From contig PBJO01000007.1 of assembly GCA_002720745.1 (NCBI GenBank), forward strand, positions 385,564 through 449,563: a stretch of 64,000 nt of DNA, written 5' to 3'. The notes beneath the pieces are model-generated. The model was not told the DNA's origin. It did no database searches and worked only from the letters and a program-made list of their open reading frames with translations. This stretch comes from Balneola sp. GTDB taxonomy: Bacteria > Bacteroidota > Rhodothermia > Balneolales > Balneolaceae. Shown here one piece after another: positions 1 to 64,000 of the stretch; within the stretch, counting starts at the first letter, position 1; each line of letters begins with the position of its first letter. Made by a program: the position numbers and the translations under genes.

Positions 1-482
1 GGTATGTTTACAAGTCCATCGGCTAACTGTACTACTTCCCGGCTTACGCCATTTAATTCTGTACCAAAGACCAATGCCGTTTTTTGATCTATGGGTACCT
101 CCGAAATGGGAGCATTACCATGGTGTGGGGAAGTGGCTAAAATAGTATAGCCTTTATTTTTCAATGACCTAAAACACTGTGAGACGTTGGACTCATAGGT
201 AGAATATTTATGCAAAGTCAACCATTTATGACTGCCAAGAGAACTGGTTGAACTCGACTCAAAACGATTTTTGTTTTCTATAATATGTACATCCTGAACA
301 CCAAAACCATCACAAGTACGCAAAATAGCATTGGCATTGTGAGTTTTGTGAATATCCTCAAGTACAATTGTTATGTTCCTAGTTCGGGAGCTAAGCACGT
401 CATCAATCCGTGATAAACGGTCTTCATTGATAAATTGTGCGAGGTAGGCTATTTCTTCTTGTAAACTATTAAACCCTTCCAA
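1..482 (-). CDS. SpoU/TrmH-family RNA 2'-O-ribose methyltransferase (partial, C-terminus off window)
   Basis: Reading the minus strand from a TTG codon at 482 gives a continuous frame to the window edge. It holds the SpoU signatures: an LEDIHKTHNANAILRTCDGF block near residue 30 (motif 1, with the Asn-Arg pair) and LVFGTELNGVSRE near the edge (motif 2, the knotted SAM site). These enzymes methylate the 2'-OH of a tRNA or rRNA nucleotide. The C-terminal third is cut off. No ATG lies in frame before an upstream stop, so TTG is the likely start. It sits 2 nt after the stop of the TIM-barrel gene, so the two probably share a transcript. The exact target (for example tRNA G18) cannot be told from this fragment. 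Confidence 0.85.
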   Translation of the reverse strand, partial: MEGFNSLQEEIAYLAQFINEDRLSRIDDVLSSRTRNITIVLEDIHKTHNANAILRTCDGFGVQDVHIIENKNRFESSSTSSLGSHKWLTLHKYSTYESNVSQCFRSLKNKGYTILATSPHHGNAPISEVPIDQKTALVFGTELNGVSREVVQLADGLVNI

Positions 483-484
483 AC

Positions 485-1381
485 TTACAGCGAATTCAAA
501 TATGTTAAGCCAGCTTCAATGTTTTGAATAGGTGTCTCTGTGCGTTCGTCTTCCACAAAGAGATAATCCACACCAGAGATGTTATTTAATTCGAAAATTT
601 CAGGGAATGGGATAATCCCTTTACCTATAGTAGTTTGATCCAAATTATTATCCGCATCCTTAACATGATAGGACAAAAACCGCCCTGGATATTTCTTAAC
701 AAATTCTAAAGGATTGACCCCTGCTTTACGCACCCAATACAAGTCAGCCTGAAAAGATACTTTGTTCGCATCGGTTTCAGTGATTAAGATATCCATCGGG
801 ATCCGGTCATCCGAAGTTATGAAGAATTCAAAATCATGATTATGATAGCCAAATCGTAAGCCAGCAGAGCTACATAGCTCACCAATTCTATTTAAGTTTT
901 CTGCAACACCATAGTAATCCTCTCTCATACTTTCATCTAGATAGGGAATAACAAGGTGTTTGGTATCCATTGCTAAGGCGGCATTGATAAAAATATCGGC
1001 TTGCTTATCCGTAAAATAACCTGTGTGTACCGAAGCAACATACATTCCTGTATTTTTGACTATAGTATTGAACTCCTCAGGGGTATACTGCCCAAAAAGT
1101 TTCCCATCCGTACCTAGTCCATAGGCTTCTATACATGAATATCCCAAGTTTGCTATGGCTGAAATGGTTTCTTCAAGATCTTCATTAAGTTCATTTCTAA
1201 CGGAGTAAATTTGCACTCCAATATCCTTAACCAAATTGTTGATGAGTGTTTTTCCCTGTTCAATAGAACCACTCTTAGAAGTACAAGCTGTCATTATATA
1301 GGGTAAACCCACCAAACCAGCACCAACAACACCTAGTTGTTCTAAAAACGTACGTCTGCTGTTTAAACTTTTTTTGTCCAT
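485..1381 (-). CDS. Tat-exported sugar phosphate isomerase/epimerase-like TIM-barrel protein
   Basis: This 298-aa protein begins with a twin-arginine signal (SRRTFLEQLGVVGAG, residues 8-22) and a hydrophobic stretch. ACTSK follows at about 32-36, so it may also be a lipoprotein. The rest matches the xylose isomerase-like TIM barrel (AP endonuclease 2 superfamily): GVQIYSVRNEL, a GYHNHDFEF metal-site segment, and a YHVKDAD segment near residue 240 that carries a metal His/Asp. Family members isomerise or epimerise sugars or inositol derivatives with a divalent metal. The substrate here is unknown. It is transcribed away from mtaB and leads into the SpoU methylase. A TatA gene lies at 21 kb. 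Confidence 0.85.
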   Translation of the reverse strand: MDKKSLNSRRTFLEQLGVVGAGLVGLPYIMTACTSKSGSIEQGKTLINNLVKDIGVQIYSVRNELNEDLEETISAIANLGYSCIEAYGLGTDGKLFGQYTPEEFNTIVKNTGMYVASVHTGYFTDKQADIFINAALAMDTKHLVIPYLDESMREDYYGVAENLNRIGELCSSAGLRFGYHNHDFEFFITSDDRIPMDILITETDANKVSFQADLYWVRKAGVNPLEFVKKYPGRFLSYHVKDADNNLDQTTIGKGIIPFPEIFELNNISGVDYLFVEDERTETPIQNIEAGLTYLNSL

Positions 1382-1536
1382 TAATTAAAACTACACATTA
1401 AGATTTATTAGTAAAGTGCGGGATATTTATCATTTTTACAAAAGATATTCTGATATCAGCAAAAATGGCGAAGTTACCTTAGCGACTATAGTGCGCAAAC
1501 GATAAGCCTCTAATAGCAGCAGCTAAATATTATTTT

Positions 1537-1544
1537 TATCTTGA
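1537..1544 (+). promoter_or_regulatory. candidate -7 element in front of mtaB
   Basis: TATCTTGA resembles the Bacteroidota-type TAnnTTTG -7 box with one mismatch. It ends 4 nt before the ATG at 1549, so either the message is nearly leaderless or translation starts at the next ATG (1564). No convincing TTG box is placed at a fixed distance, so support is weak. Confidence 0.25.
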
Positions 1545-1548
1545 CCTC

Positions 1549-2904
1549 ATGGATAAAGCAGTTATGAATAAAACGGTTGCCTTCAAAACCCTAGGGTGTA
1601 AACTCAATTTTTCAGAAACCTCTTCAATGAGACGAGAATTTCTAGAGGCAGGATATATTGAAAAAGAATTACAAGAATCCGCAGATATATATATTATAAA
1701 TACCTGCTCAGTAACTCTAGATGCTAACAGTACCTGCAGAAAAACGGTTCGGCGTGCCAGAAGAACCAACCCCAATGCTTTTATAGCCATAGTCGGTTGT
1801 TATGCCCAATTAAAACCAGAAGAAATTGCATCCATTGAGGGAGTTGATGTGGTACTAGGTGCGAAGGAGAAATTTGAATTACTTCATTTATTCGATGACT
1901 TTATAAAGCAAGAAAAAACCATTATTCATCGTGAAGATGTAAATAAGGCCGCCAAATTTCACCATGCATTTTCTTCTAATGATCGTACAAGGGCCTTTTT
2001 AAAAGTACAAGATGGATGCAACTATAAGTGCTCATTTTGCACCATTCCATTAGCTCGGGGTACAAGCAGAAGCCCTTCAATTGAATCGGTAGTACTTCAT
2101 GCTAAACGTTTAATTGAAAATGGCTTTAAAGAAATCATACTTACTGGCGTGAATACAGGTGATTTTGGATTTGGCCGAGATGATTCTTTTATAGACTTAC
2201 TATCTGAGATTCATAAACTAAATGGATTGAATAGACTACGCATTTCATCCATCGAACCCAACCTATTGCATCCAGAAATTATCGATTTGATAGCCTCTTC
2301 CAGTACGCTCCAGCCTCATTTTCATATTCCCTTACAGTCAGGTTCTGACACGGTTCTAAGGCTTATGAAACGTAGATACGACACGAAGCTATATCGGCAA
2401 AGAGTAGAATATATACGAAAACAAATACCTGATGCTTGTATCGGTGTCGATGTGATTACCGGTCATCCAGGCGAGACAATGGAACTCTTTCAAGAATCAG
2501 TTGAATTCTTAAACGAATTGGCTATCAGCTATCTGCACGTTTTCACTTATTCAGAACGTCCAGACACCCATGCTTTAAGTCTCACACCTATTGTTCCTAA
2601 ATCCGAGCGCAAACGCAGGACCGCTGTATATCGCATGCTATCTGAAAAGAAACGACACAGATTTAATCAACAATTTAGAGGTGATACACGTCCTGTACTC
2701 TTTGAAACTAACTCAAAAGATGGGCTACTAATGGGTTGGACTGATAATTATGTAAGAGTAGCTGTCCCCTATCACCCCTCTTTAGAAAATAGTCTGATTT
2801 TATTACCGCTAAAAAAGTACACGTCTCGTGGGTTCTATGAGGAAGTAATTGAAGGTACTATTCTAGATGAACTAAGTGTAATGGAGTCTCTGGTCAATGG
2901 GTAA
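1549..2904 (+). CDS. mtaB: tRNA (N6-threonylcarbamoyl-A37) C2-methylthiotransferase MtaB
   Basis: This 451-aa radical-SAM enzyme converts t6A37 to ms2t6A37 in ANN-decoding tRNAs. The N-terminal UPF0004 domain has cysteines C17, C53 and C84 for the auxiliary 4Fe-4S cluster. The radical-SAM motif is C157-x3-C161-x2-C164. A short TRAM-like tail follows residue ~370. The TLGCKLNFSE opening and MKRRYDT segment are typical of MtaB rather than MiaB or RimO. A second ATG at 1564 (MNKTVAFKTLGC) would match the usual family start better. The next gene overlaps it by 8 nt, which suggests translational coupling. Confidence 0.93.
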   Translation: MDKAVMNKTVAFKTLGCKLNFSETSSMRREFLEAGYIEKELQESADIYIINTCSVTLDANSTCRKTVRRARRTNPNAFIAIVGCYAQLKPEEIASIEGVDVVLGAKEKFELLHLFDDFIKQEKTIIHREDVNKAAKFHHAFSSNDRTRAFLKVQDGCNYKCSFCTIPLARGTSRSPSIESVVLHAKRLIENGFKEIILTGVNTGDFGFGRDDSFIDLLSEIHKLNGLNRLRISSIEPNLLHPEIIDLIASSSTLQPHFHIPLQSGSDTVLRLMKRRYDTKLYRQRVEYIRKQIPDACIGVDVITGHPGETMELFQESVEFLNELAISYLHVFTYSERPDTHALSLTPIVPKSERKRRTAVYRMLSEKKRHRFNQQFRGDTRPVLFETNSKDGLLMGWTDNYVRVAVPYHPSLENSLILLPLKKYTSRGFYEEVIEGTILDELSVMESLVNG

Positions 2905-3502
2905 AGAAACACTTGAAAAAGAATTAGCTCGTTTTTTAAAAGAACAAACCTCTCATTTAGCTCCAATTCCTGTAGCACTACTACAAAAATATATAATCGA
3001 ATTAGAAGAAAATACTTCTACGCCTGAAAGCGTCGAACTTCTCATTGTTGTTACTAAGAAAGATGCTTATCAACTTACTAAAGGTAGTAGCAACAAGGAC
3101 TCAGAGATTGATTTACTACTCAAAAACCTACTCAAAGCTAAAGGTTTAGATCATAAGAAAATATGTATATATGCACTTGATGTACCTGATGCATCACCGA
3201 TTTCTACAGCAAACAGACCAGATGCATTGGTCGAAAAAGACTCTCAAGAAAAGCTTATTAAGCGTTTCCTAGGTGACATTAAACATATACAGCCGAGCTA
3301 TATCATCCTATTTAACGGGAGAATAGCCCCGCTGTTTGATGGTTCTAATAAATCCATCCTACCCTTGGCAAAAATGGGTGAATTATTCGAGTTAGAACAT
3401 AGCCAATGCCTAGTCACCCATTGTTTAAACGATTTGCTAAGTAATAAATCTCTTAAGCGCGAGACTTGGGATCATGTCCAAAAAATTCCATCCAATTTTT
3501 AA
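2897..3502 (+). CDS. uncharacterised protein, possibly a degenerate family-4 uracil-DNA-glycosylase-like fold
   Basis: This 201-aa soluble protein starts inside the mtaB 3' end (ATGGGTAAAG, 8-nt overlap). I do not recognise it firmly. Its second half runs in the order seen at the C-terminus of family-4 UDGs: PSYIILFNGRIAPLF (about 136-150), then VTHCLNDLLSNKSLKRETW (about 173-191), where UDG4 proteins have a THP-loop and a KR-x-xW helix. The GE(A/S)PG catalytic loop and the Fe-S cysteines expected from active enzymes are not visible, and the usual catalytic His position is Cys. If the fold assignment is right, it is a non-catalytic relative. The function is unknown. Confidence 0.6.
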   Translation: MGKETLEKELARFLKEQTSHLAPIPVALLQKYIIELEENTSTPESVELLIVVTKKDAYQLTKGSSNKDSEIDLLLKNLLKAKGLDHKKICIYALDVPDASPISTANRPDALVEKDSQEKLIKRFLGDIKHIQPSYIILFNGRIAPLFDGSNKSILPLAKMGELFELEHSQCLVTHCLNDLLSNKSLKRETWDHVQKIPSNF

Positions 3503-3568
3503 AGTTACTCTAAACTTTCATTACATTGTGCCTTACCAACTGAACAGGTTTAAAAGAAATAGTTTTAC

Positions 3569-5074
3569 GTGGAGAACAACAAAGAAAACTTACAGGGACG
3601 TGTCCCGCCCCAGGCCGTAGAGATTGAGCAAGCGGTAATTGGCTCAATGCTTATAGAACATGGAGCGGCTACAATAGCTCTTCAAATGCTGAAAGTGGAA
3701 GATTTCTATCAGCATTCTCATCAACATATCTTCCAAACACTTTCAAGACTTTATGAGAGGGATAATCCTTTAGATTTATTGACGGTCGAAAATGAACTCA
3801 AGGATCTAAATTTACTCGAAGCGGTTGGAGGTCCCTCCTATTTATCAGATTTAACAAGGATGGTCAGTTCATCTGCTAATATTGAGTATCATGCTCAAAT
3901 AATTACTGAAAAAGCAATCAAACGAAATCTTATAAAAAACTGCACAGAGGTCATTACTGAATCCTATGACTCTAGCTCAGATGCTTATGATGTATTAGAT
4001 GATGCCGAACAACGTATTTTTGATTTAGCGAATCAAAAAAGTAAAAGTAGTGCTAAACCAGTAGCAGATGTTTTAAAAGATACCCTAGCCTATTTGGAAG
4101 ATATGAGGGGAAAAAAATATGGAATAACAGGAATACCTTCTGGACTTAACGTAGATGAGATTACAGCGGGCTGGCAAAAAGGCGACTTAGTAATCATAGC
4201 CGCTCGCCCCTCAATGGGTAAAACAGCTTTTGTACTTACGGCTGCTCGGAATGCAGCATTGCATCATGATGAAAACCTTAAGACCAATGTGGCAATATTC
4301 TCTCTCGAGATGTCTAACCAATCTCTAGTACAACGTTTATTAACCATGGAAGCACGTGTACGATCAGACGAAGCTAGAAAGGGAACACTAAATGATGAAC
4401 ACTTCAAAGACCTAATTGAAGCAGCAGGTAGACTTTTTGCCTCACAAATCTTTATTGATGATACCCCAGCAATAACACTAATGGAACTTCGAGCTAAGGC
4501 TCGTAGATTGAAATCCGAACACGATATAGGGCTTATCATTATCGATTATCTACAACTTATGCAAGGGTCCACTAGAGAAAATCGAAATCGTGAGCAAGAA
4601 ATTGCCTCTATTTCTAGAGGATTAAAATCATTGGCAAAGGAGCTTGATGTGCCCGTTATTGCTCTCTCACAGTTATCTAGAGCAGTAGAGCAGCGTGGTG
4701 GTGACAAGAGACCTCAACTGAGTGACCTTAGAGAATCTGGTTCTATAGAGCAAGATGCTGATGTGGTTATGTTTTTGTATCGCCCAGAATATTATGGCAT
4801 AACAACCACAGCAGAAGGACAATCGACTTCTGGTATGGCTGAAGTCATTGTTGGAAAGCAAAGGAACGGACCAGTTGGATCAAAAATGCTTTATTTTGTC
4901 AAAAATTATGCTAGATTTGAAAATTTAACAGTAAATGATCCCCCAGCTGACTTTATTGGTGCTCCATTAGAAGAAAATCGACTTTCAACTACGAGGGGTT
5001 TTTCTGCTTCCAGCGCAGCAGATGCAATGCTTCCAAGTAGTCCAATACCCCCGGACGATGAAGCTCCGTTTTAA
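3569..5074 (+). CDS. dnaB: replicative DNA helicase DnaB
   Basis: This 501-aa hexameric 5'-3' helicase of the replication fork has the expected two-part layout. The N-terminal DnaB domain spans about 12-115 (PPQAVEIEQAVIGSML). The RecA-like DnaB_C domain has Walker A in AARPSMGKTA (211-220), Walker B in LIIIDYLQLM (about 319-328), and the SQLSRAVEQR and DLRESGSIEQDADV motifs. Translation starts at GTG. There is no intein and no frameshift, and the length is normal. It is convergent with the DUF3524 gene, with only 4 nt between the stops. Confidence 0.97.
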   Translation: MENNKENLQGRVPPQAVEIEQAVIGSMLIEHGAATIALQMLKVEDFYQHSHQHIFQTLSRLYERDNPLDLLTVENELKDLNLLEAVGGPSYLSDLTRMVSSSANIEYHAQIITEKAIKRNLIKNCTEVITESYDSSSDAYDVLDDAEQRIFDLANQKSKSSAKPVADVLKDTLAYLEDMRGKKYGITGIPSGLNVDEITAGWQKGDLVIIAARPSMGKTAFVLTAARNAALHHDENLKTNVAIFSLEMSNQSLVQRLLTMEARVRSDEARKGTLNDEHFKDLIEAAGRLFASQIFIDDTPAITLMELRAKARRLKSEHDIGLIIIDYLQLMQGSTRENRNREQEIASISRGLKSLAKELDVPVIALSQLSRAVEQRGGDKRPQLSDLRESGSIEQDADVVMFLYRPEYYGITTTAEGQSTSGMAEVIVGKQRNGPVGSKMLYFVKNYARFENLTVNDPPADFIGAPLEENRLSTTRGFSASSAADAMLPSSPIPPDDEAPF

Positions 5075-5078
5075 TAGG

Positions 5079-6191
5079 CTAACTATCAATTACTTCTTCG
5101 AAGAGGGCATCAAAATCACGAGATCTAACCCTCCAGTCTAAATGCCTATTTATAGATTGTAAACTTCTTTTGGGCAATGGTTTAGTTTTATTAGTTAATA
5201 AGTTTTTTAATAAATAAAACAACTGATCCTCGTCTTCATACAGTATCTTTGAATGTAATAATGGATTATGAAGACTCTCAGGTATTAGTTCTGGATAATG
5301 CAAGGTTGAGGGCACTAATGGATGGCACCCACAATAAATGGCTTCCATGATGGATACGCAGAAAAACTCATAGCTAGCAGTTGACACCACTATATCGCCT
5401 GAGTGTAGCAACTTACTATAGCTCTCTTTATCGTCCACATAACCAAAATGACGAATTTGATCACCAAATCGTTGCCAAGCTTTTGTGAATTCTTCGGGCT
5501 TGTCATGTGTACTATCCCCCGCTAATATTAGATCAAACGCTATGTCTATATCGTTTAATCTGTTAAGTACCCTGAAAAACATAGCTGGATTGCGATCAAA
5601 TTGCCATTGTTGATTCCATACAATTACTGGCCGTTTATTTTCTTTTCGAGTATCTGGGCTGCTATTAAAATAACTGAGATCTAAACCGGGGTACAAAACG
5701 ACGCTTTTAGCTCTTATTTCGTCTACCGTTATATAATGTTTATCACCAGGAAAATGATCCAAAAAACCCGAAAGGGCTTGCAACAAATCCTCCAAATGAA
5801 ATTCTGACGAAAAAATGAGTTTATCGGCAACTAACATACTCAGGTAATTAATGTAACAGTAGGTCATGTCACGTTGCTCGCCATTGGGGATGGGCCGGGT
5901 AAACTGGTTATCATGCATGTACATAATCTTTGGTGTATGTGCAAACCGAGGATTTGTCAATGCAATAAAAGCAGGTAAATTCATCATACTACTGCTAAGC
6001 AATAGATCAATATCATCAGGAATATTCTTGGTCATTTCTGCAAGTGTGACAGAATCTCCATGCATACGCCACTTCCACCCTTTATAATTTAGTTTTACCG
6101 GGATTATTTCATGCTTAGAATGCCTAGCAAGACCCTTTAAAAAAGCGCGATGGGATCCACTGTAATAGGGCTCTACTGCTAAGACATTCAT
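5079..6191 (-). CDS. DUF3524-type glycosyltransferase (tRNA-queuosine mannosyltransferase/GTDC1 family)
   Basis: This 370-aa GT-B protein opens with VEPYYSGSHRAFLKGL and KGWKWRMHGDSV, the signature of the DUF3524 domain. The animal member GTDC1 (QTMAN) mannosylates queuosine in tRNA-Asp. The C-terminal half carries a GT4-like donor domain: VIVWNQQWQFDRNPAMFFR, then VVSTASYEFFCVSIMEA with the acidic donor-site residue. In bacteria the acceptor is inferred only. A queuosine synthesis gene (queG) lies 10 kb away, which fits a tRNA-Q role. Its ATG overlaps the mutL stop by 1 nt. Confidence 0.8.
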   Translation of the reverse strand: MNVLAVEPYYSGSHRAFLKGLARHSKHEIIPVKLNYKGWKWRMHGDSVTLAEMTKNIPDDIDLLLSSSMMNLPAFIALTNPRFAHTPKIMYMHDNQFTRPIPNGEQRDMTYCYINYLSMLVADKLIFSSEFHLEDLLQALSGFLDHFPGDKHYITVDEIRAKSVVLYPGLDLSYFNSSPDTRKENKRPVIVWNQQWQFDRNPAMFFRVLNRLNDIDIAFDLILAGDSTHDKPEEFTKAWQRFGDQIRHFGYVDDKESYSKLLHSGDIVVSTASYEFFCVSIMEAIYCGCHPLVPSTLHYPELIPESLHNPLLHSKILYEDEDQLFYLLKNLLTNKTKPLPKRSLQSINRHLDWRVRSRDFDALFEEVIDS

Positions 6192-8008
6192 TACCGGAAC
6201 CTCTGCTGGATTTCGCTTAATGACATAAATAAAATTGTGGGATGTTTAAGGGGGTCATAATAGGGTTCATCACAAGCAAATAACTCATCCACCAATGCTT
6301 CCATCTGCTCTTGTTTTAATTTACGACCTTTCTGAATAGCCGCCTTCGTGGCAAAAGCTAACGCTAAACGTTCTCTAGCATCAAAACTAACTACGTTATC
6401 AAGTTCACGGTACGTCTGCAACAAATCGGTAATCATACCAGCCTCATCTCCTTTGGTAATATCAGAGGGAACTCCATCAATCAAAATAGAATAACCACTT
6501 AATAAACTAACAGAAAAGCCAATTTTTTGAATGAGTGGGTATATCTCCTTAAGTAATGTGTAATCACTTGCAGACAAATCTATTTGCTGGGAGAAAAGTA
6601 GTTGCTGAGTACTTGGAAGTGCTAAATCAGCCGCTTTTAGTGTTTTTTCGAATAAAATTCGTTTATGCGCATAATATTGATCAATTAAGCACAAGCCCGT
6701 TCGCGTTTGAGTAACAATATAACTGGCATGTAACTGCCAATAAAGACCATTAATAAGACGATCATCATCACCCTCTACTAAGGTAGTCTGACTTCTTTGC
6801 TCCCATGGCTCATTTGCATATTGTTGACGGACTATTTCACCTTGGCCACCTAGTTCATTAACTAGATTGCTTGCTTTCAAAAAGTTTAATCCCTTCGCTT
6901 TTACCCCAAATGGATGTTGCTCATCAACAATCGCTTGGCTTTGTTGATGATTAATTCCTGCACCCTCTAATACTGATTCACTAGGAATAATCGGTACATA
7001 AAGGTGTTTATTTAGTGTTTTCTTCAATACAGAAACGCTTAACTGTATGACCGAGCGCTCGTCTTCAAATTTTATTTCTGACTTTGCGGGATGAACATTT
7101 ACATCTATTTTATCAGGCTCTATTTCAATAAATAGAATAAAGAAAGGATACTCATTGGCATGCGTCCAACTATCATACAAACTCAGTAATAGATGCATGA
7201 GATAGCGATGCTGAAAAGGCCGACCATTTACAAATAAAAACTGTTCTCCTCGCGATTTTTTACTCAATTTCGGATCTCCCGCAATTCCATGCACAGAAAC
7301 GTAGCTAGTTTGTTGATTGAATGGGATTAAACTGGCTTTATATCGTTTTCCAAACATACTCACAATACGTTCATTTAAAGACTGCATAGGCAGTTGATAC
7401 ACTGTATCCGCGCCCGATATGAAGGTAAAAGAAATTTTAGGATGGCTAATCACTGCATGTTGCACTGTTTTTAATATATGCCGGAATTCAGTGGCATCTG
7501 TTTTTAAAAATCGTCTCCGCGCAGGTACATTAAAAAATAAATTTCGAACAATGATTTGGGTACCATTTTTTGCAGCGACTGGGCTCTTTTGCTGTATCTC
7601 ACCACCATGCGATCGCAGCAACCAACCAGCATCATGATCATGCAACTTGGATTTGGCTTCCACTTGGGATATCGCTGAAATAGAGGATATAGCTTCTCCC
7701 CTAAATCCCATTGTTCGGATAGCAAATAAATCATCTAGAGCTTGAATTTTTGAGGTAGCATGCCTTGTAAAACATCGTTCCAGGTCAACCTCACTCATTC
7801 CACACCCATTATCTGTTACTTGAATCAAAGTCCTACCAGAATGTTCGATGATCAATTCAATATTGTCAGCCCCAGCATCAATAGAATTATCTAGTAGCTC
7901 CTTGACTACCGAGGCCGGACGTTGTATGACCTCACCAGCTGCAATTTTATCAATAATGGTGTCAGGTAATAGGCGAATATAACTCTCAGGTTCTTTCACC
8001 TTTGTCAT
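6191..8008 (-). CDS. mutL: DNA mismatch repair protein MutL
   Basis: This 605-aa protein couples mismatch recognition by MutS to strand removal. The GHKL ATPase motifs are intact: KELLDNSIDAGAD (37-48), TDNGCGM (65-71), GFRGEAISSI (101-110) and VNVHPAKSEIKF (303-314). The C-terminal dimerisation domain is present, but the endonuclease site is degraded. The DQHAxxE position reads DQYYAHKR (443-450), the ACR helix reads AFATKAAIQK (551-560), and the CPHGRPT position reads DPLKHPT. It therefore probably acts without its own nicking activity. A 69-aa membrane-protein gene sits directly upstream with a 4-nt overlap. Confidence 0.95.
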   Translation of the reverse strand: MTKVKEPESYIRLLPDTIIDKIAAGEVIQRPASVVKELLDNSIDAGADNIELIIEHSGRTLIQVTDNGCGMSEVDLERCFTRHATSKIQALDDLFAIRTMGFRGEAISSISAISQVEAKSKLHDHDAGWLLRSHGGEIQQKSPVAAKNGTQIIVRNLFFNVPARRRFLKTDATEFRHILKTVQHAVISHPKISFTFISGADTVYQLPMQSLNERIVSMFGKRYKASLIPFNQQTSYVSVHGIAGDPKLSKKSRGEQFLFVNGRPFQHRYLMHLLLSLYDSWTHANEYPFFILFIEIEPDKIDVNVHPAKSEIKFEDERSVIQLSVSVLKKTLNKHLYVPIIPSESVLEGAGINHQQSQAIVDEQHPFGVKAKGLNFLKASNLVNELGGQGEIVRQQYANEPWEQRSQTTLVEGDDDRLINGLYWQLHASYIVTQTRTGLCLIDQYYAHKRILFEKTLKAADLALPSTQQLLFSQQIDLSASDYTLLKEIYPLIQKIGFSVSLLSGYSILIDGVPSDITKGDEAGMITDLLQTYRELDNVVSFDARERLALAFATKAAIQKGRKLKQEQMEALVDELFACDEPYYDPLKHPTILFMSLSEIQQRFR

Positions 8009-8214
8009 AACACACTAATAAGATAAACAACTAATGATAAGAGTATGAACAAAAAGAATACCCGAACAAATTGTTTGGGCTGCAGACGATTATGTGTCTG
8101 AAATTTTATGCGCTTTTTCCGGCTTTCTTTCTCATCCTCTTCTGGATTATAATACCTAAACGGCAAATCGAACTGTTTGGGTTTTGGTCGATGACCAAAC
8201 ATGGGTTTCATCAT
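8005..8214 (-). CDS. small single-pass membrane protein upstream of mutL
   Basis: This is a 69-aa protein. About 45 residues are charged and basic (KPKQFDLPFRYYNPEEDEKE, then KKRIKF), followed by one hydrophobic helix at the extreme C-terminus (VRVFFLFILLSLVVYLISVL). This layout suggests a tail-anchored inner-membrane protein with a cytosolic N-terminus. Its stop overlaps the mutL start (ATGA type, 4 nt), so the two are translationally coupled. I do not recognise the family. The tight coupling and the sensible topology argue that it is a real gene. Confidence 0.65.
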   Translation of the reverse strand: MMKPMFGHRPKPKQFDLPFRYYNPEEDEKESRKKRIKFQTHNRLQPKQFVRVFFLFILLSLVVYLISVL

Positions 8215-8381
8215 AACATATAGCTTTTATTTCTTACTGAATAATACCGAATACATCATCAAATTTCAGCTTTAGCATAAAAGCAATATATAATACCTAG
8301 AGCTATATTCTTTGACACTTGAGATACATCGAATTCATGCAATTTGTAGTAATTACAAGTGTGTAAATCGAGGCCAGAAAG

Positions 8382-8765
8382 CTAGGTATTCACTTGCAGC
8401 AAATTAATTAACCGAACTAATTCATCATTTTTAAAGGGCTTTTTAAGCTGATGTTTGACCAATGGAGAAATTGGGCCATCCTTGAGCATCTCATCTGTAC
8501 GTTGATGATCGGCGCTCAACAGAATAACTGAGCTATTTCTTTTAATTAAGCGGTCGGAAACCTTATTGAGCCATTGGATACCCGATTCTGTTGGCAAAAA
8601 TAAATCACAAATAATGATGTCCGGTATATGCGCTTCAAGCCAGGCATCAGCTTCTATACTACTACCTACTGTTTTTACTTTAATTTCATAAATCTGAAGG
8701 AGGTCTTCAATAACTTCTCGAAGTAATTGATCATCTTCAACAACTAAAACAGTGTCTTTTGACAT
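8382..8765 (-). CDS. single-domain response regulator
   Basis: This 127-aa CheY-like receiver has no output domain. The acidic pocket is E10-D11-D12, the phospho-acceptor is D54 (IIICDLFLP), the switch residue is S84 (LLSADH) and the conserved Lys is K109 followed by Pro. Its start lies inside the histidine kinase gene with a 22-nt overlap, so the two are made together and the kinase is its likely donor. With no DNA-binding domain it must act by protein contact or as a phospho-relay intermediate. Confidence 0.88.
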   Translation of the reverse strand: MSKDTVLVVEDDQLLREVIEDLLQIYEIKVKTVGSSIEADAWLEAHIPDIIICDLFLPTESGIQWLNKVSDRLIKRNSSVILLSADHQRTDEMLKDGPISPLVKHQLKKPFKNDELVRLINLLQVNT

Positions 8766-9616
8766 ATTCCTTTATTAGAGAGAATTACTTCAGCAGTAGT
8801 CCCTGCTACATCTTCATTGTTGTAGAGCATGATTTGAGCATGAATTCGTTGAGCAGCAGCATGTGCTATGCTTAAACCAAGCCCACTTCCTTCAACATGC
8901 TCAACATCTTCCCCACGCTCGAATGCTTTTATTAAGTTTACAGATGAATTAGCCCCTAAACCTATCCCACTATCTATCACCTTTATCGTAAGTGTATTGT
9001 GACTCTGTTCTAAAAACAATGCGATTTTGCTATTATCAGGTGAGTATTTCGACGCATTCTCAACCAAGGTGCCTAATATGATGCTGAGTAAGTGATAATC
9101 TGTTTCGTACTCAAACGATTCATCTAGCATCTGAATCTCTAACTCTAAATTCTGTGATTGTTTTATCAACTCATTAAGACTATTTCGTTCATTTTCAAAC
9201 CATGTAGTTATATCTCTAATTTGCTTACCAGTGGCCTGATGTGAATAATCTCTGTTATGTAATTGCTTCATGTTCTCTAATAAAAACTCCATGCGACGAC
9301 TTAATTTCTCTAATCGATCGCACCACATTTGCAGCTTATCCGGCTCTACAGTTGCTTGTGCATCTAGCTGAGACTTAAGAAGCTGTATAGTACTCACTAT
9401 CCCTGCTAAGGGTGTTCTGAGCTCATGTTCAAGCACTGAACTCACAAAATTGTCGTAGGACAAATGTGCGTTAACTTGGTAGAGGAGCTGTTTAGTTTTA
9501 CTATGGACTTGACCCTCAGTACTATTTGAAGGCACCATTGAATGAGCAAGTTCCACAGACTGATTAGTGGTTAATTCCTCAACCAACGCTGAGAGTAATG
9601 GATGTAATTCGTTCAC
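8744..9616 (-). CDS. soluble sensor histidine kinase without a recognisable sensor domain
   Basis: This 290-aa protein starts at GTG. It has no membrane helix and only about 50 residues before the HisKA helix. The phospho-accepting His is H64 in LEHELRTPLAGI. The HATPase_c domain has an N box (TLVENASKYSPDNS), a G1 box (VIDSGIGLG) and a G2 box (GSGLGLSIAHAA). It autophosphorylates and should pass the phosphate to the CheY-like protein encoded next to it. The signal is unknown. Being cytosolic, it may sense a bound partner protein. Confidence 0.88.
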   Translation of the reverse strand: MNELHPLLSALVEELTTNQSVELAHSMVPSNSTEGQVHSKTKQLLYQVNAHLSYDNFVSSVLEHELRTPLAGIVSTIQLLKSQLDAQATVEPDKLQMWCDRLEKLSRRMEFLLENMKQLHNRDYSHQATGKQIRDITTWFENERNSLNELIKQSQNLELEIQMLDESFEYETDYHLLSIILGTLVENASKYSPDNSKIALFLEQSHNTLTIKVIDSGIGLGANSSVNLIKAFERGEDVEHVEGSGLGLSIAHAAAQRIHAQIMLYNNEDVAGTTAEVILSNKGICQKTLF

Positions 9617-9684
9617 TGAAATGTGTTAGAACCTAATTGTGTAACCGAGTAACTTTTCCGATGTTCTCTTTTTTACTGAAATGT
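9615..9684. repeat. 10-bp direct repeat ACTGAAATGT (two copies, 60 nt apart)
   Basis: Copies lie at 9615-9624, overlapping the GTG start of the kinase gene, and at 9675-9684, abutting the left arm of the 13-bp inverted repeat. Both are in the divergent control region between the kinase and idh. The spacing of 60 nt is close to six helical turns. This may be an operator pair or chance. Confidence 0.4.
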
Positions 9685-9718
9685 AAAATAGGAAATCCAT
9701 AGGTAGATTTCCTATTTT
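9685..9718. promoter_or_regulatory. perfect 13-bp inverted repeat between divergent kinase and idh genes
   Basis: The left arm AAAATAGGAAATC (9685-9697) and the right arm GATTTCCTATTTT (9706-9718) are exact complements around an 8-nt loop. The genes on both sides point away from it, so it does not end an upstream gene. It could be a regulator site for the kinase/regulator or idh promoters. It could also be a leader hairpin in the roughly 70-nt stretch before the idh ATG. Confidence 0.5.
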
Positions 9719-9790
9719 CTATTAATAACTAAACCAACTTTAAATAAAGCCAATAGTAAGCGTTGGCTTCCTATAAAATCCCAGTTGAGC

Positions 9791-12028
9791 ATGGCAACCA
9801 CTAAAGAAAAAATTATTTATACCTACACAGACGAAGCACCCGCCTTAGCCACTCATTCTTTTTTACCAATAGTAAAGGCCATTACTCGGGCAGCAAAAGT
9901 AGAACTTGAACTTCGAGACATCTCCTTAGCAGCTAGGGTGTTATCTCAATTCCCTGAATTTCTCTCAAAAGAACAAGTAGTAAGTGATGATTTATTAGAG
10001 TTGGGAGAACTGGTAAAAAAACCTGAGGCTAATATTATAAAGCTTCCAAATATTAGCGCATCAATCCCTCAGCTCGTCGCAACCATAAAAGAGCTTCAAA
10101 AAGCTGGGTTTGGATTGCCAGACTACCCTACTACTGCTAATACACCAAAAGAAATTGATATAAAAAATAGATACGATCGGGTTAAAGGCAGTGCTGTTAA
10201 TCCGGTATTGAGAGAAGGTAATTCAGACAGACGAGCACCCAAAGCCGTAAAAGAATACGCTCAGAATAATCCTCATAGTATGGGTGATTGGTCTCCAGAT
10301 TCAAAAACTACTGTTGCCACCATGGCCGGCGAAGATTTCGCTAATAATGAAAAATCAGTAACTGTGCTAAAAGATGGTAATTTTAGAATAGAACATATCA
10401 ATGAAGACATGGAAGTTACGGTGTTAAAATCTCGAACCCCTATTCAAAAAGGTGATTTACTGGACGGCACTTTTATGAGTATCAAGGCTCTAAGAACGTT
10501 TTTAAAGGAGCAAATTCAAAAAGCAAAAGAACAAAGTGTGCTGTTCTCTATTCACATGAAAGCTACAATGATGAAGGTTTCAGATCCTATCATTTTTGGC
10601 CATGCAGTCGAGGTATTTTTCAGTGAAGTATATGAACAATATCCCCACCTACTTGAAATGATTAATCATAATTCTAACAATGGATTAGGAGATTTATTAA
10701 ATAATTTAAATAAACTCTCTCAGCCTGAAAAAACTATCCTTCAAGCAGCTGTTGAAAAAGTCCTTGAGTATGATACTGAAGTAGCTATGGTAGATTCTGA
10801 TAATGGCATCACAAACCTTCACGTTCCGAGCGACGTAATTATTGATGCATCTATGCCAGCAATGATTCGCTTATCAGGAAAAATGTGGGATAAGAATGGT
10901 GAGACAAAAGATACCATAGCGGTTATTCCAGACAGTAGCTATGCGTCAGTTTACCATGAAGTTATTGAAGACTGTAAACAGCATGGCGCCTTTAATCCGT
11001 CCACTATGGGTAGTGTACCAAACGTCGGATTAATGGCTCAGAAAGCTGAAGAGTATGGATCTCATGACAAAACCTTCGAAATTAATGAAGCTGGCACTGT
11101 TCGAGTAGTCACTGATAATGGTCAGGTGATGATGGAGCACCAAGTAGAAAAAGGTGATATTTGGAGAGCATGTTTGGTAAAAGATGCTGCTATACAAAAT
11201 TGGGTACATTTAGCAGTAAATCGATCTAGAGTCTCAAATACACCGGCAGTGTTTTGGCTAAATGAAACCCGTGCACACGACTGGCAACTAATTAACAAAG
11301 TTCAATCTTATCTTAAAGATTATGACAACGCTGATCTTGATTTACGCATATTATCACCAAGTGACGCTACTGTTTACACCCTAAAAAGACTTCGGCAAGG
11401 TCATGATACTATTTCTGTTACAGGAAATGTACTAAGGGATTATTTAACCGATCTCTTCCCTATTTTAGAACTAGGAACAAGTGCCAAAATGCTATCGATA
11501 GTACCCCTCATGAATGGTGGTGGTTTGTTTGAAACCGGGGCAGGTGGATCTGCACCAAAGCATGTTCAACAATTCAAAAAGGAAAATTATTTGCGTTGGG
11601 ATTCATTAGGTGAGTTTTTGGCGTTAGCAGAGTCCTTGGCTCATTTGGCCAAAACCTTCTCTAATAAACGTGCATTAATTTTATCTGAAGCTTTACAAAA
11701 TGCTAATAGTACTTTCTTAAAGGAAAATAAGTCTCCAACCCGTAGATTAGGCGGTATTGATAATCGTGGTAGTCACTTTTATTTAGCTATGTATTGGATC
11801 GAAGAATTGGCTCAACAACAAACGGACACCGCACTAGCTTCTATGTTTGCGGAAATACATAAAGAGTTGAAGGATAATGAACAAACTATTGTTTCTGAAT
11901 TAATTGATGTTCAAGGTCAAAAACAAAACATAACAGGGTACTATTTCATGGAAAAAAGCGTTTTAGATGTAGCTATGCGTCCAAGCAACACATTTAATTC
12001 TATACTTGATAAAATTGAAATACAGTAA
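9791..12028 (+). CDS. monomeric NADP-dependent isocitrate dehydrogenase
   Basis: This 745-aa enzyme of the TCA cycle oxidises isocitrate to 2-oxoglutarate and makes NADPH. It is the large monomeric IDH-II type. Recognisable segments are [19 protein letters not shown] at the N-terminus, the long [14 protein letters not shown] block (about residue 145), [20 protein letters not shown], and the [20 protein letters not shown] loop near 580. I prefer the ATG at 9791 to an in-frame TTG two codons earlier. Length and motifs are normal. The upstream region holds a strong inverted repeat and a direct repeat. Confidence 0.96.
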
Positions 12029-12052
12029 CGTTTTTTAAAAACGCATATAAAT

Positions 12053-13567
12053 ATGAAAAAACCAAGTATTTATAAAACCCAGAAAAGCCTTAGTACACAA
12101 CTTGGTTTTGGATCTAAAATTCTGATTGTATTATTATTAGGGTTTACTTTTAAGTCTCAAATAAAAGCTCAAACAAATGATTCCTATCGCTATTTAGCAC
12201 AGAGTAAAATTCAGAATGGGTTTAATGTAGATTTCCAATGGATTAAAGCAACGGAAGATTCTGCAATATTAGCTGTACTTTTATCCATACCACATCATCA
12301 ATTAACCTTCGAACGACAAGATGAAAGTAATTATACTGCTCGTTATCAATTGAATTTAGAAATCTACAAAGGATTCTATGAAGATGAGAATACAAGAGAA
12401 TTAGCAGAGCGTATTTTCATTGGGGATACTATTTTTGTCAGTGAATATGAGAAATCCTTAGATCCTAATGAGATTACTGAAGTGTTAACAACATTATACT
12501 TACCCAGTGATAAGTACACAATCTACATGGATTATAATTACATAAAAGGCAGACCAGCGATTTCAGGGGTACAAATAGACTCAGAAAAATTACAACGTCT
12601 CAATCCCAACCGTCGCAGAACTAGAGACAAGAACTCTGGGGACCCTATTTTTAAACAATATATTCCAAAAGAGATTTTAAGAGAAATTGGACTACAATTG
12701 CATCCACCCAAATCTCAAGAATCTCTGTTTTTTTTCAACAACTCAAGTGGGAGTGCTAAGGCAAATATTACCTTTTCCACACGAAATGAAAAAAAAGTTG
12801 TTAAATGGATTGGGTCAACAAGCCAAATAAGCTATAGTGAAAATTCCTATATAGGAACTCCAACTTTTGCTCTTGATTCGATATCTACCTTTGATTTAGT
12901 TATTTCTACAGTATCAAAGCCAGAGAATATAGTATTCTCAAAAGCTATAGAAAGTAAGACTTTACCCAGGTTCAAAGTAAACTTTCCGCTTAATAATCAA
13001 CTTATTGAGAATACACAAAATATAAATACAGAATTCTACTTGATTGATTTAGAAACCAAAGTGCTGGACAATAAGAGGTACAAATTAGATCTGCAATCTA
13101 ATAATGATAATATTAACTCATTGAATTTTGAGACCTTCTGGCAGGATATGCCCATCAGCCTTTTACAGCTCGATGTAGCCATAGAAATGCTTCGTTATAT
13201 TGTGCATGAACAAACTATTGAAGATGTTTTAAAGAAAAAAAATGAAGATAAGATGAGTTGGTTTAATTCGTTTTGGGATTCAAAAGATCCTATACGTGCG
13301 ACTGCTAAAAATGAATTAATGAATGAATATTATAGTAGAATTGATTTTGCCTTTGATCAGTTCTCAACAGCTAGTCAACCCGAAGGTTATGACTCTGATC
13401 AAGGACGAATTTACATTAAAATTGGACCTCCGAAAGAGATTATTCGTACTTTCCCTACTAGTAGAAGGGTTATAGAAGAGTGGATTTATCCAAATAGAAC
13501 CTTTATTTTTGCAGCTAGTTCTGGCTTTGGAGATTTCATACTAGTCAATGCGAATAGGGAGAACTAG
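12053..13567 (+). CDS. GWxTD domain-containing secreted protein
   Basis: This 504-aa protein has a signal peptide: basic residues, then KILIVLLLGFTFKSQIKAQ, with cleavage after about residue 40. Its C-terminal ~110 residues form a GWxTD domain. FDQFSTASQPEGYDSDQGRI then YIKIGPPKEII and EEWIYPNRTFIF align with the usual pattern; the motif here reads GYDSD instead of GWxTD. The family is typical of Bacteroidota and Acidobacteria, and its function is not established. It is followed after 2 nt by pdxA. It is probably periplasmic. Confidence 0.8.
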   Translation: MKKPSIYKTQKSLSTQLGFGSKILIVLLLGFTFKSQIKAQTNDSYRYLAQSKIQNGFNVDFQWIKATEDSAILAVLLSIPHHQLTFERQDESNYTARYQLNLEIYKGFYEDENTRELAERIFIGDTIFVSEYEKSLDPNEITEVLTTLYLPSDKYTIYMDYNYIKGRPAISGVQIDSEKLQRLNPNRRRTRDKNSGDPIFKQYIPKEILREIGLQLHPPKSQESLFFFNNSSGSAKANITFSTRNEKKVVKWIGSTSQISYSENSYIGTPTFALDSISTFDLVISTVSKPENIVFSKAIESKTLPRFKVNFPLNNQLIENTQNINTEFYLIDLETKVLDNKRYKLDLQSNNDNINSLNFETFWQDMPISLLQLDVAIEMLRYIVHEQTIEDVLKKKNEDKMSWFNSFWDSKDPIRATAKNELMNEYYSRIDFAFDQFSTASQPEGYDSDQGRIYIKIGPPKEIIRTFPTSRRVIEEWIYPNRTFIFAASSGFGDFILVNANREN

Positions 13568-13569
13568 TA

Positions 13570-14616
13570 TTGAACACTAAGCCCCGTTTAGCCGTCTCAA
13601 TCGGTGATCCAAATGGTATTGGCCCAGAAGTCACCTTTAAGATGCTACTATCCCTTGATCTATCTCTGTCCACTCCTATTGTGTCGGCGCCTCATCTATT
13701 ATTTCAACAACTTGTCAAAGAAAAAAATAATTTTTATTCGGGGGCAATACGAATAACACCAAGTATAAATTACATTTCAAATCACACACAAGTGGTGGAG
13801 GGAGCAATTAATGTACTTGAGTCTTTTAAATGTTGGTCTGAGCTAGAATTTTCTAGTTCTAACTATGGTCAGATCACAGCCTTGGCTGGTGAAATAAGTA
13901 TGCAATCGGTATTTGCCGGGATTCAACTCTGCCTAAAAAAACATGCACATGCCCTTGTGACGGCTCCTATATCTAAAGAAAGTATTCAACTCGCTGGATA
14001 TAAAGTACCTGGACATACAGAATATTTAATGGAACAAACAGGCGCAGAAGATGTGGTCATGATGCTTTCCGGTAGAGGGTTGAATATTTGCTTACTAACC
14101 ACTCATTTGCCGCTAAAATCAGTGGTTAATCACATAAATAAAGCCACTTTAGTTTCTAAAATTAGAATCATTTGTACTCATTTTAACTCCTATAAACCAG
14201 ACCGAGTACCTAAAATTGCTTTATTGGGAATTAATCCACATGCTGGGGACGGAGGGGTGCTTGGTTACGAGGAACAGGAGATTATTGAACCTGTTTTGGA
14301 GTCGTTTCACAATGATCCTAAAGTCGAGCTATCAGGCCCCTTCCCTGCTGATGCATTCTTCGGTAGAAAACAATTCTTAGAATATGACGTGGTTCTTGCA
14401 GCCTATCATGATCAAGGTTTAACCCCCTTTAAATTATGGTCTATGGGTAAAGGGGTTAATTGTACCTTAGGATTACCATTTATTCGTACTTCGCCCGATC
14501 ACGGGACCGCCTTTGACATAGTAGGAAAATGGGAAGCTGAGCCTGACTCTATGTTAGAAGCCTATAAAGTTGCCCTAGCTTATTTATCTAGTCCCCAAAA
14601 AACAGACCCAATATGA
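13570..14616 (+). CDS. pdxA: 4-hydroxythreonine-4-phosphate dehydrogenase PdxA
   Basis: This 348-aa NAD-dependent enzyme of the DXP-dependent vitamin B6 pathway oxidises 4-phospho-hydroxy-threonine. Signatures are AVSIGDPNGIGPEV at the N-terminus, VTAPISKESIQLAGY, the metal His in GHTEYL, and the AAYHDQGLTPFKL block with TSPDHGTAFDI at the C-terminus. The start is TTG, 2 nt after the GWxTD stop. The next methyltransferase gene overlaps its end (ATGA). Confidence 0.95.
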   Translation: MNTKPRLAVSIGDPNGIGPEVTFKMLLSLDLSLSTPIVSAPHLLFQQLVKEKNNFYSGAIRITPSINYISNHTQVVEGAINVLESFKCWSELEFSSSNYGQITALAGEISMQSVFAGIQLCLKKHAHALVTAPISKESIQLAGYKVPGHTEYLMEQTGAEDVVMMLSGRGLNICLLTTHLPLKSVVNHINKATLVSKIRIICTHFNSYKPDRVPKIALLGINPHAGDGGVLGYEEQEIIEPVLESFHNDPKVELSGPFPADAFFGRKQFLEYDVVLAAYHDQGLTPFKLWSMGKGVNCTLGLPFIRTSPDHGTAFDIVGKWEAEPDSMLEAYKVALAYLSSPQKTDPI

Positions 14617-15389
14617 TTCGTGGCAACCAAAAACAGCCTATCTATTCTAAACTTGCTGAGATTTATGATCATATTATGAATGACGTAGACTATGCATATT
14701 GGGCTGAATATATAGATGATCTATTGCATCAACATCATCCAGAACCAACCTCTATTACCGAACTTTCCTGTGGAACTGCATCCCTAACCTTAGAATTGAG
14801 TAAACTAGGGGATTATAACTTACAGGCCTGTGATGCTTCCCTGGATATGGTTCGTATTGGAAGCAATAAACTGAATGGTTTGGCTTATCCTATTTCTTGT
14901 TTTCAAGCCTCATTCAGTGATCTAAGGTCTGTAAGAGATCAAGATGCACTGATAAGTGTATTCGATAGTGTTAATTATTTATTGCAACCACAAGAGATTT
15001 TACATTTTTTTCATGAAGCAGCCAAATCGCTAGCAAAAAACGGGCTTTTAATTTTTGATTTTTCTACTCCTAAAAATTCTATTGAAGCGGTTCATCATTT
15101 GAATGAAATTGAAGGTGAGTATCGTAATATTTATTACTACCGAACCAGTAAATTCGACTCAAAATTAAATTTACACACCAATTCTTTTGAAATTATTGAC
15201 CGTAGCCTAAATGTAAATCAAACTTGGATTGAAGAGCATCAACAAAGAGCATACGAACTCGAACACGTAAAGAAAATTTTGAATAAAAGTCCTCTAAAAC
15301 CTTTAAGTTTCTATGATTCTTTTTCCTTCAATGAAGCAAAGCCCACTTCAACCCGAATAACCGTTGTAGCTAGATGTCAGAATCAATAG
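14613..15389 (+). CDS. class I SAM-dependent methyltransferase, target unknown
   Basis: This is a 258-aa single-domain Rossmann methyltransferase. Motif I reads ELSCGTASLTLELSKLG (about 50-66), the acidic ribose-binding position follows at QACDASLDM, and motif IV is near ISVFDSVNYLLQP. The YxxLAEIYDHIMNDVDY opening is common in the Methyltransf_25 / DUF-type group seen next to other housekeeping genes. It starts inside pdxA and ends 16 nt inside ftsE, so it belongs to a tight operon. The substrate cannot be told from sequence. Confidence 0.82.
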   Translation: MIRGNQKQPIYSKLAEIYDHIMNDVDYAYWAEYIDDLLHQHHPEPTSITELSCGTASLTLELSKLGDYNLQACDASLDMVRIGSNKLNGLAYPISCFQASFSDLRSVRDQDALISVFDSVNYLLQPQEILHFFHEAAKSLAKNGLLIFDFSTPKNSIEAVHHLNEIEGEYRNIYYYRTSKFDSKLNLHTNSFEIIDRSLNVNQTWIEEHQQRAYELEHVKKILNKSPLKPLSFYDSFSFNEAKPTSTRITVVARCQNQ

Positions 15390-16045
15390 TAGAGTTAAAA
15401 AATGTTTCGCTGAATTATGACCACAGAAGTATTCTAATCGATGCCAATTTCAAGTTAATACAACAAGAGTTTGTCTATTTAATAGGACCTACAGGTGTGG
15501 GGAAGAGCAGTTTTTTAAAGCTATTATATCGTGATGTTGTTGCTCAATCAGGTGAAGTGATGGTGAATGGTTATCGACTAAAGAATCTGCAGGTAAAAAA
15601 AATACCCGAACTTCGAAGAAGTATGGGCATTGTGTTTCAAGATTTTCAGTTACTTATGGATCGTACAATTTTTGAAAATGTTGCATTTAGCCTGCATGTG
15701 ACAGGATACCCCAGCCCAAAGATTACTACAAAAGTAAATGAATTACTCACACTTGTTGGTCTTAGTCATCGTTTTAAGCAAATGCCGCAAGATCTGTCAG
15801 GTGGAGAGCAGCAACGCGTTGTTATAGCACGTGCACTGGCTAACGAACCTCGACTACTACTAGCTGATGAACCCACTGGTAATTTAGACCCAGATGCCTC
15901 CAAAGAAATAATGGAAATTCTGCTTAACATACATAAAAAAGGTACCGCTATTCTCATGGTTACACATGACCATAGTCTTGTAAAAAAATATCCTAGTCGA
16001 ACCGTGTTACTCAAAGATGGAAAAGTTAATGATTTAGATATCTAA
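15374..16045 (+). CDS. ftsE: cell-division ABC ATPase FtsE
   Basis: This 223-aa ABC ATPase has Walker [11 protein letters not shown] (about 38-47), a Q-loop [16 protein letters not shown] typical of FtsE, the signature LSGGEQQR, Walker [11 protein letters not shown], and the switch VTHDH. With FtsX it controls septal peptidoglycan hydrolases. No ftsX lies beside it, so its partner must be encoded elsewhere. It overlaps the previous methyltransferase gene by 16 nt. A LolD-like assignment is less likely because the LolD of this window is at 49 kb. Confidence 0.85.
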
Positions 16046-16145
16046 TAGGCTTACTTGGGTATTCCGAATATTTTGCAACTTATAGTATTATTAATTGAAT
16101 AAAATTAGCAGATAAAAGTATAATTAAAAATAAATTGACGCATAA

Positions 16146-17090
16146 ATGATTAGCCAAGAACAGAAACGATGGACACAATTTATACGTAATAGGGCGCTTG
16201 AATTAGGCTTTGACGCCATTGGATTTGCTCAAGCAACTTATTTAGAAGATGACGACAGGCGACTAAGTACATGGCTAGAAGAAGGACGAAATGGAACTAT
16301 GTCTTGGATGGAAAATTACCATGAAAAACGTGTTGATCCACGCATACTTGTTCCTGGCACTCAGAGTGTAATATCCCTATTGGTTAGTTACAATACAAAA
16401 GATGTGCCATCCCACCTAAATCAAGGGGTATCTTTTGCAAAATATGCCCAGGGACGAGACTATCATCGGGTAATCAAGAAAAAACTCAAACTACTTTACC
16501 AACAGGTTCAACAAGAAATTCCGATTGCAGAAGGGCGTTATTTTGTGGATTCAGCACCGGTTCTCGAAAGAAGCTGGGCTCAACGATCCGGCCTAGGCTG
16601 GATTGGTAAAAATGGCAATCTACTCAACAAAAAACTAGGCTCTTACTTTTTTATAGCAGATATACTGCTAAATATTCCACTAGTATATGATCATGCTACT
16701 AGCGATCATTGCGGCACATGCCGGCGTTGTATTGACGCCTGTCCTACCAACGCAATTTATGAGCCCCAGAAGGTGGATGGATCTAAGTGTTTATCTCATT
16801 GGAACATTGAACATGCTGGAGAAATACCAACTTTTTTTCAGGAAAAAATGGGGAGATGGATCTTTGGCTGTGATATCTGTCAAGAAGTGTGCCCCTGGAA
16901 TACAAAAGCACTTTTAGGGCATTGGCCTGAATTTCGACCAAATAAACATTGGATTAGGCTTAGCCCACAGGAATGGACTCAACTTAAGAGAAAAGACTAC
17001 GAAGATTATTTTAATGGAACAGCAGTCCGACGTGTGAATTACGAGGATTTTCTAAGAAATGCTAGCATTATTTTAAACAACAATCAGTAA
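16146..17090 (+). CDS. queG: epoxyqueuosine reductase QueG
   Basis: This 314-aa cobalamin-dependent Fe-S enzyme catalyses the last step of queuosine synthesis in tRNA. The catalytic Asp is in FVDSAPVLERSWAQRSGLGW (D135). Two 4Fe-4S clusters are ligated by C189-C192-C195-C199 and by C215, C242, C245 and C249. The short form without C-terminal HEAT repeats is used. It has its own short upstream region after ftsE (100 nt) and runs convergent with the sigma-factor remnant. Together with the DUF3524 gene it suggests that Q-tRNA may be further glycosylated. Confidence 0.96.
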   Translation: MISQEQKRWTQFIRNRALELGFDAIGFAQATYLEDDDRRLSTWLEEGRNGTMSWMENYHEKRVDPRILVPGTQSVISLLVSYNTKDVPSHLNQGVSFAKYAQGRDYHRVIKKKLKLLYQQVQQEIPIAEGRYFVDSAPVLERSWAQRSGLGWIGKNGNLLNKKLGSYFFIADILLNIPLVYDHATSDHCGTCRRCIDACPTNAIYEPQKVDGSKCLSHWNIEHAGEIPTFFQEKMGRWIFGCDICQEVCPWNTKALLGHWPEFRPNKHWIRLSPQEWTQLKRKDYEDYFNGTAVRRVNYEDFLRNASIILNNNQ

Positions 17091-17108
17091 TCTTGTACAG
17101 TATGCTTC

Positions 17109-17633
17109 TTAAACTTATACAATATCTCTCTTGCTCTAAATTTATGCTTTTACCGTATCCAATGGTATGACCATCTTTTCCGCAATTTCTTGATAGCTTT
17201 TCTACTCAATATGCCGTTTTAAGATAACTTCTCTATATTTTTCAGGATATTGATAAATAGCCTTATAGACTTTATTACTCCGTTCCCGCCTAACCATGGG
17301 TTCGTCGGTGAAACTACCTTCATCAGCAAGATTTATAGAGGCATACAGTTCATCAGATTCATCTGTATGAAGACTCAGGGTTTGAATCTTTTTCTTTCGT
17401 AAATAATCGATTGTATTATATTTAATTATTCGATACAGCCAAGTAGAAAAAGCATAATCATTCTTATAATTTTTTAGACTTTTAAAAGCTTTTAAAAAAA
17501 TATCTTGAACCTAATCCTCCGCAAAATCAGGATTCAGAATCATTTTACTCACCTGAAAATAAACAGGTTTTTGAAATTTTTGAGTTAAATCAGAATAGGC
17601 TTTTTGATCTCCCTCAACAGCTATAACCACCAA
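17109..17633 (-). pseudogene. ECF sigma-70 factor remnant
   Basis: Minus-strand translation gives a clear ECF sigma factor. A region-2-like segment reads QDIFLKAFKSLKNY then FSTWLYRIIKYNTIDYLRKK. A linker follows (about 40 residues), then region 4 YREVILKRHIE and SYQEIAEKMVIPLDTVKA. The frame is never shifted, but it is cut by stops at 17511-17513 (TAG), 17202-17204 (TAG), 17142-17144 (TAA), 17136-17138 (TAG), 17115-17117 and 17109-17111 (both TAA). It has no good ATG; GTG at 17630 or TTG at 17633 are possible old starts. The gene is dead and lies just downstream of ppx on the same strand. Confidence 0.9.
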
Positions 17634-17707
17634 TTGATCGTCGTATGATGAGTTAAATGAGGCATCTTGACATTCGGTATGTTTGGAAATATGCTTCGCT
17701 ATAGTGT

Positions 17708-18619
17708 TTAATTTAGTAGTATACCATGCCTAATGCCACCGGTAGACACAATGAATTCTTCCGCTCTTGCGTATCTTAATACTCCCTCTAATATGAGTAA
17801 ACCAGCCAAAAATACATCTACTCTACCTTTCATAACTTCGGTATGTAATTCAAGCAAATACTCAAAGGTATGTATGCTGAATAGCCTAATAATATTAGTT
17901 AATTTATCGATACTTAAACGGTAATTATTTATATCAGGGGATCTATAAGGAAACATTTGTTGATCAATAGCCGCTAATGAGGTGGCCGTACCAGAAACAG
18001 CCACTATCTGTGTTTTAGAAGGAAAGCGTAATTGTGTTGCATGTAATAAAGCTTCTATTGACCGCCTGCACTCCCCTATCTCTTCTTGGAGAGGAGGTTT
18101 ATGTATTAAAAAACGTTCATTAAACCGCACACATCCCATATTAATTGAAATTCCACGGAGTAAGTTAGTTGAGTTACCAACAGCTAATTCGGTACTACCT
18201 CCGCCAATATCTACGATCATGATTGAATCTGATTCTACCTTTGTTTGGCTTATAGCCCCTAAATAGGTGTACTTTGCCTCATCTTCCCCACTAAGTATAA
18301 CAACCTGAAAACCAACAGCTTCCTTAACCAGTGTTAAGAATTCTTGCTTATTCGCTGCATCTCGAACGGCACTAGTCGCTGTAACCACTGTTTTTGTCAG
18401 TACTTCATCACCATATTTTTGGATAATACCTACATATTCTGATAAAACTTCAAGCACTTTATACATACTTTCCTTGGCAAGAAGTCCATTTGAATCAACC
18501 TCAGATCCCAACCTAGGTAAACGCTGGACCTCCTCAAGTACTCGCAATCCTTTTTCTGTTTGCTCAACAATGAGTAACAAAACAGAATTAGTACCTATAT
18601 CAATTGATGCTCTATACAA
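17708..18619 (-). CDS. exopolyphosphatase / Ppx-GppA family phosphatase
   Basis: This 303-aa ASKHA-fold phosphatase has the phosphate-1 motif SIDIGTNSVLLLIVE (5-19), the DIGGGSTELAVG phosphate-2 motif (about 142-153) and GTATSLAA further on. Family members hydrolyse polyphosphate or convert pppGpp to ppGpp. The short N-terminal-only form without the HD-like C-terminal domain is common in Bacteroidota and does not tell Ppx from GppA. The start is TTG. It ends two nt before the sigma remnant's upstream frame. Confidence 0.92.
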   Translation of the reverse strand: MYRASIDIGTNSVLLLIVEQTEKGLRVLEEVQRLPRLGSEVDSNGLLAKESMYKVLEVLSEYVGIIQKYGDEVLTKTVVTATSAVRDAANKQEFLTLVKEAVGFQVVILSGEDEAKYTYLGAISQTKVESDSIMIVDIGGGSTELAVGNSTNLLRGISINMGCVRFNERFLIHKPPLQEEIGECRRSIEALLHATQLRFPSKTQIVAVSGTATSLAAIDQQMFPYRSPDINNYRLSIDKLTNIIRLFSIHTFEYLLELHTEVMKGRVDVFLAGLLILEGVLRYARAEEFIVSTGGIRHGILLN

Positions 18620-18693
18620 CAGTGTTTATTATAAAGTAGATACTCTTTGGATTAGTCAAGGTAAGCTAATTTGAATCAAATTAATTTGTGAAT

Positions 18694-19536
18694 TTAGTAA
18701 ACAATTGGCTTTAACCAGAGTGCAGACCACTCTCGGATATCATTTTGCTCAAGTATAATAAACTCATTTTGAATTACTTGATCCTTAAAAAAAGGAATAT
18801 CAATACTGAGTAAACCAGATATGAGAAGTGAACCATATTTATTTAAGTATTTTTTAAACATTGGAAGCAAATCTCTGAGGGCATGAATATTTATGTTAGC
18901 CAATATCATATCAAATTGTTGATCTGGATTAATTTGTTCTATACTTCCATGATATACCTTGAAGTTATCTACATTATTTAGATCAATATTCTCAGTTACA
19001 TTTTCAATACTCCACGGATCTATATCAAAACCCTCTACCATGCATGCACCAAGTTTACTAGCTGCTATTCCTAGAATACCTGTCCCAGTGCCTGCGTCTA
19101 GAATCTTATCATTTTTTTTTACAGCTGATGGTAACCAAGAAAGCAATAACCTAGTTGTTTCATGTGTGCCTGTCCCAAATGCCATTTTAGGATCAATCAC
19201 GATTGGAATGGTGTCGGCGGGAATAACTTTTTTATTCCAACTAGGATACACATAAAAAGACCCTATCAACTGCGGTTGAATTTTTTTTTCCCAATCCTCA
19301 TTCCAATTCCTGTGCTCTATTTTATATTCAGCAACAATGGATAATTCTGAAAAAGATGCCAGGCACGCTTTAACATTTTTTTGGACCTTAATCCAGACGC
19401 TAAAATCTATATATGCCTTTAGCAGTGCTTCTGTTTCATCGAAGCCAGAAAATCCCAACTCATTGAGCTCTGCAATAATTACTAATGGATCTGTATTATT
19501 AAGCGCAAGTTGAAGCTCCAAATAGGCTTGATTCAT
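18694..19536 (-). CDS. prmA: ribosomal protein L11 methyltransferase PrmA
   Basis: This 280-aa SAM methyltransferase trimethylates ribosomal protein L11. The substrate-binding N-terminal domain is followed by NEDWEKKIQPQLIGSF, PKMAFGTGTHETTRLLL (the PrmA hallmark, about 137-153), motif I ILDAGTGTGILGIAASKLG, and the DMILANINIHAL catalytic loop (NPPY-type position). Length and order are standard. It lies 9 nt downstream of gatA on the same strand. Confidence 0.95.
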   Translation of the reverse strand: MNQAYLELQLALNNTDPLVIIAELNELGFSGFDETEALLKAYIDFSVWIKVQKNVKACLASFSELSIVAEYKIEHRNWNEDWEKKIQPQLIGSFYVYPSWNKKVIPADTIPIVIDPKMAFGTGTHETTRLLLSWLPSAVKKNDKILDAGTGTGILGIAASKLGACMVEGFDIDPWSIENVTENIDLNNVDNFKVYHGSIEQINPDQQFDMILANINIHALRDLLPMFKKYLNKYGSLLISGLLSIDIPFFKDQVIQNEFIILEQNDIREWSALWLKPIVY

Positions 19537-19545
19537 GATGATACT

Positions 19546-21000
19546 CTAAGTTTGTAGACGTTCAATAAGCCTAGCTGAGGCAATCAACCTTTCTTCTTCA
19601 AATACGGACGCCATGAATTGCAATCCCATGGGTAAACCATTCGAATGAAACCCAATAGGTACGTTAATTCCACCAATCCCCGCTAAGTTGGCTGAAATAG
19701 TATATATATCGTTAAGATACATTTGGACAGGTTCATCTAACTTACTTCCTATAGGAAATGCAGTAGTAGGCGCGGTAGGACTCACTATTATGTCAACCTG
19801 TTCAAATGCTTGGAGGAAGTCTTGTTGGATTAGTCGTCGTACTTTTTGTGCCTTAGCATAATAAGCATTATAATATCCAGAACTCAAAACATAGGTGCCT
19901 AACATGATGCGTCGTTTTACTTCCATTCCAAAACCTTGAGTTCGACTGAGTTTATACATTTTATTTAAGGCCGTATCCTCACTCTCGAGTTCTTTGATCT
20001 GATCAATAGAAGCTCTGTGGCCATATCGTACGCCATCATAACGAGCTAAATTACTTGAAGCCTCGGCTGTAGCAAGGATGTAATAGGTAGATATAGCATA
20101 TTCACTATGAGGAAGTTTAATAGGTACTAATGTGGCACCATCTACCTCTAACTGGTAAATTAAACTCATTATTTTTTGATGGATTTCGGCATCTAAGCCT
20201 TCTCCGAAATATTCTTCTGGAATACCTATTCGTATGTTTTTATTGGGATTATCGACAGCATACATATAATCAGCGACGGGATTTGTAACCGATGTCATAT
20301 CATTTTTGTCATGGCCAGCTATACTACCTAAAATTAGTGCAGCATCTTCCACAGTATTCGTTAATGGTCCAATAGTGTCAAAGGAGGATGCGTAGGCAAT
20401 CAAACCATATCTTGAAACTCTACCATAGGACGGTTTAAGCCCTACGACACCGCAATAAGCAGCTGGTTGCCGTATAGATCCACCTGTATCAGATCCAAGG
20501 CTAGCTTGTACAAATTGTGCCGCAACAGCTGCCGCACTGCCGCCAGACGAACCACCTGTTACATAACCAATATTATGGGGGTTTCTTACAGTTCCATGGA
20601 CTGAATATTCATTGGTAGAGCCCATAGCAAATTCATCCATATTATGCCTTGCCAAAAATAGGGCATCGTCATTGTGCATTCGATCAATGACAGTGGCATT
20701 ATATACACTTTTAAAATTACGAAGTATATTGGATGCACAGGTCGCTGGTTTCCCAGCTTCACAAATAGCTTCTTTAATCCCAATTATTGCACCTGCTAGT
20801 GGCCCTGCTTTGCCTTCTTTAATTTTAGCTTCAATATTATCTGCCCTCTCATAGGCACTTTCATAATCGATATGCGTGACCGCGTTAATATCAGAATTTC
20901 TTTTTTCAATAGTACTTAGATGTTCTGCTACTAAATTTCGTAATCGAAGTTTTCCACTGGCGATGCGTTTTTGAACGGATCGTATAGTTTGTTTAGACAA
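19546..21000 (-). CDS. gatA: Asp-tRNA(Asn)/Glu-tRNA(Gln) amidotransferase subunit A
   Basis: This 484-aa amidase-signature protein releases ammonia from glutamine for GatB to amidate mischarged Glu-tRNA(Gln) or Asp-tRNA(Asn). The Lys-cisSer-Ser triad is visible: the Lys in IIGIKEA (about 74-80), the cis-Ser in YVTGGSSGGSAAAVAA (about 146-161), and the nucleophile in SDTGGSIRQPAAYCG (about 169-183). The start is TTG. GatB and GatC are not in the window. It follows tatA by 12 nt and precedes prmA by 9 nt, so the three form one minus-strand operon. Confidence 0.96.
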   Translation of the reverse strand: MSKQTIRSVQKRIASGKLRLRNLVAEHLSTIEKRNSDINAVTHIDYESAYERADNIEAKIKEGKAGPLAGAIIGIKEAICEAGKPATCASNILRNFKSVYNATVIDRMHNDDALFLARHNMDEFAMGSTNEYSVHGTVRNPHNIGYVTGGSSGGSAAAVAAQFVQASLGSDTGGSIRQPAAYCGVVGLKPSYGRVSRYGLIAYASSFDTIGPLTNTVEDAALILGSIAGHDKNDMTSVTNPVADYMYAVDNPNKNIRIGIPEEYFGEGLDAEIHQKIMSLIYQLEVDGATLVPIKLPHSEYAISTYYILATAEASSNLARYDGVRYGHRASIDQIKELESEDTALNKMYKLSRTQGFGMEVKRRIMLGTYVLSSGYYNAYYAKAQKVRRLIQQDFLQAFEQVDIIVSPTAPTTAFPIGSKLDEPVQMYLNDIYTISANLAGIGGINVPIGFHSNGLPMGLQFMASVFEEERLIASARLIERLQT

Positions 21001-21012
21001 AATAAAGCCTTT

Positions 21013-21228
21013 CTATTTTGCTGATTCTTTTTCTTCGTTTTTCACCGTCTCTTCAATATCGCGGGAAGTTTCATCAATTTCTTTTCTTATATCGCGAGAG
21101 GCTTTTCTAAACTCTTGTATGCCCTGCCCTAAACCTTTAGCCAATTCTGGTATTCTTTTAGCTCCAAAGAAGACTAAAATGAAAAGTGCAATGATAATAA
21201 TTTCAGTTGGTCCTAATGAATTAAACAT
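21013..21228 (-). CDS. tatA: Sec-independent (Tat) translocase protein TatA
   Basis: This 71-aa protein has a short N-terminal membrane helix (TEIIIIALFILVFFGAKRIPELA), the conserved FG hinge, then an amphipathic helix (LGQGIQEFRKASRDIRKE) and a charged Glu/Lys tail. TatA forms the pore of the twin-arginine pathway. TatB and TatC are not in the window. A predicted Tat substrate lies at the left end. It is the first gene of the tatA-gatA-prmA run. Confidence 0.95.
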   Translation of the reverse strand: MFNSLGPTEIIIIALFILVFFGAKRIPELAKGLGQGIQEFRKASRDIRKEIDETSRDIEETVKNEEKESAK

Positions 21229-21381
21229 AAAAAAGTGTATTGGTTAATTCGATAATGTATCTTTGTTAAGATAGCAATATTTTCGGCACGAATTGAGTAT
21301 AAAAAAAAATTTGGGAAAGACTTGAATTTTTTGCTACTCTCTCGTTTAATAAATAATTAATCTTAACGTACGTAAAAAATT

Positions 21382-21636
21382 ATGATTTGGACCGTTGAAT
21401 TAGCTGCCGCTCTAGACGAGGCTCCCTTTCCAGCAACTCGCGAAGAGTTAATAGAATGGGCAGAGAGAAATGGCTTACCTAATCAAGTTATTGTAAACTT
21501 AGAAGAACTTGAGGAAATAGATGAAGGCGAAGAAATTATTTACGAAGGAATAGAAGATATTTGGCCAGATTACATTAGAAAAGAAGATTTCTTTCACAAC
21601 GAGGAAGACGAAGGATTTGACTATGATGATGTGTAA
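21382..21636 (+). CDS. DUF2795 domain-containing small acidic protein
   Basis: This 84-aa protein opens with MIWTVELAAALDEAPFPATR then EELIEWAERNGLPNQVI and LEELEEIDEGEEIIYEGIED, the pattern of the DUF2795 family. The first part forms a compact helical domain; the rest is strongly acidic. The family is common in Bacteroidota and Actinobacteria and has no known function. It is monocistronic and transcribed away from tatA. A TATCTTTG box lies at 21258-21265, 117 nt before the ATG. Confidence 0.85.
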   Translation: MIWTVELAAALDEAPFPATREELIEWAERNGLPNQVIVNLEELEEIDEGEEIIYEGIEDIWPDYIRKEDFFHNEEDEGFDYDDV

Positions 21637-21902
21637 TTAGGTTAACAAGTAAAATAATCTAAAATATCAATTTACCTTTTTTCAACACATTACTCTATTT
21701 GACTAATCAGCTTCCTTATTCAAACATATTTCACTAGGTCACTTAATCAATAACTTTAGTTCATTTTCAGTAATATCAACTATCAAACCTATAAACCTTC
21801 GTCTATTCCCATGAAAATGTAGTCAAAAAGAGGTTTAACTGTCTTATTTTCTTTACCTTTAAAGCATATTGAAACACCTTTTGATCGCATATTTTTACGC
21901 AT
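21637..21902. other. 266-nt intergenic stretch
   Basis: I see no ORF, tRNA or strong hairpin here. The last 40 nt hold a weak promoter-like pair, TTG (21869-21871) and TATTTTTA (21890-21897) with 18 nt between. It would give a nearly leaderless message for the Omp85 gene starting at TTG 21903. Confidence 0.5.
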
Positions 21903-24329
21903 TTGAGAACAAAGTGTATCCTTTTAGTCTTTAGTTTGTTTATTAGCTTTGGCACTTCTATCATTAGTGCTCGGGATGTTAATCAAACAAGACAAGAGTC
22001 TGAAGTTAATCTAACGAGTAAAGACCTAATTAGGAAAGTTCGTTTCAGTGGCAACTCTAACATTAAAGATAGAATTTTAGAGGGACTCGTTAAAACCCGA
22101 ACAAACAGAGAGTTTCTTGCCATACCCCGCTTCACACCATGGCTATATATTCATAACCTTAGTAATGGCCGCATAGGCGAAGATCCTTCTCTTCTCGATC
22201 GATCTGTAGTGGGGAATGATCTAGAGAGAATACGCTTATATTATGAATCACTCGGTTACCGAGATGTACAGGTCGATACCACTATTGTTAACTTGCAGGA
22301 AAATAAGGTTGAGGTATCATACATTATTCAGGAGGGTACTCAATACTTGATCGAATCGGTTGGATTCACTGGATTTCCATCCAGTTTATCCAAAGAAACT
22401 AAAACACACTTTTACGCTCGAAGCCCACTTACCAAGACGGCGATCAACGACTCAACATTTCAATTATTTGAAGCCTATAATGCTACAGAACTAAGGCAAG
22501 AGCAAGAACGGATTTTATCTTTTTTAAAAAATAACGGCTTTGCGTCCGCTAGTCGTGACTCTGTTATTGCGTTTGTTCAGCCGGGGGAACAAACGCATGG
22601 TCTTAAAGTGCTTTTTTATGTTGCTTCAGGACGCCCATTTCATTTTGGTGATGTCAATATTGTTTACAGAAATGCTCAGGATCCAAACTATAAAATGCGA
22701 AGTTTCCGTTACAGTATTAACAGGGACCTAATGCCCACTAAGCCACTGAGCCCTGCAGATACATCCAATATCTCACAGCAAAATGTACTCGCCTCAATCA
22801 ACCTTACAAAATCGGAAAATCTTCCTACAAAAAATAAGGTCATAGTAGATCAAATAGCCATAACACCTGGAGGTATATATACGGAAACAGATTATTTTCA
22901 GAGTATTAGGGAATTACAGAATCTTGGTATGCTAACCATTAAACGTTTTAGTTTATCAGAGTTTGGAATAAACCCTGATTTTAGTACCGATACTATTCCT
23001 GTTTACATAGAGTTAGAGAGTATTACTCCTCATCGAATTACTACTGAACTTTTTGGGATGAAGAGGTATGGATTCGGAACAGGTTTTGGAATTGATTACA
23101 ATAATATCAATGTCAATGGTCTAGCCGAAAGAATTAACATAAGTATAAATTCAAGTTTTGAATTTGTAAGTGAAGAAACCATTCAACAGATCACTCCTGA
23201 AGATCAAGTTCAATCTTCTTTATTTCGCAGCTATGAATTACGAGGTGAATACACCCTGCCGAGATTGGCTCGACCATTTCGATATTTAAATGAGATTACT
23301 AATTTTGTAAGTGCTCGATCAACCTACTCATTATCATACAGCCGTTCTGATCAACTCTATTTTGATATAAACTCTGACCTACAGTTCAATTACCGACTTG
23401 AAGTCCCCCACTCTAATTCCAGACTCTCCATACTTGATTTATTTGAATTAGATATTATTGACACAAACCCATCTTCGGAATTCAAAAATAATTTAATTGA
23501 CGAATTCGGTCAGAATAGTTTAGAATACATTCGTATTCTTCAGGATTTTGAGCCACAAGTTTCCTCAATTATTAGGTACAGCTTTAGAGATTACACCACC
23601 AATTTGATCAAAAGAAATAATGGCTATTTTAGGGAATTATCCATATCTGCTGGTGGAAATTTACCCTATTTAGTTGACCGATTTTTAGTCACCCCAAACG
23701 AACTTGAAGGTGAGTTACCGACTCTATTCAAGCTTAGTGATAACCAACTTTTGTACTCACAATTTGTAAAATTCACAATGGATATTCGCCGATATCTACC
23801 TTTAGCTTCTGGTACTATTTTGTCATACCGACTCTTTGGTGGAATTGCACACCCTTTTGGGAATAATACTTCTATTCCGCTAAATCGTCGCTTTTTCGCA
23901 GGTGGAAGCAACGATATTAGAGGTTGGGCTCCTTTTCAGTTAGGTCCAGGAACTATAAGTTCTGATCAAGTGACCATCAACGGCGGAGAGATCAAGCTTG
24001 CATCATTTGTAGAGAGTAGACAGGTATTGATTCAAAATCTATTAGGTGCGGATTGGTATGGCGGCCTGTATGCCGATGCTGGGAATATTTGGTATGGTCC
24101 ACGGAATGATTTTCGATCTCAGGATAACAAGGATCAATTAGAACAAGGACGATTTTTATTTTCTAATTTTTACAAGCAAATTGCAGTTGGTACAGGAACT
24201 GGGATACGCATAGATTGGGATTATGTAGTTATTCGTCTGGATTTCACATTAAGAGCTCATGACGTAAATACTGGATGGTTTAATGACAAGAAATTGTATT
24301 TTAGTTTTGGAATAGGTCACTCTTTTTAA
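21903..24329 (+). CDS. Omp85-family outer membrane protein (TamA/BamA-like)
   Basis: This 808-aa protein starts at TTG with a signal peptide (CILLVFSLFISFGTSIISA). POTRA repeats follow: VRFSGNSNIKDRILEGLVKT at about 46-65, then QYLIESVGFTGFPSS and RPFHFGDVNIVY. The C-terminal half is a 16-strand barrel with the Omp85 hallmarks RRFFAGGSNDIRGWAP (about 661-676) and the final FSFGIGHSF ending in Phe. It inserts or exports proteins in the outer membrane. The number of POTRA domains is less than the five of BamA, so a TamA-like role is more likely. The next gene is 10 nt away. Confidence 0.9.
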   Translation: MRTKCILLVFSLFISFGTSIISARDVNQTRQESEVNLTSKDLIRKVRFSGNSNIKDRILEGLVKTRTNREFLAIPRFTPWLYIHNLSNGRIGEDPSLLDRSVVGNDLERIRLYYESLGYRDVQVDTTIVNLQENKVEVSYIIQEGTQYLIESVGFTGFPSSLSKETKTHFYARSPLTKTAINDSTFQLFEAYNATELRQEQERILSFLKNNGFASASRDSVIAFVQPGEQTHGLKVLFYVASGRPFHFGDVNIVYRNAQDPNYKMRSFRYSINRDLMPTKPLSPADTSNISQQNVLASINLTKSENLPTKNKVIVDQIAITPGGIYTETDYFQSIRELQNLGMLTIKRFSLSEFGINPDFSTDTIPVYIELESITPHRITTELFGMKRYGFGTGFGIDYNNINVNGLAERINISINSSFEFVSEETIQQITPEDQVQSSLFRSYELRGEYTLPRLARPFRYLNEITNFVSARSTYSLSYSRSDQLYFDINSDLQFNYRLEVPHSNSRLSILDLFELDIIDTNPSSEFKNNLIDEFGQNSLEYIRILQDFEPQVSSIIRYSFRDYTTNLIKRNNGYFRELSISAGGNLPYLVDRFLVTPNELEGELPTLFKLSDNQLLYSQFVKFTMDIRRYLPLASGTILSYRLFGGIAHPFGNNTSIPLNRRFFAGGSNDIRGWAPFQLGPGTISSDQVTINGGEIKLASFVESRQVLIQNLLGADWYGGLYADAGNIWYGPRNDFRSQDNKDQLEQGRFLFSNFYKQIAVGTGTGIRIDWDYVVIRLDFTLRAHDVNTGWFNDKKLYFSFGIGHSF

Positions 24330-24339
24330 GATTTACATT

Positions 24340-24885
24340 ATGAGTACATACAATCGTTTAAAGCAACAAACAAAATTAGTTCTTCAGTCTAGATTTTTAC
24401 AAAACCTTAGTACTCTTGAACGGTATGAGATTTTACAATTATGCCATCGTCGAACATATAAATCCGGTGAATTCATATTTTACCGAAACGATCCGGGTAC
24501 CGGTATGTATTTTATCGAAGATGGATCGGTTGAATTAACGGTCATGACAAGTCTAGAGGATGAGCAAGATATAGATGAACATAAAAATGCTTTTTTATTA
24601 AATTCTCCAGATAGTTTTGGGGCTTTATCTATTGGTTATAATCTTAAGCGTAAAACATCCGCCCTTTGTAAAACTGACTGTACATTGTTAGGATTCTTTA
24701 AGCCTGATTTTGAAGTATTGATGGATCGACATCCCCAAATCGCTGTTAAATTTCTGCAAATGCTAACCAATATAGCACTTCGTCAACTTGAGACTGCACT
24801 TACCACTATTGAAGAAAATCATGACCCCAGAATTGCCGCGCAAATAGAATTTGATGCCTATTATGACATCGAAAGACTAGATTAA
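24340..24885 (+). CDS. cyclic-nucleotide-binding-domain protein without a DNA-binding domain
   Basis: This 181-aa protein has one Crp-like beta-roll domain (about 20-150) with YKSGEFIFYRNDPGTGMYFI and DSFGALSIGY in the phosphate-binding-cassette position. No HTH follows; the tail is a short acidic helix. It is probably a protein-level sensor or an adaptor, and whether it binds cAMP is doubtful because the classical GE..R.A cassette is not clear. The stop overlaps the rlmD start (TAATG), so they are co-translated. Confidence 0.82.
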   Translation: MSTYNRLKQQTKLVLQSRFLQNLSTLERYEILQLCHRRTYKSGEFIFYRNDPGTGMYFIEDGSVELTVMTSLEDEQDIDEHKNAFLLNSPDSFGALSIGYNLKRKTSALCKTDCTLLGFFKPDFEVLMDRHPQIAVKFLQMLTNIALRQLETALTTIEENHDPRIAAQIEFDAYYDIERLD

Positions 24886-26285
24886 TGAAAAAGGGTCTGT
24901 CGATTGAGCTCCCCATTCATAGCACCGCATTTAAGGGCAAAGGGGTTGGACGATACCAAGAGCGTGCTGTTTTTGTAAAAGGTGCAGTTCCTGGCGATGT
25001 GGTCAAAGCCCGGATTATCAAAAAGAAAAAAAGCTTTCTGGAAGCTAAATTACTTGAAATAATTAAGGCTTCTGAAGATAGAATCACTCCAAAATGTCAG
25101 CATGCAAGAGTATGCGGAGGGTGTAGTTGGCAACAGTTACCTTACGAAAAACAATTAGAATATAAGCGACAGCAGGTAGAAGACCATGTTCGTCGAATTG
25201 GCAAATGCGATACTCCAGTTAATGATACTTTACCTTGCGAGCAGCCCTTTTATTATAGAAATAAAATGGAATACAGCTTTAGTCCTCGGAGATGGCTAAG
25301 CGATGAAGAAATACAACGAGAAGAATTTGTCGATGACTGTGGATTTGCAGCAGGTTTACATGCCCCAGGAAGGTTTGACAAAATTTTGAATTTGAACGAA
25401 TGTCATTTACAAGATCCTATTTCATTTGAATTATTAGATTTTGTTCGAAACTATGCTTTAAAGCACAAAATTGACGCTTTTAATACCTTTGAAAAAACAG
25501 GATTCCTTAGACATTTGGTTATTCGAAAAGCGTACCATACTAATGATTTAATGGTCAATCTTGTGTGCTACTTTGACGATCTAGACATAATAAAGGATAT
25601 ATATGCAAAAATGCTGAAGCACTTTCCCTCTATCACTACCTTTATAGTCAGTATTAATGATCAACCTAACCCGACAGCAACAGGACGCTATCAGTATGTC
25701 TTACATGGTCCAGGACATATTGAAGATCATATTGGCCCATTCCGTTTCACAATTGACCCAAAGGCTTTTTTCCAAACTAACACTGCTCAGGCGGAAGCCT
25801 TATACTCCATAGTGGCCAAATTTGCTGATATACAAGACGCTGATGTGGTCTATGATTTATACTGTGGAGTTGGAACGCTTAGTCTTTACTTAAGTAAGCA
25901 TGCATCTAAGGTTGTAGGAATAGAATTGCTGGACGAAGCCGTTAAAAACGCCCGTATTAATGCATCAAAAAATGGGGTTAAGCATGCTTTTTTTGTCAAA
26001 GGTGATATAAGAGATACTTTTAACAAAAGCCTGATACAGCAGTTTGGCCATCCAAATATATTGATAACAGACCCACCTAGAGCAGGTATGCACCCCAACG
26101 TTATTACACAACTATTAGAACTCAAGGTACCGAATATCATTTACGTAAGTTGCAATAGTTCAACTTTGGCACGTGACTTGTTCCTACTATCTGAACGGTA
26201 CACAGTAGATGCCATACAACCCGTGGATATGTTCCCACAAACCTATCACATTGAAACAGTTGTCAGTTTGACCTTAAAGTCCTAA
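24885..26285 (+). CDS. rlmD: 23S rRNA (uracil-5-)-methyltransferase RlmD/RumA family
   Basis: This 466-aa enzyme makes m5U in 23S rRNA. The order is a TRAM domain (about 1-60, KGKGVGRYQERAVFVKG), a Fe-S cysteine set in CQHARVCGGCSWQQLPYEKQ with a later Cys at NLNECHLQ, SAM motif I VYDLYCGVGTLSLYLSK (about 324-340), TDPPRAGMHP (about 389-398) and the catalytic Cys in YVSCNSSTLARDL. It could target either U747 or U1939; the family cannot be split by eye. Confidence 0.92.
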   Translation: MKKGLSIELPIHSTAFKGKGVGRYQERAVFVKGAVPGDVVKARIIKKKKSFLEAKLLEIIKASEDRITPKCQHARVCGGCSWQQLPYEKQLEYKRQQVEDHVRRIGKCDTPVNDTLPCEQPFYYRNKMEYSFSPRRWLSDEEIQREEFVDDCGFAAGLHAPGRFDKILNLNECHLQDPISFELLDFVRNYALKHKIDAFNTFEKTGFLRHLVIRKAYHTNDLMVNLVCYFDDLDIIKDIYAKMLKHFPSITTFIVSINDQPNPTATGRYQYVLHGPGHIEDHIGPFRFTIDPKAFFQTNTAQAEALYSIVAKFADIQDADVVYDLYCGVGTLSLYLSKHASKVVGIELLDEAVKNARINASKNGVKHAFFVKGDIRDTFNKSLIQQFGHPNILITDPPRAGMHPNVITQLLELKVPNIIYVSCNSSTLARDLFLLSERYTVDAIQPVDMFPQTYHIETVVSLTLKS

Positions 26286-26365
26286 CTGCATCAGAGATGA
26301 ACGATTTTTTCTACCACCTAGATAGCATTAATAGCATTCGTTGTTTCTGTTCTGTAGTTAAATTA

Positions 26366-28741
26366 ATGCGTACTAGAGGTTTGGTGCATATCCTGCTTAT
26401 GATGCTGTTTTGGTTGGGATTATCCATGGATGCAATGGCACAAAATGGTGAACTAAGGGGTACCATTACCGATAAAAGAACAGGTGAGTCTCTGTTTGGC
26501 GCAACCGTTTTCCTTATTAATATTGAATTTGGCGCTGCTACCAATTCCGATGGGCAATACGTTCTTTCTGAGATTCCAGCCAACACCTATAATATTCGGG
26601 TAAGCTTCATTGGGTACCAAACCCAAATCATTTACAATGTGGTAATTCGCTCAGAGGGAAATATTGATATGAATGTCCAATTAGAACAGGCTGAAATTGG
26701 TTTGAACGAGGTAATTGTAAGCGTTAATCCTTTTACTAAGCTTGAGACTACACCTCTTTCGATTCAAGATTTGAACCAACAAGAAATTGCCTCATATCCT
26801 GGTGGGAATAATGATATAGCCAAAGTAATTCAATCCTTCCCTGGAGTATCTGGTTCGGTAGCTGGTTTTAGAAATGATGTTATTATTCGGGGTGGGGCCC
26901 CCAATGAAAACGTGTACTATCTGGACGGAATTGAAATCCCCACCATAAATCATTTTTCAACTCAAGGAAGTGCGGGTGGTCCAGTTGGCTTATTAAATAT
27001 CTCATTCTTTGAGGGCGTCACACTAAGTACCAGTTCTTTTGCAGCATCATATGATAATGTGCTAAGTGGTGTATTGGTATTCGATCAAAGAAACGGAAAC
27101 TCTAGGAAGTTTGTAGGTAACTTCCGCTTGGGCTCGTCCGAATCTGCTCTAACTTTTGAGGGGCCATTATTCAAATCAGATAAATCCGAGGCGAATACTA
27201 GCTATATAATAAGTATTAGACGCTCCTATTTACAACTACTGTTTCAGGCTATTGGCCTACCTTTTTTGCCTGATTATTGGGATTATCAATACAAAGTTAC
27301 TCATCAAATAGATTCCAATAATGAATTACTTTTCACAGGGGTGGGTTCTATTGATAATTCATCGGTAAATGAACTCGATGAATTCGATGCTGAACAGAAA
27401 GCTATTCAGGATCAGGTACCTGTATTAGAGCAACAAAGCAATACTATTGGGTTTCGATGGCGTCACAGATTCAATAATAATAATGGACTAATGGATTTTA
27501 TTGTTAATCAAAATAGTCTTTACAATAAATTTTCACGATATACTGATAATGTAAACGAACAAGGTCTCTATTTTCAAAACGATGCCAATGAACTTGAACT
27601 GAAACTCAGGCATCAATTCAAGCTTTTTTCAGGCCCATGGACCTATGCTTTTGGATACTCTGTTCAACATGTTTCCTACGAAAATACCACACAGGATTTA
27701 GTTAAAGACAGAAATTTTATCACTGATTTAACATTCTTACGGTATGGTGCTCACCTTCAAGCGTCTGCAAAAGGGTTAAAAGATAGATTGCAATTTTCAA
27801 CTGGATTAAGAGTCGATGACAATGATTTTATGAGAGATGGAGTAGGTCTATTTGGGCAAATTAGTCCACGAATATCATATTCTTTTAAGCTCGATCCTTC
27901 CGGACAATGGAAGTGGAATCAGTCATGGGGTATCTACTACAAAATACCCCCATATACCATACTAGGATTTGAGGGTAACATGGGTTTTTGGGTAAATAGA
28001 GAGGCTAAATACATTCGAAGTGAACACTTTGTTGGTGGTTTCGAATATGTTATCGATGAATCCTCACGAATCTCACTAGAAGCCTTTTATAAAAAATATT
28101 CCAATTATCCCATCTCTGTGATCGATGAGGTATCATTAGCGAATAAAGGGGGTGGATTTGAAGTATTTGGGAGTGAATTAATTCAAAGTAATGGCTTAGG
28201 TAGAACTCAAGGAGTAGAACTATTATTTCAGCAAAAATTTAGTGGGAAGTGGTATGGAATTACCTCTTTTACCTGGTATAAAAGTGAATTTAGCGGGAGT
28301 GACTTAGTTTATCGACCCTCTCTATGGGACAATCAATTCCTTATATCTGCTTTAGCAGGGTATAAACTCCGAAATAATTGGGAATTAAATTCTCGGTATC
28401 GTTATTTGGGTAGGGCTCCTTTTATTCCGACCAACTTGGATCAAACTTTAAAATTTTATCCTGCCATAATTAAAGATTACAGTTCCATTGGACAGAATAG
28501 ACTTAATGCATACAATCAGGTAGACATTCGGGTCGATAAAAAGTGGAGTTATGCGTCTTGGAGTTTAGATATCTTTTTTGAAGTGCAAAATATTTTGGGT
28601 AACGCAAACCCTGAAGAACCCAGTTATGGCTTGGCTCGGGATGAAACTGGAGAAGTAGTGATTCCCGAACGCTTAGTACAAGTTAACACGAGTACCTCGG
28701 TGAATGTTCTACCTTCCATAGGTTTGGTAGTTAACTTTTAG
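26366..28741 (+). CDS. TonB-dependent outer membrane receptor with CarboxypepD_reg-like domain
   Basis: This protein is 791 aa from the ATG at 26366. An in-frame ATG at 26297 would add 23 residues before the signal peptide and is less likely. The signal (LVHILLMMLFWLGLSMDAMAQ) is followed by a beta-sandwich domain (GELRGTITDKRTGESLFGAT), then a plug with AKVIQSFPGVSGSVAGF and VIIRGGAPNENVYYLDGIEI. A long barrel ends with LPSIGLVVNF. It would import a ligand with TonB energy. The ligand is not evident, and no SusD partner follows, so a siderophore or peptide role is as likely as a glycan role. Confidence 0.92.
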   Translation: MRTRGLVHILLMMLFWLGLSMDAMAQNGELRGTITDKRTGESLFGATVFLINIEFGAATNSDGQYVLSEIPANTYNIRVSFIGYQTQIIYNVVIRSEGNIDMNVQLEQAEIGLNEVIVSVNPFTKLETTPLSIQDLNQQEIASYPGGNNDIAKVIQSFPGVSGSVAGFRNDVIIRGGAPNENVYYLDGIEIPTINHFSTQGSAGGPVGLLNISFFEGVTLSTSSFAASYDNVLSGVLVFDQRNGNSRKFVGNFRLGSSESALTFEGPLFKSDKSEANTSYIISIRRSYLQLLFQAIGLPFLPDYWDYQYKVTHQIDSNNELLFTGVGSIDNSSVNELDEFDAEQKAIQDQVPVLEQQSNTIGFRWRHRFNNNNGLMDFIVNQNSLYNKFSRYTDNVNEQGLYFQNDANELELKLRHQFKLFSGPWTYAFGYSVQHVSYENTTQDLVKDRNFITDLTFLRYGAHLQASAKGLKDRLQFSTGLRVDDNDFMRDGVGLFGQISPRISYSFKLDPSGQWKWNQSWGIYYKIPPYTILGFEGNMGFWVNREAKYIRSEHFVGGFEYVIDESSRISLEAFYKKYSNYPISVIDEVSLANKGGGFEVFGSELIQSNGLGRTQGVELLFQQKFSGKWYGITSFTWYKSEFSGSDLVYRPSLWDNQFLISALAGYKLRNNWELNSRYRYLGRAPFIPTNLDQTLKFYPAIIKDYSSIGQNRLNAYNQVDIRVDKKWSYASWSLDIFFEVQNILGNANPEEPSYGLARDETGEVVIPERLVQVNTSTSVNVLPSIGLVVNF

Positions 28742-28754
28742 AATAACGGTTAAT

Positions 28755-30089
28755 CTAACTGGAGCTACTCACACGTTTTACCAAAAAAACCCAGTGATGA
28801 TTAGGATAAAGACGGGTAAAAATGAGTGTTTGCTCTCCTCCGTCTTGAATATTGTACTTCTTCTTAATCTCTTGAGAAGAAAGTGGATAATTCAACGACC
28901 ATATATTTATGAACTTAGATGAATAGTTTTTTTACCACTTTATAAGGGATTTATGAGAAGGTGAAAAACCATCCAATACCTCGAAAACACGTCCAGGGAA
29001 ATACTTGATCCAATCCTTCGAATGTTAGAAGTGGGTATACTTATTTAACTTATAAAAATCAAAGCCTGCACCTAAATGATCCATGCAACCTAGTTTCTTC
29101 GCCCCAACTATCGGATCATACAAATAGGATTTGACTCCATTTGAAAAACCCTTGTCATCTATGAAGCTAATAGAACTAAACTTGGTTAAGTGATCAGCAT
29201 CAACGAAGGGTATATTCACTGGAGCTATGCCATCTTCATCGACTAGTATAGTGAAATTATCCAGACCCTGCTTCACGATTTCGTTCTTCTTAATGTCAAC
29301 CGCATGGTAGCGTATTTGGCTCTTGTCTTGTTTACTCAGCCGATCAGAGATATATCGATAATTATAAAGTAATTCTTTAAGTTCATTATTCACGGAAACT
29401 GCATGGATACTTTCAGGAGGGTATTCCTTATTAAGCATCTCATCGATATGTGCCATAGGTGATGCTTTCAAAATCAGCTGGTCCATACTAGTACTAATTT
29501 GCTCCCAGAACTCAAATGGTTCAGGTTCTGAATCCTGTATACTAACGACCTTATCTCCATGAACTCTTCTGGCAGGATCTAAAAATAAACCCATGGTACG
29601 AGCAGAATTACAAAGCTATACCAGTTTAAAAGACACTAAAAAACTTTCTAAAGAACCACTTACCACCCTAGCGTCTATTCCCAAAATATTAAAATTGTTT
29701 TGAATAATACTACACAAATCTGGATTAGATTCTACGTACCAAAGTTCAATCCCCTCTTTGGCGAAAAAGTAACTATCCACGCCCATACCACCTGTACCAT
29801 CGATAATAATTTCTGTTTCTACTAGTTTCGCCTTATACCTTCCCGTCCACTCTGAAGAACTCTGTTCTACATGAATTGGTGGCGGATAAACTAATCCCTT
29901 GGCAGACGTCCATAAAGGTATTTTTTTGTGCTTTTTCTTTTGACTGATTAATTGATCAATTAAAAATGCTTTGGGTAACCTCTTGGGAAATGACTTTGAG
30001 AGGATTATTTCTTCAATTTTACCGTCTCCAAACTCATCTAAGAAATGTAGATATTCGGAATTATATATGGCAATTATAGATTCAATATC
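28755..30089 (-). pseudogene. THUMP-like-domain class I methyltransferase remnant
   Basis: Minus-strand translation gives an almost complete protein. A helical N-terminal part holds QKKKHKKIPLWTSAKGLVYP, then VEQSSSEWTGRYKAKL. SAM motif I reads IIDGTGGMGVDSYFFAKEG. After that come FLDPARRVHGDK and a C-terminal THUMP-like part with FSPSHK and LIFTRLYPNHHWVFLVKR. The frame never shifts but is cut by TAG at 29616-29618, TAA at 29025-29027 and TAA at 28932-28934. A stop lies at 30090-30092 with no ATG near the old start. The 29025-29594 fragment on its own is not a gene. Confidence 0.88.
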
Positions 30090-30181
30090 TTAAAAGTATA
30101 TACGTATTAAAAAAGAAATTCTAATATAGAATAAGATTTTTAGTATTTGGTAACCTATAAATATCACTATTACATGACGTT

Positions 30182-31753
30182 ATGCATTTGACCTCAAAAA
30201 ATAACAGTATTTTGACTGAAGAAAATACAGTAGGTATTATTGGTGGTGGAATCGGTGGGCTTATGAGCGCATGCTTACTTGCAGCAGACGGCTACAAAGT
30301 TAATTTATTCGAAAAAAACGGGCAATTAGGAGGAAAAATAGACGAACAAAGTGCACAAGGCTACCGTTTTGACACAGGGCCTAGTCTATTGACTATGCCT
30401 TCTTTGTTGGAAGCTTTTTTTACTGCTTGTGGAGAATCACTTGAAGACTGGCTAATACTCAAAGAAGTTCATCCTATTTGCCGATACAATTATCCCGATG
30501 GCGAATACTTCGATTGTTTTAAAAATCCCAGTCAAACAGTTCAGGAAATTGATCGTATTGCTCCGGAAGATCGACAAGCTTATGTTGATTTTTTAGAATA
30601 TATAAAAGTTCTCTATGATAAAACAGCCGATGCTTTTCTATTCAATACACTTAATAGTTTCTCCGATTTAAAAGGGCTAAACCTTACCTCTTTTTTTAGT
30701 ATCGACGCCTTCAAAAGTGTCAGCGATGTCATTGATGAACGTTTTAACTCAACCTACTTACGTCAGTTTTTTAAACGATTTACTACCTACAACGGTTCTT
30801 CACCATATTCTGCGCCAGGTACACTTAATGTAATTCCTCATGTTGAGCTCAATATAGGTGGTTACTACATACAAGGTGGAATGCACACCTTGGTAAAACA
30901 ATTAGAGTTGCTAGCAAACAAATTGGGAGTTCAAATACACACTAACACCGATGTTCGTAGAATATTGGTGGACACTAGCGGTACTAGAAAAAAAATTGAG
31001 GCAATAGAGTATGTTACCGCCGAAAACTTTAGATCACAGGATCTTTCAAACGAATCAGAACAGCTAGAATCAACAAAATTTTACTGCAGTAAAGTAGTAT
31101 CAAATAGTGATGCTTACGAAACTTACCAACACCTACTTTCTCGTAGAGTTCGTCCAAAAATGCAGGTACTACAAACCCGATACTCAGAGCCTTCATGCTC
31201 AGGCTTTGTTTTGTTACTAGGCCTTGATCGCCGCTATGATCAGCTCAAACATCACAACATATTTTTTAGCAAAGATTACAAGCAGGAATTCCACGATATC
31301 TTTCATAAGAAGCAACTACCCAATGACCCAACAATCTATATAGCAAACAGCTCTTACTCTGACCCGGATGATGCTCCTTATGATGGCTCAAATCTATTCA
31401 TTTTAGTTAATGCACCTTATCTAGATACATTATCAGAAGATTCAACTACAGCAGTTTATGCCAATAAAATTATATCTGATCTCGAAAACAGAGGGTTAGT
31501 TGGATTATCTCAACATATTCAATATCAGGATATCCGATCCCCGTTACACCTTTACGACCGATATAGGTCCAATAAAGGTAGTATCTACGGAACTTCCTCT
31601 AATGGACTTTTTTCTGCCTTTTTAAGACCTAGAAACCAATCCAAAACAATCGATGGACTGTTTCTGACAGGTGGTTCTGTTCATCCCGGTGGGGGAATCC
31701 CTCTGGTTCTTCAGTCAGCATTTAACGTTCAAAAATTAGTGAAACGGAGCTGA
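30182..31753 (+). CDS. CrtI/CrtD-type carotenoid desaturase (FAD-dependent)
   Basis: This 523-aa flavoprotein has the dinucleotide fold VGIIGGGIGGLMSACLLAADG (about 18-38), then FDTGPSLLTMPSLLEAFF and the FAD-binding C-terminal GLFLTGGSVHPGGGIPLVLQSA. CrtI-type enzymes desaturate phytoene or, in the CrtD branch, 1-hydroxy-carotenoids. The GPSLLTMP segment leans to CrtD but I cannot separate them. No other carotenoid gene (crtB, crtE, crtY) is adjacent, so it is a lone member here. It is convergent with the phosphoesterase gene. Confidence 0.85.
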   Translation: MHLTSKNNSILTEENTVGIIGGGIGGLMSACLLAADGYKVNLFEKNGQLGGKIDEQSAQGYRFDTGPSLLTMPSLLEAFFTACGESLEDWLILKEVHPICRYNYPDGEYFDCFKNPSQTVQEIDRIAPEDRQAYVDFLEYIKVLYDKTADAFLFNTLNSFSDLKGLNLTSFFSIDAFKSVSDVIDERFNSTYLRQFFKRFTTYNGSSPYSAPGTLNVIPHVELNIGGYYIQGGMHTLVKQLELLANKLGVQIHTNTDVRRILVDTSGTRKKIEAIEYVTAENFRSQDLSNESEQLESTKFYCSKVVSNSDAYETYQHLLSRRVRPKMQVLQTRYSEPSCSGFVLLLGLDRRYDQLKHHNIFFSKDYKQEFHDIFHKKQLPNDPTIYIANSSYSDPDDAPYDGSNLFILVNAPYLDTLSEDSTTAVYANKIISDLENRGLVGLSQHIQYQDIRSPLHLYDRYRSNKGSIYGTSSNGLFSAFLRPRNQSKTIDGLFLTGGSVHPGGGIPLVLQSAFNVQKLVKRS

Positions 31754-31789
31754 AATTGATCAACTCGATGTCTATAATTTATGCATCAA

Positions 31790-32302
31790 TCAAGCGATCG
31801 AATTTTTATCTAACTCACCCAAATGAACCACCTCTGCTTTAGATAGCTTAGATTGGTTTATTTCAAATATAACCACGGTTCGGTATTGTTGAAATCCTTG
31901 TTTTCCAGCCGCTCCAGGATTCATATACAGCATATTTTTACATTTTTTATCTCTAACAATTTTCAAAATGTGAGAGTGACCACAAATGAATAGATCTGGT
32001 GGATTTTTCATAATATCCTTCCTTATGGGTAGACAGTATCTACCTGGTATTCCTCCAATATGAGTCATCCAAACATCGATACCCTCACAAGTAAAACGAA
32101 GATGCAAGGGATAGTCCTGTCGTATCTCATGCCCATCTATATTCCCATATACTCCACGTAATGGCGCAATTTTTTTGAGTTCTTCGGCTACTTCTATGGC
32201 TCCAAAGTCACCAGCATGCCAAATTTCGTCACAGTCCGAAAAGTACAAGCGTAACTGAGGATCGAAAAAACTATGGGTATCTGAAATTAAGCCTATTTTC
32301 AT
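31790..32302 (-). CDS. YfcE/MJ0936-type metallophosphoesterase
   Basis: This 170-aa calcineurin-like phosphodiesterase has the metal ligands in GLISDTHSFF (D8, H10), HAGDFG (D32), YGNIDGHE (Asn in the GNxD block), CGHSHI and NPGA. Substrates of this family are often phosphodiesters or nucleotides. The natural one is unknown here. A 98-nt gap separates its start from the divergent GT2 gene. Confidence 0.88.
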   Translation of the reverse strand: MKIGLISDTHSFFDPQLRLYFSDCDEIWHAGDFGAIEVAEELKKIAPLRGVYGNIDGHEIRQDYPLHLRFTCEGIDVWMTHIGGIPGRYCLPIRKDIMKNPPDLFICGHSHILKIVRDKKCKNMLYMNPGAAGKQGFQQYRTVVIFEINQSKLSKAEVVHLGELDKNSIA

Positions 32303-32400
32303 AATTAATTAGTATCATGTATGCTATCTTTAAATAGCTTTAGGCATAGTCAGCTGACTAATCCAAAATTACAAGTTTTTTAACAAAACGACAGAAATAC

Positions 32401-33438
32401 TTGACCTCATTTAGCATCGTCATACTGAATTGGAATGGATTGACTCAACTTCAAGAATGCCTACCAAGTGTCTATGATACTGACTATGAATTCATGGAGA
32501 TTATTTTGGTGGATAATGGATCAACCGATAGCAGCCTTGAATGGGTTAGACAGTACTTCCCGGATATCACTGTACTAGAGCTTGGTACTAATTATTTTTT
32601 TTCAGGAGGAAATAATCGTGCCATAGACCATTGCAAGAACGAATACTTGATTTTTTTAAATAATGATGTCAAAGTGGAACCTATGTGGCTTGATGCCCTT
32701 AACACGTGCATCTTATCAAAACCTAAGAGCCAACTCTTTCAGCCTAAAATCTTATCTGCAAATAAACCCACACATTTTGAATATGCGGGAGCCGCTGGTG
32801 GTTTTATAGACCGATATGGATATCCATACTGCCGGGGGCGTATTTTTGATGTTGTAGAGGAGGATACCGGTCAATACGATAATGACATAACACTTGATTG
32901 GGCATCAGGAGCCGCCATGGTTATAAACAGAAACCTATTTCAAGAACTTCGTGGATTCGATGAAGATTTCGAAATGCATATGGAAGAAATTGACTTATGC
33001 TGGCGTGCTCGCCACAAAGGCCATGCAATTAGCTTCTGTCATAGCGCAAAAGTCTACCATATCGGTGGGGCTTCCTTAGCTCAAGGGTCGTACAGAAAAA
33101 TTTGGTACAACTTTAGAAATAATTGGTACATGCTTATAAAAAATCTACCCAAATATCACTTATTTCATACACTATTAATTCGATATATTTTGGATATCAT
33201 AGCTCTTAAACGAGCTCTTTTCACAGGAAAATTTACTGAGGCTAAAGCCATATATACTGCTCATTTATCTTTGGTAAAAGAAATACCTAAATTATTTCGG
33301 AAAAGGTCGTTAATTACAGTTACTAAACCAGAAATGGCTAAGGATAGTACACATATAAGTAACGCCTACAAACGGCCGTTCTTAATCTGGGAGTTTTTCG
33401 TCAAAAAAAAGAGATATTTTAGTGAAATTCAAAAATGA
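32401..33438 (+). CDS. family 2 glycosyltransferase (rhamnosyltransferase-like)
   Basis: This 345-aa protein starts at TTG. The GT-A fold opens with FSIVILNWNGLTQLQECLPS, the DxD-type motif is in YLIFLNNDVKVE (about 82-93), and GFDEDFEMHMEEIDLCWRAR (about 190-209) is the acceptor/catalytic ED motif typical of cell-surface polysaccharide synthesis. A basic, weakly hydrophobic C-terminus may attach it to the membrane. It is 13 nt upstream of deoC, although a functional link is not obvious. Confidence 0.88.
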   Translation: MTSFSIVILNWNGLTQLQECLPSVYDTDYEFMEIILVDNGSTDSSLEWVRQYFPDITVLELGTNYFFSGGNNRAIDHCKNEYLIFLNNDVKVEPMWLDALNTCILSKPKSQLFQPKILSANKPTHFEYAGAAGGFIDRYGYPYCRGRIFDVVEEDTGQYDNDITLDWASGAAMVINRNLFQELRGFDEDFEMHMEEIDLCWRARHKGHAISFCHSAKVYHIGGASLAQGSYRKIWYNFRNNWYMLIKNLPKYHLFHTLLIRYILDIIALKRALFTGKFTEAKAIYTAHLSLVKEIPKLFRKRSLITVTKPEMAKDSTHISNAYKRPFLIWEFFVKKKRYFSEIQK

Positions 33439-33451
33439 CAATTAAAGGTTA

Positions 33452-34336
33452 ATGATTGATCGTATACCCATAGATGCAGTTGGGATTCAAGAACGTGTAT
33501 CACGAATATGTACTAGAAGTATTAAAAAAGAATCAAAATTACAGGCACTTGATCTAGCTCTTCGTATGATTGATCTTACTACTTTAGAGGGCAGCGATTC
33601 TGATGGAAAAGTTCGTCAATTATGCAATAAAGCATTACGGCCCTACACAAAACTACCTAATATACCATCGGTAGCAGCAGTCTGTGTTTATCCCAACCGA
33701 GTTGCATTAGCAAAAAAAATCCTTGAAGATTCCTCTATATCTGTTGCAAGCGTAGCCACCGCATTTCCAAGTGGTATGTCTTCATTACAAATCAAACTTG
33801 ATGATGTACACTACGCAGTTTCTGAAGGAGCGGATGAAATTGATATGGTTATCTCTAGAGGAGCTTTTTTATCAGGTGAGTATGCTAGAGTATATGATGA
33901 AATTGCCCATATCAAAGAAGCCTGCGGCAGTGCACATTTAAAAGTAATATTAGAAACGGGAGAACTTGGATCCCTTGAAAATATACGTATGGCTAGCGAT
34001 TTAGCTATGAAGGCGGGCGCGGATTTCATCAAAACGTCTACTGGAAAAATATCTCCTGCAGCTATTATGCCTGTTGTTTTAGTTATGTTGCAAGCTATTC
34101 GAGACAATTACAATTCTACCGGTGTTAAAGTTGGAATGAAACCAGCAGGTGGAATTCGTAGTTCAAAGCAAGCCATTCAATACTTAGTAATGGTTAAAGA
34201 AACGCTTGGAATTGAGTGGCTACATCCTTCCTTATTTCGATTTGGTGCAAGCTCATTAGCCAATGATGTACTCATGCAATGGGTCAAAGAGAAAACAGGG
34301 CGTTATCAATCGCTTAATTATTTTTCAAACGATTAA
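33452..34336 (+). CDS. deoC: deoxyribose-phosphate aldolase DeoC
   Basis: This 294-aa class I aldolase splits 2-deoxyribose-5-phosphate to acetaldehyde and glyceraldehyde-3-phosphate. The Schiff-base Lys lies in ADFIKTSTGKISPAA (about 190-204), and the second Lys in GVKVGMKPAGGIRS (about 225-238). Length is in the long DeoC group. The two following ALDH-type genes fit the pathway: one would oxidise acetaldehyde to acetate. The 34342 start is only 5 nt away. Confidence 0.94.
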   Translation: MIDRIPIDAVGIQERVSRICTRSIKKESKLQALDLALRMIDLTTLEGSDSDGKVRQLCNKALRPYTKLPNIPSVAAVCVYPNRVALAKKILEDSSISVASVATAFPSGMSSLQIKLDDVHYAVSEGADEIDMVISRGAFLSGEYARVYDEIAHIKEACGSAHLKVILETGELGSLENIRMASDLAMKAGADFIKTSTGKISPAAIMPVVLVMLQAIRDNYNSTGVKVGMKPAGGIRSSKQAIQYLVMVKETLGIEWLHPSLFRFGASSLANDVLMQWVKEKTGRYQSLNYFSND

Positions 34337-34341
34337 CTATT

Positions 34342-35853
34342 ATGTCACAAATGAAGTTACATGATCAATCCGACCGATCAACCCAAAAATCTATTCCAAT
34401 AGACTGGTCGTACGCAGAGGCACCTGAAAACACCTCTCATGCTACATTTCTCAAAAGCTACGGACTCTTTATCAATGGTAGCTTTACGAATTATGACGAA
34501 AGCCAATCTTTTAATAGTATCAACCCAGCAAATGGGGAAGTCCTATATCGTTGCACAGAGGCCTCGGAAATCGATGTAGATATTGCTGTGAAAGCTGCTA
34601 GAGCATCTTTTGAGGGAGAATGGGGCAATTTTTCGGGCACACAGCGATCACACTACTTATATCGCATTGCAAGAATGCTTCAGGAACGTGCTAGGGAATT
34701 TGCCGTACTTGAGAGTATGGATGGTGGAAAACCTATACGTGAATCTAGAGATATTGATATACCCTTAGCGGCGGCTTACTTTTTTTACTATGCTGGATGG
34801 GCCGATAAATTACCCTATGCCTTTCCTGGAAAAAGCTCTAAACCGCTAGGTGTTTGCGCACAAATTATACCTTGGAATTTCCCCCTCCTCATGCTAGCCT
34901 GGAAAATAGCCCCTGCACTAGCTTGTGGGAATACTGTTGTATTAAAACCTGCAGAAACAACGTCCTTAACTGCACTCAAGTTTTGTGAATTACTACAGGA
35001 CATTGGATTACCAAATGGAGTGGTTAACATAGTGACTGGTGCAGGAAAAACAGGTGAATACTTAGTTCAACATCCTGATATCGATAAAATAGCCTTCACT
35101 GGTTCGACTGGGGTTGGTAAATTGATTCAGCAATCTATTGCTAAAAGACAGATATCTGCAACATTTGAACTCGGCGGTAAAGGAGCTTTTATTCTTTTTG
35201 ATGACGCTGCTCTAAATGAAGCAGTCGAAGGCATAATCAACGCAATATTTTTTAATCAAGGACACGTTTGCTGTGCAGGTTCTAGATTGTTAGTTCAAGA
35301 AGGAGTAGCAGAAAAGGTAATTGATTTATTAAAAAACCGAATGCAGCATTTAATCATTGGCGACCCCCTGGACAAAAATACCGACATAGGAGCGGTTAAC
35401 TCCAAAACACAACTTGAAACTATTCAGCGCTATGTGGCAACAGGCATCAAAGAAGGCGCTTCTTGTTATGAGTGTTCGGGCTCTTTGCCGAACTCAGGCT
35501 ATTATTTTCCTCCTACCCTTTTAACTGGTGTATCTCAATCTTCAACAGTCGTGCAAGAGGAAATTTTTGGCCCTATTCTAACTATTCAAACATTTAGGAC
35601 TACCGACGAAGCCATTGAAAAAGCAAACAATACTCCTTATGGACTAGCTAATGGTATCTGGACGGATAAAGGATCTAAAATATTTTATGTTGGCAGTAAG
35701 CTCAAGTCTGGTGTCGTATGGTCAAATACCTATAATAAATTTGACCCTACATCCCCTTTTGGTGGGTACAAAGAAAGCGGAAAAGGCCGAGAAGGTGGCA
35801 TTTCAGGACTGCATGCCTATGTAAAACTAGTAAATAATGGAGGTATGAACTAA
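34342..35853 (+). CDS. aldehyde dehydrogenase
   Basis: This 503-aa NAD(P)-dependent enzyme has an N-terminal Rossmann fold with GVCAQIIPWNFPLLMLAWKI, the glycine motif FTGSTGVGK, the active-site Glu in FELGGK (about 274-279), and the nucleophilic Cys at C310/C311 (GHVCCAGSR). The EEIFGPIL and NTYNKFDPTSPFGGYKESG blocks are typical of ALDH. In this operon it would oxidise acetaldehyde made by DeoC. It overlaps the next ALDH-like gene by 1 nt. Confidence 0.94.
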   Translation: MSQMKLHDQSDRSTQKSIPIDWSYAEAPENTSHATFLKSYGLFINGSFTNYDESQSFNSINPANGEVLYRCTEASEIDVDIAVKAARASFEGEWGNFSGTQRSHYLYRIARMLQERAREFAVLESMDGGKPIRESRDIDIPLAAAYFFYYAGWADKLPYAFPGKSSKPLGVCAQIIPWNFPLLMLAWKIAPALACGNTVVLKPAETTSLTALKFCELLQDIGLPNGVVNIVTGAGKTGEYLVQHPDIDKIAFTGSTGVGKLIQQSIAKRQISATFELGGKGAFILFDDAALNEAVEGIINAIFFNQGHVCCAGSRLLVQEGVAEKVIDLLKNRMQHLIIGDPLDKNTDIGAVNSKTQLETIQRYVATGIKEGASCYECSGSLPNSGYYFPPTLLTGVSQSSTVVQEEIFGPILTIQTFRTTDEAIEKANNTPYGLANGIWTDKGSKIFYVGSKLKSGVVWSNTYNKFDPTSPFGGYKESGKGREGGISGLHAYVKLVNNGGMN

Positions 35854-36797
35854 TGGCTGAAGAACAAAATAAGGATCTTACCTCACAATCTAAATCGATA
35901 AATTCCATACCAAAAACGTACAAAAATTATATTAATGGAGAATTTCCTCGTACCGAATCTGGAAGATATTATTCTGTCAAAGCACAAAGTGGCAAACATA
36001 TTGCTAATCTTAGCCTTTCTACAAAAAAAGATATACGTAATGCTGTTCAAGCGGCCAGTAAAGCACACGCATTTTGGGCTAACAAAACCGCATATAATCG
36101 TGGGCAGATTATTTATAGAATAGCTGAAATTTTATTTGGGCGACGAGAGCAATTTACCAACGAAATGGTTCTTCTTGGTTATTCTAGGGAAGCAGCAGAA
36201 GAAGAAATTCATGCCTGTATTGAACTCATCATATATTTTGCAGGATGGGCCGATAAAATTGGTCAAGTTTTTGGAAGTGTAAATCCTGTAGCAAGTAAGC
36301 ATTTCAATTTTAGCCGACAAGAGCCTATGGGTGTAGTTGGGATCATCTGTCCAGAAACACCTAGTCTGTTAGGTATGCTAGGACTACTTATGCCCAATAT
36401 GGTAGCTGGTAATAGTCAAGTTATTGTTGCTTCTAAACAATATCCTTTGTCAGCGTGTACGTTTGCAGAGGTATTAGCAACCTCTGATGTTCCCGCAGGG
36501 ATAGTGAATATTATAACCGGCTCGAAAAGCGACCTCATCCCTTCTATATCTAAACACATGGACGTGAATCTACTGGTAGGTGATACGTCATTGGATACTG
36601 ATTTTCAGTTTACATGCGAACTAGAAAGCGCATCAAACATGAAAAGAGTGTGTTATTGGGAATCATTTATCTCCTTAGATGAGCTTAATTCTAGGCCTGA
36701 TGAAACCATAGCTACCTGTTTAGATTCGCTAAAAGATCCCTATCATATTTTATATGTTCAAGAAGTTAAAACTACGTGGCATCCTGTTTCTGAATAA
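35853..36797 (+). CDS. half-length aldehyde dehydrogenase-like protein without catalytic Cys
   Basis: This 314-aa protein aligns with the N-terminal cofactor-binding half of ALDHs: YKNYINGEFPRTESGRYYS, AFWANKTAYNRGQIIYRIAE, EPMGVVGIICPETPSLLGML, then VPAGIVNIITG. The GQxC catalytic Cys and the FELGGK Glu are missing, and the sequence after residue ~240 departs from the ALDH pattern. It is therefore probably non-catalytic, possibly a subunit or scaffold for the full ALDH encoded directly before it. The paired arrangement with deoC looks deliberate, not recent decay, because the ORF ends cleanly. Confidence 0.78.
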   Translation: MAEEQNKDLTSQSKSINSIPKTYKNYINGEFPRTESGRYYSVKAQSGKHIANLSLSTKKDIRNAVQAASKAHAFWANKTAYNRGQIIYRIAEILFGRREQFTNEMVLLGYSREAAEEEIHACIELIIYFAGWADKIGQVFGSVNPVASKHFNFSRQEPMGVVGIICPETPSLLGMLGLLMPNMVAGNSQVIVASKQYPLSACTFAEVLATSDVPAGIVNIITGSKSDLIPSISKHMDVNLLVGDTSLDTDFQFTCELESASNMKRVCYWESFISLDELNSRPDETIATCLDSLKDPYHILYVQEVKTTWHPVSE

Positions 36798-36801
36798 TCG
36801 C

Positions 36802-37497
36802 ATGCATAATAGTCTAAGCACCAATAAAACACCACTTTTCAGTTTTAAATCTAGCCATTTTCTAGTTTTATTGAGCCTCAGTTTAATGAGCTGCAATTCT
36901 ACAGAAAAAGTGCAGAAAAATGTAAACATTCATTCAGTTAAACCTAGTGATGAAAATGAGGAAATGAGTCAAAGTGCACAAGAAAAATTTATTATTATAG
37001 AAAGTACGGATGTTAGCAATCAACCTGTAGTAAATGCACTACCCAAATTGAGCGAACCAAATACTAAAGAGCCAGAAATAACAGATATACCCCTATTAGA
37101 TTGGTCGGATTTTTATACTCATCTACATCTTGGAATACCTGATGAACTTTCTACAAATCCGGAATTGGAAAGTACTGAAGCTGTAGAAAAAAATCTTTAT
37201 GAGGGATTTCGTATTCAAATCTATTCAGGTCCTTCTCCGTCTATAGCAGATACGGTAGCTAAACAGTTTAGAACCTGGTCCATACAATATATATCAGGAT
37301 ATTCTCCGGAAACCTACATATTTTTTAAAGCTCCATACTACAGGGTTCACGTAGGCGATTTTCATGATCGTACAAGAGCTTATTCGACATCTCAAATTAT
37401 TAAACGCCAATTTCCAGATGCCTGGGTTGTGTATGATCGAGTAGTACCCTGGAACGTCCCCTCAGATTCTGTGTTTATTCGATTTCAACGTAACTAA
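36802..37497 (+). CDS. SPOR-domain lipoprotein
   Basis: The likely start is the ATG at 36802 (231 aa). An upstream in-frame ATG would overlap the ALDH-like gene. The signal peptide FLVLLSLSLMSCNST ends in a lipobox with Cys. The C-terminal 70 residues form a SPOR domain (GFRIQIYSGPSPS, then YYRVHVGDFHDRTRA, ending FPDAWVVYDRV), which binds denuded septal peptidoglycan. The middle is low complexity. It probably works at the division site. Confidence 0.85.
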   Translation: MHNSLSTNKTPLFSFKSSHFLVLLSLSLMSCNSTEKVQKNVNIHSVKPSDENEEMSQSAQEKFIIIESTDVSNQPVVNALPKLSEPNTKEPEITDIPLLDWSDFYTHLHLGIPDELSTNPELESTEAVEKNLYEGFRIQIYSGPSPSIADTVAKQFRTWSIQYISGYSPETYIFFKAPYYRVHVGDFHDRTRAYSTSQIIKRQFPDAWVVYDRVVPWNVPSDSVFIRFQRN

Positions 37498-37579
37498 TAC
37501 CGTAAAAATCTTTTCTATATAACTTTGTTAATCTCGTAATACTTCTACATAACCCTCTCCACATCTCTCCACATATTTA

Positions 37580-38323
37580 ATGAATCCTAGTCTGTTACAA
37601 TTATTAACAAAAAATTGGTACTTCAATGCGGGAATAAAAGCTATCATAAGATTTGTTATAGTACTGGTATTAGTATTCACTCTGACCTTATTGCTTTTCA
37701 AAGGATTAGATATTTTAAGTGTTGAAGACATAAAACAGTGGTTACAAGAGGCTCAAAAATGGTCACCTATTTGGGTCGGTAGTTTAATAATAACACTTTT
37801 AATGGTCGACCTTTTCATTGCCATTCCAACGCTATCATTGACCATTTTGTCAGGGTTTTTTCTAGGATTAGAAATGGGAGTCCTTTTTTCCTCTCTTGGA
37901 TTGATGTTGGCTGGATCGCTAGGCTATCTTATTAGCCGTTATCATGGAGCAAATTTATTGAATTGGGTGTGTAAAAATGAATCTGAACAGATAGGTATGA
38001 TTCATTTGTTTCAGACCCTTGGACCTCTAACTCTTTTACTATGTAGGGCAGCTCCGATGTTGCCAGAAATAACTTCTTGCTTAGCTGGCACTACCCGAAT
38101 GCCTTACTGGAAATATGTCTTTTTTTACGCTTTAGGTAGCCTTCCATACTCTGCTATTGCAGTGTATTCAGGTTCGATAAGCACCGTTGATAACCCTTCG
38201 CCCGCACTCTACACCTACGTGGGTATGTTTGCGGTTCTCGGACTAATTGGATTAATCGTACTATACTTCAAGCGTCATGAGCTCATGTCTATAGGAAAAG
38301 AAAAAATAATAAATAAAAAATAG
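37580..38323 (+). CDS. VTT-domain (TVP38/TMEM64/DedA-like) membrane protein
   Basis: This 247-aa polytopic protein has about six hydrophobic segments. The core reads FIAIPTLSLTILSGFFLGL, then FSSLGLMLAGSLGYLISRYHG, LLCRAAPMLPEITSCLAGTT and the amphipathic re-entrant-like FFYALGSLPYSAIAVYSGS, the VTT family layout. Such proteins are linked to lipid scrambling or small-molecule transport. The exact substrate is unknown. It is convergent with ychF. Confidence 0.87.
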   Translation: MNPSLLQLLTKNWYFNAGIKAIIRFVIVLVLVFTLTLLLFKGLDILSVEDIKQWLQEAQKWSPIWVGSLIITLLMVDLFIAIPTLSLTILSGFFLGLEMGVLFSSLGLMLAGSLGYLISRYHGANLLNWVCKNESEQIGMIHLFQTLGPLTLLLCRAAPMLPEITSCLAGTTRMPYWKYVFFYALGSLPYSAIAVYSGSISTVDNPSPALYTYVGMFAVLGLIGLIVLYFKRHELMSIGKEKIINKK

Positions 38324-38369
38324 TGATCGAAAAATGTTTATCCATTAGGTATCATCGACTCTTCTTATT

Positions 38370-39458
38370 CTATACGTTAAAACGAAAAAGAAGCACATCA
38401 CCATCTTTGACTATATAATCCTTTCCCTCTTGTCGCATTTTTCCCGCTTCTTTTGCTCCTTTCTCTCCTTTCAAATAAACATAATCGTCAAAAGAGATCG
38501 TTTCTGCGCGAATGAAACCACGTTCAAAATCGGTATGAATTACTCCAGCCGCAGCAGATGCTTTTAAGCCAGAGCGAATCGTCCAAGCTCGGGCTTCTTT
38601 TGGGCCTGCTGTAAAATAGGTAATCAATCCCAAATTAGCATAGGCTGCTGTGATTAGCCGATTTAGTCCAGCTTGATCAATTCCCAACTCCTTCAAAAAC
38701 ATAAAGCGCTCTTCATCATCGAGTTCAGCTAACTCTGCCTCTATTTTTGCACAAAAACTAACCATTTCATTACCCTGTGAGTTGGCATAATCAGCAACCT
38801 GTGTAACATATCTATTCTCTCCACCTACAATATCTTCTTCACTCACATTACAGGCATATAGAACCGGTTTTTGTGACAAAAGAAATAAATCACAAAATAA
38901 ATCTTCTCCTTCTCTGAAACTTCGAGCATTATTACCTTCTTCTAAGTGCGCTAATAACTCTTGTGCATTCTTTAAATCAGATTTTGCTTCTTTATCCCCG
39001 CTTTTTGATTGCTTGTTAAGATTTTGAATTTTTTTCTCCAAACTTTCGATATCCTTCAGTATTAACTCAAACTCAATAATTGATATATCTCGTTGAACAT
39101 CCACTGAACCTTCGATATGAATAATATCATCATTATCAAAGCACCTTACTACGTGAATAATTAAATCTACTTCCCTAATATTTGACAAAAAAGCATTTCC
39201 CTTTCCTTTTCCTTCCGCCGCACCTTTTACCAATCCTGCTATATCCACGAATTCAACAGTAGTGGGAATAATTTGTTCCGATTTGGCAATCTTTGCCAAT
39301 GTTAATAAACGCTCATCCGGTATAGATACCAATCCAACGTTGGGTTCTATAGTACAAAAAGGAAAGTTAGCTGATTCTGCTCTTGTATTACTTAAAGCAT
39401 TAAATAAAGTCGACTTTCCCACATTTGGTAAGCCCACTATTCCACAGGTTAGACTCAT
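38370..39458 (-). CDS. ychF: redox-regulated ATPase YchF (OBG-type GTPase family)
   Basis: This 362-aa protein has GIVGLPNVGKSTLFNALSNT (about 6-25, P-loop), the NFPFCTIEPN switch I, the VDIAGLVKGAAEGKG switch II, a coiled segment and a C-terminal TGS domain. The NKxD-like motif reads YACNVSEED. It binds ATP rather than GTP and associates with the ribosome under stress. It is downstream of nusB and the ApaH-like gene on the same strand. Confidence 0.95.
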   Translation of the reverse strand: MSLTCGIVGLPNVGKSTLFNALSNTRAESANFPFCTIEPNVGLVSIPDERLLTLAKIAKSEQIIPTTVEFVDIAGLVKGAAEGKGKGNAFLSNIREVDLIIHVVRCFDNDDIIHIEGSVDVQRDISIIEFELILKDIESLEKKIQNLNKQSKSGDKEAKSDLKNAQELLAHLEEGNNARSFREGEDLFCDLFLLSQKPVLYACNVSEEDIVGGENRYVTQVADYANSQGNEMVSFCAKIEAELAELDDEERFMFLKELGIDQAGLNRLITAAYANLGLITYFTAGPKEARAWTIRSGLKASAAAGVIHTDFERGFIRAETISFDDYVYLKGEKGAKEAGKMRQEGKDYIVKDGDVLLFRFNV

Positions 39459-39467
39459 AATTACTCT

Positions 39468-40157
39468 TTAAAAATCAATTCGTTTTTGTTGAAAAAAGTC
39501 TCTTTCAGGGAGGCTAACAGCGGTTAATTTACCAAATTGAGGATATACACAGCCTGTATCTATCCCAATCATATTAACTCCTTGTATTGGGCTGCGTACT
39601 GGGGAATGTCCAAATATTACGGTTTTTTCCCACTGGTTATAAGTAGAGTTTAAGTGATCCGTACTCCACAAAAAACTACTATATAGTGACTCATTTTGTA
39701 TTGAATCTGAAATAGGTCGGTCTATAGGAGGACCACCATGAACAAAAAAATATTCTGGGGTGTCATAAAATAAACGAGTACTAGTAAAGAAACGTAAGTG
39801 CTCAAGTGGTATTTGCTCTTTGCCTAACGCTTTTCGATACGATTCCATGGTTGCAGTACCCCCATTTTCAAACCATTTCAGCCACGTTTTATCCTTGATA
39901 TAATTCAACAGCATAGCATCGTGGTTTCCACGTAAAAATACGCAACTATAATCTCGCTCTAATGCAATTAAATAGTCTATAACCTCCTTAGAATGAGGGC
40001 CTCTATCCACATAATCACCTAGAAACACATAGATACGGTTTGTACCAAATTGTGCCAACAAATCCGCCATAAGTACTTCTAAACTCTTAATACAACCATG
40101 AATATCCCCAATTGCCACATATGAGTTTGAGTTTTTCGAACTTTTATACCTATCCAA
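39468..40157 (-). CDS. Ser/Thr-type metallophosphatase (ApaH/PrpA-like)
   Basis: This 229-aa PPP-family enzyme has the signatures GDIHGCIKSLE, FLGDYVDRGPHSKEVIDYL (the GDxVDRG motif, about 46-64) and LRGNHDAML (GNHD). The C-terminal VIFGHSPVR and IGIDTGCV blocks hold the other metal ligands. It could hydrolyse Ap4A or a phosphoprotein. The start is TTG and it overlaps the nusB 3' end by 8 nt. Confidence 0.88.
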   Translation of the reverse strand: MDRYKSSKNSNSYVAIGDIHGCIKSLEVLMADLLAQFGTNRIYVFLGDYVDRGPHSKEVIDYLIALERDYSCVFLRGNHDAMLLNYIKDKTWLKWFENGGTATMESYRKALGKEQIPLEHLRFFTSTRLFYDTPEYFFVHGGPPIDRPISDSIQNESLYSSFLWSTDHLNSTYNQWEKTVIFGHSPVRSPIQGVNMIGIDTGCVYPQFGKLTAVSLPERDFFQQKRIDF

Positions 40158-40599
40158 TTAGTCCTCTACCTGTTTTCGAAATTTTATGTTCATTTTGTAA
40201 CTGTATAAGCGATGCATCTAGAATACCGTTCACAAAGCGACCAGATTTAGCCGTAGAATATTTTTTAGCTATATCGATTGCCTCATTGATCGTAACCTTA
40301 GTTGGTATATCAGGAAAGTTGATTAGTTCACTCAGAGAGATATATAAAATAATTTTATCGATAAGAGCTAGGCGACTTATTTCCCAATTTTTTATGTGTT
40401 GTTTAATAATAGCGTCCCAATCATCTTTCCGTTCTAAAGTTAACACAAATAAGCGCTCTCCAAATCGCAAGGCTTCTGCATCCTCTTTTAAGTTTTCATT
40501 TAGCAGGGTATTCATGATGTGAGAAATTGGCTCTCCACTCTGAAGATATGCATAGATTGCCTGAAGAACTGTTTCACGAACAAATCGTCGCTGAATCAT
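40150..40599 (-). CDS. nusB: transcription antitermination factor NusB
   Basis: This 149-aa all-helical protein has the family layout: RRFVRETVLQAIYAYLQSGE at the N-terminus, then DWDAIIKQHIKNWEISRLALI and INFPDIPTKVTINEAIDIAKKY with GRFVNGILDASL. With NusE (S10) it binds boxA in rRNA leaders. It heads the nusB-phosphatase-ychF run and is transcribed away from tRNA-Val. Confidence 0.93.
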   Translation of the reverse strand: MIQRRFVRETVLQAIYAYLQSGEPISHIMNTLLNENLKEDAEALRFGERLFVLTLERKDDWDAIIKQHIKNWEISRLALIDKIILYISLSELINFPDIPTKVTINEAIDIAKKYSTAKSGRFVNGILDASLIQLQNEHKISKTGRGLIG

Positions 40600-40723
40600 A
40601 ATCGAAGAAATCTTTTTTATTTAATAATTTGTATTTGTTACACTATCTTAATCGTCATCTAAGCGTATAGGATGATTAGTTTCGTGCTAATAGATATTAA
40701 AGATACAGAATGCTGATATAGCA

Positions 40724-40755
40724 TTGAAACATATTAGATATGTTTGGTATCTTTG
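40724..40755 (+). promoter_or_regulatory. tRNA-Val promoter, Bacteroidota type
   Basis: A TTG box (40724-40726) and TATCTTTG (40748-40755, an exact TAnnTTTG) are separated by 21 nt. Transcription would begin about 6 nt downstream, just at the tRNA 5' end (40762). This is the cleanest sigma-A promoter in the window. Confidence 0.65.
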
Positions 40756-40761
40756 ATTTAT

Positions 40762-40835
40762 GCGTCCTTAGCTCAGTTGGTTAGAGCGTCACGTTGACAT
40801 CGTGGAGGTCACTGGTTCGAATCCTGTAGGACGCA
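40762..40835 (+). tRNA. tRNA-Val (anticodon GAC)
   Basis: The 7-bp acceptor stem GCGTCCT pairs exactly with AGGACGC, and A is the discriminator base. The D arm TAGCTCAGTTGGTTAGA, the anticodon stem CACGTTGACATCGTG with GAC at 40796-40798, and the T arm with GGTTCGAATCC are all present. It has no encoded CCA. It heads the thrS-pheT cluster. Confidence 0.95.
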
Positions 40836-40863
40836 CTCATAAACACTCAGGCTTAACCATTTC

Positions 40864-42810
40864 ATGTTTACTGATTCAATTCGCATTACCTTACCCGATA
40901 ATACTACTAGAAAATATTCTAAAGGAGTCACTGGACTAGCTATTGCAGAATCTATTTCTGAAGGTCTTGCACGTGTAGCTTTGAGTATGTCTGTGAATGG
41001 AGAAATATGGGATTTGGATCGTACAATCCAAGAGGATGCTCATATAAAAATTCACACTTGGGAGAATGAAGAAGGTAAATATACCTTCTGGCATTCATCA
41101 GCCCACCTATTGGCCGAAGCAATTCAAAATCTTTTTCCAGAAGCAAAATTTGGGATTGGTCCTCCTATTGAAAATGGATTCTACTATGATATCGATTTTG
41201 GAGATTATGCCCTTCAACAAGAAGATCTACTTAAACTAGAAAAAAAAATTTTAGAAGTAGCTAGACAAAAAAATAAGTTTGAACGTTCATCAATATCTAA
41301 ATCAGACGCTCTCACCCATTATCAGGAAATAGGAAACGAGTACAAGATTGATCTTTTAGAAGGTCTCGATGATGGTGAGATAACCTTTTACAAACAAGGT
41401 TCTTTTACAGATTTATGTCGAGGACCACATCTACCCAATACCAGTCTTGTAAAAGCAGTTACACTAACTAGTATAGCAGGAGCGTATTGGAGAGGAGATG
41501 TTAAGTCTAAGCAATTGACTAGAATTTATGGAATAAGCTTTCCCAAGCAAAAATTGCTCGAAGAATATTTACGTCAAATTGAAGAAGCAAATAAGCGCGA
41601 TCATCGTAAATTAGGTAAGGAAATGGGGATTTATATGATTGACAAAATGGTAGGAAGCGGCCTACCACTTTGGCTGCCCAAAGGTACAACTTTACGCCGG
41701 ACCCTAGAAGCCTTTTTACGAGATGAACAAATCAAGCGAGGTTACCAAGAAGTTATAACGCCACATATTGGCAATATCGAACTATATAAAATATCAGGAC
41801 ATTATCCCTATTATAAAGATTCACAGTTCAACCCAATTGACGTAGATGATGAGCAATACATGCTCAAACCTATGAATTGCCCACATCATCATAGGATTTT
41901 TGACTCTTCGTTACGTTCTTACAGAGAGTTACCCATTAGGCTAGCCGAGTTTGGCACGGTATATCGGTATGAACAATCTGGAGAATTAAGTGGACTTTGT
42001 AGAGTACGCGGGTTTACTCAGGATGATGCACACATATATTGTACACACGATCAATTAGAATCAGAAATTAGAAATACCATTGAGCTTACTCAATTTGTGT
42101 TTAGTACATTTGGCATGCCAATAGACATACGACTTTCATTCAGAAACGATGAAAATCAAAAATATGGGGGAGATCTAAGATACTGGGATAGTGCTCAACA
42201 AGAAATCCAAAACGTTGCTAACGACATGAAGCTGAAGTATACAATAGCTCCTGGTGAAGCTAGTTTTTATGGGCCAAAAATTGACTTTATCATTCGTGAT
42301 GCTATTGGCAGAAAATGGCAATTAGGTACTGTTCAAGTAGACTATGTTATGCCAGAGCGTTTTGATTTAAAATATATTGGTGCAGATAATAAAAAGCATA
42401 GACCCGTGATTATTCACCGGGCACCATTCGGTTCCATGGAACGCTTTACTTCTATATTAATTGAACACTTTGCTGGCAATTTCCCTTTATGGCTTGCTCC
42501 TGAACAAGTTAGAATTCTACCCATATCTGACAATCAGAATGAAGTAGCACAAAAACTCTGCAATGAACTATTAAATAAGGAAATACGAGTTACCGTTGAT
42601 AATCGATCCGAACAGATTGGTGGTAAAATTCGGCTTTCAGAAACTGCAAAAATACCATTTATGGTTATTTTAGGTGCTAAGGAAGTAGAAAACAACCAAG
42701 TATCTTTACGGCGACACAAAATGGGAGATATCGGAAGTGTTCCGACGAATCAATTCAAAGCAGATTTAATAAAAGAGATCACTGAAAAACACCTCCCTTT
42801 GAAGTCTTGA
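40864..42810 (+). CDS. thrS: threonyl-tRNA synthetase
   Basis: This 648-aa class II synthetase has a TGS domain (1-60), an editing SAD domain with the HxxxH block FWHSSAHLLAEA and CRGPHLPNT (about 180-188), a core with motif 1 to motif 3 (PMNCPHHHRIF, RVRGFTQDDAHIYC and APFGSMERFTSILIEHF), and an anticodon domain at the C-terminus. All family landmarks are intact. It starts 28 nt after tRNA-Val and may share its promoter. Confidence 0.97.
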   Translation: MFTDSIRITLPDNTTRKYSKGVTGLAIAESISEGLARVALSMSVNGEIWDLDRTIQEDAHIKIHTWENEEGKYTFWHSSAHLLAEAIQNLFPEAKFGIGPPIENGFYYDIDFGDYALQQEDLLKLEKKILEVARQKNKFERSSISKSDALTHYQEIGNEYKIDLLEGLDDGEITFYKQGSFTDLCRGPHLPNTSLVKAVTLTSIAGAYWRGDVKSKQLTRIYGISFPKQKLLEEYLRQIEEANKRDHRKLGKEMGIYMIDKMVGSGLPLWLPKGTTLRRTLEAFLRDEQIKRGYQEVITPHIGNIELYKISGHYPYYKDSQFNPIDVDDEQYMLKPMNCPHHHRIFDSSLRSYRELPIRLAEFGTVYRYEQSGELSGLCRVRGFTQDDAHIYCTHDQLESEIRNTIELTQFVFSTFGMPIDIRLSFRNDENQKYGGDLRYWDSAQQEIQNVANDMKLKYTIAPGEASFYGPKIDFIIRDAIGRKWQLGTVQVDYVMPERFDLKYIGADNKKHRPVIIHRAPFGSMERFTSILIEHFAGNFPLWLAPEQVRILPISDNQNEVAQKLCNELLNKEIRVTVDNRSEQIGGKIRLSETAKIPFMVILGAKEVENNQVSLRRHKMGDIGSVPTNQFKADLIKEITEKHLPLKS

Positions 42811-42853
42811 ACCTATCTAAACAAAGCTATAGGCTATTTCAAACAATACATAC

Positions 42854-42873
42854 TTTATCTATTTAGAGATAAA
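42854..42873 (+). promoter_or_regulatory. small hairpin in the thrS-infC gap
   Basis: TTTATCT (42854-42860) and AGATAAA (42867-42873) pair over a 6-nt loop, 41-56 nt upstream of the infC start candidates. It lacks a U tract, so it is not a terminator. A role in infC leader control is possible but unproven. Confidence 0.3.
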
Positions 42874-42928
42874 TTCGATAATTTAGTATTATTCATCATA
42901 TACATTAACAACCATTGAGGATTTTACT

Positions 42929-43465
42929 ATCGCTAAAAGACATTTCCGAGGAAAACCCGAACCACAAGGTCCTCGACTGAACGGACAAATTAAAGCACAA
43001 CAAATTCGAGTCATAAGACCGGATAATAGCCATGAACTTACTACTCCTGAGCGTGGTATACAACTCGCAGAAATGTATAACTTGGATTTAGTTGAGATCT
43101 CACCAAATGCCAACCCTCCCGTCTGTAAAATAATTGACTATGGAAAATATCAATATGAGAAAAAGAAGAAAGAAAAGGAAGCTAAAAAAAAGCAACACAC
43201 TGTAAGTGTGAAGGAACTAAGATTTCGTCCCAACACCGACGATCATGATTTAGAATTCAAAACTCGTCACGCGCGTGAGTTTTTAGATGGTGGTGATAAA
43301 GTAAAGGCAACAGTTCAATTCCGAGGGCGTGATATGCTGTACACTGAAAAAGGAGAATTGTTATTGCTACGCCTTGCTAAAAGTTTGGAGGATGTGGCTA
43401 AAATTGAATCCAAACCAAACATGGAAGGTCGTCGAATGATCATGATTCTTACACCTAATAAATAA
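42929..43465 (+). CDS. infC: translation initiation factor IF-3 with a non-canonical start codon
   Basis: The frame is open from 42887, but the first ATG is at 43073, deep in the N-terminal domain, so a rarer start is used. ATC at 42929 gives MAKRHFRGKPEPQGPR and 178 aa; ATT at 42914 gives 183 aa. The conserved RLNGQIKAQQIRVI, then VEISPNANPPVCKIIDYGKY and LRFRPNTDDHDLEFK blocks follow. IF-3 rejects rare start codons, including its own, which is the known autoregulation of infC in enterobacteria (AUU). Confidence 0.88.
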   Translation: MAKRHFRGKPEPQGPRLNGQIKAQQIRVIRPDNSHELTTPERGIQLAEMYNLDLVEISPNANPPVCKIIDYGKYQYEKKKKEKEAKKKQHTVSVKELRFRPNTDDHDLEFKTRHAREFLDGGDKVKATVQFRGRDMLYTEKGELLLLRLAKSLEDVAKIESKPNMEGRRMIMILTPNK

Positions 43466-43477
43466 CACAGCTACGTA

Positions 43478-43508
43478 TTGCTTGACTTGAACATAGTCCG
43501 TATCTTTT
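43478..43508 (+). promoter_or_regulatory. candidate rpmI promoter
   Basis: TTG (43478-43480) and TATCTTTT (43501-43508) lie 20 nt apart, the same spacing range as the two tRNA promoters. The start of rpmI is 31 nt downstream. It may add to transcription coming from thrS-infC. Confidence 0.4.
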
Positions 43509-43539
43509 AAACTTAAGAACACACCTATTGTGATTGATT

Positions 43540-43734
43540 ATGCCAAAAATGAAAAGTAATAGTGGCGCAAAGAAGCGATTTAAAACAACCGGATCCGGTA
43601 AAATTAAACGAAAAAAGGCTTTTAAGCGCCATATTCTAACTAAAAAGAGTAGTAAGACTAAGAGGCAATTAGGCCAAAGTACATTAGTTGCTGTAGCTGA
43701 CGTGCCTCGAGTAAAACAACTCTTAAGTCAATAA
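43540..43734 (+). CDS. rpmI: 50S ribosomal protein L35
   Basis: This is a 64-aa basic protein: [20 protein letters not shown], then [20 protein letters not shown] and RVKQLLSQ. It binds 23S rRNA in the large subunit. The start is the ATG at 43540; an in-frame TTG two codons earlier is less likely. It lies between infC and rplT, the conserved order. Confidence 0.96.
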
Positions 43735-43760
43735 ATTTAACTCTCTAAATACATCATAAA

Positions 43761-44108
43761 ATGCCACGTTCACTAAACTTAGTGGCTTCCCGTCGCCGTC
43801 GCAAGAAGATCATGAAACAAGCGAAAGGTTATTGGGGTAAGCGAAAAAATGTGTACACCATTGCAAAAAATGCTGTAGAAAAGGGGCTTCAGTACCAATA
43901 CCGTGACAGAAAGAATCGCAAACGTGTATTCAGAAAATTATGGATTGCTCGTATAAATGCTGGTGCTAGACTAAACGGCTCAACCTATTCCAAGCTCATA
44001 CATGCTATGAGTCAAAAGAGTATGGTAATTAACCGTAAAGTACTAGCAGACTTAGCAATTCATGATCCAGAGACTTTTACTGCCATTGTTACCGAAGCTC
44101 ACTCATAA
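43761..44108 (+). CDS. rplT: 50S ribosomal protein L20
   Basis: This is a 115-aa basic protein, with [20 protein letters not shown] (about 12-31) and [20 protein letters not shown] then [21 protein letters not shown]20 is an early assembly protein and, in several bacteria, represses its own infC-rpmI-rplT operon. A strong terminator follows. Confidence 0.97.
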
Positions 44109-44127
44109 TAAAATCTAAGATCATACA

Positions 44128-44175
44128 AACCGGTATACCTCAATCTGTTGTATTGTAAGGTGTACCGGTTTTTTT
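44128..44175 (+). terminator. intrinsic terminator after rplT
   Basis: AACCGGTATACCT (44128-44140) pairs with AGGTGTACCGGTT (44158-44170) in a 13-bp stem with one G-T wobble and a 17-nt loop. A run of five more T residues follows. This separates the infC-rpmI-rplT unit from pheST. Confidence 0.85.
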
Positions 44176-44255
44176 ATTTTCGTATGTTATAATGTTTTCA
44201 AAGAGTATAATGTATTATCAAATATGACCTAATTCATACATGTAAAACTTTATTT

Positions 44256-45263
44256 ATGAATTCAGAAATTGCCAAAATAGAGCAACAGATCAAGAATTTT
44301 ACAATTTCCAGTTCTGACGAGTTAGAAACTTTTAGACTCAAGTTTCTTTCCAAAAAAGGTTCCATTCAGGAATTATTTAAGTTCATGAGAAAGATACCAA
44401 AGCAAGATAAAGCAGCTTTCGGAAAATCTTTAAATGAATTGAAAAACTTAGCACAGGATACCTTCGATCAAGCAAAGATTACTCAAACTGACACTCATAC
44501 GGTTTTTGTATCTGCAACAGATGATATAAGTTTAACGTCTTTACCCTTACCTGTCGGTTCAGTTCACCCGCTGACAAAAACACTGCAAGAGATAAAGAAT
44601 ATCTTTTATAGGCTCGGATTTAATATTGCAGATGGCCCAGAAGTGGAAGATGATTTCCACAATTTCACAGCCTTAAATTTTCCTCCTAACCATCCTGCAA
44701 GAGATACTCAGGATACTTTTTTTATTAGAAAAGATGAAGATCCAACGATTCCAGATTTGGTATTGAGAACCCATACATCCCCTGTGCAAATACGGCTGAT
44801 GAAGAAACAGGCTCCGCCCATTCGATCTATAATACCTGGAAGGGTTTATAGGAATGAAGCCGTGTCCCCCAAGTCATACTTTCTTTTTCATCAAGTAGAG
44901 GCGCTTTATGTTGATCGATATGTAAGTGTAGCTGATTTGAAAGAGTCCCTGATTACATTTGTAAAGTTGATGTACGGTTCTGATGTTATCTACCGCCTGC
45001 GCCCAAGTTACTTCCCATTTACAGAGCCTAGCCTCGAAATGGATATTTGGTGGGGAAGTAAACCCAACGGAAAATGGTTAGAAATTCTAGGCTCTGGAAT
45101 GGTTGATCCAAATGTATTTATGGCAGCAGGGGTAGATCCCGAACAATATTCTGGCTTTGCTTGGGGTATGGGCGTTGAACGTATTGCTATTCTAAAATAT
45201 GGAATAAGTGACATTCGTACATTTTTTGATAATGATATTCGTTTTCTTCATCAATTCATTTGA
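44256..45263 (+). CDS. pheS: phenylalanyl-tRNA synthetase alpha subunit
   Basis: This 335-aa class II subunit has a coiled-coil N-terminus (to about 85). The catalytic core includes GPEVEDDFHNFTALNFPPNHPA, motif 2 RVYRNEAVSPKSYFLFHQVE, and motif 3 GFAWGMGVERIAILKYGI (about 302-319). The YFPFTEPSLEMDIWW block binds Phe. The order and the spacing to pheT (56 nt) are standard. Confidence 0.96.
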   Translation: MNSEIAKIEQQIKNFTISSSDELETFRLKFLSKKGSIQELFKFMRKIPKQDKAAFGKSLNELKNLAQDTFDQAKITQTDTHTVFVSATDDISLTSLPLPVGSVHPLTKTLQEIKNIFYRLGFNIADGPEVEDDFHNFTALNFPPNHPARDTQDTFFIRKDEDPTIPDLVLRTHTSPVQIRLMKKQAPPIRSIIPGRVYRNEAVSPKSYFLFHQVEALYVDRYVSVADLKESLITFVKLMYGSDVIYRLRPSYFPFTEPSLEMDIWWGSKPNGKWLEILGSGMVDPNVFMAAGVDPEQYSGFAWGMGVERIAILKYGISDIRTFFDNDIRFLHQFI

Positions 45264-45319
45264 ACAAAAATTAATACCTAAACATTAATCTTGAAGAACA
45301 CTCTTTTGATTACGCATTT

Positions 45320-47731
45320 ATGAAATTATCCTACAACTGGTTAAATGATTACGTATCCCTACCTGAAGATGTCCAAGAAACTGCCGATACACTAACTTTG
45401 ATTGGACTTGAAGAAGAAAAAATACAACATATTGGTGCATCACTAAATCAAATAATTGTTGGTGAAATTCGTACAGTATTTCCTCATCCAGAATCTGATC
45501 ATCTATCAATCTGTACTGTATTTGACGGAAATAAGGAGTTAGAGATTGTGTGCGGAGCAAAGAATATAGAAATAGGTCAAAAAGTTGCTGTAGCACCTGT
45601 TAATTCTTCCCTTCCAATTCGAGACGAGCAGGGTAAACTAATTAAAATTAAAAAATCAAAAATACGTGGTGTTGTTTCAGAAGGTATGATTTGTGCTGAA
45701 GATGAGCTAGGTATCTCTGATGATCATGCTGGCATCATGGTACTTCCGCCAGATACCTCCCCAGGAATTTCATTGAGTGAATTGTTTTGTAGCTACCAGG
45801 ATAGTGTAATTGAAATTGCGATAACACCTAATCGGCCAGATGCAACTTCGCATATCGGAGTAGCGCGTGACCTTTCTGCAAAATGGGCAGTCCCTCTTAA
45901 CATCCCAGCTGTAACTACACGTGGACAAATAGTCAACCAAGGTAAGAAATTCACCATATCGATTGAAGATCCTAATAAATGTAGTCGCTATGTTGGCATT
46001 GTAATGGAAAATATTCAAGTATCCTCTTCCCCTACTTGGTTAAAAAATAGATTAAATGCGGTAGGTCTTCGTTCGATAAATAATATAGTTGATGTTACAA
46101 ATTACGTCATGTATGAATGGGGACAGCCCCTACACGCATTCGATGCTGACAACCTGAAAGGGTCTTCTATTCACGTTAAAAGCTTTGATGATACCCAAGA
46201 GTTTACCACATTGGATGGGATTATAAGAGAAGTACCTAGAGGAAGTCTTTTTATCTGTGACGATGAGCAAGCGGTTGCCATAGCTGGAATTATGGGTGGT
46301 GAAAACTCTGAAGTAAGTCTCTCCACTACTACTATTATGATAGAAAGTGCCTACTTCGATCCAAGCACCATAAGGAAATGTTCAAAACAACTGAGCATAC
46401 AAACCGATGCCTCTTACAGATTTGAACGAGGTATAGATACTAATAATCAACTTATAGCCGCAATTCGGGCGGCTAATCTGATTCAGGGAATAATTCCAAA
46501 TGCCCTTATCACGGAAACTATTGACCTACATCCCGCTCCTAAGAAAACCTTAGAATTATCACTTAGAGTGTCACGAGTCCATCAAATATTAGGGGTAAAA
46601 ATCGATGAAGAATGGATTATCAAACAACTTAACAGATTAGAGATCATCAGCAAAAGAAGTAGTTCTGGAACTATTGAGTGTCAAATCCCAACTTTTAGAC
46701 CCGATATTGAGCGCGAAATTGATCTAATTGAGGAAATTGGCAGACTATACGATTACAACAATATCCCTTCACCAACCAATGGAATTAGTTTATCATCTAG
46801 TCCCTTTTCAAACTGGGAACAAAACAAACAAAAAATAATAGAGACTCTTGTCGGATTAGGCTTCAACGAAATCTATTCAAATTCACTTATTTCTGAAGCT
46901 GAAGCTTCTCAATTTGGTGATATTGATCAAATGGTTGCCACCTTAAATCCACTTACCAAAGATATGACCACTCTTCGACCATCTTTGCTTCCAGGATTTT
47001 TAAAAGCTAGTTCCTATAATAAAAATCGTAATGCTAAAGGTCTACGATTCTTTGAACTTGGTAACGTGTTCTTTAGCAATGAAAAGGGTACTTTTCATAA
47101 AGGAATTGGTGAACAAACCAACGTACTAATTGGTTTAGCTGGGCAAAGGCATGAGGATCACTGGCTAAGCCCCTCGTCTAAATATACTTTTATGGACGCA
47201 AAATCGTTAGTCCATTCGTTGTGGGTTTCATTGGGAGTAGATCATAGGATTAATGAAAAAATAGATGGTTATAACAGTTTACATTATTATATGGGAAAAA
47301 AATATTTAGGTAACCTATCCCAAGTAAGTAAAACACTACAAACCATTTATGAATTGGATGAAGCCGTTTATTTTGCTGAGTTTAATGTTCAGTTAATCCA
47401 TGAAGCTCGACGCAATATAGGCGTACCAACATTAAAAAAAATACCAAGGTATCCGGGTATCGAGTATGATATCTCATTGATTATGGATAGAGAAATAATG
47501 GCTGGTACAATAGAAACTGAAATATGTAACATGGGAACAAATCTACTCAAAAAAGTATGTATTTTTGATGTATATGAAGGGAAAAACATACTCAATAATA
47601 AAAAAAGTATTGCCTACCGGTTGTACTTTTCTGACCCAAATAAGACATTGAATATCAGTGATATAGAGCCTATAATTGAAAAGGTTGTAAGATCATTAAA
47701 TAAGAAGTATAATATAGAATTAAGATCATAA
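45320..47731 (+). CDS. pheT: phenylalanyl-tRNA synthetase beta subunit
   Basis: This 803-aa subunit has an EMAP/tRNA-binding domain (about 39-150, ending in GMICAEDELGISDDHAGIM), then B3/B4 editing domains, B5 with DASYRFERGIDTNNQLI, the catalytic-like core near 460-700 (RPDIEREIDLIEEIGRLYDY), and the FDX-ACB anticodon domain at the C-terminus (PRYPGIEYDISLIMDREI). The length matches the family. Confidence 0.95.
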   Translation: MKLSYNWLNDYVSLPEDVQETADTLTLIGLEEEKIQHIGASLNQIIVGEIRTVFPHPESDHLSICTVFDGNKELEIVCGAKNIEIGQKVAVAPVNSSLPIRDEQGKLIKIKKSKIRGVVSEGMICAEDELGISDDHAGIMVLPPDTSPGISLSELFCSYQDSVIEIAITPNRPDATSHIGVARDLSAKWAVPLNIPAVTTRGQIVNQGKKFTISIEDPNKCSRYVGIVMENIQVSSSPTWLKNRLNAVGLRSINNIVDVTNYVMYEWGQPLHAFDADNLKGSSIHVKSFDDTQEFTTLDGIIREVPRGSLFICDDEQAVAIAGIMGGENSEVSLSTTTIMIESAYFDPSTIRKCSKQLSIQTDASYRFERGIDTNNQLIAAIRAANLIQGIIPNALITETIDLHPAPKKTLELSLRVSRVHQILGVKIDEEWIIKQLNRLEIISKRSSSGTIECQIPTFRPDIEREIDLIEEIGRLYDYNNIPSPTNGISLSSSPFSNWEQNKQKIIETLVGLGFNEIYSNSLISEAEASQFGDIDQMVATLNPLTKDMTTLRPSLLPGFLKASSYNKNRNAKGLRFFELGNVFFSNEKGTFHKGIGEQTNVLIGLAGQRHEDHWLSPSSKYTFMDAKSLVHSLWVSLGVDHRINEKIDGYNSLHYYMGKKYLGNLSQVSKTLQTIYELDEAVYFAEFNVQLIHEARRNIGVPTLKKIPRYPGIEYDISLIMDREIMAGTIETEICNMGTNLLKKVCIFDVYEGKNILNNKKSIAYRLYFSDPNKTLNISDIEPIIEKVVRSLNKKYNIELRS

Positions 47732-47735
47732 TTCT

Positions 47736-47987
47736 ATGAATATAAACTCAGAACAAACAGAACGCTTTAAAGAACTCCTAGAAGAAGTTTATACAGAAAT
47801 TGATCTACTTAAAAAACAGCTTAAAGAAACTAAAAGAGAACAGCTAAATCTCATTAAGAAGCTTGAAGAAGAGCGTGGAAAACAGACAGATATTTTTTCA
47901 GCAATTAGCGACTCTGAGCGTTTAGCAATGCGACAACAAATTAGCACTATGATCCAGAAAATTGACCGTCACTTAAAAAGTACCTAA
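47736..47987 (+). CDS. small coiled-coil protein between pheT and zapA
   Basis: This 83-aa protein is almost entirely heptad-like helix: EVYTEIDLLKKQLKETKREQ, then LNLIKKLEEERGKQ, and a short basic tail (MIQKIDRHLKST). It has no signal peptide or membrane segment. It lies 4 nt after pheT and 8 nt before zapA, so it belongs to the division-gene run. A ZapB-like or other FtsZ-ring partner role is inferred from size, coil and context only. Confidence 0.7.
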   Translation: MNINSEQTERFKELLEEVYTEIDLLKKQLKETKREQLNLIKKLEEERGKQTDIFSAISDSERLAMRQQISTMIQKIDRHLKST

Positions 47988-47995
47988 CTAGTTGA

Positions 47996-48298
47996 GTGAT
48001 TATTGTGAAATCATTAAAAGTATCCATATTAGGAAAACAGTACCCACTCATGGTAGAAGATCATGAAGAGGAAAATATGATTAATATTTGTAGGTACGTC
48101 GATGAAAAATTACAAGAATATCGACATCAACTAATCAAACAACCTGAATCAACCGTAATGGTACTTGCCGCCTTAAGTATAGCAGAGGAATTGTTTGAAT
48201 TACGAGAACAACTATCTAAGTCTGAACTGAATGAAACCGTAACGATGAAACGGGTGAATTCAAAAATTGAGCAATTACTCGAAGATATTAGAGGATAA
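47996..48298 (+). CDS. zapA: cell division protein ZapA
   Basis: This 100-aa protein matches the ZapA layout: an N-terminal globular segment (VKSLKVSILGKQYPLMVED), then NICRYVDEKLQEYRHQ and a long C-terminal coiled coil (VMVLAALSIAEELFELREQL, ending IEQLLEDIRG). ZapA tetramers bundle FtsZ filaments. The start is GTG at 47996; a second GTG at 48005 is also possible. Confidence 0.88.
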   Translation: MIIVKSLKVSILGKQYPLMVEDHEEENMINICRYVDEKLQEYRHQLIKQPESTVMVLAALSIAEELFELREQLSKSELNETVTMKRVNSKIEQLLEDIRG

Positions 48299-48301
48299 TT
48301 T

Positions 48302-49123
48302 GTGCCTAAGATTTTGACTACCCTATTTATTGGAGACATTGTTGGAGAAGAAGGTTTGGGGGTCGTGCGCAGCTTTTTACCTTCATTGATTCAAAAACAC
48401 AAAGCCGACTTTGTTATAGCAAACGGCGAAAATTCTCATGAAGGACATGGTATAAATGACGCTATTATAAGAGAATTGCTCAGCTTAGGCGTTCACGTGG
48501 TTACAGGTGGAGACCATTCCTTTGATAAATGGAAAGTGTTTCCATATATGAGAAGCAACAACCATATATTACGGCCCCTTAACTATCCTACTAATAATGC
48601 TGGTTTTGGCTATGGTATATATTCAATTCCCTCAGTGAATGTTTCCATTGGAGTTATTAATATCCAAGGTAGGACCTTCATGAAAGCCATTGATGACCCA
48701 TTTAGATCGGTTGATTGGGCCATTGATCAAATTCAAAAAGAAACCTCGCTTATTTTTATCGATTTTCATGCCGAAGCAACTGCTGAAAAAGTCTCCATGG
48801 GCTGGCATGTAGATGGACGAGCTTCTGTGTTGATTGGAACCCACACTCACATCCCGACCAATGATGCACGTATTCTTCCCAAAGGTTTGGGTTATTTAAC
48901 CGACGCTGGGATGACTGGCTCCTACGCCGGATCATTGGGGATGGATATGAAAGTAGCAATAAAACGATTTACAACAGGAGTTCATCAAAAATATAAAGCA
49001 GCTACTGGAGACGCTCATATAAGTGCTGTTTTAGCAAAAATCTACATTGAAAGTGGAAAATGCATGGAAATACGCCCATTGATTTTCCCAGAATTTAATA
49101 AAGTGTCCGAAAAACCCAACTGA
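48302..49123 (+). CDS. YmdB-type metallophosphoesterase (TIGR00282)
   Basis: This 273-aa phosphodiesterase starts at GTG. It has IGDIVGEEGLGVVRSFLP (10-27), FVIANGENSHEGHG (37-50), VVTGGDHSFDKW (66-77), DFHAEATAEKVSMGWHVDGR (about 158-177) and THTHIPTND (about 183-191). The B. subtilis relative hydrolyses 2',3'-cAMP and affects biofilm and RNA decay. The usual GNH motif reads GDH (G70-D71-H72), so the Asn metal ligand is changed to Asp. It follows zapA by 3 nt. Confidence 0.88.
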   Translation: MPKILTTLFIGDIVGEEGLGVVRSFLPSLIQKHKADFVIANGENSHEGHGINDAIIRELLSLGVHVVTGGDHSFDKWKVFPYMRSNNHILRPLNYPTNNAGFGYGIYSIPSVNVSIGVINIQGRTFMKAIDDPFRSVDWAIDQIQKETSLIFIDFHAEATAEKVSMGWHVDGRASVLIGTHTHIPTNDARILPKGLGYLTDAGMTGSYAGSLGMDMKVAIKRFTTGVHQKYKAATGDAHISAVLAKIYIESGKCMEIRPLIFPEFNKVSEKPN

Positions 49124-49125
49124 TT

Positions 49126-49806
49126 TTGAATTCACTACTTCGTATTGCTAATGTCAAAAAAAGTTTTGAAGCCCCAGAAAATGGAGTAGTCAATGTACTT
49201 AATGGTGTTAACCTTGAGATTAACCCGAAAACGATTACCTCTATCATCGGTTCGTCTGGAAGTGGGAAAAGTACTCTCTTACACATTATCGCAGGCTTAG
49301 ATAAAATTGATTCAGGCTTAGTAGAATGGCAAGGAGATGATATAACCCAATGGGATGATGAGAAAATAGCCACTTTCAGAAATACTGAAATGGGCTTTAT
49401 ATTCCAATTCCATCACTTGTTACCAGAATTCAGTGCAATAGAAAATGTTATGATTCCTGCTATTATTCATGGTAAATCAGAAAAAGAAAGTAATCGTTTG
49501 GCGAAAGAATTATTAGATGAATTTGAGCTAGGTCACAGAATCGAACACCGTCCCAACCAACTTTCTGGCGGTGAACAACAAAGAGTCGCTATGGCTAGGG
49601 CACTTATTAATACCCCGTCCCTTATTTTAGCAGATGAGCCAACGGGTAATTTAGATGAAAAAAATTCGTCCACTGTACTTAAATATTTACTTAGTCTAAG
49701 AGATCGATTCAATGTGTCGATACTTATGGTAACCCATGATATGAGTATTACCGAAGACGGTGATTTTATATTTGAAATGAACGATGGTAAATTGTTACCC
49801 ATATAA
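49126..49806 (+). CDS. lolD: lipoprotein-releasing system ATPase LolD
   Basis: This 226-aa ABC ATPase starts at TTG. Walker A is SIIGSSGSGKSTLLHIIAGL (about 38-57), with a Q-loop FIFQFHHLLPEFSAIENVMI (about 91-110) typical of LolD. The signature reads [17 protein letters not shown], and Walker B is [11 protein letters not shown]. With LolC/E it moves lipoproteins to the outer membrane; those genes are not adjacent. It ends the pheT-zapA-ymdB-lolD run, 2 nt after ymdB. Confidence 0.85.
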   Translation: MNSLLRIANVKKSFEAPENGVVNVLNGVNLEINPKTITSIIGSSGSGKSTLLHIIAGLDKIDSGLVEWQGDDITQWDDEKIATFRNTEMGFIFQFHHLLPEFSAIENVMIPAIIHGKSEKESNRLAKELLDEFELGHRIEHRPNQLSGGEQQRVAMARALINTPSLILADEPTGNLDEKNSSTVLKYLLSLRDRFNVSILMVTHDMSITEDGDFIFEMNDGKLLPI

Positions 49807-49962
49807 TTATCCTGAAATTACTAGAATGGATATTTACAACATTGTATTAGTATCTAATAAAGAGAAATATATTAAAATCAATTCAACCTGAACAATTAAG
49901 GTTTTGCTAAATGCACAAAGCGCCTTATTTTTTGCTACCAAAAATTTAACATTAAATGTATC

Positions 49963-50643
49963 ATGGCAGATTCCAAAAAAGACGATTTAACTAAAGACCC
50001 TCTAATTCAGTGGTTTGAAAAAACCAGTGAATATATACAAACCAATAAAAATACTATTATTTGGATTTTGGTGGTTATAGTGGTAATTACTGGATCAATC
50101 ATTGGGTATTCGTTTTATTCTAACTCGCAAGAACAACAAGCACAACAGCTTTTATCAATTGCTGAAGGATACTATGCCGAAGGTGATTACCAAAAAGCCT
50201 TAGATGGGGATAGCTTTGAATTAACCTATGGTTTCCGCACAATTGCAGTCGACTTTGCCGGAACCTATGCAGGTAACTTAGCAATCTATTATTCTGCCAT
50301 TTCAGCCTATCAGTTAGAAAATATTGACGAAGCGCTAGACTATATCGAAGAATTTGAGGTTCCAAAAGGTATTTTAGGCGTCGGGGCAAAAAATCTGCAT
50401 GCTAAACTCTACTTAGCCAACGGTAGTTTGGAGTCAGCTGCTAAAACATTTGAGTCTGCTGCACGATGGAACAACAATGAAGCAACCACTCCAGATAATT
50501 TATTAAGCGCAGCGGAGATATACTCTGAATTAGGTAATACAACCAAAGCAGCTGATTTAGTTGCGGAGATTCTGACTCAGTTTCCTAATAGCAGCCAACA
50601 GGCACGCGCTGAATTTCTTAAAGGTAACTTGGCGATTCAATAA
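49963..50643 (+). CDS. YfgM-like membrane-anchored TPR protein
   Basis: This 226-aa protein has a cytosolic N-terminus, one membrane helix (TIIWILVVIVVITGSIIGYSF, about 34-54), then periplasmic TPR-like helices: QQLLSIAEGYYAEGDYQKAL (about 64-83) and KLYLANGSLESAAKTFESAA. This layout matches YfgM/TPR_21 proteins, which help periplasmic chaperone networks with the SecYEG translocon. Its stop lies 4 nt from the convergent glycosyltransferase remnant. Confidence 0.8.
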   Translation: MADSKKDDLTKDPLIQWFEKTSEYIQTNKNTIIWILVVIVVITGSIIGYSFYSNSQEQQAQQLLSIAEGYYAEGDYQKALDGDSFELTYGFRTIAVDFAGTYAGNLAIYYSAISAYQLENIDEALDYIEEFEVPKGILGVGAKNLHAKLYLANGSLESAAKTFESAARWNNNEATTPDNLLSAAEIYSELGNTTKAADLVAEILTQFPNSSQQARAEFLKGNLAIQ

Positions 50644-50647
50644 ATAC

Positions 50648-51930
50648 TCACCCTTCGTTTTTGAGCTGTATGTATTTCGATAAGTTACGATGTGCTAACT
50701 GCGAATTTTGTTCTAGCATAACTTTTATTGGATTCATTATACTATTCTTCCGTTGCAGCATTTTATTAACATGATCGACACATCTAATCCCATACTCTAT
50801 ATCTAAACGTTCCTTTAGTTCAACTTTTTGGGCAGGAAATTCCCATCTACTTAATGCAGGAGCACTAAGGTATTGCACAGCTGAGTGCTTAAATTCTTCT
50901 ATTGTTTTGGCTACATGACCAGGAAAATCTACTCCATCTAAATGCACACTAAGCCCTTCACCACCTATAGGAGTAGTTATGATAGGTAATTCCATTGAAA
51001 TAGCATCCAATATTTTTCCCTTTACTCCTGCACCAAAGCGTAAAGGAGCTAACAATACTCTATATGCTTCCACTGTAGAGAAAACATCATCTACCCTACC
51101 CTTCATATGAAAACCTATTATAGATGGATTTTTTAATCGCTTCATTTTTGCATCCATATACGCTCCATAAATGTGACACTCACAATTTTTATTCCCATGA
51201 CCACGCAACGCTACATTAATATGTGGCCATAATTGATACTGTAAAAAGTGTACGGCATCTCTATTGGGTGCGTGCTTGAAGTTGCCAATGAAGCATACAT
51301 GAGTGCGCGTATCATTATTTAATGGACTAAATTACCCAACTGGTCTACTAGAAAGTATAGGCTGATACAGTAGTTGATTAGGCGGTATGCCATAATACTT
51401 CTGTGCATATGAAAGTTCAACATCAGATACCAAAAGACTCAGATCTGATCGGTGCATACTTACCATCTCACGAAGCGCAATAGTATTGTAAACAGATTTA
51501 GTTTTAACTTCGTGTTTAGCCACATATAAATGAGTCAGATACCCCCTATTTTCAAGCTCTTCAAGGGTTAATTGCCTGGCACGACGTAAACCGTGTAAGT
51601 CTTCAGTATCTAATATTCTAATTGCTTTAGGACAGGCTTTCATTACTAACCAAGAAAACTGCTCTTCGGTAGGATATCGATCAAAAATAACTATATCCGG
51701 ATTTATTTGGGCTAATTTAGCACTAGTCTCACTACTGTTAGAATCTATGGAGTGCCTATAAACCCTTTCTAGGTCTTCATAAAAGGCCGAATAGGATCCA
51801 TGTTCCTCAGTAGAACTTAGGTGGAGTTCAAAGCCTTCTCTAATAAACAACCTTATTAAATAGTCCAACCTCACACCAACTGCAGATGAGGATGGTTCTG
51901 GCCATATCAAACAAAAAAAAGCACTTTCAT
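50648..51930 (-). pseudogene. GT4-like glycosyltransferase, broken by a T-tract slip and a TAA
   Basis: Two same-frame pieces of one protein are visible. The N-terminal part holds LIWPEPSSSAVGVRLDYLIR and VIFDRYPTEEQFSWL. The C-terminal part holds VCFIGNFKHAPNRDAVHFLQ, then LLAPLRFGAGVKGKILDAIS and TTPIGGEGLSVH, with the GT4 donor-site motif. They are split by an in-frame TAA at 51332-51334. At the 5' end an ATG at 51928-51930 (overlapping the Ig-like stop) reads MKVLFFV and then stops. One extra T in the 8-T tract (51913-51920) would join it to the rest. Both lesions must be repaired for a full protein of about 425 aa. Confidence 0.87.
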
Positions 51931-53564
51931 TAGTTAAAATTAAACCGAATGGTTGAGCTAAATCCTGACTGAATAATAATCGACCTACGAATGATTAGAC
52001 TCTCAGGCTTATTATATGGCACCCAACTTCCTTCATCCCATCTTTGGTTAGCATTCGTGTCCAAGTATAGCCTAAGATTATAGGTAGATGCGCTCAGGGA
52101 GTCTATTTGAAGACGTTCTACGAACTGGCCTTGTTTGAGTAGTCGACCTTCCTGAGTACGTAGTTCGTAGGTAACAGTTTCTGTGAAAAGCGAATCACTA
52201 GGGCCAATCATTTCAACTAGCTCTATTGCTCCCCAATTGCTTGGACCAGAAACTGAAAAAGGTACCAACACTCTTCTTTGTGTCCTCGGGTTCCAAGCCA
52301 GAAATTGATAATCTACTCCATCCGACCACTCCAAATCAGGATACAAAACTAGGCGATTAGATTTAACTATATTCTTAGACCAACTATCGCGTTCGACCAC
52401 ACCTTCTACTATTAGCAGTGAATCGATAATGGCAACATTACGAATAGGTGCAGCGTATTGCAACTCAACTGAATCCCTCATACCTAATATACCTTCAGGA
52501 CGCACCCCGATAAATCGTTGAATTGTTGTGTCTGCCGCTCCTGAACCAATGAGTTCTTGAGTAAAGGGTTCCATAGTATTACCAAAAAAGTCCTCAAAAC
52601 CCCTTATTGTTAGTTCATACGTACTATCCTGCACTAGCGGCCTACTAGATTGAGCTAAAACAATGCTAGGATCCGCTGGTGCTATATACAAAGGTATAGC
52701 TGAAAATTCAGGTTCAGCAAAGCCTGCTTCTAGAGTAATCTGACCAGTAAATTCATTCACAAGTGCCTCGGAAAAACGAATTCGAAGTCGAGTGTCTGAA
52801 AGTAAACCCACCCCTAAGACCTCTGGACGCACGGTGTCTGCCTCCATTATGTGAATGGAAGCTAAGGTATCAATAACCCCATTCTGTACATTAACTGAAC
52901 GTGTATTAAAGGCATGAGCAGATTCCAATGATGAGTCCCAGATTTTATTTCTGTTGCGATCTTCAAAATTAACAATACTGTACTCTGTTTCACGTACATA
53001 GTTAAATCGAAACGTACCTCCAGTGTCTGTTTCCGTTCGATAAAGTGCTTTTTTCTGTACATCATACGTATTGGGGAATAAAAAAACTTCCTTTCCTTCA
53101 AGACCTTTTCCCGTTTCTGCATTCAATACTTTGCCTATCAAGCCACCTTTATCTATTTGATCACCTGTTGAAAAAGCAATGACCTCAGAGGCACCCATGG
53201 CATTATTTCGGGTATCTGAAACTTTATTGCCCAAGGTTATTAAAAGTGTGGTTGAATCAGGTAGGGGTGACTCAAAATCGATGAATAATGTCTTTTTTTT
53301 CCAGGACAATTGATAATCGATACCAATATCAGGCTCGATTTGTAAATTAGACAATATAGAATTTCGATTCACATATTCTGAAAACTCAATTTCTACGCGT
53401 TGCGAGCTAATACCCGTTTGTAGATTTTGCGGTACAGATCGAATTATACTAGGACCTTCTTTATCCGTTGGCCCACCCGTCGGAGCAATAGGAGTTGCAC
53501 AGGAAAGTAAAGAAAATAACAACAAACCCAGGCAAATTTTCGTTAAACCGCATAAATATTTCAT
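51930..53564 (-). CDS. Ig-like (SbsA-type) lipoprotein of Bacteroidota
   Basis: The preferred start is the ATG at 53564 (544 aa); GTG at 53585 is an alternative. The signal is MKYLCGLTKICLGLLLFSLL with the lipobox LLSC. Then comes PTGGPTDKEGPSIIRSVPQN, a common Bacteroidota lipoprotein opening, and a Big_5-type Ig domain (GISSQRVEIEFSEYVNR). A further beta-rich domain follows. It is exported to the outer membrane; the function is not known. Its stop overlaps the start of the broken glycosyltransferase. Confidence 0.8.
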   Translation of the reverse strand: MKYLCGLTKICLGLLLFSLLSCATPIAPTGGPTDKEGPSIIRSVPQNLQTGISSQRVEIEFSEYVNRNSILSNLQIEPDIGIDYQLSWKKKTLFIDFESPLPDSTTLLITLGNKVSDTRNNAMGASEVIAFSTGDQIDKGGLIGKVLNAETGKGLEGKEVFLFPNTYDVQKKALYRTETDTGGTFRFNYVRETEYSIVNFEDRNRNKIWDSSLESAHAFNTRSVNVQNGVIDTLASIHIMEADTVRPEVLGVGLLSDTRLRIRFSEALVNEFTGQITLEAGFAEPEFSAIPLYIAPADPSIVLAQSSRPLVQDSTYELTIRGFEDFFGNTMEPFTQELIGSGAADTTIQRFIGVRPEGILGMRDSVELQYAAPIRNVAIIDSLLIVEGVVERDSWSKNIVKSNRLVLYPDLEWSDGVDYQFLAWNPRTQRRVLVPFSVSGPSNWGAIELVEMIGPSDSLFTETVTYELRTQEGRLLKQGQFVERLQIDSLSASTYNLRLYLDTNANQRWDEGSWVPYNKPESLIIRRSIIIQSGFSSTIRFNFN

Positions 53565-53671
53565 GGTAATTTTTTCATGTTTCACACTACAATATAAAAG
53601 GTTGCACTGAAAGTTTTGTATACTTTAACCGATTAATAATACCACAATTATCAACTTCATCCGCAGTTAAA

Positions 53672-55030
53672 ATGCCTCATGTGTCCTTCATAAAACGAAG
53701 AATGACTTCAGTTTTTTGGTTACTGTGTTTACTTTTATTTCAGGTTTCCTGTGCCTCATACCTTTTAGATGAAACACAAGAGGGGATTAAAGACGCTGTG
53801 TATGATCAGCGCTATAGTGAGGCTATTGCTGGTTTAGAAGAGTCAAAAGATAAAGAGATCTATAAAGAAAAAGATTCTATCCTCTGGAATCTAGAAATGG
53901 GCATGTTAAAACACTACAATGGTGACTATGAAGAGAGTAATATGTATTTTTCAGATGCTGAAATTGCCATAGAACAGGCCTTCACTAAAAGTATTAGTCG
54001 GGGTATTTCTGCTTTCCTTGGAAATGACAATCAACTTTATTATGACGGAGAACCCTACGAAGAATTCTATCTTCATGCCTTTAAGGCCTTAAACTATATT
54101 CATCTAAACAAAATAGATGCTAGTCTTATCGAAATTCGAAAAATGGTCTATAAAATTGACCAACTCAATATTAAACTACGAGGACTTGCCGACACTTATG
54201 CTAGTACTGACACCCTAGCCAGCTCAATCGACTGGGATACTAAAGATACTAACGTCCAAAACTCTCCTTTTGCTCGGTACCTAGCAGCTAATTTATTTAC
54301 GGCCCTAGGTAATGTAGATGCCGCTCGGATAGAGCGTCAGCAATTCAATAGAGCCATAGCAGAACACTACCACCTAATTAATTTTTCATCACAATCAGAT
54401 ACTAATCTCACACAATTAAATAGAAATGTAATACCAGAATGGAGTTTTGGCCGAAATAACAATATACTTGTACTAAGTTTCACAGGTATGGCGCCTGAAA
54501 AAATACAACAAGACCTGCGAGTCTACAATGAATATTGGGAGACTGAGCTAAAGGTCTCCCTACCCAATCTTAATCCATATCGGTCGGAGATAATGGGGGT
54601 TCAAATTTGGGTTGGAGACTCACTAATGGGACTCAGTATAATGCTTGAGTCCATGCACGAAGTAGCTAAAGAAGTCTACACCTCAAAAATGCCCATTATA
54701 TACGGGCGAGCAGTACTACGAGCTATATCAAAATATTCTGGTACGCGATGGGTTGAAAATATGCGGGAAAAGGAAGATTCGTTTTTTGCCCATTTATTAG
54801 AATTTGCAGGGGACCTTTACAAAGAAGGTTCTGAAAAAGCAGACCTACGTTCCTGGTCTAGCCTTCCTGGAAATGTATTTGCCCACGCCTTCCAATTAGA
54901 TCCAGGCTCATATGAAATTGAGTTTCGGTATATAAACAAACAAGGGCTACCCATATACTCAGAATTTAGAGACATTCAAATCAAGCAGAGGCGTTTGGTG
55001 CATCTGCTTGAAACGCATCTAGCATTTTAA
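53672..55030 (+). CDS. COG3014-type lipoprotein
   Basis: This 452-aa protein has a basic N-terminus, hydrophobic FWLLCLLLFQVSCASYL with a lipobox Cys, and a helical TPR-like region (GLEESKDKEIYKEKDSILWN, then GMLKHYNGDYEESNMYFSDA). A middle domain follows with PEWSFGRNNNILVLSFTGMA, and the C-terminus is beta-rich. COG3014 proteins sit beside LpoB-like genes, as here (68 nt gap). An accessory role in peptidoglycan synthase activation is inferred from that neighbour. Confidence 0.78.
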   Translation: MPHVSFIKRRMTSVFWLLCLLLFQVSCASYLLDETQEGIKDAVYDQRYSEAIAGLEESKDKEIYKEKDSILWNLEMGMLKHYNGDYEESNMYFSDAEIAIEQAFTKSISRGISAFLGNDNQLYYDGEPYEEFYLHAFKALNYIHLNKIDASLIEIRKMVYKIDQLNIKLRGLADTYASTDTLASSIDWDTKDTNVQNSPFARYLAANLFTALGNVDAARIERQQFNRAIAEHYHLINFSSQSDTNLTQLNRNVIPEWSFGRNNNILVLSFTGMAPEKIQQDLRVYNEYWETELKVSLPNLNPYRSEIMGVQIWVGDSLMGLSIMLESMHEVAKEVYTSKMPIIYGRAVLRAISKYSGTRWVENMREKEDSFFAHLLEFAGDLYKEGSEKADLRSWSSLPGNVFAHAFQLDPGSYEIEFRYINKQGLPIYSEFRDIQIKQRRLVHLLETHLAF

Positions 55031-55098
55031 TGCAATAGCTACTAAGCTCATGAACCCGTATTATTATAATTAGATTACTAACGCAAAATAATCACACT

Positions 55099-55707
55099 AT
55101 GAAAACAACCATTAACCTTAGTCTTTTTGTTCTTCTGGTAATTAGCATTCAATGTAAACCAGTAAACAGTATCAGCCGAATATCCCCCGATAACACAACC
55201 GAATTATCTGGTAAATGGAATGATACAGACGCACGATTGGTCTCCGAGGAAATGATTGGTGATGCCCTAAGTAATCGATGGTTAAGCAACTACACAGAAT
55301 CCACAGAAAAACCACCCGTAATCATCGTTGGAACCGTCCGAAACGAAAGTATGGAACATATAGATACCGAAGTAATCACTAAAGAAATGGAACGAGCATT
55401 TGTCAATTCCGGATCAGTAACCTTAGTAGCTAAAGCATCAGAACGTATGGAAATTAGAGATGAGCGGCTAGACCAACAGAGCTATTCCTCCCTTGAAAGT
55501 ATGAGTGCAATGGCAAGAGAGCTAGGTGCAGATTATATGCTCATTGGAAATATCAGTTCTATCATGGATGATGCACCTGATGGTCGAACCACTGCTATAT
55601 TCTATACCGTGAATTTAGAACTCATCGATATTGAAACGAACGTTAAAGTTTGGATTGGGAACAAAAAACTTAAAAAACTAATCGAACGTAGAAACTATCG
55701 TGGATAG
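55099..55707 (+). CDS. penicillin-binding-protein activator LpoB family lipoprotein
   Basis: This 202-aa protein has a signal (TTINLSLFVLLVISIQCKP) with the lipobox Cys at about residue 20. The core matches LpoB/CsgG-like proteins: WNDTDARLVSEEMIGDALSN (about 41-60), then PVIIVGTVRNESMEHIDTEV and ADYMLIGNISSIMDD and the IETNVKVWIGNKKLKK ending. LpoB activates PBP1B-type synthases from the outer membrane. It follows the COG3014 gene. Confidence 0.85.
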   Translation: MKTTINLSLFVLLVISIQCKPVNSISRISPDNTTELSGKWNDTDARLVSEEMIGDALSNRWLSNYTESTEKPPVIIVGTVRNESMEHIDTEVITKEMERAFVNSGSVTLVAKASERMEIRDERLDQQSYSSLESMSAMARELGADYMLIGNISSIMDDAPDGRTTAIFYTVNLELIDIETNVKVWIGNKKLKKLIERRNYRG

Positions 55708-55826
55708 CTATACAGCTTCATTGACATTCAATAACTACTGGATAGCGTAGAACCAATCTGCTTAGTACGTGTTAGACTAATACCTCGAAGTTTCGGCTGC
55801 TGTTCAACTAAAATAAGGTTCACTTT

Positions 55827-56999
55827 ATGCGTTTTGACTACGGAATCATAGGTGGAGGACTCTCAGGTTGTTTACTTGCTTATTATTTAATACAGCAAGG
55901 CAAACGAGTACTTTTAGTTGAACGTAATACCGTTGGATCTGGGGCTTCAGGTACTCCCCTTGCAATAGTAAATCCTGCAACAGGTAGGTTTGCTAAAAAA
56001 GGGTTTAAAAGTTTAGAGTCAATTGCCCAAATTGACGCCTTAAAGCAGATAAGTCCGTTCTCCAATGCGCACGATTTAATTCAAAACAGAGGTATAATCC
56101 GACCTTGCTTTGACGCAGAAATAGCGCAAAAAACCCACCAAAATTATCTTGCGGATCAATGGGAAAAAGGAGTTGCAGGATGGATGAGTGCGGAAGAAAT
56201 AGCCGAACGATTTCCTCTGATTAACCCTAACTTTGGAGGCTTAATTGTACACAATGGGTATGTAGTTAATCCTAAAATGTACCTTCAAAATCTGATAAAT
56301 TGGCTAAAGGATCATTCTAACTTTTCATTACTTGAAGAGTATGAGGGTTTTAACTCTCAATCACATAAACCGGATAATACAAAACAAAACACAGACCCCA
56401 ATTACTGGGTATTTAGAGGTGATGATATTGAGATGCAAGCCAATATTCTTATCCACTGTACCGGGGCAGAGAAAATCATTAATGCAAAGATACCTGGAGT
56501 CATAGTTAAGGGACAAATCCTGCAATTTCGGTTAGTGGATTCAGCTTATGATGAAACAACAGTGCAGGTGATTACTGATCAAATTAATCAAACAAATAAC
56601 TGGAGTTCGTTTTTGAGAGAATACGCCATTAGTGCACAGGGTTACTTATGCTCTTTGGATGGTCGTAATTTGGTCATGGGAAGCACCTATGAACATCAAT
56701 TTTCTAGCCCAAAACCGGATTTTAAAGGTACCCAATATCTAAAAAATAAACTAGACCGAATACACGAGAATCTTTCTAACAAGATTGTTCAGGAATCTAT
56801 GTGGGCAGGGTTCCGATTTTCTACCCCAGATAGGATGCCTATTATAGATGAAATACCTACTTACCGAGGGCATTATGTATTTAGAGGCCTAGGCTCAAAA
56901 GGACTTTTACATAGTCATTACTATACGAAGATGCTTTCAGATTATTTATGCGGAATAGGCTTTCTTTCAAAAGAAGTAAGATTAAGCAGATTCAAGTAA
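55827..56999 (+). CDS. FAD-dependent oxidoreductase (DAO fold, MnmC C-domain-like)
   Basis: This 390-aa flavoprotein opens with YGIIGGGLSGCLLAYYLIQQ, then GSGASGTPLAIVNPATGRF, and ends with WAGFRFSTPDRMPIIDEIPT and GLGSKGLLHSHYYTK. The order is that of the oxidase half of MnmC, which acts on cmnm5s2U34 of tRNA, but no methyltransferase domain is fused. A general D-amino-acid oxidase-like role cannot be excluded. It is a single gene with 114 nt to the convergent barrel gene. Confidence 0.78.
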   Translation: MRFDYGIIGGGLSGCLLAYYLIQQGKRVLLVERNTVGSGASGTPLAIVNPATGRFAKKGFKSLESIAQIDALKQISPFSNAHDLIQNRGIIRPCFDAEIAQKTHQNYLADQWEKGVAGWMSAEEIAERFPLINPNFGGLIVHNGYVVNPKMYLQNLINWLKDHSNFSLLEEYEGFNSQSHKPDNTKQNTDPNYWVFRGDDIEMQANILIHCTGAEKIINAKIPGVIVKGQILQFRLVDSAYDETTVQVITDQINQTNNWSSFLREYAISAQGYLCSLDGRNLVMGSTYEHQFSSPKPDFKGTQYLKNKLDRIHENLSNKIVQESMWAGFRFSTPDRMPIIDEIPTYRGHYVFRGLGSKGLLHSHYYTKMLSDYLCGIGFLSKEVRLSRFK

Positions 57000-57112
57000 T
57001 AGATATTTTTTGACTTATACTTCGCCATTATTTGAAACTGAACTTGAAAATTAACTATAATTTAGTTGGGTTGTCATAATAAATCTCTGCTACATAGATA
57101 TTTTATAGTTAT

Positions 57113-58678
57113 TTAAAATCGTATTACTATTCCACTCAATGCACCAGTTAAATTAGCTCCGCCAATACTAGAGTCTGTAACTATAAGTCCTCCTACAGAA
57201 AATTCAAGATTTTTTAAATCAATCCCAAAACCAGTGGAAAAAGCAGTAGATGTTCCACCACCTATTCGAGTACCAAATCTTATAGGGATGAAATCAAAAA
57301 ACCTATATTGTGTGCCAAAGGTAAAAATTGGTTCGGTTATATTATTACTAATATCATTAAATCCATATGAGATATCTCCTGAAACAAGTAATTTACCTAC
57401 TATTAAAGCTGCTCCTAAATTCAAAGTGGCCGGTAAATCATAAGATCTTTCAACGGAACTCTCTGAAGTAAAGTTGCCATAAATATCATTTTGTAAACTA
57501 TCAGCTAAATCATTAAAAAAATCAGCTGGATCTTCATCTCCTATGTCGGGATCAAATTCAAAGGTGCCTTTTCCATTGAATACCATAGGTTTATTGTTGT
57601 ATGATATTGTTCCTTGATCAGTTAATGATAGAGAAACTCTTAATTGCTGATTTTTGTCTAATACATTTAAAATAGGTAGTGAAACATCCATTGCCAGCGT
57701 TACACCTAAATCTAGACCAAAGCCTGACCCAAGGGTTCCTATATCAGAACCACTATAACCAGTATAGTCAGCAAGCAAAGGATCTTTACCATCTGACTTT
57801 TTTTCTGCATATTCTTCCAAATTATCCGATATCTCTCCATAAGTATATAATTTGTAATCAAAATCGTGGATAATCATGTTACCTTTGATGAAGGGAGAGT
57901 TAACTTGGAGTGTTGATGCAAAGTCCAATTCAAATGATTGTATACCTATTAGATATTTAGGTGCAATCCCAACAAATATATCAATATCATTAATGAGGGG
58001 TAACTTCTTAATTATGCCTTTAAATGGTATTGGTAAAGCTGTTGCATATCCAACTGAAACTTCAGCATATGATAAAAATTTGGTGTTAAGATCAAATGGA
58101 TGTGGTTCTGAAAATTTATCTGAGTCTAATCCACTGAAAAATACATTGGCAAAACCTCTATTTATAGTAAATTCTTGATTGTTTCTAATCCTAGTTGCTA
58201 TTGAAAAACCAGCTCTTTTATAAAATGGCACCGATTTCCCACCCATAGTCGCGCCAGATGTTCTCTTTGAGTAACCAAAGGGTACTATGTCGTTTGATAT
58301 ATTAATAGCTCTCTGATCGTTGTCGTTTGTTCCAAACCAAGAATCAAGCATGTCTTCTTGGACTTGTCCCTCAATTGTCAAACCTTTGGTTAAATACTCA
58401 TTATAAACATTAATATTGAGTAATGATCCGTCTAGGCTAATTCCAGTACCCATAAACCCAAGCTGATTTAGATAAACCGATCCTTCATGATTATCTATCA
58501 TTAGATTTGCTGGATTTAAAAAATTAGCATGATATCCATCAATTAATGCAACTCCGCCTCCACCCATACCTAGGGTCATTGCGTTGTAATGGCGATTCTG
58601 TGCATTAGTGCTGTTATCTATAGAATAAAAAACTATAAATAATGCTAAAGAAATTAATTTATATCTATAGTTTTTCAT
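57113..58678 (-). CDS. DUF5723-like outer membrane beta-barrel protein
   Basis: This 521-aa protein has a signal peptide (LISLALFIVFYSIDNSTNAQ). The N-terminal motif is AMTLGMGGGGVALIDGYHAN followed by FLNPANL, as in FadL/PorV-type and DUF5723 barrels. Repeated amphipathic strands follow, and the C-terminus ends in IVIRF (terminal Phe). Its ATG directly follows the stop of the lipoprotein gene (TAGATG), so the two are translationally coupled. The function is unknown. Confidence 0.78.
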   Translation of the reverse strand: MKNYRYKLISLALFIVFYSIDNSTNAQNRHYNAMTLGMGGGGVALIDGYHANFLNPANLMIDNHEGSVYLNQLGFMGTGISLDGSLLNINVYNEYLTKGLTIEGQVQEDMLDSWFGTNDNDQRAINISNDIVPFGYSKRTSGATMGGKSVPFYKRAGFSIATRIRNNQEFTINRGFANVFFSGLDSDKFSEPHPFDLNTKFLSYAEVSVGYATALPIPFKGIIKKLPLINDIDIFVGIAPKYLIGIQSFELDFASTLQVNSPFIKGNMIIHDFDYKLYTYGEISDNLEEYAEKKSDGKDPLLADYTGYSGSDIGTLGSGFGLDLGVTLAMDVSLPILNVLDKNQQLRVSLSLTDQGTISYNNKPMVFNGKGTFEFDPDIGDEDPADFFNDLADSLQNDIYGNFTSESSVERSYDLPATLNLGAALIVGKLLVSGDISYGFNDISNNITEPIFTFGTQYRFFDFIPIRFGTRIGGGTSTAFSTGFGIDLKNLEFSVGGLIVTDSSIGGANLTGALSGIVIRF

Positions 58679-60940
58679 CTAGTTGTCTCCTATCACATTT
58701 TCCATATCTAGGCTTGCTGAAACATCAACAGTTAATGAATCTGAAGACCTTAACTTAATTTCCGAATTATCATAGGTATTTAGTTTTGCTGTGAAGACTA
58801 TATATTTTGTTTGGTTAAATAGGTCAAACTGATCTTTTGTGAGTGATATAGTAGTACTATTTATATTTGGTGCGCTAGAGTATCTCGTTAAATCATCGAT
58901 AGCTGAAGTAAGAACATTAATTGGATCATCATTAAGCATCGGAACATCAGTTAATCTTTCTTTAGATTCATCTAAAAATGTAAGTTCTATTCCAAAACCT
59001 AGCGGGATGCTATTTTTATAGTTAATAATTAATTGTCCACCATTAATACCTATTGGGTCATCCTCTGACGGTAAGTCCGTCAAAGCATCTGATTCTAAAG
59101 TATCTGTGTACGTAGCTGTATTAGGTGTTTTTAAAGCTAATGGTAACTCAACTTCAAAACTTGGAGTAAATTCAAGTGGTGTTGATATCAATGCCTCTCC
59201 ACCATCTTCATTAATAACAGCTTTACCAATGAATCTAATCTCTTTAGGAAGGTTATTTAGAAAATCGATGACTGTTGAATTGTTCTGATTAAATTCTATA
59301 CTACCTTCAATTAAATCTCCTGTTATACTAGGAGATATTTCAAATTTAACCATCTCAGATGAAGTCAAATCAATGCCATTTTTCTGCAATCCAGATATGT
59401 TATCAGATCCACTTACAAAATTTGAAGAACCTTCACTACCCGTTAAATAAAATTCATTATTATCACCATCAATACCCATTATTGAAGCATAAATTGATGT
59501 AGATATACCTATGTTTGAAGTATAATTAATAGATAGTTTAGCTTGAGTAAATTCTAAATTTTCCAATTTACTTGATAAATCTTCCAATCCGCTAATTTCT
59601 ATTATCTCTGCTTCTGTCTCGTTGTATAAATCAATTATTTCAGTACCATTGGCAGTGTCATCTTCACCTAATAATACTGTTTTAGATTTTACTACACCGT
59701 ATGCTTCAGCCACTTTTATATTTGTGATCGAAACACCAGATGATACGGAATGTAATTCATTAACCGTCCGAAATCTGTCATTCAAAGAAAGTATTTTTGT
59801 GTTTTCGGTAATTGCTCTTATTGAGTAACTGACTTGATTATTGGTGGCATATAATCTATATCCAGCTAAATCTATTGATTTTGCTGGTGCACTTGATTTT
59901 CTTTCGATCTTATCTTCTCCAACATATGAAATAACTAATCCATCAGATTCTGTGTATGGAGCTTTTCTAATTGAATTAAATGTAATAATTAACTCTTCCA
60001 CTGTAAGGTCTAAATCGCTAACAATAGGATCAATATCAATTATACCTGACTCTAGTTCTACAAAATGTTCAGTAGTAATAAATTGAAATTCGTCTGTTTC
60101 AATATCAGAAGAATTACTTGTAGAGAAATCCTGAGGTTCGAGTGCAGCTTCTACTTCAGAAGCAACTAAATCAATACCCTCTATACCATTTACTATAAGT
60201 GAATTAACATTTCCTGTTAGAACTTGTGCATTCCACGCAACTGAAACATCAACGTTTATGTCTTCTAATTTATCACCAGCATTAAACGCTATGGTTGCGT
60301 TCCTTGATGTGTTGGTATTGAAGTTTGTTATAGATGCTTCATTAACATAATTTTCCCCTGAATTTAAAACGATAGTTAGTTCGGTTATTGTAAATCCTAA
60401 ATCGTTAGTTAATGTAAGTTGAATCGAGCCACGTTTTATTGTAGCACTCTTAAAAAAATCAGTATTATTTCCAACATTAATATTAGTAGGTGTAGGCGAA
60501 CTACCACCAGGTATAGGAATACCAACCGGTATAGTAGAAGGATTTATTCCCGTTAGGTCTTGAAAATTTGCTTCGCCCAAATTACCAGTCCCAGAGGAAA
60601 AATCACCTATACTAATTTCTCCAACCTCTGCATCAAATTCAGTTTTATCAGTATCAATTTCTGGTATAGCATCGTTCAAGTCTCCAAACTCGAACTCTTC
60701 TTTTTTATTTATTGAGATAAATCCAATATCATCTCCTGACTGTACTACTGTGAAAAGAGAATCCAAGTCATCAGAAGTAGTATCGATAAGTACATTACTA
60801 ATATTTGCATCACCCATCACTAGAATAGTATAATCGGTAATTAGTGGAGCTTGAAACTTTTGTGATAAAGTGAAATTTGGAGCTTCTGGTACTTCACAAG
60901 CAGCAAAAAATACCAGAAAAATCAAAAATGTAGTTCTCAT
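58679..60940 (-). CDS. large uncharacterised outer-membrane-type lipoprotein
   Basis: This 753-aa protein has a signal with a lipobox (TTFLIFLVFFAACEVPEAPN). It is acidic and beta-rich, with many Ser, Asn and Thr. I do not recognise a family. A hydrophobic, proline/glycine-rich stretch lies near 140-150 (PVGIPIPGGSSPTPTNIN). Several segments end in similar IDLxxSE patterns (for example GIDLVASEVE and GIDLTSSEMV), which may be weak repeats. It is coupled to the DUF5723-like barrel. Confidence 0.75.
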   Translation of the reverse strand: MRTTFLIFLVFFAACEVPEAPNFTLSQKFQAPLITDYTILVMGDANISNVLIDTTSDDLDSLFTVVQSGDDIGFISINKKEEFEFGDLNDAIPEIDTDKTEFDAEVGEISIGDFSSGTGNLGEANFQDLTGINPSTIPVGIPIPGGSSPTPTNINVGNNTDFFKSATIKRGSIQLTLTNDLGFTITELTIVLNSGENYVNEASITNFNTNTSRNATIAFNAGDKLEDINVDVSVAWNAQVLTGNVNSLIVNGIEGIDLVASEVEAALEPQDFSTSNSSDIETDEFQFITTEHFVELESGIIDIDPIVSDLDLTVEELIITFNSIRKAPYTESDGLVISYVGEDKIERKSSAPAKSIDLAGYRLYATNNQVSYSIRAITENTKILSLNDRFRTVNELHSVSSGVSITNIKVAEAYGVVKSKTVLLGEDDTANGTEIIDLYNETEAEIIEISGLEDLSSKLENLEFTQAKLSINYTSNIGISTSIYASIMGIDGDNNEFYLTGSEGSSNFVSGSDNISGLQKNGIDLTSSEMVKFEISPSITGDLIEGSIEFNQNNSTVIDFLNNLPKEIRFIGKAVINEDGGEALISTPLEFTPSFEVELPLALKTPNTATYTDTLESDALTDLPSEDDPIGINGGQLIINYKNSIPLGFGIELTFLDESKERLTDVPMLNDDPINVLTSAIDDLTRYSSAPNINSTTISLTKDQFDLFNQTKYIVFTAKLNTYDNSEIKLRSSDSLTVDVSASLDMENVIGDN

Positions 60941-61028
60941 ACGTTAAGAAAATGATTTAGTATTGATTTAAAAAATAATTTATTAGATATCATAAACCTA
61001 ATAAAAATGTATGAAAAGATTTATAGTG

Positions 61029-61117
61029 CGGAGAGGGAGGGATTCGAACCCTCGGTACCCCGGTGGGGGCACACACGCTTTCCAGGCGAGCCCGTTCAAC
61101 CACTCCGGCACCTCTCC
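61029..61117 (-). tRNA. tRNA-Ser (anticodon GGA)
   Basis: On the minus strand the acceptor stem GGAGAGG pairs with CCTCTCC, with G as the discriminator. It is an 89-nt class II tRNA with a long variable arm. The anticodon GGA is read at 61081-61083, and the T arm has GGTTCGAATCC. It is followed on the minus strand by the lipoprotein gene. Confidence 0.95.
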
Positions 61118-61123
61118 AAAAAA

Positions 61124-61154
61124 AAAATATACACCTATTGTAATGGATTAACAA
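61124..61154 (-). promoter_or_regulatory. tRNA-Ser promoter inside the end of the TonB-like gene
   Basis: On the minus strand TTG (61152-61154) and TATATTTT (61124-61131) lie 20 nt apart, and the tRNA starts 6 nt later. The TTG lies within the last codons of the TonB-like gene. The geometry matches the tRNA-Val promoter almost exactly. Confidence 0.5.
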
Positions 61155-61849
61155 TCTACACTACCAAAATTAAAAAATTCGGTTCTTTGGGTTTTTACAG
61201 TTTTTCCTTCTTTCACAGCTGGGATAAATTCCCACATAAATGCTGCTTCGATTATTGCCTCTAGAATGCCAAGCTGAACCTGGTCTCTCTCGATGCTCTC
61301 GCCGTTATCAAGCAATTGTTCAATGGAAGAAATGTATGCTTCCACAACCTTTCCTGAAGAATCAACGATCATTTCTACCCCAATTTCATATTTATCATTA
61401 CTCGCCAATACTTCATTAGAATAGGAAGGTTCTACTATTTTTTTATAACGCGCAAATCTATCGGGATCACCGGTGATTTTCTGCTCATTCCCTATCCAAC
61501 CGGTACTAACATTTCGAGCCTGTTCAAAATCATCGACCAATAAGTTCGGTCGCTCTATAGTTAAAAAATCTTCTTCAATGAGTCGGTACTCAGGAGCTAA
61601 GACTGGCACCATTGGTTTAGGTGGAGCAGCTACACCAATATTTTGACGTGTTATAACCATAGGTTGAAGTATGATTTCTTCTTGATAAACAGCCATTAAC
61701 CCTTGATTGTTTTGTTCTTCTCTTGGTTTCATAGGCCACTTAAACAGTATAATAAATAGCATCAAAACCCCACATAGTGCTCCCATCATACGAAGTATAT
61801 ATGATTTTTTGTATGATAACCAATAAGTAGGTGATGAGTAAAACAACAT
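61148..61849 (-). CDS. TonB-like energy transducer protein
   Basis: This 233-aa protein has a cytosolic start, one membrane helix (MMGALCGVLMLFIILFK, about 21-37), a proline-rich linker (APPKPMVPVLAPEYR), and a C-terminal domain (about 150-225) with IGVEMIVDSSGKVVEAYISS and AAFMWEFIPAVKEGKTV, the TonB_C layout. It may drive a TonB receptor such as that at 26 kb. ExbB/ExbD are not nearby. Confidence 0.78.
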   Translation of the reverse strand: MLFYSSPTYWLSYKKSYILRMMGALCGVLMLFIILFKWPMKPREEQNNQGLMAVYQEEIILQPMVITRQNIGVAAPPKPMVPVLAPEYRLIEEDFLTIERPNLLVDDFEQARNVSTGWIGNEQKITGDPDRFARYKKIVEPSYSNEVLASNDKYEIGVEMIVDSSGKVVEAYISSIEQLLDNGESIERDQVQLGILEAIIEAAFMWEFIPAVKEGKTVKTQRTEFFNFGSVDC

Positions 61850-61924
61850 GATATGTAATCTAGTATTAAAAATGACTAGATAGAAATTGAAAGCTTGGCT
61901 TAACTTACTTTAATTTATCCTTGT

Positions 61925-62662
61925 TTAGTTCTTCTGCAAGGATTCTAGCTCCTTTAACGCATCCGACATCCTTTCTTTTACGATTTGTTTTAATTCGGAC
62001 ATAGAGTCAAATTCTTTTGAGTCAATGCTTGGAAGAACTCGCAACCGGAAATTGGCTTTAGATCGAAATAAGTAACTCCCAGGGCGTAGAACTTCAAATG
62101 CTCCTTCTATAACTAAAGGTTGAATACATAAACCATGTTCCAAAGCCAATAAAAAAGCCCCATTTTTAAAGGGCTGTAAACTACCATCAAGCGATCGTGT
62201 ACCCTCTGGAAAAAGCATCACAGGTATACCAGATTTTAGAGGTTGAAGTAGGTTATTCAACTTCTTTAGGGCAGATTTTTTGGATCGATTAATGGTTAAA
62301 TGTCCTGTCAACCGAACCATCCAGCCCATAATTGGGATGTATGTCATGCTATGCTTGACCACCCATTTCATCCGAATCGGTAACTGATAAATAAGTGGAA
62401 TATCTAAAAAGCTTTCGTGGTTACAAACATAGATTGTTGGTGTAGTTTTATTGAGCAACTCAGCGTTTTCGAGTTGGATTTGCCAACTTGGACTAGGATG
62501 CATCATACACCAAGCCATCCAAGATAGTACTCGATTAGGAATGCGCCGATATGGATCTACAGGAAATGTAATTAGAAAAGTGAGTGCTATGAGTACGAAG
62601 AAAACAATGAATAGCAGGATATAATATAGCCACATATAGATACTAAATAGTCTAGTTGACAT
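61925..62662 (-). CDS. plsC: 1-acyl-sn-glycerol-3-phosphate acyltransferase PlsC
   Basis: This 245-aa membrane-bound enzyme makes phosphatidic acid. It has an N-terminal hydrophobic helix (LYYILLFIVFFVLIALTFLI), the HX4D motif in CNHESFLD, and the acceptor motif MLFPEGTRS. The length and motif order are standard. It is 9 nt downstream of murQ. Confidence 0.92.
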   Translation of the reverse strand: MSTRLFSIYMWLYYILLFIVFFVLIALTFLITFPVDPYRRIPNRVLSWMAWCMMHPSPSWQIQLENAELLNKTTPTIYVCNHESFLDIPLIYQLPIRMKWVVKHSMTYIPIMGWMVRLTGHLTINRSKKSALKKLNNLLQPLKSGIPVMLFPEGTRSLDGSLQPFKNGAFLLALEHGLCIQPLVIEGAFEVLRPGSYLFRSKANFRLRVLPSIDSKEFDSMSELKQIVKERMSDALKELESLQKN

Positions 62663-62671
62663 CTACATTAC

Positions 62672-63589
62672 CTAGTTTTGTGACTCTAATGCCTTTCTAA
62701 TAAATCCCTGATGTGTTTCTAGCAACGATTCCGCTTGTTCTTTTGATTTCTCCCCAAGAGCCATGACTAACGCAGTTTTAACATGCCCATTAGCCTGCTC
62801 TAACACTTTAGAAGCTGTAATATAATCAAGTGAACTAAAATTCATGATAATTCGCTTAGCCCTTTCAACCAATTTTGCATTGGTTAACATTAGATCAACC
62901 ATCACATTTTCATATACTTTACCTTGTCGTATCATCGCACCAGTGGTAATCATATTTAGTACCATTTTTTGGGCTGTGGCACTTTTCATTCTGGTACTAC
63001 CCATTATTACTTCAGGGCCGACCGGCACATCAATCACTAAGTCTGGGTAGATGGTGAGTTGCTGTTTTGGCACAGTCGTTACAAATATTGTTTTACAACC
63101 AAGTTCCATTCCTCGCATTAGCGCTCCATGCACATAAGGGGTTCGTCCACTTGCGGCTAGACCACAAATCACATCAGCCTGTGTTGGGTAAACCATATTC
63201 AAATCAGCAATTCCAATATCTTCTTGATCTTCTACTTTTTCTTGGGCCACAAACATTGCAGTCTCGCCGCCAGCAATAAATCCCTGTATTTGTTCGGGTT
63301 TTGTTCCAAATGTGGGAGGACATTCTGCGGCATCTAATACACCTAATCGCCCACTAGTCCCCGCCCCAAAAAAAAGTAGTCTACCACCAAGCGATAAAGC
63401 TTGTGCTACCCAATCAATAGCTAGAGCTATTTGAGGTAGCTTTTCACCCACTGCCTCTGCAACCTTTTGGTCTTCTTTATTAATTTTTTTTGCAATATTA
63501 AGCGCGTCATCTAAGTCGATGTCTTGAGTGTTAGGGTTACGTTGTTCTGTTTTTAAATTATTTAACTGCTTAAATAGTACTTCATTCAT
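62672..63589 (-). CDS. murQ: N-acetylmuramic acid 6-phosphate etherase MurQ
   Basis: This 305-aa SIS-domain enzyme cleaves the lactyl ether of MurNAc-6-P to GlcNAc-6-P in cell-wall recycling. It has GAGTSGRLGVLDAAECPPTF (about 75-94), EDIGIADL, CGLAASGRTPYVHGAL and VPVGPEVIMGSTRMKSATAQ (about 188-207). Standard length. It is the middle gene of the accC-murQ-plsC minus-strand run. Confidence 0.96.
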   Translation of the reverse strand: MNEVLFKQLNNLKTEQRNPNTQDIDLDDALNIAKKINKEDQKVAEAVGEKLPQIALAIDWVAQALSLGGRLLFFGAGTSGRLGVLDAAECPPTFGTKPEQIQGFIAGGETAMFVAQEKVEDQEDIGIADLNMVYPTQADVICGLAASGRTPYVHGALMRGMELGCKTIFVTTVPKQQLTIYPDLVIDVPVGPEVIMGSTRMKSATAQKMVLNMITTGAMIRQGKVYENVMVDLMLTNAKLVERAKRIIMNFSSLDYITASKVLEQANGHVKTALVMALGEKSKEQAESLLETHQGFIRKALESQN

Positions 63590-63596
63590 GAGAATA

Positions 63597-64000
63597 TCAG
63601 TTTCTTCTTGCGGCCCACCAAGGCTTAACGTTAGAAATATTTATTGAGGTTGAGGCAACTTTAGATGTCTTGTATTCATTTTTAGTTGATTTTCTTTCAA
63701 ATAGTATTCCTGCCATTAACGCAATAATATTTGAGTCAGGCAAGTATTTCGAATACCTATTACTTAAACGGTTATGCTCAAGATCGGATACATAATAGTC
63801 AGAGACAAAATGAGTATTATACTGTCCTTTAATAAAATTGGGATGCTGCATGCAATAATCACAGAAAGATATAGTGGTCTGACAACCCTCGATTTCATAT
63901 TCAGTAAGTGCCGCTCTCATTTTATGAATGGCTTTTTCACGGGTAGCTGCATGTACGCTTAATTTAGATATCAATGGGTCATAATGTATGGACACTTCAG
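63597..64000 (-). CDS. biotin carboxylase (acyl-CoA carboxylase alpha subunit), C-terminal part
   Basis: The minus-strand frame continues past the window edge, so only the C-terminal ~135 residues are seen. IHYDPLISKLSVHAATREKA then IHKMRAALTEYEIEGCQTTI and HPNFIKGQYNTHFVSDYY form the Biotin_carb_C domain. The full protein would be AccC-like or the alpha subunit of a propionyl/acetyl-CoA carboxylase. No biotin-carrier domain follows, since the C-terminus is short. The ATG-like starts inside the window are not the true start. Confidence 0.88.
   Translation of the reverse strand, partial: EVSIHYDPLISKLSVHAATREKAIHKMRAALTEYEIEGCQTTISFCDYCMQHPNFIKGQYNTHFVSDYYVSDLEHNRLSNRYSKYLPDSNIIALMAGILFERKSTKNEYKTSKVASTSINISNVKPWWAARRN

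Follow-up and report, generated by a model that had tools for sequence, protein, structure and literature searches.

Gene organization and base composition

Within the 64,000-nucleotide stretch of Balneola sp. DNA analysed here (the window), the gene for a large lipoprotein is directly followed by that for an outer-membrane barrel (Table 1). Both open reading frames, their export signals and the TAGATG abutment were recovered as an earlier description made from the letters alone (the sequence-only reading) had given them, and translational coupling at this junction is likely. The homologous junctions measure -4 to +18 nt in most relatives, with a maximum of +118. A promoter scan of the pair gave chance-level results and no terminator was found; among the 20 listed of its 22 families of DNA direct repeats, nearly all are short, two-copy and chance-like. 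The locus neighbours conserved in close relatives include an LpoB-like lipoprotein (PF13036, 7.8e-36; 55099-55707) and a 452 amino acid lipoprotein-like protein lacking a Pfam match (53672-55030).

Table 1. Coordinates of the lipoprotein-barrel pair and associated features in the window
Feature	Position	Strand	Basis
Lipoprotein gene, unnamed family (remote relative of DUF4621), first of pair	58679..60940	-	ORF, 753 aa
Lipoprotein signal peptide and lipobox to Cys15 (FFAAC)	60896..60940	-	sequence; all 52 homologues have Cys15
Conserved N-terminal tail of the mature lipoprotein, C-E-x-P-x-x-P-(D/N)-F ... P, residues 15-32, candidate for docking on the barrel	60845..60898	-	homologue alignment
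Lipoprotein C-terminal domain, about residues 600-753, the region in common with the remotest homologues	58682..59143	-	profile matches, hhalign
DUF5723 FadL-like outer-membrane barrel gene, second of pair	57113..58678	-	ORF, 521 aa; PF18990; AlphaFold2; Foldseek
Barrel N-terminal hatch, residues 27-59, QNRHYN...LGMGGGG...NPANL	58502..58600	-	NPA invariant in 43 homologues
Stop/start junction TAG/ATG, zero gap	58676..58681	-	sequence
tRNA-Ser(GGA), conserved upstream edge of exchanged cassette, kept in several pair-less relatives	61028..61117	-	ARAGORN

The sequence-only reading had also supposed, on an uncomputed impression, that third codon positions are AT-rich here. This proved correct: among the 48 genes compared (mean GC3 0.294, sd 0.036), the lipoprotein (0.184, z -3.0) and the barrel (0.209, z -2.3) have the two lowest values.

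The barrel protein

The product of the second gene is a member of DUF5723 (PF18990; E 2e-25, 90.7 bits against a cut-off of 26.8), a profile that is matched by 41 of 43 paired barrels. Its signal peptide ends in NSTNA, with cleavage before Q, and weak matches to the BamG and PorV_fam profiles begin at the N-terminal hatch. The AlphaFold2 model (pLDDT 86.9, pTM 0.83) was compared with known structures using Foldseek; BamG of P. gingivalis (9hjm_F, E 5.8e-9) ranked best, followed by FadL, TodX, BamG of F. johnsoniae (9n2d_B, E 2.4e-6) and PorV. The FadL/PorV/DUF5723 assignment that had been made from the N-terminus is the right one. No mention of DUF5723 was found in the literature searched, and its Pfam entry is that of a domain of unknown function with no lipoprotein partner described.

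Two other arrangements of DUF5723 genes were seen. A second, solitary barrel of this family adjoins uvrD in the window genome (L113:6725-8356) and in pair-less Balneolaceae (L115-L125), with no lipoprotein beside it. At another locus (L181:6679-9911) the order is reversed, a DUF5723 barrel being followed, with a 4 nt overlap, by a different lipoprotein of 628 amino acids which has weak Ig-like matches and no profile match to the window family.

The lipoprotein

By sequence, the lipoprotein has no match in Pfam, NCBIfam or the PDB, in keeping with the claim that it belongs to no recognised family. Its most constant feature is the mature tail C-E-x-P-x-x-P-D/N-F, which reads CEVPEAPNF in the window protein; C15, P18, P21, F23 and P32 are invariant across 26 homologues, and C15, P18 and P21 across 52. 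The homologues range from about 505 to 1090 amino acids, the longer forms carrying added beta modules. The repeated IDLxxSE-type segments noted earlier exist as two exact copies (IDLVASE and IDLTSSE); the larger repeat, a module of roughly 140 amino acids visible in the long homologues, is suggestive, each additional copy scoring weakly (E about 0.05-3). In other classes, profile matches are confined to model positions of about 540-740.

The AlphaFold2 model of the lipoprotein is an all-beta stack (mean pLDDT 87.4) in which the arrangement of the domains is less certain (pTM 0.64). The one convincing fold match in the PDB is 4H3W (4h3w_B; E 2.5e-10, probability 1.00), which is BDI_1231 of Parabacteroides distasonis and a member of DUF4621 (PF15414). 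The alignment has a TM-score of 0.59 by target length and 0.27 by query length (rmsd 9.2), so the match covers one part of the lipoprotein and not its full length. The PF15414 profile itself matched none of the 52 lipoproteins, and nothing in the window genome or the sampled family.

Two acidic residues follow the lipidated cysteine (CEVPEA). At least two are present in 18 of 51 homologues; known SusD lipoproteins of the family, used as controls, do little better at 19 of 30. Surface exposure is compatible with the sequence at the lipidation site.

Linkage across the Bacteroidota

Among 38 related genomes the lipoprotein was found in 29, and in all 29 a DUF5723 barrel lies immediately downstream on the same strand. 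Searching 296 Bacteroidota genomes by profile raised the number carrying the lipoprotein to at least 82, a lower bound since the search scored the best candidates per genome. Within the window's class, all 45 matching genomes have the two genes adjacent and on the same strand. Outside it, where the coordinates of lipoprotein and DUF5723 matches were compared by hand, the barrel is directly downstream in 26 of 37 genomes, the order is inverted in one (L194) and the genes are apart in ten; at two loci of the last kind that were read, the lipoprotein homologue lies directly upstream of pgk (L099:5699-7762 and L104:6307-8382). When 69 DUF5723 barrels were placed in a tree, 4 changes sufficed to explain the paired state, compared with 20 in shuffles, and paired barrels were present in every deep branch; the linkage is ancient. 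Frequent separation of the genes, or a known lipoprotein family with another partner, had been named as counting against a pair; neither was seen within the class, while outside it the separated genomes bear on the first point.

Shorter lipoproteins occupy a similar position elsewhere. Intermediate forms of 530-736 amino acids are clearly related to the window family (hhalign E 4e-49). In Flavobacteriaceae-type loci a lipoprotein of about 180 amino acids overlaps or abuts the start of DUF5723 at all 22 loci read (L145-L166), and its profile relation to the long lipoprotein is marginal (hhalign probability 65%, E 6e-5). A single clear DUF4621 locus was found (G362); its DUF4621 gene precedes a DUF5723-like barrel by 30 nt, which gives independent support to the relation between DUF4621 and the window lipoprotein. 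Because the comparison of the G362 protein with the window family by profile is weak, fold and gene order are what ties the two families together. DUF4621 proteins, which share the fold of one part of the window lipoprotein, are much shorter (about 330-376 amino acids).

Joint loss

Seventeen genomes of the order have no detected lipoprotein, and the paired type of barrel is absent from all of them. Twelve of the 17 keep a solitary DUF5723 paralogue, which in the loci read is beside a uvrD-like coding sequence; the other five have weak barrel matches only, four of them being incomplete genomes. SprA and BamG were present in 26/26 family genomes checked and the pair in 15/26, so that its absence elsewhere is not due to incompleteness; unlike BamG, the pair is dispensable. 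In four pair-less genomes murQ-plsC-tonB-tRNA-Ser is retained with unrelated genes beyond, and in a member of the same genus (G008) murQ-plsC-tonB is kept while the tRNA and the pair are both missing from that place. The number of SusD proteins per family genome ranges from 0 to 44 with no clear trend, several pair-less genomes being rich (15-44) and one pair-bearing genome having 26.

Cassette exchange within the genus

The exchange analysis was carried out on Balneolaceae metagenome-assembled genomes, from which the relatives named here are taken. For G005 and G001, DNA identity falls from 0.81-0.97 across murQ-plsC-tonB to 0.56-0.71 within the pair, and is 0.74-0.92 downstream of it. The opposite holds for the window genome and G005, with 71-85% identity upstream and 84-96% in the pair. 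One breakpoint lies at the tRNA/lipoprotein start, the other at the barrel end/DAO end. Synonymous divergence follows the same course: for the window genome and G005, dS is 0.37/0.29 in the pair and 1.1-1.7 in murQ-plsC-tonB, whereas for G005 and G001 it is saturated in the pair and 0.26-0.74 in murQ-plsC-tonB. Across nine loci, the distance matrices of lipoprotein and barrel are correlated at 0.96 and those of the neighbours with one another at 0.92-0.96, while the correlation of the pair with its neighbours is 0.67-0.78.

Low GC3 goes with the allele that the window genome, G005 and G006 have in common; G001 and G002 do not show it. The AT-rich third positions therefore belong to the window's allele, and the separate history of the pair explains its odd composition. 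As a general property of the pair genes low GC3 is excluded, many relatives having little or no deficit. Diversifying selection within the allele was not seen (dN/dS about 0.1, indicating purifying selection). The order murQ-plsC-tonB-tRNA-Ser-pair is syntenic across the order, which disposes of a recent foreign island at the tRNA in its simple form; replacement of the allele in place is what fits at this locus.

Comparison with known outer-membrane systems

BamG-BamH is a FadL-fold barrel with a surface lipoprotein found in the BAM complex of Bacteroidota (PDB 9N2D, 9HJM; PMC12611786, PMC12578637), the lipidated tail of BamH lying in a groove of BamG (PMC12611786). The window genome has its own BamG-like locus (L114:5351-7902, contig C6). 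Its BamG-like gene codes for 444 amino acids and scores 211 bits to NF053685, below the cut-off of 250; directly upstream is the gene of a 402 amino acid lipoprotein without a Pfam match, and the two likely form a BamH-BamG operon. The window pair resembles BamG-BamH in joining a FadL-type barrel with a lipoprotein, in the same gene order. It differs in that the lipoprotein is unrelated by sequence and in that the barrel has no extended N-tail passing through the lateral opening, 28 residues separating the predicted cleavage site from NPA against 49 in the BamG-like protein (by counting). Against the BamG model the window barrel scores 25.1 bits, over residues 32-59 only (equivalog cut-off 250), and neither BamH nor any other BAM subunit appears in the 50 top-ranking PDB folds for the lipoprotein model. 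The separate BamG-like locus, the low score, the short N-tail and the different lipoprotein fold together exclude the pair from being BamG and BamH themselves.

A surface display or secretion role had been proposed by the sequence-only reading. The data fall short of it: no T9SS sorting domain came up for the lipoprotein in the NCBIfam search, the T9SS core gene sprA is found in genomes that have the pair as well as in genomes that lack it, and exposure at the surface is no more than compatible with the lipidation-site sequence. On the first two grounds the pair is rejected as a component or client of the T9SS. It is also not a defence system, there being no PADLOC match.

PorV, FadL and TodX share the superfamily fold of the window barrel; PorV is a shuttle of the T9SS, and FadL and TodX are importers. 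None of them is known to have a lipoprotein partner gene of the kind seen in the window. SusC-SusD likewise comprises an outer-membrane barrel and a surface lipoprotein encoded side by side, but the folds are unrelated to those of the window pair, SusC being a 22-strand barrel related to TonB-dependent transporters (PMC12611786).

Interpretation

The two genes stay together, are lost together and are swapped together, which suggests that the pair works as a single surface device. The stoichiometric outer-membrane pair guessed by the sequence-only reading finds good support, as a co-inherited pair, in the constant adjacency within the class, the joint loss and replacement, the distance correlation (r = 0.96) and the BamG-like fold of the barrel. 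Joint inheritance and exchange could be explained by operon structure alone, and operon exchange is by itself no proof of contact between the two proteins. On balance we consider it probable that the pair forms one accessory outer-membrane complex, a FadL-type barrel with a surface lipoprotein, built like BamG-BamH with an unrelated lipoprotein. In such a complex the DUF5723 barrel would sit in the outer membrane as an anchoring platform, and the lipoprotein would be exported and lipidated. By analogy with the BamH tail on BamG, we propose that the conserved proline-rich N-terminal tail may dock on the barrel, so that the stack of beta-domains would project from the cell surface as BamH does on BamG. 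The complex would be accessory, with no place in the essential core of BAM or the T9SS, and would probably act on some client or ligand at the surface of the cell; exposure there would account for the swapping and loss of the two-gene cassette in evolution.

Three other readings were weighed against this one. The pair might import hydrophobic small molecules in the manner of FadL, its lipoprotein capturing substrate outside the cell or acting as a lid, following the logic of SusCD. The fold of the barrel (FadL, TodX and BamG), the invariant NPA motif of the hatch and the unextended N-tail, which leaves no need for the lateral opening to be plugged, all agree with import; NPA-type hatches occur, however, in the non-importers PorV and BamG, no catabolic genes travel with the pair, and the range of lipoprotein length (505-1090 amino acids, and about 180 in the Flavobacteriaceae-type) does not point to a substrate lid; we regard import as unlikely. 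An alternative BAM module assembling a subset of outer-membrane proteins, equivalent to BamG2/BamH2, appears less likely still. A putative BamG2-BamH2 operon does exist in B. thetaiotaomicron (PMC12578637), P. gingivalis BamG is the best fold match of the barrel, and the gene order is that of the genome's own BamG-like locus; yet the folds nearest to the lipoprotein do not include BamH, the N-tail that contacts BamA is missing, and the barrel scores only 25 bits against the BamG cut-off of 250, where another protein of the genome, the BamG-like one, reaches 211.

It is also conceivable that the lipoprotein faces the periplasm and is simply co-transcribed with an unrelated barrel, the acidic export signal being weak in many homologues and the genes being apart in some lineages. 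Deep conservation of the linkage, joint loss and joint allele exchange argue against this, and it seems to us the least probable of the three. The preferred reading of an accessory surface complex may be extended in a more speculative direction, which is possible but doubtful: DUF5723 and the window lipoprotein family, together with DUF4621 and the short Flavobacteriaceae-type lipoproteins, would represent an undescribed outer-membrane machine of the whole phylum, a third FadL-barrel device beside BamG-BamH and PorV. Such a machine would serve particular ligands or client proteins at the cell surface, and phages or antibacterial toxins would exert the pressure under which its exposed allele is exchanged.

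Complexes of a barrel with a surface lipoprotein dominate the outer membranes of Bacteroidota, and the BAM versions among them were first described in 2025. The pair in the window is ancient and widespread, yet without a name or an assigned function. A remote relative of its lipoprotein already has a crystal structure (4H3W), and no partner was linked to 4H3W in the papers searched. In Bacteroides fragilis, the receptor for the BSAP-1 toxin belongs to the FadL family of barrels and occurs in sensitive and resistant forms (PMC12853789), which is a precedent for exchange and not evidence about the window pair. The joint exchange of both genes makes their partnership directly testable, and suggests that the pair is visible to outside agents.
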